Source: Planctomycetota bacterium | GTDB lineage: Bacteria > Planctomycetota > UBA11346 | DNA length: 47,882 bases | Assembly (NCBI GenBank): GCA_025055595.1 | Contig: JANWWU010000037.1 | Span: 1-47,882, forward strand | Direction of reading: 5' to 3' | Shown: positions 1-47,882 of the stretch, piece by piece | How the letters are laid out: each line of letters begins with the position of its first letter | Position numbering within the stretch: the stretch's first letter is position 1 | Translations under genes and position numbers: made by a program | The notes under the pieces: generated by a model | What the model saw: only the letters and a program-made list of their open reading frames with translations | Told to the model about the DNA's origin: nothing | The model's database searches: none

Positions 1-135
1 TTCGCGCTGCGCGCCGCGGCCGAGGACTGGCTGCGCAAGCACTACAACCAGCCGCTGCCGCCCTCGCCGCTGTTCCAGGGCGGCGGCGAGCCGCTGGTCA
101 AGCCGCTGACCCCCGTACCGCGCCCCGCCCCTTGA
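1..135 (+). CDS. 3' end of an unidentified gene (partial)
   Basis: An open frame enters at base 1 and runs 44 codons to a TGA at 133-135. The visible C-terminus has a short helical stretch (AAAEDWLRKHYNQ) followed by a Pro-rich tail ending in PVPRPAP. No domain is recognisable in so short a piece, so no function is assigned. It lies just upstream of the LMW phosphatase gene on the same strand, with 29 bases between its stop and that start, so the two may be co-transcribed. Confidence 0.6.
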   Translation, partial: FALRAAAEDWLRKHYNQPLPPSPLFQGGGEPLVKPLTPVPRPAP

Positions 136-164
136 CCGCGGACGAGCAGCGCGGCAATCGCGTC

Positions 165-590
165 ATGCGCATCCTGATGGTGTGCCTCGGCAACATCTGC
201 CGCTCGCCGATGGCGGAAGCGGTGCTGCGCGCGCTGCGCCCCGACTGGACGGTCGACTCCGCCGGCACCGGACACTGGCATCGCGGGGAGCCGCCCGACG
301 AGCGCGCGCTGGCGGAGCTGGCGCGGCACGGCCTGCGCACGACGCACCGCGCGCGGCAGGTGACCGCCGAGGACTATCGGCGCTTCGATCGCCTGCTGGC
401 GATGGACCGCCAGGTGCTCGCCGAGCTGGAGCGCCGCCGTCCGCGCGATGCGACCGCGCGCCTCGAGCTGTTCGACCGCCAAGATGTCCCCGACCCCTAC
501 TACGAGGGGCCGGAGGCCTTCGCCGCGGTCTACGAACAGATCGCCCGCCGCTGCCGCGAGCTGGCCGAGGAATCGCGATGCGCGCCGTGA
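165..590 (+). CDS. Low-molecular-weight protein-tyrosine phosphatase family protein
   Basis: A 141-residue protein with the family P-loop at its N-terminus, CLGNICRS, giving nucleophile Cys7 and phosphate-binding Arg13. The general acid is Asp110 in a DPYY motif. Length and layout match cytosolic LMW-PTPs, which remove phosphate from tyrosine (some relatives act on phosphoarginine or are arsenate reductases). I start at ATG 165 because the fold begins at MRILMVC; an upstream TTG at 132 would add 11 unlikely residues. The end overlaps the ExoIII start by 13 bases, which suggests translational coupling. The substrate cannot be read from the sequence. Confidence 0.93.
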   Translation: MRILMVCLGNICRSPMAEAVLRALRPDWTVDSAGTGHWHRGEPPDERALAELARHGLRTTHRARQVTAEDYRRFDRLLAMDRQVLAELERRRPRDATARLELFDRQDVPDPYYEGPEAFAAVYEQIARRCRELAEESRCAP

Positions 591-1339
591 CCTGGAATGT
601 GAATGGCCTGCGCGCGCTGCTCGGCAAGGGCATCGTGCCCTGGGAGGCGGTGCCGGGGGCCGAGGTCGTCGCGCTGCAGGAGATCAAGGCCAGCCCGGCC
701 CAGCTCGGGGCGCTGGCCGAGCCGGCGGGCTGGCACGCGGCCTGGTGTCCGGCGCGCAAGCCCGGCTACAGCGGCACGGCCCTGTTGTCGCGCCGCCGCC
801 CCGACGAGATCGCGGCCGGCCTCGGCGACCCCGCCTTCGACGACGAGGGCCGCACCATCGCGATGCGCTTCGGCGATCTCGTCGTGATCAGCGCCTACTT
901 CCCCAACAGCCAGGAAGGCGGCGCGCGGCTGGCCTACAAGCTCGCCTACTGCGCGGCGATGGAGGGCTACCTCGCGCGCTGGCGCGCGCGCGGCTGCGAG
1001 ACCCTGCTGCTGGGCGACTACAACATCGCGCATCGACCGATCGATCTCGCGCGGCCCGAGGACAACGAGCAGAGCCCGGGCTATCTGCCGGAGGAGCGGG
1101 CCTGGTTCAGCCGCTACCTGCAGCTCGGCTACCGCGATGTCTTCCGCGAGCGCTACCCGGAGCTCACCGGGGCTTACACGTGGTGGAGCTTCCGCGCGCG
1201 CGCACGCGAGCGCAACATCGGCTGGCGGATCGACTACGCGACGACCTCGCCGCAGCTCGCCGCGCGCGTGCGCGAGATCGCGCACCACCCCGAGATCGGC
1301 GGCAGCGACCACTGTCCGGTCAGCGTCACGCTGGCGTAG
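578..1339 (+). CDS. xthA: Exodeoxyribonuclease III family AP endonuclease
   Basis: A 253-residue EEP-superfamily nuclease. It cuts the backbone at abasic sites and trims 3' blocking groups in base-excision repair. Visible active-site elements are Asn7 (TWNVNG), the metal-binding Glu35 (LQEIK), Asp147 and Asn149 in GDYNIAH, and the C-terminal SDHCPV with the catalytic His. The NIGWRIDY stretch is the usual ExoIII signature before the last block. ATG 578 is the only start that keeps the N-terminal motif, and it sits inside the end of the phosphatase gene. ExoIII is clearer than other EEP members because of the SDHCP ending and full length. Confidence 0.95.
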   Translation: MRAVTWNVNGLRALLGKGIVPWEAVPGAEVVALQEIKASPAQLGALAEPAGWHAAWCPARKPGYSGTALLSRRRPDEIAAGLGDPAFDDEGRTIAMRFGDLVVISAYFPNSQEGGARLAYKLAYCAAMEGYLARWRARGCETLLLGDYNIAHRPIDLARPEDNEQSPGYLPEERAWFSRYLQLGYRDVFRERYPELTGAYTWWSFRARARERNIGWRIDYATTSPQLAARVREIAHHPEIGGSDHCPVSVTLA

Positions 1340-1363
1340 CTTGCTGATCGCTCGACCTTCGCC

Positions 1364-1390
1364 TTGTCGGCGCCGCTGTCGGCATAGAAT
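1364..1390 (+). promoter_or_regulatory. Predicted purA promoter
   Basis: TTGTCG (1364-1369), a 15-base spacer, then TAGAAT (1385-1390). The purA ATG follows 9 bases later, so the mRNA would have almost no leader, and no Shine-Dalgarno is present. The same layout recurs elsewhere in the window. Confidence 0.5.
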
Positions 1391-1399
1391 GAACCCCCT

Positions 1400-2710
1400 A
1401 TGCCTGGTTCGGCGACGCCGGCTGCGCTGCCGGCCGCGCACCGCGTGGTGCTCGGCCTGCAGTGGGGCGATGAAGGGAAGGGGAAGATCATCGATGTCCT
1501 GGCCGCGCACTGCGACCTCGTCGTGCGCTGCCAGGGGGGCGCCAACGCCGGGCACACGGTCGTCGTCGGCGGGCGCAAGACCGTGCTGCACCTGCTGCCG
1601 TCCGGCATCCTGCATCGGCATGTCCGCTGCCTGATCGGCCACGGCGTCGTCCTCGACCCGGTCGCCCTCGGCCACGAGCTCGACGAGCTCGCGGCCGGCG
1701 GCTGCGACATCGCCGGCCGCCTGCTGATCTCCGAGCGCGCCCACCTCGTGCTGCCGACGCACCCGCTGCTCGACCGCGCCTACGAGGCGGCGCGCGGCGC
1801 CGGCAAGGTCGGAACGACGCTGCGCGGCATCGGCCCCTGCTACGCCGACAAGGCCCTGCGGACCGGGATCCGCGCCGGCGACCTCGTCGACCTTCCGGCG
1901 GTCGAGCGCGCGGTGCGCGCGCGCATCGCGCACGCCAACGCCCTCGCGCAGGCCTGGGGCGTGGAGCCGCTCGATGCCGACGCCGCCCTGGCGAGCTGGC
2001 TGCCGGCGGCGCAGCGCATCGCGCCGCTGGTCGGCGACGCGATCGCCGCGCTCCATGCCGCGGTCGACGCCGGCCAGCGCGTGCTCTTCGAGGGCGCGCA
2101 GGGCGTGCAGCTCGACATCGATGTCGGCACCTATCCCTTCGTCACCTCCTCGAATACCGGCATCGGCGGGGTCCTGACCGGCACCGGGATCAGCCATCGC
2201 CAGATCGGTGAGGTGATCGGCGTCATCAAGGCCTACACGACGCGGGTCGGCAGCGGGCCCTTCGTCACCGAGCTCGCCGACGAGCGCGGCGAGCGACTGC
2301 GCCAGCGCGGGCAGGAGTTCGGCGCCACCACCGGGCGTCCGCGCCGCTGCGGCTGGCTCGACCTCGTCGCCGTGCGTCAGGCCTGCCGCCTCAATGGCGT
2401 CGACGCGCTGGCGCTGACCAAGCTCGACATCCTCGACGGCGAGCCCGAACTGGCTCTATGCGTCGCCTATCGCCTCGATGGCCGCGAGCTGACCGCGCCG
2501 CCGGCGCGCTGTGCGGACCTCGAGCGCGTGCAGCCGGTGTACGAGGTGCTGCCCGGCTGGCAGCGCCCGGTCAGCGGCGCGCGCGGCGTCGCCGACCTGC
2601 CCGAGGCCGCGCGCGCCTACATCGCACGCATCGAGCGCTTCCTCGCCGTGCCGGTGCGCTGGATCGGCACCGGCGCGGCCCGCGACGCCCTGATCGAGCG
2701 CGCACCATGA
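1400..2710 (+). CDS. purA: Adenylosuccinate synthetase
   Basis: A 436-residue cytosolic enzyme that makes adenylosuccinate from IMP, aspartate and GTP, the first step from IMP to AMP. Signatures in order are QWGDEGKGK near residue 21 (catalytic Asp24), GGANAGHTV, GTTLRGIGP and EGAQGVQLDIDVGTYPF. Length is normal for bacterial PurA. The N-terminus is about a dozen residues longer than the shortest homologues. The ATG has no Shine-Dalgarno but sits just after a good -10 element. The stop overlaps the uppS start as ATGA, so the two are coupled. purC also lies in this window, but far away. Confidence 0.98.
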   Translation: MPGSATPAALPAAHRVVLGLQWGDEGKGKIIDVLAAHCDLVVRCQGGANAGHTVVVGGRKTVLHLLPSGILHRHVRCLIGHGVVLDPVALGHELDELAAGGCDIAGRLLISERAHLVLPTHPLLDRAYEAARGAGKVGTTLRGIGPCYADKALRTGIRAGDLVDLPAVERAVRARIAHANALAQAWGVEPLDADAALASWLPAAQRIAPLVGDAIAALHAAVDAGQRVLFEGAQGVQLDIDVGTYPFVTSSNTGIGGVLTGTGISHRQIGEVIGVIKAYTTRVGSGPFVTELADERGERLRQRGQEFGATTGRPRRCGWLDLVAVRQACRLNGVDALALTKLDILDGEPELALCVAYRLDGRELTAPPARCADLERVQPVYEVLPGWQRPVSGARGVADLPEAARAYIARIERFLAVPVRWIGTGAARDALIERAP

Positions 2711-3465
2711 GCCCCTTCGCGACCGAGGTCCACGATGCCGCCGCCGAAGCCCGCGCCGCCGGCCTCGATCCGGCGCGTCTGCCGCGGCATCTCGCGATCA
2801 TCATGGACGGCAACGGGCGCTGGGCCAGCCGCCAGGGTTGGGAGCGCTTCTTCGGCCATCGCCGCGGCGCCGACACCGTGCGCGCGATCACGACCGCCTG
2901 CGTGCGGCTCGGCATACCACGGCTGACGCTGTATGCCTTCTCGTCGGAGAACTGGCAGCGCCCGGCGCGCGAGGTCGCGGTGCTGATGGAGCTCCTCGTC
3001 GAATACCTCGCGCGCGAGCTGCCGACCCTGCACGAGCAACAGATCCGGCTGTGCGCGATCGGCCGCCTCGAGCGCCTGCCGGCGACGGCGCAGGCCGCGC
3101 TGCGCGCGGCGATCGCCGCCACTGCCGGCTATCGGCGGATGGTGCTGACGCTGGCGCTGAGCTACGGCGGGCGCGCCGAGCTCGTCGACGCCTGCCGGGA
3201 ACTGGCGCGCCGCGTCGCCGCCGGCGAGCTCGACCCCGAGGAGATCGACGAGGCGCGCCTCGGCGCCGCGCTCTACGACGGTGAGGAGGTCGATCTCGTC
3301 ATCCGCACCGCCGGCGAGCAGCGACTGTCCAACTTCCTGCTCTGGCAGACGGCTTACGCCGAGTTCATCAGCCACCCCGCGCTGTGGCCGGAGTTCACGG
3401 TCGCCGACTTCCATGCGTGCTTGCGCGAGTATCAGCGCCGCGAGCGGCGCTTCGGCCGCGTCTAG
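2707..3465 (+). CDS. uppS: Isoprenyl transferase (undecaprenyl diphosphate synthase)
   Basis: A 252-residue cis-prenyltransferase. It condenses isopentenyl diphosphate onto farnesyl diphosphate to give the C55 carrier lipid used for peptidoglycan and LPS. Motifs: IIMDGNGRWA with catalytic Asp34, GHRRGADTVR, SSENWQRP, and the C-terminal VIRTAGEQRLSNFLLWQ and AYAEF. The start ATG overlaps the purA stop (ATGA). Product chain length cannot be told from sequence. IspH, which makes its precursors, is encoded at 15632-16492. Confidence 0.97.
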   Translation: MSPFATEVHDAAAEARAAGLDPARLPRHLAIIMDGNGRWASRQGWERFFGHRRGADTVRAITTACVRLGIPRLTLYAFSSENWQRPAREVAVLMELLVEYLARELPTLHEQQIRLCAIGRLERLPATAQAALRAAIAATAGYRRMVLTLALSYGGRAELVDACRELARRVAAGELDPEEIDEARLGAALYDGEEVDLVIRTAGEQRLSNFLLWQTAYAEFISHPALWPEFTVADFHACLREYQRRERRFGRV

Positions 3466-3498
3466 GCGCGCGCCGAGCGCGGCCGACAACCGCTGTCC

Positions 3499-3525
3499 TT
3501 GCGTGCTGGGCGCGGCATCGACAAT
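3499..3525 (+). promoter_or_regulatory. Predicted promoter of the MBL-fold hydrolase gene
   Basis: TTGCGT (3499-3504), 15-base spacer, GACAAT (3520-3525). Unlike most promoters here it would give a leader of about 30 bases containing a GAGGG ribosome site before ATG 3562. Confidence 0.45.
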
Positions 3526-3561
3526 CCTCTGCTCAGCAACCACACGCGCAGCGAGGGCAGC

Positions 3562-4500
3562 ATGTTCGTCCGCCTCTGGGGGGTGCGGGGCTCGATCGCG
3601 ACGCCGTTGACCAGCGCGGCCCTGCGCGAGAAGGCGCGCGCCCTGCTCGCCGAGGCCCGCCCCGAGGATCTCGCGAGCCCGGAGGCGATCGAGGCCTACC
3701 TCGATCGCTCCCCGCACAGCTGGACCTACGGCGGCAACACCTCCTGCGTCGAGGTCTCGTTCGCGGACGTCGTGTTCGTCCTCGATGCCGGCACCGGCAT
3801 CCGCGCCCTGGGAGCGGCGCTCAAGGCCGAGGGCCGGCTCGCGCACCGCCTCCACCTGTTCTTCACGCACTTCCACTGGGATCACATCTGCGGCTTCCCC
3901 TTCTTCCTGCCGATCTACCAGCCGGGGCGCGAGATCCGGGTGTGGAGCGGGCGCAGCGACGCCGAACGCCTGCTCTCGATCCAGATGAACGACGCGCATT
4001 TTCCCGTGAAGTGGCACAACCTGCCGTCGCGCATCGTCTGTCAGCAGCTGCCGGAGGAGGCGGCGACCGAGATCGAGGGCGCAACGGTGCGCATCCTGCC
4101 GCTGATCCACCCCGACAAGGCCTACGGCTACCGCATCGACTACGGCGGGCACGCTGTCGCCTACCTGACAGATACCGAGGTCAGCAAGCATCCCGACCGC
4201 GTCGCCGACACCTACGCCCGCTTCGTCGCCGGCGCCGATCTCGTGATCGTCGATGCGATGTACGGCTTCCTCGACTACCACGAGCACATCAACTTCGGCC
4301 ACTCGAGCATCTTCACCTTCATCGACTTCTTCCGCGACACCGAGATCGGCGAGCTCGTCATCTTCCACCACGACCCGCTGGCCAGCGATGCGCAGATCGC
4401 GCGCCTCGCCGCCGACGCCAACCGCTACAAGGAGCTGATCGCGCCGCAGGCGCGCTGGCGGCTGAGCGCAGCGCGCGAGCAGCAGACCTGGCGCTGGTAG
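3562..4500 (+). CDS. MBL-fold metallo-hydrolase
   Basis: A 312-residue protein with the metallo-beta-lactamase metal signature THFHWDH (His103, His105, Asp107, His108), a later INFGHSS block and FHHDP near the end. The N-terminus VRLWGVRGSIATP and the YGGNTSCVEV segment typify a bacterial subgroup annotated as MBL-fold phosphodiesterase-like hydrolases. An insertion of about 30 residues lies between those two blocks. It is likely a di-metal cytosolic hydrolase; cyclic-nucleotide phosphodiesterase activity is possible but not shown. ATG 3562 is preceded by GCGAGGG at a good distance. It converges on the EIIA gene, with one base between the stop codons. Confidence 0.88.
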   Translation: MFVRLWGVRGSIATPLTSAALREKARALLAEARPEDLASPEAIEAYLDRSPHSWTYGGNTSCVEVSFADVVFVLDAGTGIRALGAALKAEGRLAHRLHLFFTHFHWDHICGFPFFLPIYQPGREIRVWSGRSDAERLLSIQMNDAHFPVKWHNLPSRIVCQQLPEEAATEIEGATVRILPLIHPDKAYGYRIDYGGHAVAYLTDTEVSKHPDRVADTYARFVAGADLVIVDAMYGFLDYHEHINFGHSSIFTFIDFFRDTEIGELVIFHHDPLASDAQIARLAADANRYKELIAPQARWRLSAAREQQTWRW

Positions 4501-4501
4501 C

Positions 4502-4966
4502 CTAGCCGGCGATCGCGCGGACGATCGCGGCGTGGTCGCGGAGCACGCACACGGCATCGGCCAGGCCGGGGCGGTGCAGGCGGACGGCGAGCGCCGCCAT
4601 CACCCGCAGGTGCTCGGCGTGGTCGCTCTCGCGCGCCGCGATCAGCAGCGCCAGCCGCACCGGCTGGCCGTCGGCCGCGCCCCACGGCACGCCGCTGGGC
4701 AAAACGCCGACCGCGAGGCGGCAGGCCGGGATGTCGGGGCTGCGCGCGTGCGGGATGGCGATGCCGCCGCCGATCGCCGTCGACGCGACTTCTTCGCGGT
4801 CGAGCACGGCGCGGATGAAGGCCAGGCGCTCGTGCACGCCGAGGTCCTCGGTCGTCGACTCGGCGAGCGCGGCGATGACGATCGCCTTCGCCGGGGTGCC
4901 GGGGAAGATCACCACCCGCCGGGGATCGAACAGGGCGATGAGATCGAGCGGGGGCGCCGGGCTCAC
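4502..4966 (-). CDS. PTS EIIA-Ntr-like protein (second of pair)
   Basis: A 154-residue PTS_EIIA_2 domain. The phosphorylatable His73 is in GIAIPHAR. EIIA-Ntr proteins take phosphate from NPr and usually regulate other proteins instead of feeding a permease; no EIIB/EIIC is in the window. The start is GTG 4966, 5 bases after the stop of the upstream EIIA gene, so both are in one operon together with the glycosidase further upstream. Similarity to its neighbour is moderate, consistent with an old duplication that has specialised. The target is unknown. Confidence 0.9.
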   Translation of the reverse strand: MSPAPPLDLIALFDPRRVVIFPGTPAKAIVIAALAESTTEDLGVHERLAFIRAVLDREEVASTAIGGGIAIPHARSPDIPACRLAVGVLPSGVPWGAADGQPVRLALLIAARESDHAEHLRVMAALAVRLHRPGLADAVCVLRDHAAIVRAIAG

Positions 4967-4971
4967 GGCGA

Positions 4972-5463
4972 TCAGCGCGCTTCGAACTCCACCAGCAGGT
5001 CGCGCAGCGCCTGGAAGCTCGCCGCTTGGTGGAGGAAACCGCAGAAGTGCTCCTTGCGGATCAGGCCGGCGAAGTGCTTCATCAGCTGCAGGTGCTGGTC
5101 CTTGAGCGCCGGCGGCGTGACGAGCAGGAACACGCTGTGCACCGGCTCGCCGTCGAGGCTGTCGAAGTCCAGGCCCTCCGGACAGTGGCCGTACGAGCAG
5201 AGGATGCGATCGCTCAGCGGCGCTCGGCAGTGCGGGACGGCGATGCCGTGCCCGATCCCCGTCGAGCCGATGACCTCGCGCTTCATCGCTTCCTCGACGA
5301 CGGTTTCGACCTGGGCCGACGTCAAGCGACCGCAGCGAGCGAGCGCTTCGGCGAGCAGGCGGATGACCGTCCGTTTGTCGGCATCGGCGGGGAGGATGGT
5401 GAAGGCTTCGCGCACCAGGACCTGCGACATGCGCGGTCCGCTGCTGGCTTCAACGCTGTTCAT
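4972..5463 (-). CDS. PTS EIIA-Ntr-like protein (first of pair)
   Basis: A 163-residue EIIA-Ntr-type domain with His78 in the GIAVPHCR motif and the conserved STGIGHG run before it. ATG 5463 shares its A with the TGA of a 25-codon upstream frame (TGATG), a classic coupling arrangement; a GTG at 5466 and an internal ATG (Met12) are alternatives. No Shine-Dalgarno is visible. The gene order glycosidase, micro-ORF, EIIA, EIIA on the minus strand suggests a regulatory link between carbohydrate breakdown and PTS phosphorylation. That link is an inference from context. Confidence 0.9.
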   Translation of the reverse strand: MNSVEASSGPRMSQVLVREAFTILPADADKRTVIRLLAEALARCGRLTSAQVETVVEEAMKREVIGSTGIGHGIAVPHCRAPLSDRILCSYGHCPEGLDFDSLDGEPVHSVFLLVTPPALKDQHLQLMKHFAGLIRKEHFCGFLHQAASFQALRDLLVEFEAR

Positions 5464-5540
5464 CACGAGGCTCGCGGAGAAAGGGGCTGGCCGGGCGTGG
5501 CATCGGATGAATCAATGATGGGAATCTTGTAAATGCTCAT
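5463..5540 (-). CDS. Possible 25-residue coupled small ORF
   Basis: An ATG at 5540 opens a 25-residue frame beginning MSIYKIPIIDSSDATPG. It starts 6 bases after the glycosidase stop and ends in a TGA that overlaps the EIIA ATG. Its codons (ATT, GAT, TCA, TCT, CTT, CGA) are rare in the surrounding GC-rich genes, and the local AT content is clearly higher. It may be a leader peptide that couples translation, a real micro-protein, or simply an AT-rich regulatory stretch that happens to be open. No family is recognised. Confidence 0.35.
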   Translation of the reverse strand: MSIYKIPIIDSSDATPGQPLSPRAS

Positions 5541-5546
5541 CGCCGG

Positions 5547-7811
5547 TCAATGGCAGGCCGAGTCGCTGCGCCACTCCCAGCGCCCGGGCGGGAAGCACCG
5601 CTCGTGCCGAATCCGCCCGTCGTCGATGACGCAGGTGAAGGCCTGGTCGCAGACGACGGCGTAGTGGCCGGGACCGTAGCAGAGGAGATCGATCGTCGCC
5701 TCGCCGAGCGGAATCCGCTGCAGGCCCCAGCCCGGCTGCGGGTGATGCCAGACGAGGCGGCGCTGGACGGCATCGGGCTCGATGCCGATGACGAGCTCGT
5801 AGAGCAGCGCGGTCGCCGGCAGCGCGCTCCAGCTGTAGTCGCGGCGCGCCCAGGTCCCGGGCTGGCTGCTGTCCGGGGCCCAGGTCTCCCACAGCGCGCC
5901 AGTCGCGCGATAGACCTCGGCGACGACCGCGAGGTGCCGCAGCGCGATGCGGCGCGCGAGCGCGAAGCGGCCGGCGCGCGCGAAGCCCCAGGCGACGGCC
6001 GCCGTCGTCGGCGCCCAGGTGCCGCCGCGCCAGTAGCCGCCCTGCGGGTCGTAATCCGGGCTGTCGGCGGCCAGGCTCGGCACTGGGTGGTGTCGCCAGA
6101 ACGCCGCGGGATCGCATAGCCAGCGCTCGAGGGCGGCGACGCGCTCCGGCGGCACCGCGCCGGTCAGCAGCGGCCAGAAGCCGGTGACCGTCTTGTGCGG
6201 GCTGTGCCCGCCGGCGGACAGCTGCGAGACGCAGTAGAACTGCGCCTGCTCCGACCACAGGCAGCGGTTCATCGCCGCGGCGATCGCGGCATGCTCTGCG
6301 CGCCACAGCGCGGCCTCCGCCTCGCGGCCGAGGGCCTGCCACATCTCGGCGATGATCCCGGCGGCCTGGGCCTGCTGCGCGGTCAGGCAGGGATAGCCGT
6401 CGCCGACCGCCGGCGAGTTGTCGAGCCCGCTCGCCAGGCCCGTCGTCCAGTAGGTGCCGTCGGGCAGGCGGCGATGGCGGGCGAGCCAGCGGTGGAGGGC
6501 GACCAGCGCCGGCAGCACGCGCGCCCAGCGGCCGCTGTCGCCGCTCAGGCGCGCCAGCTGCCATTCGGCCCAGGCGAGCAGCGGGGGATTCGGCGAGAAG
6601 TCCGGCTCGTAGGCGACCGGCAGCCCGTCGCGGGTGTCGGTCTCGCGCGGCAGGTAGCCGCCATCCATCTGCCGCGAATACAGGCAGTCGAGGGTGGCGG
6701 CGGCCGGCAGCGCGCGCCAGCCCCAGGCCGTGCACAGGGCGGTGAAGCAGGAGTCCCAGACGAACAGCGCCTCGCCGAACCCTTCGTGGCTGGTCGCGAG
6801 GTAGTCGTTGGGCAGGCCGCTGCCGGCGGCCGGGGCGCGGCGCAGGCCGAGCAGCATCCGCCAGGCGTGATCATGCACCGCCAGCAGGTGGGCCTGCTGC
6901 GGCGGCGCCACCGGCCGCGGGACGCGCGCCAAGAGCTCCTCGGCCGACGCCGGCCACGACAGCGTCCGCGGCTCGCGCACTGGCGCCCAGCGCCCGCGCG
7001 CCTCGTGCACCGGCACGCTGAGGCGCACGGGCTCGGATGGCGCCGGCGGCGGCGCTGCGGTCTCCGGCAGGCGGCTCCAGCCGAGCTCGAGGGTCGCCGC
7101 GAGCGTGCGGACGACGACGAGCTCCGGCTCGAGGCGCTCCTCGCAGGCGTCCTCGGCGCGCGCGGCGGGCAGCGGCTGCGCGGCGTCGGCGACCGGCAGC
7201 AGCAGGCGCTGGATGCCGGCGCGGCGATCGTCGTCGTCGCTGATGTCGCGCGCGGCATGCGGCGGCAGCGCGCTGCGCAGGCGCAGGCAGGGCAGCGGCC
7301 GGCGGCATGGGTGATCATCGTCGATGCTCGGGTCGGGCGTCGGCCAGGGCAGCGGGCGCAGCCACACCTGCTGCCACAGCACGCCATCCAGCCAGCACTG
7401 GGCGGGCGTGATGCGCAGCGCCGCCGCCAGCGCCGGCGCCGCCGGCTGCACCTCGGCGGTCAGCGCGATGCGATCGGGACGGGCGAGCAGGGCCGCGCGC
7501 AGCGCCGCGCGCTGGCGCGAGGGGCAATCGCGGTCGAGGCGTTCGGGCCACAGCGGACGCGGGCCATAGCGCACGCGCAGACGATGGCGGCCGGCGGACA
7601 GCGGCAGGACGAGCAGCGCGCGCAGGCGGCGCTCGTAGCGCCGCCACCACAGCGGTTCGTCGAGGACCGGCCACTCGTCGAGCCAGCAGGCCAGCGGCCG
7701 CGTGCTGTCGATCGCGATCACCACCGTGCCGGCGCGCGGGACGTTGATCGCGCCCGCGCTCTCCCCCGCCTCGCCGGAGAGCGGCGCCAGCTCCACCGGG
7801 CACTCGAGCAT
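5547..7811 (-). CDS. MGH1/GH63-like glycoside hydrolase
   Basis: A 754-residue protein. The first 270 or so residues have no recognisable domain and look beta-rich. The rest is an (alpha/alpha)6 barrel of the kind found in glucosidase/trehalase/mannosylglycerate-hydrolase families: FVWDSCFTAL, YLPRETDTRDGLP, GLDNSP, then GGYWRGGTWAPTTA and ALWETWAPD near the C-terminus. It probably releases glucose from an alpha-linked sugar or compatible solute; the substrate is unknown. I start at ATG 7811 because longer starts run back into the tRNA gene. No signal peptide is seen. The tandem EIIA genes follow in the same operon. Confidence 0.82.
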   Translation of the reverse strand: MLECPVELAPLSGEAGESAGAINVPRAGTVVIAIDSTRPLACWLDEWPVLDEPLWWRRYERRLRALLVLPLSAGRHRLRVRYGPRPLWPERLDRDCPSRQRAALRAALLARPDRIALTAEVQPAAPALAAALRITPAQCWLDGVLWQQVWLRPLPWPTPDPSIDDDHPCRRPLPCLRLRSALPPHAARDISDDDDRRAGIQRLLLPVADAAQPLPAARAEDACEERLEPELVVVRTLAATLELGWSRLPETAAPPPAPSEPVRLSVPVHEARGRWAPVREPRTLSWPASAEELLARVPRPVAPPQQAHLLAVHDHAWRMLLGLRRAPAAGSGLPNDYLATSHEGFGEALFVWDSCFTALCTAWGWRALPAAATLDCLYSRQMDGGYLPRETDTRDGLPVAYEPDFSPNPPLLAWAEWQLARLSGDSGRWARVLPALVALHRWLARHRRLPDGTYWTTGLASGLDNSPAVGDGYPCLTAQQAQAAGIIAEMWQALGREAEAALWRAEHAAIAAAMNRCLWSEQAQFYCVSQLSAGGHSPHKTVTGFWPLLTGAVPPERVAALERWLCDPAAFWRHHPVPSLAADSPDYDPQGGYWRGGTWAPTTAAVAWGFARAGRFALARRIALRHLAVVAEVYRATGALWETWAPDSSQPGTWARRDYSWSALPATALLYELVIGIEPDAVQRRLVWHHPQPGWGLQRIPLGEATIDLLCYGPGHYAVVCDQAFTCVIDDGRIRHERCFPPGRWEWRSDSACH

Positions 7812-7830
7812 GGCGGCAGCATGGAGCCGC

Positions 7831-7860
7831 GGCGCCGCGGCCAAGGCCGCCGCTGGCGCC
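7831..7860 (-). terminator. Hairpin after tRNA-Glu
   Basis: On the minus strand a 5-bp stem (GCGGC/GCCGC) closes a CTTG tetraloop and is extended by a second 6-bp stem (GGCGCC/GGCGCC) across a 4-base bulge. It lies between the tRNA 3' end and the glycosidase start. It could end or process the tRNA transcript. No T-tract follows. Confidence 0.5.
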
Positions 7861-7870
7861 GGGCCTTGCC

Positions 7871-7946
7871 TGGTACTCCCACGGGGATTCGAACCCCGGT
7901 TCACGGACTGAGAATCCGTTGTCCTAGGCCTCTAGACGATGGGAGC
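7871..7946 (-). tRNA. tRNA-Glu (anticodon CTC)
   Basis: A full cloverleaf reads on the minus strand, 76 nt including an encoded CCA. Acceptor GCTCCCA pairs with TGGGAGT, with a G1-U72 wobble; the discriminator base is A. The anticodon stem ACGGA/TCCGT holds the loop TTCTCAG, giving CTC for GAG codons. The T-arm is CGGGG-TTCGAAT-CCCCG, and the D-arm region GTCTAGAGGCC is typical of tRNA-Glu. It begins 11 bases after the antiporter stop with no obvious promoter of its own, so it may be cut from the antiporter mRNA. Confidence 0.97.
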
Positions 7947-7957
7947 GCGAGGAGGGA

Positions 7958-9616
7958 CTATTTTGAGTCGCTGACATCGGGATCAAGGCCCAGGGAGTGG
8001 CAGGTCTGGCGCAGGCGCTCGCGCAGCGGCGCGCGGTCGGCGAGCAGGCGCGCCAGCCGCGGCAGCAGCGCGCGCGTCGTTTCGTCCTCGTCGCAGATCA
8101 CCTCGTGCACCCCGGCCTCGCGCAGCATCGCGACCTGCGCGGTGTACGGCGCGCGGGCGAGGATGCGCAGGGCGGGGTCGAGCGCGCGCAGGCGGCTGGC
8201 GACGGCCGCCGAGGTGTCGGCGATCGGGAAGGTGAGGACGACGAGCGCCGGACGGTGGCCGAGGAGCGGCATCCACTCCTCCATGTCCTCGATGCGCCCG
8301 CGATGGGTGCGCACGCCCGGCACGCCCTGCCAGGGAGCGAGCAGCCGCTCGTTGCGGTCGACGAGCAGCAGCGGCACGCCCTGCTGGCGCAGGGCGGCGA
8401 CGACGCTGTTGCCGACCGGGCCGAGGCCGGCGACGACGACGCTGTCGCCGCCGCTCGCCAGCGTCGTCAGGTCGACGACGGGCAGGAGCGGCCGGGCGAG
8501 CCGGGTGAGCAGCGGCGCCGTCGCCAGCGAGATGCAGGTGACGGCGACGACGAGATCGTAGAGGTGGCGCAGGGCCGGATCGCTGCTGCGCGCGAAGGCG
8601 GCGGCGGCGAGGACGAAGGCGAACTCGCCGACCTGGGCGAGCAGCAGGCCGCAGCCGAGGGCCGGGCGCCACGGCAGGCCGGCGAGGCGCACCGCGAGGG
8701 CGGCGAGCGGGGCCTTGATCAGCAGGGCGCCGACCAGCAGGGCGCTGACCTGCGGCCAATGCGCGGCGACGAAGCCGATGTCGAACAGCGCGCCCATCGC
8801 GGCGAAGAAGCAGATCGCGGTCAGACCGGTCAGCGGGCGGGTCGAGACCGCGATCAGCTCGCGGTGGCGCTGCTCGCCGAGCGCCAGGCCGGCGGCGAAG
8901 GCGCCGAACGCCGCGCCCAGCCCGAGCCGCTCGGCGATCAACGCTGCGCCGAGCGCCACCGTCACCGCGAAGGCCGCCTCGAGCTCCGGCAGCTTGTTGG
9001 CGCGCAGCCGCGCGATCAGACGGGAGGCCAGCGCCTGGCGCAGCAGGACGGTGCCGGCGCCGAACAGCAGCACGCCGCCGATCAGCGAGGGCAGCGGCGC
9101 CGGGGAGCCGACTGGCGCGAGCAGGGCGAGCAGGACGAGCAGCGGCCCGATCGCCAGGTCCTGCATCAGCGACACGGCGAGCGCGAGCTGCCCCTCGGGA
9201 CGATTGCGCAGGCGCCGCTCCTCGAGCGCGCGCATCAGGACGATCGAGCTGGTCATCGCCAGGCAGGCGCCGATCGCCACCGCGCTCGCCGGCGGCAGGC
9301 CGGCGAGCGCGGCGACCAGGGCGCCGGCGCCGATCGTCAGCCCGATCTGGGTCAGCGAGGCGATCGCGGTCGCGCGCCAGCGCTGGCGCACGCTGCCGAG
9401 GTCGAGCTCGAGGCCGAGCGTGAACAGCAGCAGCGCGGCGCCGACCTCGGCGAGCGGCTGCAGCGTGTCGCGGTCGATCAGGCCGAGGGCGCTCGGTCCG
9501 GCGAGGGCGCCGGTCGCGAGGTAGGCGACGAGCGCGCTGACCCCGAGGCGCTGGAAGGCGGTGACGATGATCACGCCGAGCGCCAGCAGCCCGAGGATCG
9601 CTCCGAGCTCGCCCAT
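7958..9616 (-). CDS. Kef-type cation:proton antiporter with RCK domain
   Basis: A 552-residue inner-membrane protein. About 12 hydrophobic segments of the Na/H exchanger (CPA2) fold fill the first 385 residues. A cytosolic TrkA-N/RCK domain follows, with the nucleotide-binding VAGLGPVGNSV and a downstream LLVDRNE. Such proteins exchange K+ or Na+ for H+ and are gated by nucleotides; which ion is moved cannot be told. ATG 9616 is chosen because hydrophobic segment 1 begins at once and because it sits 6 bases after the -10 of the shared promoter. The tRNA-Glu gene follows directly. Confidence 0.93.
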   Translation of the reverse strand: MGELGAILGLLALGVIIVTAFQRLGVSALVAYLATGALAGPSALGLIDRDTLQPLAEVGAALLLFTLGLELDLGSVRQRWRATAIASLTQIGLTIGAGALVAALAGLPPASAVAIGACLAMTSSIVLMRALEERRLRNRPEGQLALAVSLMQDLAIGPLLVLLALLAPVGSPAPLPSLIGGVLLFGAGTVLLRQALASRLIARLRANKLPELEAAFAVTVALGAALIAERLGLGAAFGAFAAGLALGEQRHRELIAVSTRPLTGLTAICFFAAMGALFDIGFVAAHWPQVSALLVGALLIKAPLAALAVRLAGLPWRPALGCGLLLAQVGEFAFVLAAAAFARSSDPALRHLYDLVVAVTCISLATAPLLTRLARPLLPVVDLTTLASGGDSVVVAGLGPVGNSVVAALRQQGVPLLLVDRNERLLAPWQGVPGVRTHRGRIEDMEEWMPLLGHRPALVVLTFPIADTSAAVASRLRALDPALRILARAPYTAQVAMLREAGVHEVICDEDETTRALLPRLARLLADRAPLRERLRQTCHSLGLDPDVSDSK

Positions 9617-9622
9617 GCCGCG

Positions 9623-9650
9623 GTTGTCCGTCGCCGCTTTCGACGACAAG
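9623..9650. promoter_or_regulatory. Interleaved bidirectional promoter, antiporter/prmC
   Basis: On the plus strand TTGTCC (9624-9629), 15 bases, GACAAG (9645-9650), 6 bases, then the prmC GTG at 9657. On the minus strand TTGTCG (9649-9644), 15 bases, GACAAC (9628-9623), 6 bases, then the antiporter ATG at 9616. The inverted repeat TTGTC-N16-GACAA therefore serves as -35 on one strand and -10 on the other. Both mRNAs would be leaderless. It could also be a dyad operator. Confidence 0.5.
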
Positions 9651-9656
9651 GAGGCG

Positions 9657-10490
9657 GTGCCCGAACGCCTGCTATCCGTGCTCGAACGCGCGGCGCGCTG
9701 GCTCGCCGAGCGCGGCATCGGCAATGCCCGCCGCGAGGCCGAGTGGATCTTCGCCGACACCCTCGGCCTGTCGCGGCTCGAGCTCTACACGCGTTTCGAC
9801 ATGCCGCTCGACGGCGAGGAGCTGGCGCGCCTGCGCGCGCGCGTGCAGCGGCGCGGCCGGCGCGAGCCGCTGGCGTACATCCTCGGCTGGCAGCCCTTCG
9901 CCGGCCTGCAGCTGATGGTGACGCCGGCGGTGCTGGTGCCGCGACCCGAGACCGAGGAGCTGGTCGCGCGCGCCCTGGGCGAGCTGCCGCGCACCGCGCG
10001 CCGGGCGCTCGATGTCGGCACCGGCAGCGGGGCGATCGCTCTGGCGCTCAAGCGCGCGCGGCCCGAGCTCGCGGTCGTCGCCACCGAGATCAGCGCCGAG
10101 GCCCTGGCAGTGGCGCGCGCCAACGGCGCGCGGCTGGCGCTGGACATCGACTGGCGTTGCTGCGACCTGGCGACGGCGGTCGCCGAGCCCTGCGATCTCG
10201 TCGTCGCCAACCTGCCCTACATCGCCGACGACGAGCGCGCGCTCTGCGACCCCGAGCTCGCCTACGAGCCCGAGCTCGCGCTGTTCCCCGGCGGCGACGG
10301 GCTCGGGCCGATCCGCCGCCTGCTCGCCGACGCCCAGCGGCTGCTCGCGCCCGACGGCGTGCTGTGGCTCGAGCATGGCTTCCGCCAGGGCGCGGCTGTC
10401 GCCGCCGAGGCCGCCGCCCACGGGCTGCGCGCGCTGCCGCACCGCGACGCCGCCGGCACCTGGCGCTACGCCGAGGTGCGCCGTGCGTGA
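9657..10490 (+). CDS. prmC: Peptide chain release factor N5-glutamine methyltransferase
   Basis: A 277-residue Rossmann methyltransferase that methylates the Gln of the GGQ motif in RF1/RF2. Visible parts are the N-terminal helical domain (ARREAEWIFADTLGLSRLELY), YILGWQPF, RPETEELV, the SAM-binding DVGTGSGAIALAL, and the catalytic motif, which reads NLPY instead of the usual NPPY. The GTG at 9657 gives a normal family length and lies 6 bases after a -10; an in-frame ATG at 9615 would add 14 residues and overlap the antiporter start. The 3' end overlaps the helix-hairpin-helix gene by 8 bases. Confidence 0.92.
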   Translation: MPERLLSVLERAARWLAERGIGNARREAEWIFADTLGLSRLELYTRFDMPLDGEELARLRARVQRRGRREPLAYILGWQPFAGLQLMVTPAVLVPRPETEELVARALGELPRTARRALDVGTGSGAIALALKRARPELAVVATEISAEALAVARANGARLALDIDWRCCDLATAVAEPCDLVVANLPYIADDERALCDPELAYEPELALFPGGDGLGPIRRLLADAQRLLAPDGVLWLEHGFRQGAAVAAEAAAHGLRALPHRDAAGTWRYAEVRRA

Positions 10491-10704
10491 GGCGCTGGCA
10501 GCGCTCGGTCTCCTGCTGGCGCTGGCGTTGAGCGCCGCCTTTCGCGGCCCGCTGCCCGTGCCGCCGCGCCTGCCGGCGGCGGCCTGCCAGCCGTGGATGG
10601 CCGACTGCATCCCCGGCGTCGGCGCCAAGCGGCGCGAGCAGGTGGCGGCGGAGATCCGCGCCGGCCGCATCCCGGCGGCGGCGCGCGCGTGGTTCGCGCC
10701 CTGA
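10483..10704 (+). CDS. Small secreted helix-hairpin-helix protein
   Basis: A 73-residue protein starting at GTG 10483 inside the end of prmC. The N-terminus is a hydrophobic segment (residues 4-19), either a signal peptide or an anchor. The C-terminal part carries a helix-hairpin-helix motif, IPGVGAKRREQVAAEI, like the DNA-binding half of ComEA. Two cysteines (ACQ and DCIP) precede the hairpin. It could bind DNA in the periplasm, for instance in DNA uptake or scavenging, but it is very short and this is an inference. Coupling to prmC suggests steady expression. Confidence 0.7.
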   Translation: MREALAALGLLLALALSAAFRGPLPVPPRLPAAACQPWMADCIPGVGAKRREQVAAEIRAGRIPAAARAWFAP

Positions 10705-10730
10705 GCGAGTCGAGGGTTGCCGTGCGCGCC

Positions 10731-10758
10731 TTGGGCGAACAGAGGCCGCCGCCATACT
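10731..10758 (+). promoter_or_regulatory. Predicted bacilliredoxin promoter
   Basis: TTGGGC (10731-10736), 16-base spacer, CATACT (10753-10758). The ATG is 19 bases downstream with GAGAGG as ribosome site, so this mRNA has a short leader. Confidence 0.4.
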
Positions 10759-10777
10759 GCAGGGCCGAGAGGTCGCC

Positions 10778-11188
10778 ATGTATCCCGACGAGATCGTGAA
10801 TCCGATTCGCGCCGAGGTCCGCGCGATGGGCCTGACCGAGCTGCGGACGCCGGAGGATGTCGAGCGCGCGCTCGCCGACCCCGGTCCCGTGCTGGTCTTC
10901 GTCAACAGCGTCTGCGGCTGCGCGGCCGCCGGCGCCCGTCCCGGCCTGGCCAAGGCGCTGGCCGAGGCGCCGAAGAAGCCGCGCGTCGTCACGGTGTTCG
11001 CCGGCGTCGACCGTGAGGCGACCGCCGCGGCGCGGGCGCGTTTCGGCAACTATCCGCCGAGCTCGCCGAGCGCGGCCCTGCTCAAGAACGGCGAGGTCGT
11101 GTGGATGCTGCACCGCCACCAGATCGAGGGCCGCTACCCCGAGCAGATCGCCGAGGCCTTCCGCCAGGCCTTCGCCGCGCACTGCTGA
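10778..11188 (+). CDS. BrxA/BrxB family bacilliredoxin
   Basis: A 136-residue protein of the YphP/YqiW family, with the thioredoxin-like fold and the characteristic CGC active site (Cys46 and Cys48 in NSVCGCAAAGARP). The N-terminal YPDEIVNPIRAEV and the C-terminal HRHQIEG blocks are also typical. In Firmicutes these proteins remove bacillithiol from cysteines; many other phyla keep the family with an uncertain thiol partner. ATG 10778 is preceded by GAGAGG. It stands alone with its own promoter between prmC and aroC. Confidence 0.93.
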   Translation: MYPDEIVNPIRAEVRAMGLTELRTPEDVERALADPGPVLVFVNSVCGCAAAGARPGLAKALAEAPKKPRVVTVFAGVDREATAAARARFGNYPPSSPSAALLKNGEVVWMLHRHQIEGRYPEQIAEAFRQAFAAHC

Positions 11189-11209
11189 GGGCCGCGGCGC
11201 GGCGGCGGC

Positions 11210-11236
11210 TTGGCGCGGCGGCGGCGCGCGCAGCAT
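11210..11236 (+). promoter_or_regulatory. Predicted leaderless aroC promoter
   Basis: TTGGCG (11210-11215), 15-base spacer, CAGCAT (11231-11236), then exactly 6 bases to the aroC ATG. No Shine-Dalgarno precedes that ATG. Confidence 0.5.
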
Positions 11237-11242
11237 TGCGCC

Positions 11243-12379
<1,137 letters not shown>

Positions 12380-12386
12380 GCGGCCG

Positions 12387-12401
12387 ATGCCGCGCCGGCA
12401 T
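12387..12401 (+). terminator. Weak hairpin after aroC
   Basis: ATGCCG and CGGCAT form a 6-bp stem with a 3-base loop, 7 bases after the aroC stop. It is short and has no T-tract, so a role in termination is only a guess. Confidence 0.25.
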
Positions 12402-12429
12402 GCCTGCACGCGGCCGCGCGATCGCCTGG

Positions 12430-13564
<1,135 letters not shown>

Positions 13565-13585
13565 GTCCGTTGCCGGGCGGCCCGA

Positions 13586-13609
13586 ACGGCGCCGGGCGAC
13601 CGGCGCCGT
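13586..13609. terminator. Bidirectional hairpin between gap and the flgN-like gene
   Basis: A perfect 10-bp inverted repeat, ACGGCGCCGG and CCGGCGCCGT, closes a GCGA (GNRA-type) tetraloop. It sits between two convergent stop codons and could end transcription from both sides. There is no T-tract. Confidence 0.6.
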
Positions 13610-13619
13610 CGTCGGTGGC

Positions 13620-14153
13620 TCAGTGGCGCAGGTTGAGCAGGGTGCCGCGCGGAGCCGCCGGCGCCTGGATCAAGCCGCGGCGATCGTAGGCTGACGTTGC
13701 GCGCTGACCGGCGCTGTCGCCGAACGCGTCGCGCAGCACCGCGAGCCCGCTGCGCGCGACCGCGAGGTTGCGCTCGCTCAGCCGCTGCAGCTGCAGGCAG
13801 GTCTGTTGCAGGTCCGCGCGCAGCCGCTGCAGGGGGGCGCGCAGCGCCTCCGGGGCATGCGGCAGCAGGCTGCTCAGCGTCAGCTCGCCGGCGAGGCGGC
13901 AGGCGCTGGCCAGGGCCTGGCACAGCCGCGTGCGCTGCGCGGCGAGGGTGGCGGCCTCGCGGTTGGCGGCATCGTGGACGGCGAGCACGCGGGTGATTGC
14001 GGCGGCGTCGGCGGCGGTGAGGGCGTGGCCGAGCTCCTGCGCGCAGCCGAGCAGCTTCTGCTGGCAGGCGAGTTCCTGTTCGAGGTGGCGCCGCAGCTGC
14101 TCGAAGAGCGCGGCGCTGATGCTGGCGGCGGGGGGAGCGGGGGGCGGCGGCAT
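13620..14153 (-). CDS. FlgN-like flagellar chaperone
   Basis: A 177-residue, almost wholly helical protein with coiled-coil character. It has the FlgN pattern: N-terminal helices around LRRHLEQELACQQKLL, a long middle helix, then ERNLAVARSGLAVLRDAFG and a short ordered tail SAYDRRGLI. FlgN holds the hook-filament junction proteins FlgK and FlgL before export. No other flagellar gene is in the window, so this is an orphan call based on pattern only. The start may be ATG 14153 or a TTG at 14180; neither has a ribosome site. Confidence 0.55.
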   Translation of the reverse strand: MPPPPAPPAASISAALFEQLRRHLEQELACQQKLLGCAQELGHALTAADAAAITRVLAVHDAANREAATLAAQRTRLCQALASACRLAGELTLSSLLPHAPEALRAPLQRLRADLQQTCLQLQRLSERNLAVARSGLAVLRDAFGDSAGQRATSAYDRRGLIQAPAAPRGTLLNLRH

Positions 14154-14205
14154 GCCGGCGACACGCAGCCCGCGTGCCAAGCGGGCGGCGGGCTGCGGCG
14201 GCCGC

Positions 14206-14232
14206 TTGGCAGATCGCGCTCGCCCGCATCAT
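14206..14232 (+). promoter_or_regulatory. Predicted leaderless promoter of PDZ gene 1
   Basis: TTGGCA (14206-14211), 15-base spacer, CATCAT (14227-14232), then 6 bases to the ATG at 14239. Confidence 0.5.
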
Positions 14233-14238
14233 GCGGCC

Positions 14239-14943
14239 ATGCGCAGCGTGCTGCTCGTTCTTCTCGCCGCGCTGTTGCTCGCCACCGACAGCGACTACCA
14301 GCCCTTCGATGCGCGCGCCATGCTCGGGGTGACGATGACCCCGCCGAGTCCGGCGGCGCAGGCCGCCAACGGCACGGAGCCCGATGTCGGCGTCGAGGTG
14401 CAGCGCATCTATCCCGGATCGACGGCGGAGCGCATGGGCCTGCAGCCCGGCGACCTGATCATCGCGGTCAACGGCAGCCCCGTGTCGTCGATGACCGACC
14501 TGCGCAACGAGATCGCGCTCGCCGGGGTCGGCGGCCAGGCGACCGTCGAGATCCTGCGCCAGGGCCGGCGGCAGCGCCTGACGGAGACCCTCGACGCCTG
14601 GCCCCCGCACATCCCCTTCGAGCCGATCGACGATGCCGCCGAGCGCCGCTTCCGCGACTGGCAGGCCCGCCGCCACGAGCGGACGCAGCAGGCGGTCAAC
14701 GAGCTGCGCCGGCGCGTCGAGGACCTCGAGCGCCGCTTGGCGCCGCCGCCCGCCGAGGCGGCGCCGCTGTCGCTCGGCGCCGCCCTCGCTCAGCCAGCCT
14801 CCCGGGCCCTGCGCGCGCTGCCGCCCTTCCGCCTGCGCTGGCAGGTCGAGCTCGCGCAGCGCGGCACGCCCGCTGCCGCCGACGGCCGTCTCCGCTGGCA
14901 GGCGCGCTGCCTGCTCGGCGCCCCTCCGCCCCAGGTGTTCTGA
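14239..14943 (+). CDS. Secreted PDZ-domain protein 1
   Basis: A 234-residue protein with an N-terminal hydrophobic segment (residues 2-15, signal or anchor) and one PDZ domain at about residues 30-115. The domain has a GLQPGDLIIAVNG core and a preceding LGVTM carboxylate-loop-like strand. A charged coiled-coil stretch follows (residues 135-165) and then a basic C-terminal tail. No protease domain is present, so it is an adaptor or scaffold, not a DegP relative. It is co-transcribed with a second PDZ protein one base downstream. Confidence 0.82.
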   Translation: MRSVLLVLLAALLLATDSDYQPFDARAMLGVTMTPPSPAAQAANGTEPDVGVEVQRIYPGSTAERMGLQPGDLIIAVNGSPVSSMTDLRNEIALAGVGGQATVEILRQGRRQRLTETLDAWPPHIPFEPIDDAAERRFRDWQARRHERTQQAVNELRRRVEDLERRLAPPPAEAAPLSLGAALAQPASRALRALPPFRLRWQVELAQRGTPAAADGRLRWQARCLLGAPPPQVF

Positions 14944-14944
14944 C

Positions 14945-15643
14945 ATGCGTCCGTGGTTGCTGCTGCTCCTCGCTCTCCTGACCGCACCGCTGTCTGCCGG
15001 CGAGGCGACCGCGGCCAGCGCCGCCGCGCCGCGCGCCTGGCTCGGGATCGCGATCGATCCCGCGGCCAGCGCCCTGCTGCGCCAGGGCCTGGTCGTGCTG
15101 CGCGTCGAGCCGAACAGTCCGGCGGCGGTGATGGGTCTGCAGGCCGGCGACCGCATCCTCGCGCTCGATGGCGAGGCGCCGAAGCGCGAGGAGGACCTGC
15201 GCGCGATGATCGCCGCGCGCAAGCCCGGCGACCGTGTGCGCCTGGAGATCGAGCGTCCGCAGGGAGCGGACGGCCTGCCGCAGCGCCTGACGGTCAGCGG
15301 CGCCCTGCAGGAGGCCCCGCGTTCGCGGATCGGCGCGATCGGCAGCCAGCTCGCCGAGCTGCAGCAGCGCGTCAACGAACTGGCCGAGAAGGCGCACGAG
15401 CCGACGCTCGTCGAGGTCATCGAGAAGCTCGCCGAGATCCAGCGCGACCTGCCGCGCGCCGCCGAGGCGTTCAAGAAGGCTTTTCCGCACGGCGAGTTCC
15501 GCATTGTCATCTCGATAGAGATCACCAGCGACCGGCGCGCAGCCGACCCGCTGGTCATCGATCTCGGCGGCGCCGGGACGCCCGCCCCGGCGCGTGGCGA
15601 GGCGACGGCCGGCGAGCGGGGCCCCGCCGACTCACGGCAGTGA
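14945..15643 (+). CDS. Secreted PDZ-domain protein 2
   Basis: A 232-residue partner of the previous gene, starting one base after its stop. It has a clear signal peptide (RPWLLLLLALLTAPLSAG), a PDZ domain at about residues 30-115 (WLGIAID and GLQAGDRILALDG), then a coiled coil at residues 125-165 (ELQQRVNELAEKA) and a disordered C-terminus. Like its neighbour it has no catalytic domain. The two share layout but are well diverged. The 3' end overlaps the convergent ispH gene by 12 bases. Confidence 0.82.
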   Translation: MRPWLLLLLALLTAPLSAGEATAASAAAPRAWLGIAIDPAASALLRQGLVVLRVEPNSPAAVMGLQAGDRILALDGEAPKREEDLRAMIAARKPGDRVRLEIERPQGADGLPQRLTVSGALQEAPRSRIGAIGSQLAELQQRVNELAEKAHEPTLVEVIEKLAEIQRDLPRAAEAFKKAFPHGEFRIVISIEITSDRRAADPLVIDLGGAGTPAPARGEATAGERGPADSRQ

Positions 15644-16492
15644 GGCGACGATCTCGCGCACCCGCCGCTCGACCGCGGCGATGACGTCCTGCGGCGTGCT
15701 GGTGCCGGCGGTGATGCCGACATGGCGCTTGCCGGCGAACCACTCCGCGCGCAGCTCCTCCGGCCGTTCGATGTGGAAGGCGGGGATGCCGCGCTCGGCG
15801 ATCGCCTCGCGCAGCTTGGCGGTGTTGGCGCTGTTTCTGCCGCCGATGACGATGCCGAGGTCGATGTCGCAGGCGAGCAGCTTGCCGATCGCCGCCTGCC
15901 GCTCCTTCACCGGCTGGCAGATCGTGTCGATGAAGCGCAGGGCCTCGACCCAGGGCAGGGCGCGCATCGCCGCCACCAGCTGCTCGACGCGGTCGAGGCG
16001 GTTGGTCGTCTGGCTGACGACGCCGAGACGGGCCTGGCCGCGCAGCTGTTCGAAGTCGCGCTCGTCGTGGACGACGGCGCAGGCGCGCAGGTTGCCGACG
16101 ACGCCCCGGACCTCGACATGGTCGGCCTGGCCGACGATCACCGGGAACCAGCCCTCGCGTTCGAGGTAGCGCGCGAGCTTGTGCAGGCGGATGACCAGCG
16201 GGCAGGTCGCGTCGTAGACGATGAAGCCGCGCTGACGCAGCGCGGCCTTGGTCGCCTCGCTGGCGCCGTGGGCGGTGATCATCACCGCCGGCGTGGTGAT
16301 CTGATCGAGCTGATCGCGCTCGACGATGCGCACGCCGTGCGCGAGCAGGCGCTCGGTGACCTGCGGGTTGTGCACGAGCTGGCCGACGATCGTCAAGCGA
16401 TCGCGGAAGGCGGGATCGAGGGCCAGATCGATCGCGTCCTGCACGCCGAAGCAGGTGCCCATCGCCTCGGCGAGCGTGATCTTCGCCGGCAT
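15632..16492 (-). CDS. ispH: 4-hydroxy-3-methylbut-2-enyl diphosphate reductase
   Basis: A 286-residue iron-sulfur enzyme of the non-mevalonate pathway that makes IPP and DMAPP from HMBPP. The three cluster cysteines are visible: Cys14 (GTCFGV), Cys97 (DATCP) and Cys192 (DTICQPVKERQ). Substrate-binding blocks are TAHGAS, SQTTNR and ITAGTSTP. The N-terminus reads KITLAEAMGTCFGV, a divergent form of the usual start. ATG 16492 has no clear ribosome site. It would feed the UppS encoded at 2707. Confidence 0.97.
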   Translation of the reverse strand: MPAKITLAEAMGTCFGVQDAIDLALDPAFRDRLTIVGQLVHNPQVTERLLAHGVRIVERDQLDQITTPAVMITAHGASEATKAALRQRGFIVYDATCPLVIRLHKLARYLEREGWFPVIVGQADHVEVRGVVGNLRACAVVHDERDFEQLRGQARLGVVSQTTNRLDRVEQLVAAMRALPWVEALRFIDTICQPVKERQAAIGKLLACDIDLGIVIGGRNSANTAKLREAIAERGIPAFHIERPEELRAEWFAGKRHVGITAGTSTPQDVIAAVERRVREIVASLP

Positions 16493-16589
16493 GCCACGAC
16501 CTTCGGGCGCGGGCGGCGCGCGAAAGCGGCGCGCCGACGGCGCTCGACATCGCGCAAGCGCGCGGCGCCTCGCGCCTACGCTCGGGCCC

Positions 16590-17618
16590 ATGCCCGTCGG
16601 CTGCCTGCTCGCGCTGCTCCTGGCGCTGCCGGCCGCGGCGCTGGCCAGCGAGCAGCTGGTGTGCCGCGGCTTCCCCGCCGAGATCGCTGCGCGCGCCGTC
16701 AGCCAGTGGTCGGAGCTCGAGCTCTCGGTGGCCGCCGAGCTGGCGCAGCGGCCGCTGTGGTTCGTCCTGCCCCGCCGCGATCTCGCCGCCATCGGCCAGG
16801 CGCTGGCGGTGGCCAGCGGCTCCTGGTGGAGCGATGACGGCGCGCTGCTGGTCGCCGACGAGCTGGCGCCCGCGCCGCTCAGCGTGCGGGCATATGGCGC
16901 CCTGCCCCGCAACGTCGCCGTCAGCGAGGAGCTGGTGCGCGAGGTCCTCGCGCCCTGGCTGGCGCCGCCGGCGGGCCTGGCCCAGGACCCGCTGAGCGAG
17001 ACCTGGACCGCGAGCCTGCCACGCGCCGGCCACGAGCGCCTGCAGGCGCTCTTCAGCGCCCTCGCCGGCCCCGCGCCGCGCCCGCCGGCCCTGGTGCAGC
17101 CGGCAGAGCCGGCCCTGCCGCTGCCCGCCTTCCCCGCGTCCTCCGCCCATCTCGCGGCCTGGGCCGCGGCCCTCGCCGCCGGCAGCGGCTGGGCCGTCGC
17201 CCTGGCCCCGGGCCTCGACCCCCGTGCCCCGGCGCCGCCGCCGGTCGGCGACACCGCCGCCGCGCTCGCCGCCCTGCGCCGCGCCGGCTACGTCGCCGAG
17301 CTGCACCACCGCTGCCTCGGCATCGCCGCGGCGCCGCTCGGCGATCGTCGCCACCCCGCGCAGCGCGCCGCGATCGCGGTGCTCGCCCTCGCCCAGCTCG
17401 GCGGCGACGACGAGGCAGCGCTCGCGATCGCCGCCACCCTGCGCCGCCGCCTGCGGCCGGAGTGCTGGCGGCTGCCGGGCTGGACGATCGCCGCGCTGCG
17501 CGGCCGCCGGGCCCTGCTCGTCGTCGCCGATCCGCCGACCATCCACGCCGTGCTGGAGGCGCTCGAAGACGCGGACCGGCGCGGTCTGTCGGCCTGGCTC
17601 GCCGAGGGCGAGCGCTGA
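16590..17618 (+). CDS. Secreted protein of unknown function
   Basis: A 342-residue Ala-rich protein with a signal peptide (MPVGCLLALLLALPAAALAS). No family is recognised. A Pro-rich linker near residues 175-190 splits it into two parts. The final segment, VVADPPTIHAVLEALEDADR, resembles the small alpha/beta modules seen in secretin N-domains and in planctomycete secreted proteins, but this is weak. A TACGCT sits 7 bases before the ATG, so its mRNA may also be leaderless. The stop lies 9 bases from the convergent topA stop. Confidence 0.7.
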   Translation: MPVGCLLALLLALPAAALASEQLVCRGFPAEIAARAVSQWSELELSVAAELAQRPLWFVLPRRDLAAIGQALAVASGSWWSDDGALLVADELAPAPLSVRAYGALPRNVAVSEELVREVLAPWLAPPAGLAQDPLSETWTASLPRAGHERLQALFSALAGPAPRPPALVQPAEPALPLPAFPASSAHLAAWAAALAAGSGWAVALAPGLDPRAPAPPPVGDTAAALAALRRAGYVAELHHRCLGIAAAPLGDRRHPAQRAAIAVLALAQLGGDDEAALAIAATLRRRLRPECWRLPGWTIAALRGRRALLVVADPPTIHAVLEALEDADRRGLSAWLAEGER

Positions 17619-17627
17619 GCCGCGCCC

Positions 17628-20243
17628 TCAGCCCGGCGTCCAGGCGCTGCCGTTCCAGCGCAGGCTCCAGCCGCTCGGCTTGCCGTCGGGGAGCTCGCTA
17701 GCGATGTAGTGGGCGCCCTGCTTGCGCGCGTAGCGGACCAGCGCCGGGCGGCCCTCCGGGTCCTGCGCTGGCGCCTCGGCGAGGTAGCGATACTTCTCGG
17801 GCAGCTCGGCGCGGTGCCGCTGGAGGTCGGCGACCGCCACCGGCCGCGTCTCGCGCACCTTCGGGTAGCTCGCGGCGGAGAGGAAGAGCCCGTTGCCGCC
17901 GTCGCGCAGCACGAAGTGGTCGTCGGCGCTCGTGCAGCGCAGCTCCGGCATCGGCACCGGCGGCATCCGCGGCGGCGCCGGCTGGCCGTTCTTCAGCAGC
18001 TTGCGGGTGTTGGTGCAGGCCGGATAGCCGGAACAGCCGAAGTACTTGCCGAAGCGGCCGCTTTTGAGCTGCATCGGCCTGCCGCACTTGTCGCAGGGGA
18101 TCGTCGGCCCCTCGTAGCCCTTGAGGCGGAAGCTGCCTTCCTCGAGGACCACCCCGTGGCAGTTCGGGCTGTTGCCGCAGATGTGCAGGCGCCGCCGTTC
18201 GTCGATCAGCCAGGGGTCCATCGCCGTGCCGCAGCGCGGGCAGCGCTTGCGCTCGTGGAGCGCCGCGGCCTCGGCCTCGCTGCCCTGGCTCTCGCCTTCT
18301 TCGCTCTCCTCGGCGGGCTTGACCGCGACGCTGTCCTCGCCGCGTAGCAGGTTGATCGTCTGCGTGCAGCGCTCCTTCGGCGGCAGGCTGTAGCCCGAGC
18401 AGGTCAGGAACACGCCGGTGCGCGCGTACTTGATCGCCATCGGCCGGCCGCAGGCCGGGCAGCTGAGCGGCGTCGGCACCGGCTGCACGGCCTCGAGGGT
18501 CCGCTCGATCTCGGCCAGCCGCCGCTTGAAGGGGCCGTAGAAGGCGTCGAGCGTCTTCTTCCAATCGGCGCGCGCCTCGGCGATCGCGTCGAGGTCGCGC
18601 TCCATCGCCGCGGTGAACCCGTAGTCCATCAGGTCGGGAAAGGCGGCGACCAGGCGGTCGGTGACGATCTCGCCGAGCTTCTCGGCGTGGAAGCGGCGCT
18701 GCTCGAGCCGCACGTAGCCGCGCTCCTGGATGGTCGAGATGATCGTCGCGTAGGTCGAGGGCCGACCGATGCCGCGCTTCTCGAGCTCGCGGACGAGGGA
18801 GGCCTCGGAGTAGCGCGGCGGCGGCTTGGTGAAGTGCTGCGAGGGGATCAGGCGCAGCAGGCGCAGCTGCTCGCCGGCCGCGACCTGCGGCAGCGCCGCG
18901 CTCTCGTCCTTGAGCGGCGGCAGGACGCGCTGCCAGCCATCGAAGCGCAGGACGCGGCCGCGCGCCTGCAGCTCGCCGGCGGCGGCGGCGATCGTCACCG
19001 TGCTGGTGTCGAACTCCGCCGGCGGCATCTGGCAGGCGATGAACTGCCGCCAGATCAGGTCGTAGAGCCGCCGCTCGTCCTGCTCGAGCGCGAGGTCCTC
19101 GGCGCTGCGCCGGGCATCGGTCGGACGGATCGCCTCGTGCGCCTCCTGCGCCCCTTCCTGCGAGCGGTAGGTCGGCGGCTTCTCCGGCAGGTAGCGCTCG
19201 CCGAAGCGCTCGCCGATCAGCGCGCGCGCCATCGCCACCGCCTGCGCCGAGAGGTTGACGCTGTCGGTGCGCATGTAGGTGATGTGGCCGGCCTCGTAGA
19301 GGCGCTGCGCGAGCGTCATCGTCTTGCGCACCGAGAAGCCGAGGCGCACCGAGGCCGCGGCCTGCAGGGTGGAGGTGATGAAGGGCGGACTCGGCCAGGC
19401 GCGCTGCGGCTTGCTGTCGACGGCGAGCACGCGGTAGACGGCGTCCTGCAGCGACGGCAGCACGGCGTCGATGTCGGCGCGCGTCCGCGGCGCGAACTTC
19501 TCGCCCCGCCAGCGGACGAGCTCGGCGCGCAGGACGGCGCCGGCGGCGGTCGCGAGGTCGGCGTGCAGCTGCCAGTACTCCTCGGGGGTGAAGGCCTTGA
19601 TCTCGCGCTCGCGTTCGACGATCAAACGCACGGCGACGCTCTGCACGCGGCCGGCCGACAGGCCGCGACCGACCTTGGCCCATAGCAGCGGGCTGACGCG
19701 GAAGCCGACGACGCGGTCGAGGAAGCGCCGCGCCTGCTGGGCGTGGACGCGGTGCATGTTGATCGTTCCCGGATGCGCGAAGGCCTCGCGGATCGCCTCG
19801 CGGGTGATCTCGCTGAAGGTGACGCGGGCGAAGCGCTCCTCGGGCCCGCCGATCACCTCGCGCAGGTGCCAGGCGATCGCCTCGCCCTCGCGATCGAGGT
19901 CGGAGGCCAGCCACACGCGCTCGGCCTTGGCGGCGGCGGCGCGCAGCTCCTCGACCACCTCCTCCTTGCCCGGCACGATCTCGTAGGTCGCCCGCCAGCC
20001 GTGCTCGGGATCCACCCCCATGCGGCGGATCAGCGCCGCCTCGCGGGCGCGCGCGCGCTGGGCGGCGCTGCGCGCCCGCGCCGACGCCGCGCGGCGGGGC
20101 TGCTCGTCGTCGTCGCCGCCGCTCGGCAGGTCGCGGATGTGGCCGTAGGAGGGCTTGACGACGAAGTCGCGTCCGAGGTACTTGTTGATCGTCTTGGCCT
20201 TGGCCGGGCTCTCGACGATCACGAGCTGCTTGGGGGTCGCCAT
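17628..20243 (-). CDS. topA: DNA topoisomerase I
   Basis: An 871-residue type IA topoisomerase that relaxes negative supercoils. The Toprim domain begins VIVESPAKAKTI and has the metal triad in SDLDREGEAIAW. The catalytic tyrosine is in ITYMRTDS. Three C-terminal zinc ribbons follow (CPACGRP...C, CPRCGTA...CGNSPNC, CDKCGRP...CSGYPAC), then a Topo_C repeat and a short ending with Trp residues. Residues 42-70 carry a low-complexity Arg/Ala insertion. ATG 20243 is preceded by AGGAAGAG. All catalytic parts are present. Confidence 0.98.
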   Translation of the reverse strand: MATPKQLVIVESPAKAKTINKYLGRDFVVKPSYGHIRDLPSGGDDDEQPRRAASARARSAAQRARAREAALIRRMGVDPEHGWRATYEIVPGKEEVVEELRAAAAKAERVWLASDLDREGEAIAWHLREVIGGPEERFARVTFSEITREAIREAFAHPGTINMHRVHAQQARRFLDRVVGFRVSPLLWAKVGRGLSAGRVQSVAVRLIVEREREIKAFTPEEYWQLHADLATAAGAVLRAELVRWRGEKFAPRTRADIDAVLPSLQDAVYRVLAVDSKPQRAWPSPPFITSTLQAAASVRLGFSVRKTMTLAQRLYEAGHITYMRTDSVNLSAQAVAMARALIGERFGERYLPEKPPTYRSQEGAQEAHEAIRPTDARRSAEDLALEQDERRLYDLIWRQFIACQMPPAEFDTSTVTIAAAAGELQARGRVLRFDGWQRVLPPLKDESAALPQVAAGEQLRLLRLIPSQHFTKPPPRYSEASLVRELEKRGIGRPSTYATIISTIQERGYVRLEQRRFHAEKLGEIVTDRLVAAFPDLMDYGFTAAMERDLDAIAEARADWKKTLDAFYGPFKRRLAEIERTLEAVQPVPTPLSCPACGRPMAIKYARTGVFLTCSGYSLPPKERCTQTINLLRGEDSVAVKPAEESEEGESQGSEAEAAALHERKRCPRCGTAMDPWLIDERRRLHICGNSPNCHGVVLEEGSFRLKGYEGPTIPCDKCGRPMQLKSGRFGKYFGCSGYPACTNTRKLLKNGQPAPPRMPPVPMPELRCTSADDHFVLRDGGNGLFLSAASYPKVRETRPVAVADLQRHRAELPEKYRYLAEAPAQDPEGRPALVRYARKQGAHYIASELPDGKPSGWSLRWNGSAWTPG

Positions 20244-20302
20244 CGTGCGCTCTTCCTACCAGCACCGCTCCCCGCCGGTCAAGGGCCGGCGCGGCGCGGG
20301 CC

Positions 20303-21253
20303 TCAGCGGCGGTAGCGCTGCAGCGCCTCGAGCAAGGCCTGCTCGGCCGGCCAGAGCTGGCGCCGCGCGTCGTGGATCGCGTAGATCGTCCGCGTCACGC
20401 GCAGGTCGGAGAGCGGCAGCACCGCGAGCTCGCCGCGCCGCGCCTCGCGGCGGACATTCGGCTCGGGCAGCAGCGACAGGCCGAGGCCGGCCATCACCAT
20501 CGCCTTGATCACCTCGGTCGACTCGTGCTCGAGGACGACGCGCAGTTGATGCCCCTGCTCGGCGAGCGCGCGCTCGATGGTGCGCCGCGTCTCGGTGCCG
20601 CGCAGCACCATGATGAAGTCCTCGTTGAGGTAGCTGGCGAGCGAGCGGCTGCGCCCGGGGTGGGAGATCGGCAGGACGAGGACGATCTCCTCCTCCCAGA
20701 GGCGCAGCGCCGCCAGGCCCTCCTCCGGCTTGGGCGGGGAGTCGAGCGGGCAGACCGCGACATCGATCGAGCCCTCGCGGACGAGCTCCGGCAGCTGCTC
20801 CGAGGTGCGGCAGGTCAGCCGCACCTGCACTCGGCCGTGATGCTGCAGGTAGGAGCGCAGGATCGCCGGCAGGCTGTTGACCGCGACCGACTCGCTGGCG
20901 CCGAGCCGCACCCGCCCGCCGACGGCGCCGCTGGCCGCGGTCAGGGCCTCGGTGGTGCGCGCCAGCTCGTCGAGGATCGGCTGGGCGCGCGCGCAGAGTT
21001 CAGCGCCCGCCGGCGTCAACCGGGCATGGCGGCCGACGCGCTCGAACAGCTTGATGCCGAGCTGGCGCTGCAGGGTCATGATGTGCCGCGACAGCGCCGA
21101 CTGCGTGACATCGAGCTCTTGGGCGGCCTTGGTGAAGGAGCCGACGCGGGCGATGGTGACCAGCGTGATCAGATGCTCGGTCGCCGGCAGCCGATGGCGC
21201 ATCAGCCGCGGGTGGGAATGGGCGCTGGCATCTCCGTTCGATGGCGTGAGCAT
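20303..21253 (-). CDS. LysR-family transcriptional regulator
   Basis: A 316-residue regulator. The winged helix-turn-helix spans about residues 25-85 (GSFTKAAQELDVTQSALSRH, ERVGRHARLTPAG), and the periplasmic-binding-like effector domain fills the rest. The C-terminal half resembles CysB/Cbl/CynR-type sensors in length. It is divergent from rnr with about 50 bases between the starts, so rnr or a remote gene could be its target. The inducer is unknown. ATG 21253 is chosen; a GTG lies one codon upstream and another Met at residue 18. Confidence 0.93.
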   Translation of the reverse strand: MLTPSNGDASAHSHPRLMRHRLPATEHLITLVTIARVGSFTKAAQELDVTQSALSRHIMTLQRQLGIKLFERVGRHARLTPAGAELCARAQPILDELARTTEALTAASGAVGGRVRLGASESVAVNSLPAILRSYLQHHGRVQVRLTCRTSEQLPELVREGSIDVAVCPLDSPPKPEEGLAALRLWEEEIVLVLPISHPGRSRSLASYLNEDFIMVLRGTETRRTIERALAEQGHQLRVVLEHESTEVIKAMVMAGLGLSLLPEPNVRREARRGELAVLPLSDLRVTRTIYAIHDARRQLWPAEQALLEALQRYRR

Positions 21254-21306
21254 CACCGCACCGTGCGCGGAGGCTCCCCGCCCCGACGCCCGGTCAAGGA
21301 GGGGCC

Positions 21307-23486
21307 ATGGGGAGGTGGAACGCGCGTGGTCATCGCTTCGCGGGGCGCGGGCGGCGGCACGCGCGGCCGCTGCGCACGCCGCTCTGCGCCGCGGTCGACG
21401 CCGAGGCGCTGCTCGCGCAGCTGGCGGCGGAGCCGGCGGGCGCCACGGCCGGCGAGCTGGCGGCGAAGCTCGCCTGCGACGCGCGGGCGGTCGCGCTGAC
21501 CCTCCGGCGCTTGGTCGAGCGCGGACGCGTGCTCGAGCTGCGTCCCGGCCGCTACCGCGCCAGCGGCAGCGGCGGCGAGCACAGCGCGATCGTCGTCGCC
21601 GACGGCGACCGCCTGCTGGCGCGCTGCGATGACGGCGCGAGCCTGCCGATCGACGAGCGGCATCGCCTCGGCTGCCGCGCCGGCGATGTCGTGCAGGTGC
21701 TGCGCGTCGGCGAGCAGGCGCTGGTGACGCGGGTCCTGCGGCGCGCCGGCCGCGAGGTCGCCGGCACTGTCGAGTTCGCCGCCGAAGGCCGCTACCTGAT
21801 CCCCGACAATCGCCGCGAGGGCCGCCTGCCGGTGCTCTCGGCGTTCCGCGGCTTCGAGGCGACCTACCGCGCCGGCGACCGCGTCATCGGCATCCTGGAG
21901 GTCGATGCCGAGGGCCGTACCGGAGTCCATCTGACGCGCATCCTCGAGCCCGAGACGCCCGAGGTCGCCGACTTCCAGCACGTCTGCCGCATCCACGACC
22001 TGCCCGGCGAGTTCCCCGCCGAGGTGCGCCGCGCCGTCCAGGCCCTGCCCGCCGACTTTCCGCTCGGCGCGCGCGAGGACGCGCGCGCGCTGCTCGTCTT
22101 CACCATCGACCCGGCGACCGCCAAGGACTTCGACGACGCGCTGTCGCTGACGCCGCGCCCCGAGGGCGGCTGGCGGCTCGGCGTGCATATTGCCGATGTC
22201 GCGCACTTCGTCGCCGAGCACGAGGCGATCGATCTCGAGGCCCGACGGCGCGGGACCAGCATCTACCTGATCAACCGCGTCATCCCGATGCTGCCGGAGC
22301 GCCTGGCCAACGGCCTGTGCAGCCTGGTGCCCAACGAGGACCGCTACTGCCTGACGGCCTGGCTCGATCTCGATGACGAATGCCGCCTGGTCGGCACGCG
22401 GCTGGCCGAGACGCTGATCCGCAGCCGGCACCGCCTGACTTACGAGGAGGCCCAGGACATCCTCGATGGCCGCGATCGGCCGGGACGCTGGCCGGAGGAC
22501 CTGCGCCAGACCCTGCGGCAGGTCTCGGCGCTCGCCCAGCGCCTGCGCGCCGCGCGGGTGCGCGACGGCGCGCTCAACCTCTACAGCGAGGAGCAGCGCT
22601 TCGCGCTCGATGTCGAGGGCGAGCCGATCGAGGTCGAGCGCGAGGGCGCGGCGGAGAGCCACCAGCTGATCGAGGAGTGCATGCTGCTCGCCAACCGCGC
22701 GGTCGCGGCCTGGCTCGAGGAGCGCGGCAGCCCCTGCCTGTACCGCGTGCATGCCGAGCCCGATCCCGATCGCCTGCGGCTGCTGGCGACCGCGCTCGAG
22801 AACCACGGCCTGGACGGCCGGCGCGCGCTCGCTGGCCGCTTCGGCCTGCAGGCGGTGCTCGCCGACCTCGAGCGCCAGCCGCCAGCCGCGCGCCTGGTCC
22901 TCAACTTCTTGTGCCTGCGCGCCTTCGCCAAGGCCGTGTACCAGGTCGACAACATCGGGCACTACGCCCTGGCCTTCGCGCGCTACTGCCATTTCACCAG
23001 CCCGATCCGCCGCTATCCGGACCTCGTCGTCCACCGCCTGGTCAAGCGCGCGCTCGGCCTGCCCGGCTATCACGACTGCGAGGCGCGGCGTGAGGTCCTC
23101 CATGCCGTCGCCCTGCAGTGCAGCTGGCTGGAGCAGCGCGCCGAGGATGCCGAACGCGATCTCTTCGCGCGCAAGGCGGCGCGCTACTTCGCGCGCCGCC
23201 TCGGCGAGGCCGTCGCCGGCGTCGTCACCGCCGCCAGCCCGCGCGGGCTGACCGTGCAGCTGCTCGAGAGCGGCGTCGACGGCTTCCTGCCGCTGCGCGA
23301 GCTCAACGATGACCGCTATGTCTTCGACGAGGAGCGGTTGGCCCTGGTCGGCAAGCGCAGCGGGCGGCTCTACGCGCCGGGCCGCGAGCTGACGGTGCGC
23401 ATCGATGCGGTCGACATCGAGCGCTCGAGCATCGTGCTCGGGCGCTCGCCGGAGGCGGCCCCCAGCGCGCCGCTGCGCCGGCGCCG

Positions 23487-23490
<4 letters not shown>
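21307..23490 (+). CDS. rnr: Ribonuclease R
   Basis: A 727-residue 3'-5' exoribonuclease of the RNB family, used in RNA turnover and rRNA quality control. An N-terminal winged helix (residues 28-80) precedes cold-shock domains, the RNB catalytic core with IDPATAKDFDDAL, HFTSPIRRYPDLVVHR, and a C-terminal S1 domain (GVVTAASPRGLTV). The basic tail after S1 is short. A strong AAGGAGG sits just before ATG 21307. The stop shares a CTAG with the convergent glgP stop. Confidence 0.97.
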
Positions 23491-26054
<2,564 letters not shown>

Positions 26055-26112
26055 GGGCTTTCCCTCAGTGCGCATGACCGCCGTCGATGCACGGAGCCGG
26101 ACGGCGGCGCGG

Positions 26113-26139
26113 TTGCTCCGTCGGTCGATCAGGTACCAT
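26113..26139 (+). promoter_or_regulatory. Predicted promoter of the PpiD-like gene
   Basis: TTGCTC (26113-26118), 15-base spacer, TACCAT (26134-26139). An ATG at 26138 lies inside the -10, which argues for ATG 26150, 10 bases downstream, as the true start. Confidence 0.45.
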
Positions 26140-26149
26140 GCTCTCCCCC

Positions 26150-27874
26150 ATGACGGACCGTCAACCGCCATCGCCCGCCCCCGCGCAAGGCCAGCCGGCT
26201 TCCCCCGAGGCCGCGCCCGAGCGCCATCTCACCTTCGGGCAGCAGCTGTTCATCTGGAGCATGGTGATCATCGTCGGCGTCGTCTTCGGCATCGGCGCCT
26301 CGTTCTCGCTGGTCTTCGTGCCGACGGTCAAGGTCGCCGGCGTCGCCGAGGGCGAGGTGATCTACCGCATGCAGCTCGCCGATCGCCTGGAGCGCGTGCT
26401 CAATCCGCACGGCCATCCGCTGCGTCCGCTGTTCCGCCATCCGCCGACGCTCGAGAATCAGCTCGAGGCCTACGCGATCGACCTGCGGCTGAGCCGGCTC
26501 GCCGAGAGCCGCGGCCTGCTGCCGAAGGGCGAGGCCCTCGATCGCCTGGAGAGCGAGTTCCTGGCGACGCCGCTCGGCAACAACCGCACCTATCGCGACG
26601 CCCTGCGCGAGCACGTCGGGGGGCCGCAGGAGATCAGCCGTCAGGACCTGCGGCGCTTCCTCGCCGAGCGCGCCGCCCGCCAGGCGCTGGTCGCGCGTGC
26701 GGCGATCGCGCCCGCCGTGCCGCTAGCGATCGCCGACGAAGTGGTGATCATGCGCGGCGACCGCGCGGGCATCTACGATGTGACGATCTCCGGCGCCCAC
26801 CTCGTGCCGACGGTGGCGCCCGACGACCCCGAGATCCCGGCGGTCTACGAGCGGCTGCGCACCACGCGCTTCGCGACGCCGCCGGCGGTGGCGGTGGCGG
26901 TGGCCTGGGCCGACCGCGACGAGCTCGGCGCTCAGCTCGCGATCAGCGACGCCGAGGCCGAAGCCTGGTACGCCGCGCATCAGCAAGAGTTCGCGCCCAA
27001 GCCCGATCCCGCCAAGCCCGACGAGCAGCCGGCGCCCAAGCCCTTCGCCGAGGTCAAGGACGAGGTGTTCGCCAAGCTCCGCGCCGAGCGCGGCAGCCGC
27101 GAGGCGCAGCGGCGCATCGAGGATTTCAACCGCCGCGGCGAGGAGCTGGAGAACGAGCGCGACGGCGCGCGCTTCCGCGCCGCGGTCGCCGAGGCCGGGC
27201 TCAAGCTCGCCGAGCTGACGATCGTCGACCGCACGCCGGGGACCATCGACCTCGGCGAGCTCGGCACCTGCAAAGACCTCATGCGCCTCTTCGGGCGCGA
27301 GCACGAGCCGGGCTTCCTCAGCGAGCCGATCGCGACCAGCAAGGGGCACTGGGCGATGCTGCGGCTCGAGCGGCGCATCGAGGCCGGCTTCCGCTCGCTC
27401 GACGAGGTGCGCGAGGAGGTGCGGCGCTACCTCGCGGGGCGACGCGCCTGGGAGCGGCTGATTGCGGAGGCGACGCGCCTGCGCGACGAGCTGACGACCC
27501 AGGGCGAGGACGCGGTGTCGAAGTGGGCGCGCTCCGAGGCTGGCAAGGTCTGGCAGGCCGATGTCCAGGCACGCAGCGTGCCGCTGATGATGCGCTTCCC
27601 CGGCGTGCCGAGCGATCCCGACGGGACGGCGAGCGAGCCGGTCCTCGTCGCCGCCGTCGCCCAGCCCTCGCGGCCGGTCTTCCTCGCCGCCGCCGAGCCG
27701 CTGTGGAAGGACGACGTGCCGCGCCTGCGCCTGCTGCAGGTCTACTCGATCGACACCGCGCCGCGCGATCGCCTGCCGCGCGTCGCCTTCGCCAGGCAGG
27801 TCCGCTCGTGGAGCGAGCGCTACGGCGAGGTCCTGCTCGACCGCGAGCTGCAAGCGAAGCTGGGGATGCGTTGA
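26150..27874 (+). CDS. Membrane-anchored PpiD/SurA-like periplasmic protein
   Basis: A 574-residue protein with one N-terminal transmembrane helix (about residues 30-53, FIWSMVIIVGVVFGIGASF) and a large periplasmic part. Helical segments resemble the chaperone region of SurA/PpiD, such as EAYAIDLRLSRLAESRGL and PFAEVKDEVFAKLRAERGS. No complete parvulin active-site signature is obvious, so it may be a chaperone without isomerase activity. It probably helps fold outer-membrane or secreted proteins. Its stop overlaps the purC start (TTGA). Assignment rests on layout and weak motif likeness. Confidence 0.6.
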   Translation: MTDRQPPSPAPAQGQPASPEAAPERHLTFGQQLFIWSMVIIVGVVFGIGASFSLVFVPTVKVAGVAEGEVIYRMQLADRLERVLNPHGHPLRPLFRHPPTLENQLEAYAIDLRLSRLAESRGLLPKGEALDRLESEFLATPLGNNRTYRDALREHVGGPQEISRQDLRRFLAERAARQALVARAAIAPAVPLAIADEVVIMRGDRAGIYDVTISGAHLVPTVAPDDPEIPAVYERLRTTRFATPPAVAVAVAWADRDELGAQLAISDAEAEAWYAAHQQEFAPKPDPAKPDEQPAPKPFAEVKDEVFAKLRAERGSREAQRRIEDFNRRGEELENERDGARFRAAVAEAGLKLAELTIVDRTPGTIDLGELGTCKDLMRLFGREHEPGFLSEPIATSKGHWAMLRLERRIEAGFRSLDEVREEVRRYLAGRRAWERLIAEATRLRDELTTQGEDAVSKWARSEAGKVWQADVQARSVPLMMRFPGVPSDPDGTASEPVLVAAVAQPSRPVFLAAAEPLWKDDVPRLRLLQVYSIDTAPRDRLPRVAFARQVRSWSERYGEVLLDRELQAKLGMR

Positions 27875-28815
27875 GCGAACCGCTGTTCGAGAGCGCGATT
27901 CCCGGCCTGCGCCTGCTGGCGCGCGGCAAGGTCCGCGATGTCTGGGAGATCGACGAGCGGCGGCTGCTGTTCGTCGCCACCGACCGCATCAGCGCCTTCG
28001 ATCGCGTGATGCAGACGCCGATCCCCGACAAGGGGCGCATCCTGACCGCACTGACCGTGTTCTGGCTGCGCCAGCTCTCCGATGTCTGCCCGCACCATCT
28101 GCTCGCCAGCGACTGGGAAGCGCTGCCGGCGGCAGCGCGCGCCGTCGGCGAGGCCTTGCGCGGCCGCTGCCTGGTCGTGCAGCGGCTGCGCATGCTGCCG
28201 GTAGAGTCGATCGTCCGCGGCTACCTCGCCGGCAGCGCCTGGCAGGAGTACCGCCGCAGCGGCACGGTGTGCGGGATCCCGCTGCCCGCCGGCCTGCGCG
28301 AGAGCGAGCGGCTGCCCGAGCCGCTGTGGACGCCCTCGACCAAGGCGGCGGCGGGGCACGACGAGAACCTCCCGCCCGCGCAGGCGCGCCGCCTGCTCGG
28401 CGCCCACGCCGCGCTCGTCGAGCGGTACAGCTGCGAGCTCTATCGCCGCGCGCACGCACACGCCCTGCGCTGCGGCATCATCATCGCCGACACCAAGTTC
28501 GAGTTCGGAGTCGATGAGCGCGGCGAGGTCGTGCTCGCCGACGAGGTGCTGACGCCCGACAGCTCGCGCTTCTGGCCGGCCGACGCCTACCAGCCGGGGC
28601 GGGCGCAGGAGAGCTTCGACAAGCAGTACCTGCGCGATTGGCTGCGCGGCGTCGGCTTCGCCGGCGACGGGCCGGGCATCGCGCTGCCGGCCGAGGTCGT
28701 GCAGCGCACGCGCGAGAAGTACCTGCTCGCCTGCCGGCTGCTCAGCGGCGACGATAGCGGCTGGTCGGCGGGCGCGCCGGCTTCTCCACCGGCAGCGGCG
28801 AGACCGGCGGATTGA
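27871..28815 (+). CDS. purC: Phosphoribosylaminoimidazole-succinocarboxamide synthase
   Basis: A 314-residue SAICAR synthetase of de novo purine synthesis. Motifs: GKVRDVWEI, FVATDRISAFD, VESIVRGYLAGSAWQEY, GHDENL, IADTKFEFGVD, and the C-terminal DEVLTPDSSRFWP and SFDKQYLRDW. The start is TTG 27871, overlapping the preceding stop. It is the only start that keeps the N-terminus, and suits coupling. The last 20 or so residues are an Ala/Pro-rich tail not usual for PurC, encoded where the gene overlaps the convergent pentapeptide gene by 74 bases. Confidence 0.97.
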   Translation: MSEPLFESAIPGLRLLARGKVRDVWEIDERRLLFVATDRISAFDRVMQTPIPDKGRILTALTVFWLRQLSDVCPHHLLASDWEALPAAARAVGEALRGRCLVVQRLRMLPVESIVRGYLAGSAWQEYRRSGTVCGIPLPAGLRESERLPEPLWTPSTKAAAGHDENLPPAQARRLLGAHAALVERYSCELYRRAHAHALRCGIIIADTKFEFGVDERGEVVLADEVLTPDSSRFWPADAYQPGRAQESFDKQYLRDWLRGVGFAGDGPGIALPAEVVQRTREKYLLACRLLSGDDSGWSAGAPASPPAAARPAD

Positions 28816-29296
28816 TCGCCCCGTTGAGGAGCGCGCCCTCGAAGATCGCGCCCTCGCACTGCGCCTCGGTGAAGTTGGCGCCGCGGGCATCGAGCTTGCG
28901 CGCGACGACGCCGCGCAGGTCGGCGTGCTTGAAGAAGACCTCGACGGCGCTCGCAGCGCTGAGATCGGCATCCTTGAGCATCGCCTGCGAGCAGTCGGCG
29001 GCGAGCAGGTCCGCTTCGCACAGCCGCGCGCGGTAGAGGATCGCTGCGTTCAGCTTGCACTTGCGCAGCTTGGCATGCGACAGATCGGCTTCGGTCAGGT
29101 TGGCGCGGCTGAGGTCGCAGCCCTCGAGGTCGGCGCGGTAGAGATTGCAGCCCGAGAGGTCGGCGCCCTGGAGCGAGGCGCCGCGCAGGTCGAACTGCGA
29201 GAGATCGAGGCCCGAGAGATCGACGCCCGCCAGCCGCGGCTGCGGGCCGGCGCCGATCAGGGCGAGGATCAGGTCGCGGCGTTCGATCTCCGCCAT
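28742..29296 (-). CDS. Pentapeptide-repeat protein
   Basis: A 184-residue protein. Residues 22-160 consist of A(D/N)LXX-type pentapeptides (ADLSGCNLYRADLEG, ANLTEADLS), which fold as a right-handed square beta-helix. Cys occupies several interior positions. Function is unknown; the family includes gyrase-protecting DNA mimics and many proteins of unknown role. The C-terminal tail PLPVEKPARPPTSRYRRR lies in the overlap with purC. A TAGAGT sits on the minus strand at 29308-29303, 6 bases before the ATG, so the mRNA is probably leaderless. Confidence 0.92.
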   Translation of the reverse strand: MAEIERRDLILALIGAGPQPRLAGVDLSGLDLSQFDLRGASLQGADLSGCNLYRADLEGCDLSRANLTEADLSHAKLRKCKLNAAILYRARLCEADLLAADCSQAMLKDADLSAASAVEVFFKHADLRGVVARKLDARGANFTEAQCEGAIFEGALLNGAINPPVSPLPVEKPARPPTSRYRRR

Positions 29297-29369
29297 GAGC
29301 GCACTCTACCTCAGGCGCGGCGCGTCGTCCACCATCTCTTGCGCGCCGTGATGCACGCGTGTCGCGCGC

Positions 29370-29398
29370 CGCCGCCGCGATGGATTGTCGCGGCGGCG
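29370..29398. repeat. Perfect 11-bp inverted repeat upstream of hemerythrin gene
   Basis: CGCCGCCGCGA and TCGCGGCGGCG flank a 7-base spacer. The right arm overlaps the predicted -35 of the hemerythrin promoter, so it may be an operator. It lies in the 126-base gap between the pentapeptide and hemerythrin starts. Confidence 0.55.
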
Positions 29399-29411
29399 AC
29401 CGGCACATACT
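29385..29411 (+). promoter_or_regulatory. Predicted hemerythrin-bpt promoter
   Basis: TTGTCG (29385-29390), 15-base spacer, CATACT (29406-29411), and 11 bases to ATG 29423. An alternative reading is TACTCA (29408-29413) with a 17-base spacer. No ribosome site is present. Confidence 0.4.
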
Positions 29412-29422
29412 CACCCCCACCT

Positions 29423-29812
29423 ATGAGCGCGTGGACCGCCGATCTCGCCACCGGCCACCCCGAGCTCGATCGCGATCACCGCGAGCTGATGGAGCTGATC
29501 GAGCAGCTGCGCGAGGCGGCGGCGGCCGGCGACGCCAAGGCGCGGCTGTCGCATGCGCTCGATCGCTTCCGCGAGCATGTGCAGCGCCACTTCCCCGAGG
29601 AGGAGCGCGACATGGAGGCCGCGGCCTACCCGGCCCTGGCGCGCCATCGCGAGGCGCACCGCGCGCTGACCGCGATGGTCAGCGAGCTCGCGGTCAAGGA
29701 CGCGGGCGGCGACACCGTGCTCTACAGCGAGGTCGAGCAGCTGGCGCAGGCCCTGCAGCGCCACATCGTCCTCGATGACCGCGCCTACGCGGCGCATCGG
29801 CGCGGGCGCTAG
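29423..29812 (+). CDS. Bacteriohemerythrin-family protein
   Basis: A 129-residue single-domain hemerythrin, a four-helix bundle that binds O2 (or NO) at a non-heme di-iron site. Iron-ligand motifs follow in order: ELDRDH (His19), HFPEEERDM, HREAH and HIVLDD near the end. It has no attached sensory or signalling domain, so it would act as a soluble O2 carrier, sink or sensor. The aminoacyltransferase gene starts one base after its stop, making a two-gene operon. Confidence 0.92.
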   Translation: MSAWTADLATGHPELDRDHRELMELIEQLREAAAAGDAKARLSHALDRFREHVQRHFPEEERDMEAAAYPALARHREAHRALTAMVSELAVKDAGGDTVLYSEVEQLAQALQRHIVLDDRAYAAHRRGR

Positions 29813-29813
29813 C

Positions 29814-30545
29814 ATGTCGTCCTGGACGTCGGCCATGGTGATGATCGACCATGGCCCCTGTCCCTACCTCCCCGATCGCCATTTCCGCGCCCAGTGCATC
29901 CTCGCCGACCTCGACGCCGAGACCTACCGCGAGCTGCTCGACCGCCGCTTCCGCCGCAACAGCACGATCTTCTACTCGCCGCGCTGCGTCGGCTGCGTCG
30001 CCTGCCGTCCGCTGCGCGTGCCGGTCGCCGAGTTCCGCCCGCGCCGCGATCAGCGCCGGGCCTGGCAGCGCTGCCGCGACCTCGTCTTCAGCTGGCAGCC
30101 GCGCGGCGCCGACGCCGAGCGCGAGCAGCTGTGGCAGCGCTATCAGGTGCAGGTCCACGCCGACAAGGATCCGCTGCTGGTGTGCGTCGTCTCGCTGTTC
30201 GATGCCGGCATCCCGGGCGGCGAGCTGCATGCGCGCGACCGCAGCGGCCGTCTGCTGGCGGTCTCGATCTGCGATATCGTCGGCGATGCCTGGAGCAGCG
30301 TCTACTGCTACTGGGAGCCCGAGGAGCGGCGGCGCGGCCTCGGCACGGTGATGGCGATGGCCGAGATCGCCGAGGCGCGCGCCCGCGGCCTGCGCTGGTG
30401 GTATCCCGGCTTCTGGGTCGAGGGCTGCGCCAAGATGGCGTACAAGGTGCGCTTCCAGCCCGCCGAGATCCTCGACGACGACGGCGTGTGGCGGCCGTTC
30501 AGCGCATGGAGCGCGCGCCGCAGCGCCCCGCCGGCGAGCGGCTGA
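29814..30545 (+). CDS. bpt: Aspartate/glutamate leucyltransferase (ATE/Bpt family)
   Basis: A 243-residue N-end-rule transferase that puts Leu (or Arg) from a charged tRNA onto proteins with N-terminal Asp or Glu and so marks them for degradation. The N-terminal ATE domain has CPYL (Cys16) and the cysteine cluster RCVGCVACRPLRVP (Cys58, Cys61, Cys64). The C-terminal GNAT-like domain has YCYWEPEERRRGLGT and WYPGFWVEGCAKMAYK. Bpt or Ate specificity is not decided by sequence. It is translated with the hemerythrin gene. Terminator hairpins follow. Confidence 0.93.
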   Translation: MSSWTSAMVMIDHGPCPYLPDRHFRAQCILADLDAETYRELLDRRFRRNSTIFYSPRCVGCVACRPLRVPVAEFRPRRDQRRAWQRCRDLVFSWQPRGADAEREQLWQRYQVQVHADKDPLLVCVVSLFDAGIPGGELHARDRSGRLLAVSICDIVGDAWSSVYCYWEPEERRRGLGTVMAMAEIAEARARGLRWWYPGFWVEGCAKMAYKVRFQPAEILDDDGVWRPFSAWSARRSAPPASG

Positions 30546-30555
30546 GACGGCGCCC

Positions 30556-30577
30556 GCGCGGGCTGGGATCCCCGCGC
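30556..30577. terminator. Hairpin after bpt
   Basis: GCGCGGG and CCCGCGC form a 7-bp stem around an 8-base loop in the 90-base gap between the convergent bpt and recA genes. It lacks a T-tract. Confidence 0.5.
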
Positions 30578-30595
30578 GCCAGGACCGCGATCGCC

Positions 30596-30628
30596 CGGCT
30601 GCCGCTCGAGCCCGGCGGGCGGCAGCCG
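30596..30628. terminator. Hairpin after recA
   Basis: CGGCTGCCGC and GCGGCAGCCG form a perfect 10-bp stem with a 13-base loop, 7 bases beyond the recA stop. It is likely the lexA-recA terminator and may work in both directions. Confidence 0.55.
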
Positions 30629-30635
30629 ACGCTGC

Positions 30636-31742
30636 TCACTCGCTGGCGGCATCGAGCAGGTTGAGCTTGGCGTCCTTGATCTTGGCGACGATCTCCTCGC
30701 ACACCTTGGGGTTGTCGCGCAGGTACAGCTTGGCGTTCTCGCGCCCCTGCCCGAGCTTCAGGTCGCCGTAGGTGTACCAGGCCCCGCTCTTGCCGACGAC
30801 CTTGGCCAGCACGCCGAGGTCGAGCACCTCGCCGGTGTAGCTGATGCCCTCGTTGAACATGATGTCGAACTCAGCCTTGGTGAAGGGCGGCGCGACCTTG
30901 TTCTTCACCACCTTGACGCGGACGCGGTTGCCGACCGTCTTGTCGCCGTCGACGATCGAGGTGACGCGGCGGATGTCGAGGCGCACCGAGGCTGCGAACT
31001 TCAGCGCGCGGCCGCCCGGCTGGGTCTCCGGGCTGCCGTAGAGCACGCCGACCTTCTCGCGGATCTGGTTGATGAAGACGACGACGGCGCGGCTCTGGCT
31101 GATCGCCGCCACCAGCTTGCGCATCGCCTTGCTCATCATCCGCGCCTGCACGCCGACCGTCGAGTCGTCCATGTCGCCGTCGAGCTCGACCTTGGGGGTG
31201 AGCGCCGCCACCGAGTCGACGATGACGACATCGATGCCGTTGGAGCGCACCAGGGCGTCGCAGATGTCGAGCGCCTGCTCGCCGTAGCTCGGCTGCGAGA
31301 CGAGCAGCTCGTCGAGCTTGATGCCGACGCGCTCCGCCCAGCCGGGATCGAGCGCATGCTCGGCGTCGATGAAGGCGGCGATGCCGCCCTCGGCCTGGGC
31401 GCGCGCGGCGATCGACAGCGCGAGCGTCGTCTTGCCCGAGCTCTCGGGACCGAAGATCTCGACGATGCGGCCGCGCGGCACGCCGCCGACGCCGATCGCC
31501 AAGTCGAGGCCGAGGGAGCCGGTCGAGATCGCGCCGACCTCGACCTTCTCGACCTGGCCGAGGCGCATGATCGTTCCCTTGCCGTACTGCTTGTCGATTT
31601 GCTCGAGCGCCGCTTCGACGGCCTTGCGGCGCGCGGCGCTGTCGGGCGCGGACGATGCCGCTGCCGGCTCGGCCTTGCGGGTCGGGGCCGGCGCGGGCCC
31701 TTCCTTGCGCGGTGGGACGGGTGGGTTGGCAGCGTTGGTCAT
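30636..31742 (-). CDS. recA: Recombinase RecA
   Basis: A 368-residue strand-exchange protein that also triggers LexA self-cleavage. Motifs: KGTIMRLG, Walker [21 protein letters not shown], the [12 protein letters not shown] block and loop 2 region [20 protein letters not shown]. The first 37 residues are a Pro/Ala/Lys-rich extension absent from most RecA proteins, and the acidic C-terminal tail is short. It starts 11 bases after lexA with CGAGG as ribosome site, so it is transcribed from the lexA promoter. Confidence 0.99.
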
Positions 31743-31753
31743 GGCAGCCTCGG

Positions 31754-32371
31754 CTAACGGACCATGCGGACGACGAAGGACAGGACGCCGACGAGGCGGA
31801 CGCTGTCGAGCCGTGCGCGGGGGATGACGAGCGGCGGATAGGCGGGGTTCTCGGCGAGCAGCTCCAGGCCCTCGGCGGTGCTGCGCCAGCGCTTGAGCGT
31901 CGCCTCGCCGTCGACGACGACGGCGGCGATCTCGCCGTCGCGCACGGTGTCGCTCTGCTGGATGATCGCGATGTCGCCGTCGAGGATGCCGGCGTTGCAC
32001 ATCGAGTCGCCGCGCACGCGCAACGCCATGCGCCCGGGGCGCGCGACGATTTCGGGCAAGAACTCGCAGGCCTCCTCGATCGCGAGGATCGGCGAGCCGG
32101 CGGCGATCGCGCCGACGATCGGCACGCCGGCGCCGCTCTGCTTGCCGAGCGCCCGCCAGCCGGCCTCGGTCAGCTGGACATTGCGCTTCTTGCCGCGCTC
32201 GAGGCGCAGCAGGCCCTTGCGTACCAGGGCCTCGACATGCTTGGAGACCGCCGAGGGGAAGGCGTAGCCGAGCTGCAGCGCGACCTCGGCGCGGGTCGGG
32301 GGGCGGCCGGCGAGGGCGGCGTCGGCGAAGGCGGCGAGGACGCGCTGCTGGGCGGCGGGGAGCGCGCGCAT
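31754..32371 (-). CDS. lexA: SOS repressor LexA
   Basis: A 205-residue repressor of the DNA-damage response. The N-terminal winged helix spans residues 5-68 ([21 protein letters not shown] is the recognition region). The linker cleavage site is Ala91-Gly92 in GAIAAGSP, with catalytic Ser123 (GDSM) and Lys160 (TLKRW) in the S24 peptidase fold. It is first in an operon with recA. The ATG sits 6 bases after a -10, so its mRNA is predicted to be leaderless. The promoter carries a direct repeat that may be its own operator. Confidence 0.97.
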
Positions 32372-32374
32372 GCC

Positions 32375-32404
32375 ACTATTCTCAAACTATTCTGACCGTG
32401 TCAA
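32375..32404 (-). promoter_or_regulatory. lexA promoter with direct-repeat candidate LexA box
   Basis: On the minus strand TTGACA (32404-32399), 15 bases, GAGAAT (32383-32378), then 6 bases to the ATG. AGAATAGT occurs twice (32393-32386 and 32382-32375) with an 11-base period, one helical turn, covering the spacer and the -10. This is where an autoregulating LexA should bind. Confidence 0.5.
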
Positions 32405-32509
32405 TACAGACCCGGTGTCAGGCGCGCGCTGCCGTCCGGCATGCGGCGTGCACCTGCCGCGCCTTGCCCTACACTGGCCTCAGGCCCGGCGGCGGGCGAG
32501 GAGGGTGCG

Positions 32510-34138
32510 ATGTCGGACGAGCTGATCGAGCGCGCGAACAATGCGCGGCGGCTGGCGCTGATGATCGTCGAGAATCGCAGCGGGCCGGCGCTGGCGGCGG
32601 CGATCCCGCACCTGCACGAAGCGGCGAGCCTGTTCGCCAGCGCCGGCCGTCCGGTGCGACAGGCCGAATGCCTGATCGACTGCGCGCGGGTGCATGAGCG
32701 GCTCGGCCAGCACCGCGAGGCCGCGAGCGCCTACCGCGAGGCGCTGCCGCTGGTCGAGGACGAGAGCGATCTGTCGCTGGCGATCGCCGCGGCGAGCGGC
32801 GCCGGCCAGGCGCTGCTCGCCCTGCACGACAGCGAGCAGGCGACGGCGCTGTTCGAGCGCGCCGCGGCGCTCGCCGACCAGGTCAACGACCACCTGCGCC
32901 TGGCGCAGGTGCGGCTCGACCTCGCGCGCTGCCTGCTGGCGCGCGGCGAGGCCGCGGCGGCGCGCTCGATCGCCACCGCGGCGCTGGCGACCTTCTCGGC
33001 CTATCGCCAGACGCAGCAGCGCGCGGTGTGCCTCGAACGCCTCGCCGAGGCCGCCTTCCAGGCCGGCGACCCCGCGGAGGGCGCGCGCCTCTACCGCGAG
33101 GCCGCCGAGCAGCTGCACGAGCTCGGCCGGATCGCCGAGGCCGACGCCGTGCTCGCGCGCTGGGCCGATGTCGAGCGCGATCGCGCGGCCTACGACAACG
33201 CGCTGCGCATCGACCGCGAGCGGATCGCCCGCCACGAGGCGAGCGGCAACCGCGCCCTGCTCGCCCAGGCCTTCCTGCATCTTGGGCTGATCGAAGCCAA
33301 GCGCCGCGATCAGGCGGCGGCGCTGGCGGCCTTCCAGCGCGCGCGCGCGCTGTGGGAGGCCCTCGAGGATCAGAGCAGCATGGCGCGCGCCGACTACCAC
33401 ATCGCGGCGGCGCTGATCGCGCTCGGCGAGCGCGACGACGCGCGACAGCGCCTGGAGCAGGCCGCCGCCCTGGCCGCCGCCGCCCGCGATCACCGCACCG
33501 AGGCCGAGGCCCTGGCGTCGTTGGTCGCGGTGCTGCGCGCGGCCGGCGACGAGGCGGGCACGGCGGCGACCGTCCAGCGCTGGGTCGAGGCGTTGCGCGC
33601 CAGCGGCGATCGCGAGCAGGAGATCGCGGCGCTCGGCGAGCTCGCCGAGCTCGGACGGCGCACCGGCCGGCTCGATCGGGCCGAGGAGGCGCTGCGCGAG
33701 GTGATCGCGCTGTGCCAGGGCGATCCCCAGCGCTACCGGGTGCAGCTCGTCGATGCCCACCACCACCTCGGCGTCCTGATGGCGCGCCGCGGCGATCTCG
33801 CTGGCGGCCTCGAACAGCTGCAGCGGGCCTTGGCGCTGCTCGGCGAGATTCCGGCCTACGCCCTGCGCGCCCACCTGCGCTATCGGATCGGCAACTGCCT
33901 GCTGCGCCTGGGGCGCGCCCGCGAGGCCCAGGAGCAGCTCCAAGAAGCGCTCGCCGCCTGCCCCGACGATAAGCTGCGCGCGCGCATCCTCGTCGATCTC
34001 GGCAACGCCCAGGCGCTGCTGGGACAGGAGGAGTCGGCGATCGACTTCTTCGAGCAGGCGGCGCGGGTCGCCGAACAGCAGGGCGATGTGCGGGCGACCC
34101 AGATCATCCGCCGCCAGAGCGGCGCGCTCAAGCGCTAG
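32510..34138 (+). CDS. Large TPR-repeat protein
   Basis: A 542-residue protein built almost wholly of about 12 helical tetratricopeptide-type repeats (for example EAASAYREALPLVEDESDL and ALAAFQRARALWEALEDQS). No signal peptide and no catalytic or DNA-binding domain is seen, so it is a cytosolic scaffold. A near-perfect GAGGAGG sits 5 bases before the ATG, which contrasts with the leaderless genes around it. It is divergent from lexA but has its own region of 138 bases. Function is unknown. Its 3' end overlaps the NifU-like gene by 11 bases. Confidence 0.88.
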   Translation: MSDELIERANNARRLALMIVENRSGPALAAAIPHLHEAASLFASAGRPVRQAECLIDCARVHERLGQHREAASAYREALPLVEDESDLSLAIAAASGAGQALLALHDSEQATALFERAAALADQVNDHLRLAQVRLDLARCLLARGEAAAARSIATAALATFSAYRQTQQRAVCLERLAEAAFQAGDPAEGARLYREAAEQLHELGRIAEADAVLARWADVERDRAAYDNALRIDRERIARHEASGNRALLAQAFLHLGLIEAKRRDQAAALAAFQRARALWEALEDQSSMARADYHIAAALIALGERDDARQRLEQAAALAAAARDHRTEAEALASLVAVLRAAGDEAGTAATVQRWVEALRASGDREQEIAALGELAELGRRTGRLDRAEEALREVIALCQGDPQRYRVQLVDAHHHLGVLMARRGDLAGGLEQLQRALALLGEIPAYALRAHLRYRIGNCLLRLGRAREAQEQLQEALAACPDDKLRARILVDLGNAQALLGQEESAIDFFEQAARVAEQQGDVRATQIIRRQSGALKR

Positions 34139-34943
34139 GCGCCGCCGCCAGCTCCTCCACCGTCAGCCCCGCCGCCACCTCGGCGCGCAGCACGCGCTCG
34201 AGCTGCGTCAGCAGCGACCGCCGCTGTTCGTCGCTCAGGCCGTGGCAGCGCACGCGCAGCCGCTCGCCGTCGAGGTCCCACAGCTCGAGGCGGCCGCCGT
34301 GCGCCGCGAACTCGCTCTGCAGGCGCTGCTCGACGACACGGGCGATCTGCTTGAGCAGCGCGATGCGGCCGCGGCGCGGCGGCGGCGGCGCGACGGCGGC
34401 GTTCAGCAGCCGCGGGATGTCGGCGCGGCAGCTGCCGCAGCCGGTGCCGGCGCCGGTCGCGTCGACCACCGCCTGCACCTCGGAGAGGCCCATGATGCGG
34501 ATCGACTCGCGGACCGTGTCCTCGGCGATGCCGTGGCAGCGGCACAGCAGCGGCGCGAACTCCTCGTCGCCCTCGGGCAGCTCGCCGTTCCACGAGGCGA
34601 TGGCGACGCGCAGCGCCTCCAGGGCCCAGATGAAGGCCGGCAGCTCGCAGGGATCGAGGCCGCCGAGGTGCTGGCAGAGGTCGGCGGCCGTCAGGCGCTG
34701 CGCCTCGGCGAGCGTGCGCCCGGGCAGCAGCTCGCAGACGACGGAGGCCGCCGCCACCTGCTCGCTGGCGTTGAAGACCTGGAAGCGCGCCTCGCTGATC
34801 CGCTCGCCTTCGAGGCGCAAGTAGAGCCGCAGGGCGTCGCCGGCGAGGATCGAGCCGACATCGCCGCTCAGCGTCGGGTTGAGCATCTTGCCGAGATGCC
34901 GCGGATGGCGGCGATGGTCCTCGAGCAGCGCGCGCGGATCCAT
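34128..34943 (-). CDS. Degenerate NifU-like protein with intact [2Fe-2S] domain
   Basis: A 271-residue protein with the three-part NifU layout: IscU-like scaffold (residues 1-120), BFD-type ferredoxin (130-180) and NifU C-terminal domain (190-260). Against NifU, all three scaffold cysteines have become alanine (Ala34 in ILAGDALRL, Ala59 in FNASEQ, Ala103 in LPAFIW), though Asp36 is kept. The ferredoxin keeps Cys134, Cys136, Cys169 and Cys172. The C-terminal CxxC is missing (CHGLSDEQRR). It therefore probably does not build clusters by the usual route and may be an electron carrier or regulator. No nif or isc gene is near. Confidence 0.88.
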   Translation of the reverse strand: MDPRALLEDHRRHPRHLGKMLNPTLSGDVGSILAGDALRLYLRLEGERISEARFQVFNASEQVAAASVVCELLPGRTLAEAQRLTAADLCQHLGGLDPCELPAFIWALEALRVAIASWNGELPEGDEEFAPLLCRCHGIAEDTVRESIRIMGLSEVQAVVDATGAGTGCGSCRADIPRLLNAAVAPPPPRRGRIALLKQIARVVEQRLQSEFAAHGGRLELWDLDGERLRVRCHGLSDEQRRSLLTQLERVLRAEVAAGLTVEELAAAPSA

Positions 34944-35005
34944 GCGGAACCTGCAGCCTGCGTGCCGCCGGCTCGGGGCAAGGCGGAGCGGTTGCGGAGC
35001 GCACG

Positions 35006-35032
35006 CTGCAGGCGGCCCCCGCCGGATAGCGT
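35006..35032 (+). promoter_or_regulatory. Predicted leaderless promoter of the Trp-rich gene
   Basis: CTGCAG (35006-35011), 15-base spacer, TAGCGT (35027-35032), 6 bases to ATG 35039. The -35 is weak. Confidence 0.35.
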
Positions 35033-35038
35033 GTCGGC

Positions 35039-36556
35039 ATGCGTTGGGCGCTCTGGGCCGTGGCGGCTGCGGTGTTGGCTGGGGAGCGGCTGCCGCTGCC
35101 CGGCTGGCCCGTGCCGGGAGACCGCCCGCTGCCGGCCATCGGCTGGGCGGCGGTGCCGGGCGCGGTGCTCGCCCTCGACGCCGACGGCGCGGTGCGCCGC
35201 CGCGTGCCGCTGGCCCCCGGCGGCCAGGCCTGGATCGGGCGCGGGGGGGTCCTGGTCGCCGACGACCGCGGCCTGCGCTGGCTGGACGACGCCGGCAGCG
35301 AACGCCGCCTGCCGCCGCTGCCGCCCGGCGTGCAGCCGCTCGGCGTCGACGGCGCGGCGGCATTCTTCGCGCGGGACCAGATCGGTTGGCGCCTGGACCA
35401 GGGCGGCGCGCGGCAGCACCTGGTCCTGCCCGAGCCGCCGATCGGCTGCCCGCTCGCCTGCGGTCCTGCGAGCCTGTGGTTGACGATGCACCACCTCGTG
35501 TGGTGGGACGGCGAGCTGCAGGTCGCGCACCGCCACGGCCTGCCGGCCGGCCGGGGCTGGAGGCTCGCCTGGGCCGAGGGCGAGCAGCCGGTGATCCTCG
35601 CTCCCGACGGCCGGCTGTGGCTCGTCCCGCCCTACGCGCCGGGAGCGGACGACGAGCGGCTGGGCCGGGAGCCGCAGCCGCCTGCCGACTCCGAGGCGGC
35701 GTGGCGCGCCGCGCTGCGCCGCGGCGCGTGGAGCGAGGCGGCACGGCTGGCCGCGACCGCGGAGCAGCGCGCCGCCGTCGCCTGGTATGCCGGCTCCCCC
35801 TCGCCCGCCGCGCCGGCGGCGCTGATCCCCGGCGAGGCGAGCTGGTGGTCGCTGCCGAGCGAGGCCTGGCCCTGGGGCTGCGCGCCGTGGGCCGGCTCCC
35901 TGCTGCCGCGCGTGCCGACAGCGCGCGCCGCCGCCCCGCTGGCCGACGCCGCGCAGCCGGCCGCGGAGCAGCCGGCGCTGCGCGCCCTGCCGCAGGGCCT
36001 GCTGCGCGGCGCCCTGAGCTGGCGGATCAGCGATGACGGCGAGCGGGTGACGCTGGCCTGCCGCGACGGCGAGCGGGAGCGCTGGTTCCGCCGCTGGCTG
36101 TCGCCCGAGGAGCTGCAGGCCCCGGCCTGGTCCTTGAGCTGGCAGAGCGGCTGGCTGGTGGTCGTCGAAGGCGACGCCCGCCTGCTGATCGTCGATGCCG
36201 GAACCGGGCGCTTGGCTGTCGACCTGCGTCCGCGCCGCGCGCCGCTGGCGCCGGGCCGGCTCTGGCCGCTGCCCGGCGGGGCCCTCTGCCTCGCGCCGCC
36301 GGGCCGCGAAGATCGCCTGATCTGGATGCTCGGCGACGAGGAGCTCGTCGAGCCGCTGCCGGAGCGCGCGCGCTGGCTGCTCGTCCTGCCCGACGGCGAG
36401 GCCTGGCTCGCCCTGCGCGATGGCCGGGCGTTCGCCGCCCGCGCTCCCGGGCAGTGGCGGGAGCTCGCCTTGCCGCCGGCGCTGCTGGCCGCCGAAGGCC
36501 CCGAGCTCGGCGAGGGCGGCATCCTCGCCGAGGGCCGTCTGTGGCGCTGGCGTTGA
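35039..36556 (+). CDS. Trp-rich secreted protein of unknown function
   Basis: A 505-residue protein with a short hydrophobic N-terminus (RWALWAVAAAVLAG) likely to direct export. About 34 tryptophans (near 7%) recur in short beta-type units such as GRLWLVP, ADDRGLRWLDD and EAWLALRDGRAFA, spaced as in beta-propeller or PQQ-like repeat proteins. No exact family is recognised. A less regular middle segment (residues 220-320) is Ala/Pro-rich. lpxH follows 36 bases later on the same strand; a functional link is not clear. Confidence 0.72.
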   Translation: MRWALWAVAAAVLAGERLPLPGWPVPGDRPLPAIGWAAVPGAVLALDADGAVRRRVPLAPGGQAWIGRGGVLVADDRGLRWLDDAGSERRLPPLPPGVQPLGVDGAAAFFARDQIGWRLDQGGARQHLVLPEPPIGCPLACGPASLWLTMHHLVWWDGELQVAHRHGLPAGRGWRLAWAEGEQPVILAPDGRLWLVPPYAPGADDERLGREPQPPADSEAAWRAALRRGAWSEAARLAATAEQRAAVAWYAGSPSPAAPAALIPGEASWWSLPSEAWPWGCAPWAGSLLPRVPTARAAAPLADAAQPAAEQPALRALPQGLLRGALSWRISDDGERVTLACRDGERERWFRRWLSPEELQAPAWSLSWQSGWLVVVEGDARLLIVDAGTGRLAVDLRPRRAPLAPGRLWPLPGGALCLAPPGREDRLIWMLGDEELVEPLPERARWLLVLPDGEAWLALRDGRAFAARAPGQWRELALPPALLAAEGPELGEGGILAEGRLWRWR

Positions 36557-36592
36557 CGCTGGCGACCGCGCCAGCGCCGCCATCGTGCCGGC

Positions 36593-37294
36593 GTGACCGC
36601 GCCGCAGCTCTATGTCGCCGGCGACATCCACTATGCGGGCGGGAGCCATCCGATATTGGCCTGGCTCGATGAGCTGGCGCAGCGGCCGCCGGCGCGCCTC
36701 GTGCTCCTGGGCGATGTCGTCGAGTGGTGGGTGGACAGCGGCGGCTGCTGCGCGCGCTACGCTCCCTTGCTCGATCGCCTGCGCGCCCTGCGCGCGCGCC
36801 GCTGGACGCTCGACATCGTCCGCGGCAACCGCGAGCTGATCGCCGGCCGGCGCTTCGCCGTCGCCAGCGGCGCCCGCCTGCACTGGCCGCGGCTCGAGCT
36901 CGCGCTCGGCGGCCGCCGCATCCGCATCGAGCACGGCGATCGCCTGCTCGACGATCCGCTCTATCGCGGGTGGTCGGCGCTGGCGCGCTCGCTGCCCTTT
37001 CGCGTGTGGAGCTCCCTGCACCCGCCGGCGCTGCAAGAGGCGGTCGCGCGCTGGCTGCGGCGGCACTCCGCGGGTCGGCGGCCGGGGCGCCGCATCCGCC
37101 TCGATCCGCGGCGCCTGGCGGCGAGCGCGCGCGGCGTCGATGCCCTGCTCTTCGGCCACATCCATGCCTGCTGGCGGCGCCAGCTCGGCGCCTGCGAGTG
37201 CATCCTGGTCGGCGACTGGCCGGCCGGCGAGGGGCGCTGGGTCGAGGGCTATGCCGATGGCCGCCTCGCGCCGCGGCGTCGGCGCTGGCCTTAG
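36593..37294 (+). CDS. lpxH: LpxH-like UDP-2,3-diacylglucosamine diphosphatase
   Basis: A 233-residue calcineurin-like metallophosphoesterase. The metal motifs are GDIH (Asp11, His13), LLGDVVEWW, GNRE, HGDRLLDDPLY and GHIHA. The GNR(D/E) form and the HGDxLLDDxxY block are typical of LpxH, which cleaves UDP-2,3-diacylglucosamine to lipid X in lipid A synthesis. The start is GTG 36593, 6 bases after CATCGT (36581-36586), another possible leaderless promoter. The stop overlaps the convergent kinase stop by 4 bases. No other lpx gene is seen here, so a related phosphatase role is possible. Confidence 0.82.
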   Translation: MTAPQLYVAGDIHYAGGSHPILAWLDELAQRPPARLVLLGDVVEWWVDSGGCCARYAPLLDRLRALRARRWTLDIVRGNRELIAGRRFAVASGARLHWPRLELALGGRRIRIEHGDRLLDDPLYRGWSALARSLPFRVWSSLHPPALQEAVARWLRRHSAGRRPGRRIRLDPRRLAASARGVDALLFGHIHACWRRQLGACECILVGDWPAGEGRWVEGYADGRLAPRRRRWP

Positions 37295-39366
37295 GCGCGC
37301 TCGCGCGCCGCGGCGCGCAGCAGGCGGCGCAGCTGGCGGGCCTCCGGCGGCGAGGCCAGGCAGCCGGCGCAGCCTTCGGGCGGCGGGCAGCTTCCTTCCG
37401 GCGCCAGCAGCAGCCACAGCGGCGGCTCGCCGCCGGCGGGGCCGCCCCGCAGCAGCCGCAGCCACGCCCCGTCCGCGGCGAGCTCGGCGGCGACGAGCAC
37501 CGCCGGGTAGGGCGCGCGCGCGCAGGCCGCGCGCGCGGCGTCGCGGTCGGCGACGGTGTCGACCAGGAAGCCCTCGCGCGCGAGGAAGCTGCCGATCAGG
37601 CGCCGCTCCGTGACATCGCCGCTGACCACGAGCAGGCGCCGGCGCTGACGGGAGCGCGTGCCGAGCTCCGAGACCTGGCTCTCGGCCTCGCCGAAGGCGC
37701 GCAGCACGGCTTCGCGGAGCCGGGCGCGGCGCGGCGGGCGGGCGAGGGCGGCGGCGTAGCCGCGGCGTTGCAGCTCGGCGCGCGAGAAGCGCTCGTGGCT
37801 TGCGCACAGGCCGATGCACGGCACGCCGCCGGCGCCCCGGACGAGCTCGGCGGCCCCCGGCAGGTGCATGCCGATGATCAGCAGCTGCACGCCGTCGTCG
37901 CTCGCCAGCAGGGCGGCGGCGGCCGAGGGCTCGCGGCAGCGCTCGACGCGCAGTCCGAGGGCGCGGCACTGCGCGGCGTAGGCCTCGCCGATGCGTTCGT
38001 TCGGCTCGACGAGCAGGCAGCGCCGCCCGAGGTATTCGTCGGGCAGTCGCGCCTGCCGGCGGCCGGCCTCGCTCGAGCCGCGCAGCGCCGGCACGCGCAG
38101 GGCGAAGACGGTGCCCTGGCCGGGCGCCGAACTGCACGCGCAGTGCCCGCCGAGCGCGGCGACCGCGCGCCGCACCACCGTCAAGCCGAGGCCGAGGCCG
38201 CCGTAGCGGCGCGTCGTCGAGCCATCGCCCTGGGTCAGCGGCTCGCGGATCCGCTCGAGGGTGGCGGCGTCCATCCCGATGCCGGTGTCATGCACCTCAT
38301 AGACCAGCGTTCCCTGCTCCCCGCCCTCCCAGGCGGCGCGCACCAGAACATGGCCCTCGTTCGTGAACTTGACGGCGTTGGCGATCAAATTGCCCAGCGC
38401 CTGGCGCAGACGCACGGGATCGGCGAGGACGCGCAGCGGCAGGCCGTCCTCGGGGAGCACGGCGATCTCCACGCCCTTGGCCTGCGCCAGCTCGGCGTGC
38501 AGGGCCGCGCAGTCCTCGGCGAGGCGCAGCGGATCGCAGCGCGCCTTGCGGATGCTCGAGTCCGCTTCGCACTTCGCGACTTCGATCAGATCGTCGAGCA
38601 GGATCTGCAGGTTCTCGGCGCTGTCGCGGATGGTCTGGGCGCAGCTGCGCTGCTCCGCCGTCAGCTCGCTGTCGAGCAGGAAGCCGCTCATCCCGAGGAC
38701 CGCGGTCAGCGGGGTGCGCACCTCGTGGCTGAGCGCGGCGAGGAACTCCTCCTTGGTGCGGCGGCCGAGCGCGGCCTCGGCCTCCAGGCGCTCGAGGCGC
38801 TGGCGGGCGTGGGCGCGCGCCAGGACGAAGGCGAAGAGCGCGGCGATCGCCTGCGCGGCGTCCGTGCAGCTGGGCCGGCACAGCGGCGGCCGGCGATCGG
38901 CGCGCAGCAGGCAACCCCACAGCTGGCCGTCGACCGCGATCGGGACATAGAGCACCGCGCGGCACTCCGGCAGGTCGCCGGCTTCCTCGGGCCGCGCCGC
39001 CGCGCAGCGTCCGGCGCTGAGCTCGGCGAGCAGGCGCGCGCGCTCGGGATGCCAGGGGCGCTCGCGCAGCGTCGGATCATCGAGCCGCGAGCGCCAGCCC
39101 TCGGCGGCCCAGGCCCACAGCAGCGAGCTGCGCGGGGCGCCCTCGCCGTGGATGCGGTGCAGCTCGAGGCGCTGGCAGCCCCAGGCCGCGCCGAGCAGGG
39201 CGAGGGCGCGCGGCAGGCACTGCGCCGGCTCTTGCGCGCGCTCGCACAGGCGCGCGACCTCGGCGACCAGCGCGGCCTGCCGCCGGCGCTGCCGCAGCCA
39301 CCACCAGCCGCTGAGCCCGGCGCCGCCGGCGAGGCCGGCGAGCGCTACGAGGGCCGAGGCGAGCAT
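37291..39366 (-). CDS. Hybrid histidine kinase with two degenerate receivers
   Basis: A 691-residue sensor. One N-terminal hydrophobic segment (residues 2-23), a GAF-like domain (about 35-190), then HisKA with His214 in LSHEVRTPL and a complete HATPase (NLIANAVKF, DTGIGM, GLGLGLTVV). Two receiver-like domains follow (449-560 and 576-690). Their phospho-acceptor positions are Gly499 (IIGMHLP) and Ala626 (LVAAEL), so neither should accept phosphate in the normal way. The start lies 6 bases after CATACT (minus strand, 39378-39373). It is 40 bases downstream of ileS. The ligand and output partner are unknown. Confidence 0.9.
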   Translation of the reverse strand: MLASALVALAGLAGGAGLSGWWWLRQRRRQAALVAEVARLCERAQEPAQCLPRALALLGAAWGCQRLELHRIHGEGAPRSSLLWAWAAEGWRSRLDDPTLRERPWHPERARLLAELSAGRCAAARPEEAGDLPECRAVLYVPIAVDGQLWGCLLRADRRPPLCRPSCTDAAQAIAALFAFVLARAHARQRLERLEAEAALGRRTKEEFLAALSHEVRTPLTAVLGMSGFLLDSELTAEQRSCAQTIRDSAENLQILLDDLIEVAKCEADSSIRKARCDPLRLAEDCAALHAELAQAKGVEIAVLPEDGLPLRVLADPVRLRQALGNLIANAVKFTNEGHVLVRAAWEGGEQGTLVYEVHDTGIGMDAATLERIREPLTQGDGSTTRRYGGLGLGLTVVRRAVAALGGHCACSSAPGQGTVFALRVPALRGSSEAGRRQARLPDEYLGRRCLLVEPNERIGEAYAAQCRALGLRVERCREPSAAAALLASDDGVQLLIIGMHLPGAAELVRGAGGVPCIGLCASHERFSRAELQRRGYAAALARPPRRARLREAVLRAFGEAESQVSELGTRSRQRRRLLVVSGDVTERRLIGSFLAREGFLVDTVADRDAARAACARAPYPAVLVAAELAADGAWLRLLRGGPAGGEPPLWLLLAPEGSCPPPEGCAGCLASPPEARQLRRLLRAAARERA

Positions 39367-39406
39367 GCGCCGAGTATGCGCGCGGCGCGCGGCGCGCGAG
39401 CGCCGC

Positions 39407-42400
39407 TCACCGGCGCTGCAGGCGGTAGCGGAAGGGCTTGCCGTTGATCTCGACGCTGTGCTCGCCCTCGCCGCGGCGCAGCTCGCTGGCCAGCACCTCG
39501 CGGGCGATCCAGCCGGCATGCGCGGCGAGCGCCGCCGCCAGCTCGGGATCCGGGCTGTCCCACTGCACGCGGATGCGGTCGCTGACCTCGAGTTCGGCGT
39601 CCTTGCGCGCCTGCTGCAGGACGCTGATCACCTCGCGCGCCAGGCCCTCGGCGAGCAGCTCGGGCGTCAGCGCGGTGTCGAGGACGACGGTCACCGCGCC
39701 CTCGCTGGCGACGGCCCGTCCGGGCAGCGGCTGGCGCTGCAGCAGCACGTCCGCGATGCCGAGCTCGACGCCGGCGACGGCGATCCGTTCGCCGCGCTCG
39801 AGGCGCTCGACCTCGGCGAAGGACCACTGGGCGAGGGCGGCGCCGATCTCCTTGAGCTTGGCGCCGGCGCGCGCGCGCAGGGCGGCGAAGTTCGGCTTGA
39901 CCGCGAGCGTGCAGAACGCGGCCTCGTCGGCGCAGATCTCCAGCCGCTTGACATTGAGCTCGGCGGCGATCTGCGGGCGCAGGCGCTCGACTGCGCGCTG
40001 CGCCGCCGGATCGCGGGCGACGACGGTCAGCGCCGGCAGCGGCTGGCGCACCTTGAGCCGCTGCTCCTCGCGCAGGCGCCGCCCGAGCGAGACGATCGCG
40101 AAGGCGAGCTCGACATCGGCCTCGAGCTCGGCGTCGATCAGCGCCGGGTCGGCCTGCGGATAGTCGCACCAGTGCACGCTGGCCGGCGCGGTCGGATCGA
40201 CCGGGCGCTGCAGGCGCTGATGCAGCTCCTCGGTGAGGAAAGGCATGAACGGCGCGAGCACCCGCGCCAGCGTCGTCAGCGTCTCGTGCAGGGTGGCGAA
40301 GGCGGCGGCGCGGTCGGCGCGGTCCTCGCCGCCCCAGAAGCGCGGGCGGTTCCAACGGATGTAGCCGTTGGTCAGCGCGTCGATGAAGCGGGTGAGCCGC
40401 GGGACGACGGCGTAGAGCCGGTAGGCCTCCATCTCGCGGTTGACATCGCGGATCAGCGAGTGCAGGACGGAGAGCAGCCAGCGGTCCATCAGCGGGCGCG
40501 CCGCCGGCGGCGGCGCCGGCCAGCAGCGCGGGTCGTAGCCGTCGGCGACCGCGTAGGTGGTGAAGAACGACAGCGCGTTCCACAGCGGCAGGGTGACGGT
40601 GCGCACGACCTCCTTGAGTCCGCGCTCGCTGAAGCGCAGCGGCTCGGCGCGGACCACCGGGCTGTCGATCAGGTAGGCGCGCAGCGCGTCCGCCCCGTAG
40701 GTGTCGAGCACCATGTTGGGATCGGGGTAGTTCTTCTTCGACTTCGACATCTTCGCGCCGTCCTCGGCGAGGATCAGGCCGTTGACCACGACGTTGCGGA
40801 AGGCCGGGCGGTCGAAGAGCGCGGTCGACAGCACGAGCAGGGTGTAGAACCAGCCGCGGGTCTGATCGAGGCCCTCGGCGATGAAGTGCGCGGGGAAGTT
40901 GCGCTCGAAGCGCTCCTTGTCGGCGAACGGATAGTGCTGCTGGCCGTAGGGCATGGCCCCCGACTCGAACCAGCAGTCGAGGACCTCCGGGGTGCGGCGG
41001 TAGCGCTTGCCGTCGCGCACGATCTCGATCTCGTCGAGCACATGCTTGTGCAGGTCGGCGACCTGCACGCCGGAGAGCGCAGCGAGCTCGGCGCGCGAGC
41101 CGATGCAGATCATGTCCGAGGGGTCCTCGACATTGATCCACACCGGGATGCAGCTGCCCCAGAAGCGGTTGCGGCTGATGTTCCAGTCCTTGGCCTCCTT
41201 CAGCCAGTTGCCGAAGCGGTGGCTGCCGATCGCCTCCGGCACCCAGCGGATCTGCTGGTTGTTGGCGACCAGGCGCTCGCGCAGGTCCTCGACGCGCACA
41301 TACCAGGCATCGATCGCGCGGTAGATCAGCGGGGCCCCGCTGCGCTCGCAGAACGGGTAGCTGTGGACGATCGTCTCGTGGCGCAGCAGGCTGCCCTGCT
41401 CCTTGAGGCGGCGGATGATGTCCCTGTCGCAGTCCTTGCAGAAGCGGCCGGCGTACTCGGCGACCGCCGGCAGGAAGCGGCACTGCTCGTCGAGCAGGTC
41501 GCCGAGATCGCCGCCGGCGATGCCGTGGGCGCGCGCGACGCGGTAGTCGTCCTCGCCGTAGGCCGGGGCGATGTGGACGATGCCGGTGCCCTCGCCGGTC
41601 GTCACGAAGGGGTCGGCGACGACGCGGAAGGCCTGGGCGCGATCGGCGAGGTAGGGGAAGAGCGGCTGGTAGCGCAGGCCGACGAGCTCGCTGCCGCGCA
41701 GCTCGGCGGCGAGGCGGGAGCGCTCGTCCGGCAGACCGTAGGCGGCGAGGCGGTCGACGGCGAGCAGCCAGCGCTCGCCGTCGGCGCGCTCGACCAGCGC
41801 ATAGCGCAGCTCGGGGTGGACGCAGAGCGCGAGGTTGGCCGGCAGGGTCCAGGGCGTCGTCGTCCAGGCCAGCAGCGCGGTGCCGGCGGGCAGCGCGGGG
41901 TGGCCGGGCAGCGCGCGGAAGGCGACGGTGATCGCCGGGTCCTGGGTGTCCTGGTAGTTGTTGCCGGCCTCGAAGTTGGACAGCGGGGTGGTCAGCGCCG
42001 GGCTGTAGGGCATCACGCGGTGCGCGCGGTAGATGCGGCCCTGCTCCCACAGGCGCTTGAACACCCACCACACCGACTCCATGAAGTCGGGGTCCATCGT
42101 CTTGTAGTCGCGGTCGAAGTCGACCCAGCGGCCCATCCGCGTCACCGTCTTGCGCCACTCCTGCACATAGGCGAGGACCATGCTGCGGCACTGCTCGTTG
42201 AAGCGGGCGACGCCGAGGCGGCGGATCTCGGGGGCGCCCTGCACGCCGAGCGCCTGCTGCGCGAGGTTCTCGATCGGCAGGCCGTGGCAGTCCCAGCCGA
42301 AGCGGCGCTCGACGTAGCAGCCGCGCATGCACCAGTAGCGCGGCACGATGTCCTTGATCGTGCCGGCGAGCAGGTGGCCGTAGTGCGGGGTGCCGGTCGC

Positions 42401-42562
42401 GAACGGCGGGCCGTCGTAGAACACGAACTCCGGCGCGCCCTGGCGCGCGCGGCGCCGGTTCGACTCCTGGAAGGCGTCGAGCTCCTGCCACAGGGCGAGC
42501 ACCCGCTCCTCGATCCGCGGCGGGTCGACCTGCGGCGGGACCTTGGCGAAGGGACAGCTCAT
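39407..42562 (-). CDS. ileS: Isoleucyl-tRNA synthetase, class 2 (eukaryote-like)
   Basis: A 1051-residue class I synthetase that charges tRNA-Ile. The HIGH motif reads HYGH (GTPHYGHLLAG) and KMSKS is intact (AKMSKSKKNYPDP). The CP1 editing domain has TTTPWTLPAN. The C-terminal part lacks the zinc finger of the E. coli type and resembles the eukaryotic and mupirocin-resistant IleRS2 group. ATG 42562 lies 8 bases after TATCGT, with CTGCCA upstream. It is divergent from pilT. Confidence 0.98.
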   Translation of the reverse strand: MSCPFAKVPPQVDPPRIEERVLALWQELDAFQESNRRRARQGAPEFVFYDGPPFATGTPHYGHLLAGTIKDIVPRYWCMRGCYVERRFGWDCHGLPIENLAQQALGVQGAPEIRRLGVARFNEQCRSMVLAYVQEWRKTVTRMGRWVDFDRDYKTMDPDFMESVWWVFKRLWEQGRIYRAHRVMPYSPALTTPLSNFEAGNNYQDTQDPAITVAFRALPGHPALPAGTALLAWTTTPWTLPANLALCVHPELRYALVERADGERWLLAVDRLAAYGLPDERSRLAAELRGSELVGLRYQPLFPYLADRAQAFRVVADPFVTTGEGTGIVHIAPAYGEDDYRVARAHGIAGGDLGDLLDEQCRFLPAVAEYAGRFCKDCDRDIIRRLKEQGSLLRHETIVHSYPFCERSGAPLIYRAIDAWYVRVEDLRERLVANNQQIRWVPEAIGSHRFGNWLKEAKDWNISRNRFWGSCIPVWINVEDPSDMICIGSRAELAALSGVQVADLHKHVLDEIEIVRDGKRYRRTPEVLDCWFESGAMPYGQQHYPFADKERFERNFPAHFIAEGLDQTRGWFYTLLVLSTALFDRPAFRNVVVNGLILAEDGAKMSKSKKNYPDPNMVLDTYGADALRAYLIDSPVVRAEPLRFSERGLKEVVRTVTLPLWNALSFFTTYAVADGYDPRCWPAPPPAARPLMDRWLLSVLHSLIRDVNREMEAYRLYAVVPRLTRFIDALTNGYIRWNRPRFWGGEDRADRAAAFATLHETLTTLARVLAPFMPFLTEELHQRLQRPVDPTAPASVHWCDYPQADPALIDAELEADVELAFAIVSLGRRLREEQRLKVRQPLPALTVVARDPAAQRAVERLRPQIAAELNVKRLEICADEAAFCTLAVKPNFAALRARAGAKLKEIGAALAQWSFAEVERLERGERIAVAGVELGIADVLLQRQPLPGRAVASEGAVTVVLDTALTPELLAEGLAREVISVLQQARKDAELEVSDRIRVQWDSPDPELAAALAAHAGWIAREVLASELRRGEGEHSVEINGKPFRYRLQRR

Positions 42563-42570
42563 GGCGCGCA

Positions 42571-42598
42571 ACGATAGCGCGCACGCCGACGATGGCAG
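42571..42598 (-). promoter_or_regulatory. Predicted ileS promoter
   Basis: On the minus strand CTGCCA (42598-42593), 16-base spacer, TATCGT (42576-42571), 8 bases to the ATG. Leader would be about 2 bases. Confidence 0.4.
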
Positions 42599-42614
42599 GG
42601 TGGGGAGCTGGCGC

Positions 42615-42642
42615 TTGGCCGCGCCGGCTCGTCCCGCATACT
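42615..42642 (+). promoter_or_regulatory. Predicted leaderless pilT promoter
   Basis: TTGGCC (42615-42620), 16-base spacer, CATACT (42637-42642), exactly 6 bases to ATG 42649. No ribosome site. Confidence 0.5.
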
Positions 42643-42648
42643 GCGCGC

Positions 42649-43731
42649 ATGCGCATCAACGACCTGCTCGCGGCGATGGGCAAGCACAACGCGACCGACC
42701 TCCACCTGCGCGTCGGCGAGCCGCCGGTGTTCCGCATCGGCGGCGACCTGCAGCGCGCCAAGAGCCCGCCGCTGACCGCCGAGCAGGTCGACGAGCTGCT
42801 CGCGCCGCTGCTCGACGAGCGCCTGCAGAACGAGCTGCGCACCCGCGGCTACGCCGACTTCTCGTACAGCATCGACGGCGTCGGCCGCTTCCGCTGCAAT
42901 GTGTACAAGGCGCTCGGCCGCAAGTCGGCGGCGATCCGCCGCGTCAAGCCCCAGGTGCCGAGCTACGAGGAGCTCAACCTGCCGCCGCAGGTCCGCAAGT
43001 GCGCCGAGTTCGAGCAGGGCCTGATCCTGATCGGCGGCATCACCGGCTCGGGCAAGTCGACGACGCTCGCTGCCATCCTCGACGACATCAATCATCGCCG
43101 GCGCTGCCACATCCTGACGATCGAGGACCCGGTCGAGTACGTGTTCACCGACGACAAGGCGGTGATCAACCAGCGCGAGGTCTACACCGATGTCGCGAGC
43201 TTCGAGGAGGCGCTGCGCTCCTGCGTCCGCGAGGACCCCGATGTCATGCTGCTCGGCGAGATGCGCGACGCTGCGACCTTCGAGACCGCGCTGACCGCGG
43301 CCGAGACCGGGCACCTGGTCTTCGGCACGATCCATGCAAGCGGCGCCGCGCAGACCCTGTCGCGCATCATGGACCTCTTCCCGACCGACAAGCACGCGCA
43401 GGTGCGGACCAGCCTGGCCTTCAACCTGCGCTGCGTCATGAACCAGAAGCTGCTGCCGGGCATCCAGCGCGGGACGCTCTACCCGGCGGTCGAGATCATG
43501 TTCATCTCGCCGTTGATCAAGAAGCTGATCCTCGACGGCGAGTTCGCCAAGGTCGCCGAGGCGCTGAGCAAGGACCGCGAGAACGGCTGCGAGACCTTCA
43601 ACCAGGCGCTCAATCGCCTGTACCACGAGAAGAAGATCAGCATGGACACCGCGCTGGCCGCGGCGCCCAACCCCGAGGAGCTGCGGATGCTGATGCGCGG
43701 CATCACGATCTCCGACAGCGGCATCGTGTGA
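42649..43731 (+). CDS. pilT: Type IV pilus retraction ATPase PilT family
   Basis: A 360-residue hexameric ATPase that disassembles type IV pili for twitching, adhesion or DNA uptake. The N-terminal PAS-like part begins INDLLAAMGKHNATDLHLR. Walker A is GGITGSGKSTT, the Asp box ILTIEDPVEYVF, Walker B VMLLGEMRD, and the His box GHLVFGTIHA. In Walker B the Gly-Glu-Met replaces the usual GEMRD context only slightly. PilT is favoured over PilB by length. Its stop overlaps the next gene as GTGA, so the two are coupled. Confidence 0.95.
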   Translation: MRINDLLAAMGKHNATDLHLRVGEPPVFRIGGDLQRAKSPPLTAEQVDELLAPLLDERLQNELRTRGYADFSYSIDGVGRFRCNVYKALGRKSAAIRRVKPQVPSYEELNLPPQVRKCAEFEQGLILIGGITGSGKSTTLAAILDDINHRRRCHILTIEDPVEYVFTDDKAVINQREVYTDVASFEEALRSCVREDPDVMLLGEMRDAATFETALTAAETGHLVFGTIHASGAAQTLSRIMDLFPTDKHAQVRTSLAFNLRCVMNQKLLPGIQRGTLYPAVEIMFISPLIKKLILDGEFAKVAEALSKDRENGCETFNQALNRLYHEKKISMDTALAAAPNPEELRMLMRGITISDSGIV

Positions 43732-44324
43732 GCGAGCAGCCGCCGTCGGCCAGCGAGCTTGCCGAAGCGCTCGCCGCCTCCCCGGCGCCGCGCCACGCCG
43801 CGGTGCCGCGCCTGGCGCTGGCCCGTCCCAGCATGGCGGTGCGCGTGCTGCTGGCGGTCGCCATCGTCACCCTGCTGGCAGTGCTCGTCCTGGTGCTGGT
43901 CGCCGGCTGGCTGCTGGCGCGGCTCGGCACGGAGCTGCGGGCCGATGCCGCCCACCGTGCGCGGCAGGAGCGCGAGCAGCTGCCCGAGGAGGCGGTGCTG
44001 CTCGATGCCGCCGCGGCGCGGCGGGAAGCGCGGGCCCGTCCGCTGGCCGCGGCGCGGATCTGGGAAGCGCGCTGCCGCCTGCTCGCCGAGCGCCAGGACT
44101 GGGCGGCGCTCGCCGCGACCTGCGCCGAGGTCGAGCTCGCTGCCCCCGATGACCTGACGCCGCGCGCCCGGCTGTGGCAGATCGAGGCCCTGCTCGCCCT
44201 CGGGCGGCGCGCCGAGGCGGCGCGGGCCTTCGCCGCCCTCGACCAGCAGCGGCTCGATGCCGAGGACCGCGTCCGGGCGGCGGCGCTGGCCAGCGCGCTG
44301 TGGGCCGAGACGCCCCCGCCCTGA
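43728..44324 (+). CDS. Single-pass membrane protein coupled to pilT
   Basis: A 198-residue protein starting at GTG 43728, overlapping the pilT stop. A cytosolic N-terminal stretch of about 35 residues precedes one strong transmembrane helix (residues 38-66, VRVLLAVAIVTLLAVLVLV). The C-terminal part is an Ala-rich helical domain with TPR-like periodicity (RLWQIEALLALGRRAEAARAF). It is not in a known pilus family, but coupling to pilT suggests a role in pilus anchoring or retraction control. It ends directly against the kinase stop (TGATCA). Confidence 0.75.
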   Translation: MSEQPPSASELAEALAASPAPRHAAVPRLALARPSMAVRVLLAVAIVTLLAVLVLVLVAGWLLARLGTELRADAAHRARQEREQLPEEAVLLDAAAARREARARPLAAARIWEARCRLLAERQDWAALAATCAEVELAAPDDLTPRARLWQIEALLALGRRAEAARAFAALDQQRLDAEDRVRAAALASALWAETPPP

Positions 44325-45584
44325 TCAGCGGCCGCCGTGCCCTGGCGCGGCCAGCGCGCGCAGCCGCTCGGCGACCGCGCGGTGGTTCGGCGGCCGCGCC
44401 GCCGGGTCGACGGCGAGGCACTGCAGGACGAGCTCGTTGAGCGCCCGCGGCAGCTCGGGACGCAGCTCCCGCGGCGCCGGCGGCGCCTCGGTCACGCGCT
44501 TGACCATCAGCCGCAGCGGATCGTCGTCGACGAAGGGCGGGCGGCCGGTCAGCGCGTGGTACAGGGTGGCGCCGAAGGCGTAGAGATCGCTGCGCTGATC
44601 GAGGCGGGAGACGCCCTCGGTCACCAGCTCGGGCGCGATGTAGGCCGGGGTGCCGATCACCGTGCCGCGCTCGGCGAGCTGGGCATGGAGTCCGTCGCCG
44701 CGGCCGGGCACGCCGGCGAGGCCGAAATCGATCAGCCGCACGCGCTCGGAGGAGTCGATCAGCACATTCTCCGGCTTGATGTCGGCGTGCACCAGCCCGG
44801 CCTGCTCGGAGATGTAGGCGAGGGCCTCGGCGAGCTGGGCGAACAGCGCGCAGCACGGCTCCCAGGGCAGGGCGCCCCGGTCCTTGATGCGGCGCGCCAG
44901 CGATGCGCCCTCGACATACTCGAGGACGATGTAGGGGTGGGGACCGCTGTCGTCGAAGTCGAAGACCCGCAGGATCCCGGGGTGGCTGAGCGGGGCGAGG
45001 ACGCGCGCCTCGTTGGCCGCCAGCAGCAGCGCATCCGGCGCGCGCTGCGCATCGAGGATCTTGACGACGACATCGAGGTGGAAGGCGAGGTGGCGGGCGA
45101 GGAAGATCCGCGAGCTGGCGCCATGCGCGAACTCGGTGATCAGCTTGCAGCGCCCGAGCACCGCGCCGACCCGCGGCTCGCCCGCCGGCTGGCCGCCGGC
45201 CGTCGGCACGGGGATCCCGGCCTCGATCAGGACGCGGGCGATCGCTTCGAGCACCGCCGCGGTCTCGAGGTGGAGGTTGCGTGCCGGCCGCGGCGCCTCG
45301 CTGATCAGCTCGAAGGTCGCGCGCTCGGCGAGGATGGCCCGCGCCAGGGCGGGAAGGCCCTGGCGCTCGCCGTCGGCGGCGTAGCGCAGGCGGCCGCGCT
45401 CGTAGTGGATCTCGGCGCAGGGTCCGTCCGGCGCCTCGCGCACGCGCAGCAGCCCGCTGAGGCCGAGCTCCTGGGCGGCGCGCAGCAGGGCGAGCAGGCC
45501 GGGGCGCTGCAGCTCGCCGTGCAGGTTCCGGACCTGGACCGCCGGCAGGGGAGGGATCTCGGTCGAACGGCGCGCTACCGACAC
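44325..45584 (-). CDS. Ser/Thr protein kinase with PATAN/DUF4388 domain
   Basis: A 419-residue protein. Residues 20-110 form a PATAN/DUF4388 domain (HGELQRPGLLALLRAAQELG and SGLLRV), which in myxobacteria, cyanobacteria and planctomycetes is tied to motility and signal scaffolds. The kinase domain covers about 140-405: Lys in VVVKIL, active site HADIKPEN, DFG in LIDFGLA, and GTPAYIAPEL. The glycine loop is weak (FAHGASSRIF) and HRD reads HAD, so it is a non-RD kinase. GTG 45584 has AGGA 7 bases upstream. It faces the pilT operon. Confidence 0.9.
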   Translation of the reverse strand: MSVARRSTEIPPLPAVQVRNLHGELQRPGLLALLRAAQELGLSGLLRVREAPDGPCAEIHYERGRLRYAADGERQGLPALARAILAERATFELISEAPRPARNLHLETAAVLEAIARVLIEAGIPVPTAGGQPAGEPRVGAVLGRCKLITEFAHGASSRIFLARHLAFHLDVVVKILDAQRAPDALLLAANEARVLAPLSHPGILRVFDFDDSGPHPYIVLEYVEGASLARRIKDRGALPWEPCCALFAQLAEALAYISEQAGLVHADIKPENVLIDSSERVRLIDFGLAGVPGRGDGLHAQLAERGTVIGTPAYIAPELVTEGVSRLDQRSDLYAFGATLYHALTGRPPFVDDDPLRLMVKRVTEAPPAPRELRPELPRALNELVLQCLAVDPAARPPNHRAVAERLRALAAPGHGGR

Positions 45585-45645
45585 GCCTGTATCCTGCGGC
45601 AGCGACGCGCCCGCCAAGCAGCGCGCCGTCCCGGTCCCGCCGCCC

Positions 45646-45672
45646 TTCCCCGCCGCGCTCGCGACTTATAAG
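45646..45672 (+). promoter_or_regulatory. Predicted promoter of the CsbD-HIT-TrmJ operon
   Basis: TATAAG (45667-45672) is the best -10 in the window. At the 15-base spacing the -35 would be TTCCCC (45646-45651), which is poor. The leader has AGGGGG ahead of ATG 45697. Confidence 0.45.
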
Positions 45673-45696
45673 CGGCGGCGGTCTCAGGGGGTTCGC

Positions 45697-45909
45697 ATGA
45701 CGGTGCTCGATCCCGCGCAGTGGGAGGCCCTGGTGCGCGCCGTGCGGCAGGCCTGTCCGCGGCTGACCGAGCGCGACCTCGCGGAGTGCCAGTGCCGCCT
45801 CGACATCCTGGTCGCCAAGATCCAGAACCGTCACTGGGTGTCGCGGCGGGACGCCGAGCGCCTGGTCCGCCAGCTCCTCGCCTCGCCCACCATCCGCCGC
45901 AGCGCCTGA
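45697..45909 (+). CDS. CsbD-like small protein
   Basis: A 70-residue protein with the pattern of CsbD-type stress proteins: an N-terminal Trp helix (PAQWEALVRAV), then LTERDLAECQCRLDILVAKI and a final helix SRRDAERLVRQLL. The family is induced in general stress in other bacteria and has no known biochemical role. Two cysteines in ECQC are unusual. ATG 45697 follows AGGGGG. The HIT-protein gene starts one base after its stop. Confidence 0.65.
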   Translation: MTVLDPAQWEALVRAVRQACPRLTERDLAECQCRLDILVAKIQNRHWVSRRDAERLVRQLLASPTIRRSA

Positions 45910-45910
45910 T

Positions 45911-46321
45911 ATGCCCTCCGTCTTCACCCGCATCCTCGCCGGCGAGATTCCCGGGCAGTTCGTCTTCCGCGACGAGCTGTGGTTCGCCATCCTCGACATC
46001 CGGCCGGTCGCCCCCGGGCACTGCCTGCTGATCCCGACCGTCGAGACGGCCTTGCTCGCCGAGCTGCCCTCGCCGCAGCTGGCGGCGCTCGGCGATCGCC
46101 TGGCGCGGCTGACGCGGGCGGTGAAGGCGGCGAGCGGGGCGGCGGCGGTCAATATCCTGGTCAACGATGGGCCGGACGCCGGCCAGGAAGTGCCGCACGC
46201 CCATCTCCACGTCTGGCCGCGCTTCCCGGGCGACGGCAAGCGGCTTGGCTGGCCGGCGGCGCCCTACGGCGCGGGCGAGCTCGAACAGTGGGGCGGCCGC
46301 CTGCGCGCCGCCTGGCGCTGA
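45911..46321 (+). CDS. HIT-family nucleotide-binding protein
   Basis: A 136-residue histidine-triad protein. The signature is VPHAHLHVWPR near residue 96, with three histidines for the nucleotidyl intermediate. The N-terminus SVFTRILAGEIPG is classic Hint/HIT. It likely hydrolyses aminoacyl- or phosphoramidate adenylates or dinucleoside polyphosphates. It is the middle gene of a three-gene operon, 1 base after the CsbD-like gene and 5 bases before the methyltransferase. Confidence 0.95.
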   Translation: MPSVFTRILAGEIPGQFVFRDELWFAILDIRPVAPGHCLLIPTVETALLAELPSPQLAALGDRLARLTRAVKAASGAAAVNILVNDGPDAGQEVPHAHLHVWPRFPGDGKRLGWPAAPYGAGELEQWGGRLRAAWR

Positions 46322-46326
46322 GCGCG

Positions 46327-47187
46327 ATGAACCGCCGCCCCGGCGCGCCGCTGCATCCCGATCAGATCATCCCGCCGCCGTCGCCGAACCTCGCCGGCTG
46401 CTGCCTCGTCCTCGTCCGCACCCAGGGCCCGGTCAACCTCGGGATGATCGCGCGGCTGTGCGGCAACTTCGGTATCGCCGACCTGCGCCTCGTCGCCCCG
46501 CAGTGCGCGGTCGACTGCTCGGAGGCGCGCAAGTACGCGACGCACAACCGCGAGCAGCTGCTCTCGGCCCCGATCTTTCCCGACCTGCCGAGCGCGGTCG
46601 CCGACTGCGGGCTGGTCATCGGCAGCAGCGCCCGCTTCCATGAGCGCGAGCTCGGGCCCTCGCTGGTGCCGCCGGAGGTGCCGGCCGCCGTCGCCGCGCG
46701 CGGCGCCGAGCGCTGGGCCCTGGTCTTCGGCAACGAGGCCGATGGCCTGCACCTCGACGAGCTGCGCTGCTGCCAGACCTGGGTGCACCTGCCGGCCTTC
46801 GGTCCGAATGTCAGCTACAACCTCGCCAATGCGGTGGCGATCACGCTCTACGGCATCGCCACCGCCGGCGTGCCGCCGCAGCGCGGGGAGCCGCCGCCAG
46901 CGGCGACCCGCGCCGCGGTCGATGCGCTCTACGAGTACTGGCTGGCGACCCTCGAGCGCATCCACTACTTCCGCCGGGCCGATCCGGAGAAGTTCCGCCC
47001 CCTGCTGAGGCGCATGCTCAACCGCTGGGCGCTGACGGTGCAGGATGTGCAGGCGCTGCGCGGGATGCTGGCGCAGATCAACTACTTCGCCTTCGGTCGG
47101 CGCTTCGATCGCGAGGAGGAGCCGCTCAGCGCGGCTCGCTCGGAGGCGGCGGCTCCGCCGCCGGCGCCGCCGGCAGCGGCGGAATGA
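46327..47187 (+). CDS. TrmJ-like tRNA/rRNA 2'-O-methyltransferase (SpoU family)
   Basis: A 286-residue SPOUT methyltransferase. SAM-knot motifs are PVNLGMIARLCGNFG, LVFGNEADGL and NVSYNLANAVAITLY. A C-terminal helical domain (residues 195-255) with READPEKF-like FRRADPEKFRPLL matches TrmJ, which methylates ribose 32 of tRNAs; an rRNA target is possible. The last 25 residues form a Pro/Ala-rich tail (ARSEAAAPPPAPPAAAE) not typical of the family, encoded in the 62-base overlap with the convergent LysM gene. Confidence 0.9.
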   Translation: MNRRPGAPLHPDQIIPPPSPNLAGCCLVLVRTQGPVNLGMIARLCGNFGIADLRLVAPQCAVDCSEARKYATHNREQLLSAPIFPDLPSAVADCGLVIGSSARFHERELGPSLVPPEVPAAVAARGAERWALVFGNEADGLHLDELRCCQTWVHLPAFGPNVSYNLANAVAITLYGIATAGVPPQRGEPPPAATRAAVDALYEYWLATLERIHYFRRADPEKFRPLLRRMLNRWALTVQDVQALRGMLAQINYFAFGRRFDREEEPLSAARSEAAAPPPAPPAAAE

Positions 47188-47782
47188 CGATGCGCCGCCC
47201 GGGCGTCAGCTCGCCGGGGTTGGCCTCGGCGATGCGCCGCCAGTGCTGCGGCGACCCATAGAAGGCGGTGCTGAGGTCGGCGAGGGTGTCGCCGGGCTGA
47301 ACGACATAGGAGCGCTCGCCGCTGACGCCTGCGCTGGCCGCGGCGGGCGCCGGCGTCGACACTTCCAGAGTCAGGGAGAGCCGCGCGCGATCGCGGCGCT
47401 CGAGCTGGGTCAGCAGGTAGTCGGCGATCGCGCGCTCGATCTCGGCGCGCTTCTCGTCGGCGAGCCGCTGCCCGGGCGGCGGCACGAGCTCGAGGGTGGC
47501 GGTGATCCGCTCGAAGCGCCATTCGCCGCTCTCGCCGGTCGCGCCGTGCGCCATCCGGTCGGGGATCCACAGCGGCCGCTCGGCGATGCGCAGCTGCACG
47601 CCCCAGGCCTCTCCGAGGTCGTCACGGATCGCCTCGCGCACACGCTCTTGTAAGCGGCGCACGTAGCGCTCCGGCGTGTTCATCCCGATCCCGCCGCTGT
47701 CGATGACGATGCCGCGGCCCAGCCCCTGACCGCAGGCGGCGAGCGAGAGCAGCAGCGCGGCGACCGCGATGGCGCGCAGCAC
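47126..47782 (-). CDS. LysM-domain lipoprotein
   Basis: A 218-residue protein with a lipoprotein signal (AVAALLLSLAACGQ) and acylated Cys17. The middle part (residues 45-150) has an ERYVRRLQERVREAI helix and a mixed alpha/beta region without known family. A LysM domain at about 158-205 (SYVVQPGDTLADLSTAFYG) binds peptidoglycan. It ends in a PPLPAAPAAEPPPPSEPR tail that overlaps the TrmJ-like gene. GTG 47782 is chosen because it places the signal peptide at the N-terminus. It follows another minus-strand gene by 19 bases. Confidence 0.85.
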   Translation of the reverse strand: MLRAIAVAALLLSLAACGQGLGRGIVIDSGGIGMNTPERYVRRLQERVREAIRDDLGEAWGVQLRIAERPLWIPDRMAHGATGESGEWRFERITATLELVPPPGQRLADEKRAEIERAIADYLLTQLERRDRARLSLTLEVSTPAPAAASAGVSGERSYVVQPGDTLADLSTAFYGSPQHWRRIAEANPGELTPGRRIVIPPLPAAPAAEPPPPSEPR

Positions 47783-47801
47783 GGCATCAGCGTAGACCGC
47801 T

Positions 47802-47882
47802 TCAGGCGGCGGCAACGCGCCAGCTGCAGAGGCCGATCGCCCAGTCGCTGCAGTAGAGCGCCTCGTCGCCCTCGGCATCGAG
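47802..47882 (-). CDS. 3' end of an unidentified gene (partial)
   Basis: A minus-strand frame enters at the window edge and ends in TGA at 47804-47802 after 26 codons. The visible C-terminus contains DAEGDEALYCSDWAIG and ends SWRVAAA. The family cannot be named from this piece. Its closeness to the LysM gene suggests an operon. Confidence 0.5.
   Translation of the reverse strand, partial: LDAEGDEALYCSDWAIGLCSWRVAAA

Follow-up and report, generated by a model that had tools for sequence, protein, structure and literature searches.

The window, a 47,882-nucleotide stretch of planctomycete DNA, encodes a NifU-family protein (paralogue A) that has lost its scaffold cysteines and its C-terminal CxxC and has kept the cysteines of its ferredoxin. 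It is a real, conserved and unusual NifU-family variant and one of a wider set of proteins with cysteine-less U domains. We interpret it as a NifU-derived redox protein whose U domain would act as a docking module and whose most likely task is to supply electrons to the SUF machinery, a reading that we hold at a little less than even confidence.

Pfam searches assign paralogue A an N-terminal NifU_N domain (7.7e-21), a Fer2_BFD domain (3.6e-13) and, under its cut-off, a C-terminal NifU domain (6.7e-5). We refer to the Cys-free NifU_N (IscU-type) domain as U* and to the Nfu-like C-terminal domain without CxxC as Nfu*; domain searches yield no DNA-binding or signaling domain in the protein. Translation and alignment with canonical NifU place alanine at all three scaffold positions (A34, A59, A103), as the original prediction had read them by eye, and its companion observations, that the CxxC segment is gone and that the BFD cysteines C134, C136, C169 and C172 are intact, hold up in the alignment. 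The catalytic aspartate is kept as D36. An AlphaFold model with a mean pLDDT of 83.4, built from a shallow input alignment of 17 rows and poorly predicted at residues 19–34, matches IscU structures, the best being E. coli IscU in complex with IscS (3lvl_A, E 5.3e-07); U* is accordingly modeled as an IscU/NifU_N fold bearing A34, D36, A59, P102, A103 and W106. Paralogue A has the U-BFD-Nfu order, BFD cysteines, predicted IscU fold and aspartate of NifU (TIGR02000, Azotobacter vinelandii type), but differs from it in having no scaffold cysteines, no Nfu CxxC and no adjoining nifS, and at 135 bits it does not reach the curated cut-off of 273.3 for NifU_proper in NCBIfam. We recognized no cysteine desulfurase near the window gene or near the orthologues examined. 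SufU and IscU, which are defined by their ligand cysteines (Zn/persulfide or cluster), share the NifU_N fold with paralogue A, whereas the latter lacks those cysteines and carries the extra BFD and Nfu* domains.

Table 1. Coordinates of paralogue A and its domains in the window and of the two further cysteine-less paralogues in the same genome
Feature	Location	Strand	Basis or remark
CDS of Cys-less NifU paralogue A, 271 aa	34128..34943	-	ATG at 34943, stop included; translation
U* domain, residues 1-120	34584..34943	-	Pfam NifU_N, AlphaFold match, constraint
BFD-like [2Fe-2S] ferredoxin domain, residues 132-184	34392..34550	-	Pfam Fer2_BFD; four Cys invariant 17/17
Nfu* domain, residues 193-262, without CxxC	34158..34367	-	Pfam NifU below cut-off
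Paralogue B (C81)	L039 9122-9835		Directly before sufB, sufC, sufD, sufS
Paralogue C (C12)	L040 9811-10536		Cys-less U domain and intact Nfu domain (CGSC)

Orthologues of paralogue A, with the common start MTPAELLDDH, occur in 17 of the 23 family genomes, including all 14 with a completeness of 79% or more. Among these 17 proteins, position 34 is Ala, Val or Ser and position 103 is Pro, Ala, Val or Leu, never Cys in either case, and position 59 is Ala or Gly in 11 and Cys in six, so that cysteine fills 6 of the 51 scaffold positions. The expectation that the alanines are fixed in a clade therefore stands for the loss of cysteine at 34 and 103 (17/17) and falls short at 59, and the replacements are not always alanine. 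Close relatives that retain the scaffold cysteines would speak against a changed role, and the 17 family orthologues provide none with the set. The BFD cysteines are retained at 68 of 68 positions; the Nfu cysteines are found at 0 of 34, and the CxxC is absent from every member. A sequencing or frame error was considered and rejected, since the same loss is common to 17 separate genomes. Asp36 is kept in 14 members and replaced by Arg in three. Pro102 and Trp106 are invariant (17/17) where canonical NifU has its His-Cys region, with Pro102 standing in the place of the ligand histidine. The mean pairwise identity is 0.549 for U*, 0.534 for the BFD domain and 0.363 for Nfu*, the fastest-evolving of the three domains. 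For three pairs within the genus to which the window belongs, U* has a dN/dS of 0.16–0.17, a value that denotes purifying selection. Constraint on the cysteine-less U domain equals that on the ferredoxin, and the domain is not decaying; this constraint, together with the invariant Pro102 and Trp106, implies that U* is conserved for something besides cluster ligation. The earlier suggestion that the selective loss of ligands marks a changed role is supported by its fixation in the family and by the constraint on the domain.

The window gene belongs to a metagenome-assembled genome (MAG) of 2.26 Mb that is 90% complete (G000); as all of the genomes are incomplete MAGs, every absence reported here applies to recovered sequence. 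An intact scaffold elsewhere in G000, for which the original prediction had suggested looking, was sought and rejected: the NifU_N search returned three proteins, each without scaffold cysteines, and no intact NifU, IscU or SufU in this 90% complete MAG. Paralogue B, which keeps neither the ferredoxin nor the Nfu carrier site and whose predicted model is also IscU-like, is the gene immediately before sufB in G000 and in sixteen other genomes of the family (17 in all), and in G021 one open frame spans paralogue B and SufB. The latter (G021:C549, L085 1471-3291) is an apparent natural fusion in which a Cys-less NifU_N/Nfu* protein is joined to SufB through a Pro/Ala-rich linker. Paralogue C follows sufE in G000 and is related to B over its length (hhalign E 5.6e-15). 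The profile comparison of A with B aligns 55 columns only, and their kinship is suggested by the Pfam NifU_N match and the predicted fold. SufB, SufC, SufD and SufS are encoded on one G000 contig and SufE on another; the scaffold system identified in this genome is SUF, and no A-type carrier was matched by PF01521. Two further NifS/IscS-type desulfurases are present, so that SufS is not the sole sulfur mobilizer in G000.

These observations lead us to favor electron donation to SUF as the role of paralogue A. Its scaffold sites would no longer build or carry clusters, U* would be kept as a docking or dimerization module, and the BFD domain would hold a permanent [2Fe-2S] cluster, as is suggested by the laboratory variant NifU C35/62/106/272/275A (CA-NifU), in whose core domain an EPR-active [2Fe-2S] cluster persists (PMC13382767). 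From this cluster, single electrons may pass from paralogue A to SufBCD or SufS-SufE, where they would serve to reduce persulfide or to couple clusters. Paralogue A would then do what the central cluster of NifU is proposed to do, but apart from a NifU scaffold. Cluster building on NifU needs that central cluster (PMC13382767). The electron donors to SufBC2D and to NifU are given as unknown in PMC8593673, where the NifU [2Fe-2S] cluster features as a proposed source. The main argument is complementary retention: the functions of NifU appear to be split over three U* paralogues, with the ferredoxin in A, the Nfu carrier site in C, and neither in B, which is found before SufB or fused to it. The same reading is favored by the invariance of the BFD cysteines amid the loss of scaffold and Nfu cysteines, by the presence of SUF where intact NifU/IscU/SufU and A-type carriers were not found, by the position of B before sufB and its fusion to SufB in G021, by the constraint on U* with its invariant Pro102 and Trp106, by the IscU-like fold predicted for A and B, by the published CA-NifU cluster and the open question of the SUF donor, by the precedent of NfuA, in which a degenerate domain devoid of ligands serves targeting (PMC8593673), and by the occurrence of A in the most complete genomes. 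It also draws on G009, a genome of the same family at 77% completeness in which SufB, A, B and C were all undetected and a canonical IscU-BFD with intact ligands adjoins a desulfurase; as one genome at that completeness, it is suggestive only that A, B and C go with SUF. Of the roles offered by the original prediction, electron transfer and pairing with the real Fe-S machinery are the best fit, given that SUF was found and that the two further Cys-less paralogues belong to or resemble its parts.

The reading has two main weaknesses. A conserved operon or conserved neighbors were sought for the gene for paralogue A and not found, and the gene lies outside the suf operon in every genome examined. 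In addition, G000 encodes another small [2Fe-2S] ferredoxin candidate (C87). The co-occurrence of A with SUF within one family could also stem from shared ancestry in a set of incomplete MAGs, among them G018, which has A and C and no recovered SufB. G001 has an intact SufU-like protein besides A, B and C. The broader proposal that NifU has been dismantled and rebuilt onto SUF, with U* as a docking module on three paralogues and A as the dedicated SUF electron donor, strikes us as possible, if somewhat doubtful.

The ferredoxin of paralogue A might instead hold cargo: its [2Fe-2S] cluster would be loaded by SUF and passed to targets that U* and Nfu* recognize. This has a precedent in NfuA, a degenerate A-type domain joined to Nfu, where the degenerate ligand-less domain serves targeting (PMC8593673), and paralogue A likewise retains a ligand-less assembly domain; with no A-type carrier found in the genome, the carrier role may also be vacant. 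Unlike NfuA, however, paralogue A lacks a working Nfu site, and it has a BFD ferredoxin as its live center and a degenerate domain of the U-type rather than the A-type. The NfuA logic fits paralogue C better, where an intact CxxC lies behind a degenerate domain, albeit a U-type one, and C already supplies a carrier. The published account of NifU, moreover, treats its BFD cluster as a permanent catalytic center that is not handed on (PMC13382767), and we consider a carrier role unlikely.

Redox sensing or regulation had been raised alongside electron transfer in the original prediction, and paralogue A could be an iron or redox sensor through which the SUF machinery, or a transcription factor, is informed of cluster status. 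The union of a redox-type domain with an assembly-derived fold and the solitary position of the gene are compatible with this idea, but the searches described above gave no DNA-binding or signaling domain and no conserved regulatory neighbor, and the architecture is that of an assembly protein; we judge such a role improbable. Much the same holds for a ferritin-associated ferredoxin that reduces stored iron for release. Bfd itself is small, consists of a single domain and serves bacterioferritin; paralogue A has a BFD-type domain with the same CxC...CxxC ligands, in a genome with genes for a ferritin and a Dps-like protein. Their sequences read as a non-heme ferritin and a Dps, however, no bacterioferritin, the known partner of Bfd, was recognized in G000, and the retained, constrained U* would go unexplained, all of which makes this role improbable as well.

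Continued cluster assembly, through Asp36 and non-Cys ligands or with cysteine donated in trans by a partner, could draw on the aspartate kept in most members and on the six that keep Cys59; it is very unlikely in view of the members with Arg36, the consistent absence of cysteine at 34 and 103, the exchange of the ligand histidine for proline and the loss of the Nfu site too. A decaying, functionless NifU relic, to which the loss of five ligands might point, is strongly disfavored by the low dN/dS of U*, the four invariant BFD cysteines and the presence of A in all 14 of the most complete genomes.

Beyond what had been predicted, the cysteine-less pattern is phylum-wide and recurs in the suf operon. 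Our survey of canonical and degenerate NifU within Planctomycetota identified Cys-less U domains with all four BFD cysteines in seven families, f1 (17), f22 (15), f18, f39, f46, f80 and f82, and NifU-BFD proteins with every ligand in 13. In G026, G027, G038 and G058, all from outside the window's family, sufB is preceded by a gene for a U* protein, and in the last three of these the Nfu site is intact. Through such sufB-linked proteins, five families show a tie between the Cys-less U domain and SUF. A profile scan of genome contigs with the family profile matched only relatives of the window's family. In a tree built without the scaffold columns, one or two state changes are required and f1 forms one clade (support 100/99), and the Cys-bearing L150 (f81) is placed, weakly supported, among the Cys-less sequences. 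A single origin of the cysteine loss was considered and not established, as the tree fits one or two origins alike and the placement of L150 is weak.

In f22 (L047 9625-11855; L117-L129), the NifU proteins lack the three scaffold cysteines and have intact BFD and Nfu sites, the latter with its CxxC, and nifS adjoins the gene in 13 of 14 loci tested; the Cys loop and the PLP lysine are both present in the one nifS product whose sequence was read completely. NifS may charge the Nfu domain directly in this family, and the partner of a Cys-less NifU need not be SUF everywhere. Two further arrangements were observed. In G064, a Cys-less U-BFD (C79, L156 around 6100-6624) lies early in an open frame of 801 residues, a putative fusion whose C-terminal part is long and low-complexity, possibly with repeats. 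In G192 of family f80 (L164, L153), U*-BFD-Nfu and U*-Nfu proteins, both without scaffold cysteines, occur in one genome.

The Cys-less NifU described here is natural and fixed in a family; its laboratory equivalent, CA-NifU, in which the same five ligands are gone and the central [2Fe-2S] domain is kept, was already published, having been engineered to study cluster delivery by GrxD (PMC13382767). No natural Cys-less NifU or IscU is described in the literature searched, whose coverage left out most subscription papers. An IscU-type domain can persist with no cluster ligand at all, as it does in a minimum of seven Planctomycetota families; the notion of a degenerate carrier domain, familiar from NfuA, thereby extends to U-type scaffolds. 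Were these proteins annotated from the names of their domains only, they would pass as NifU, and their organisms would seem to have a scaffold that is in fact absent. Paralogue A is also a concrete, testable candidate for the SUF electron donor, whose identity has been called an open question (PMC8593673).

Three neighboring regions of the window are recorded here. Divergent to the gene for paralogue A lies a gene (35039-36556, +) for a 505-residue protein with no Pfam match, and in G001 a similar-looking gene (L048 12204-13199) likewise stands divergent to the orthologue. A hemerythrin-domain protein (PF01814, 2.4e-15) is encoded at 29411-29812 (+), and a LexA-like gene with recA directly behind it, the two probably forming one unit, occupies 30636-32371 (-).
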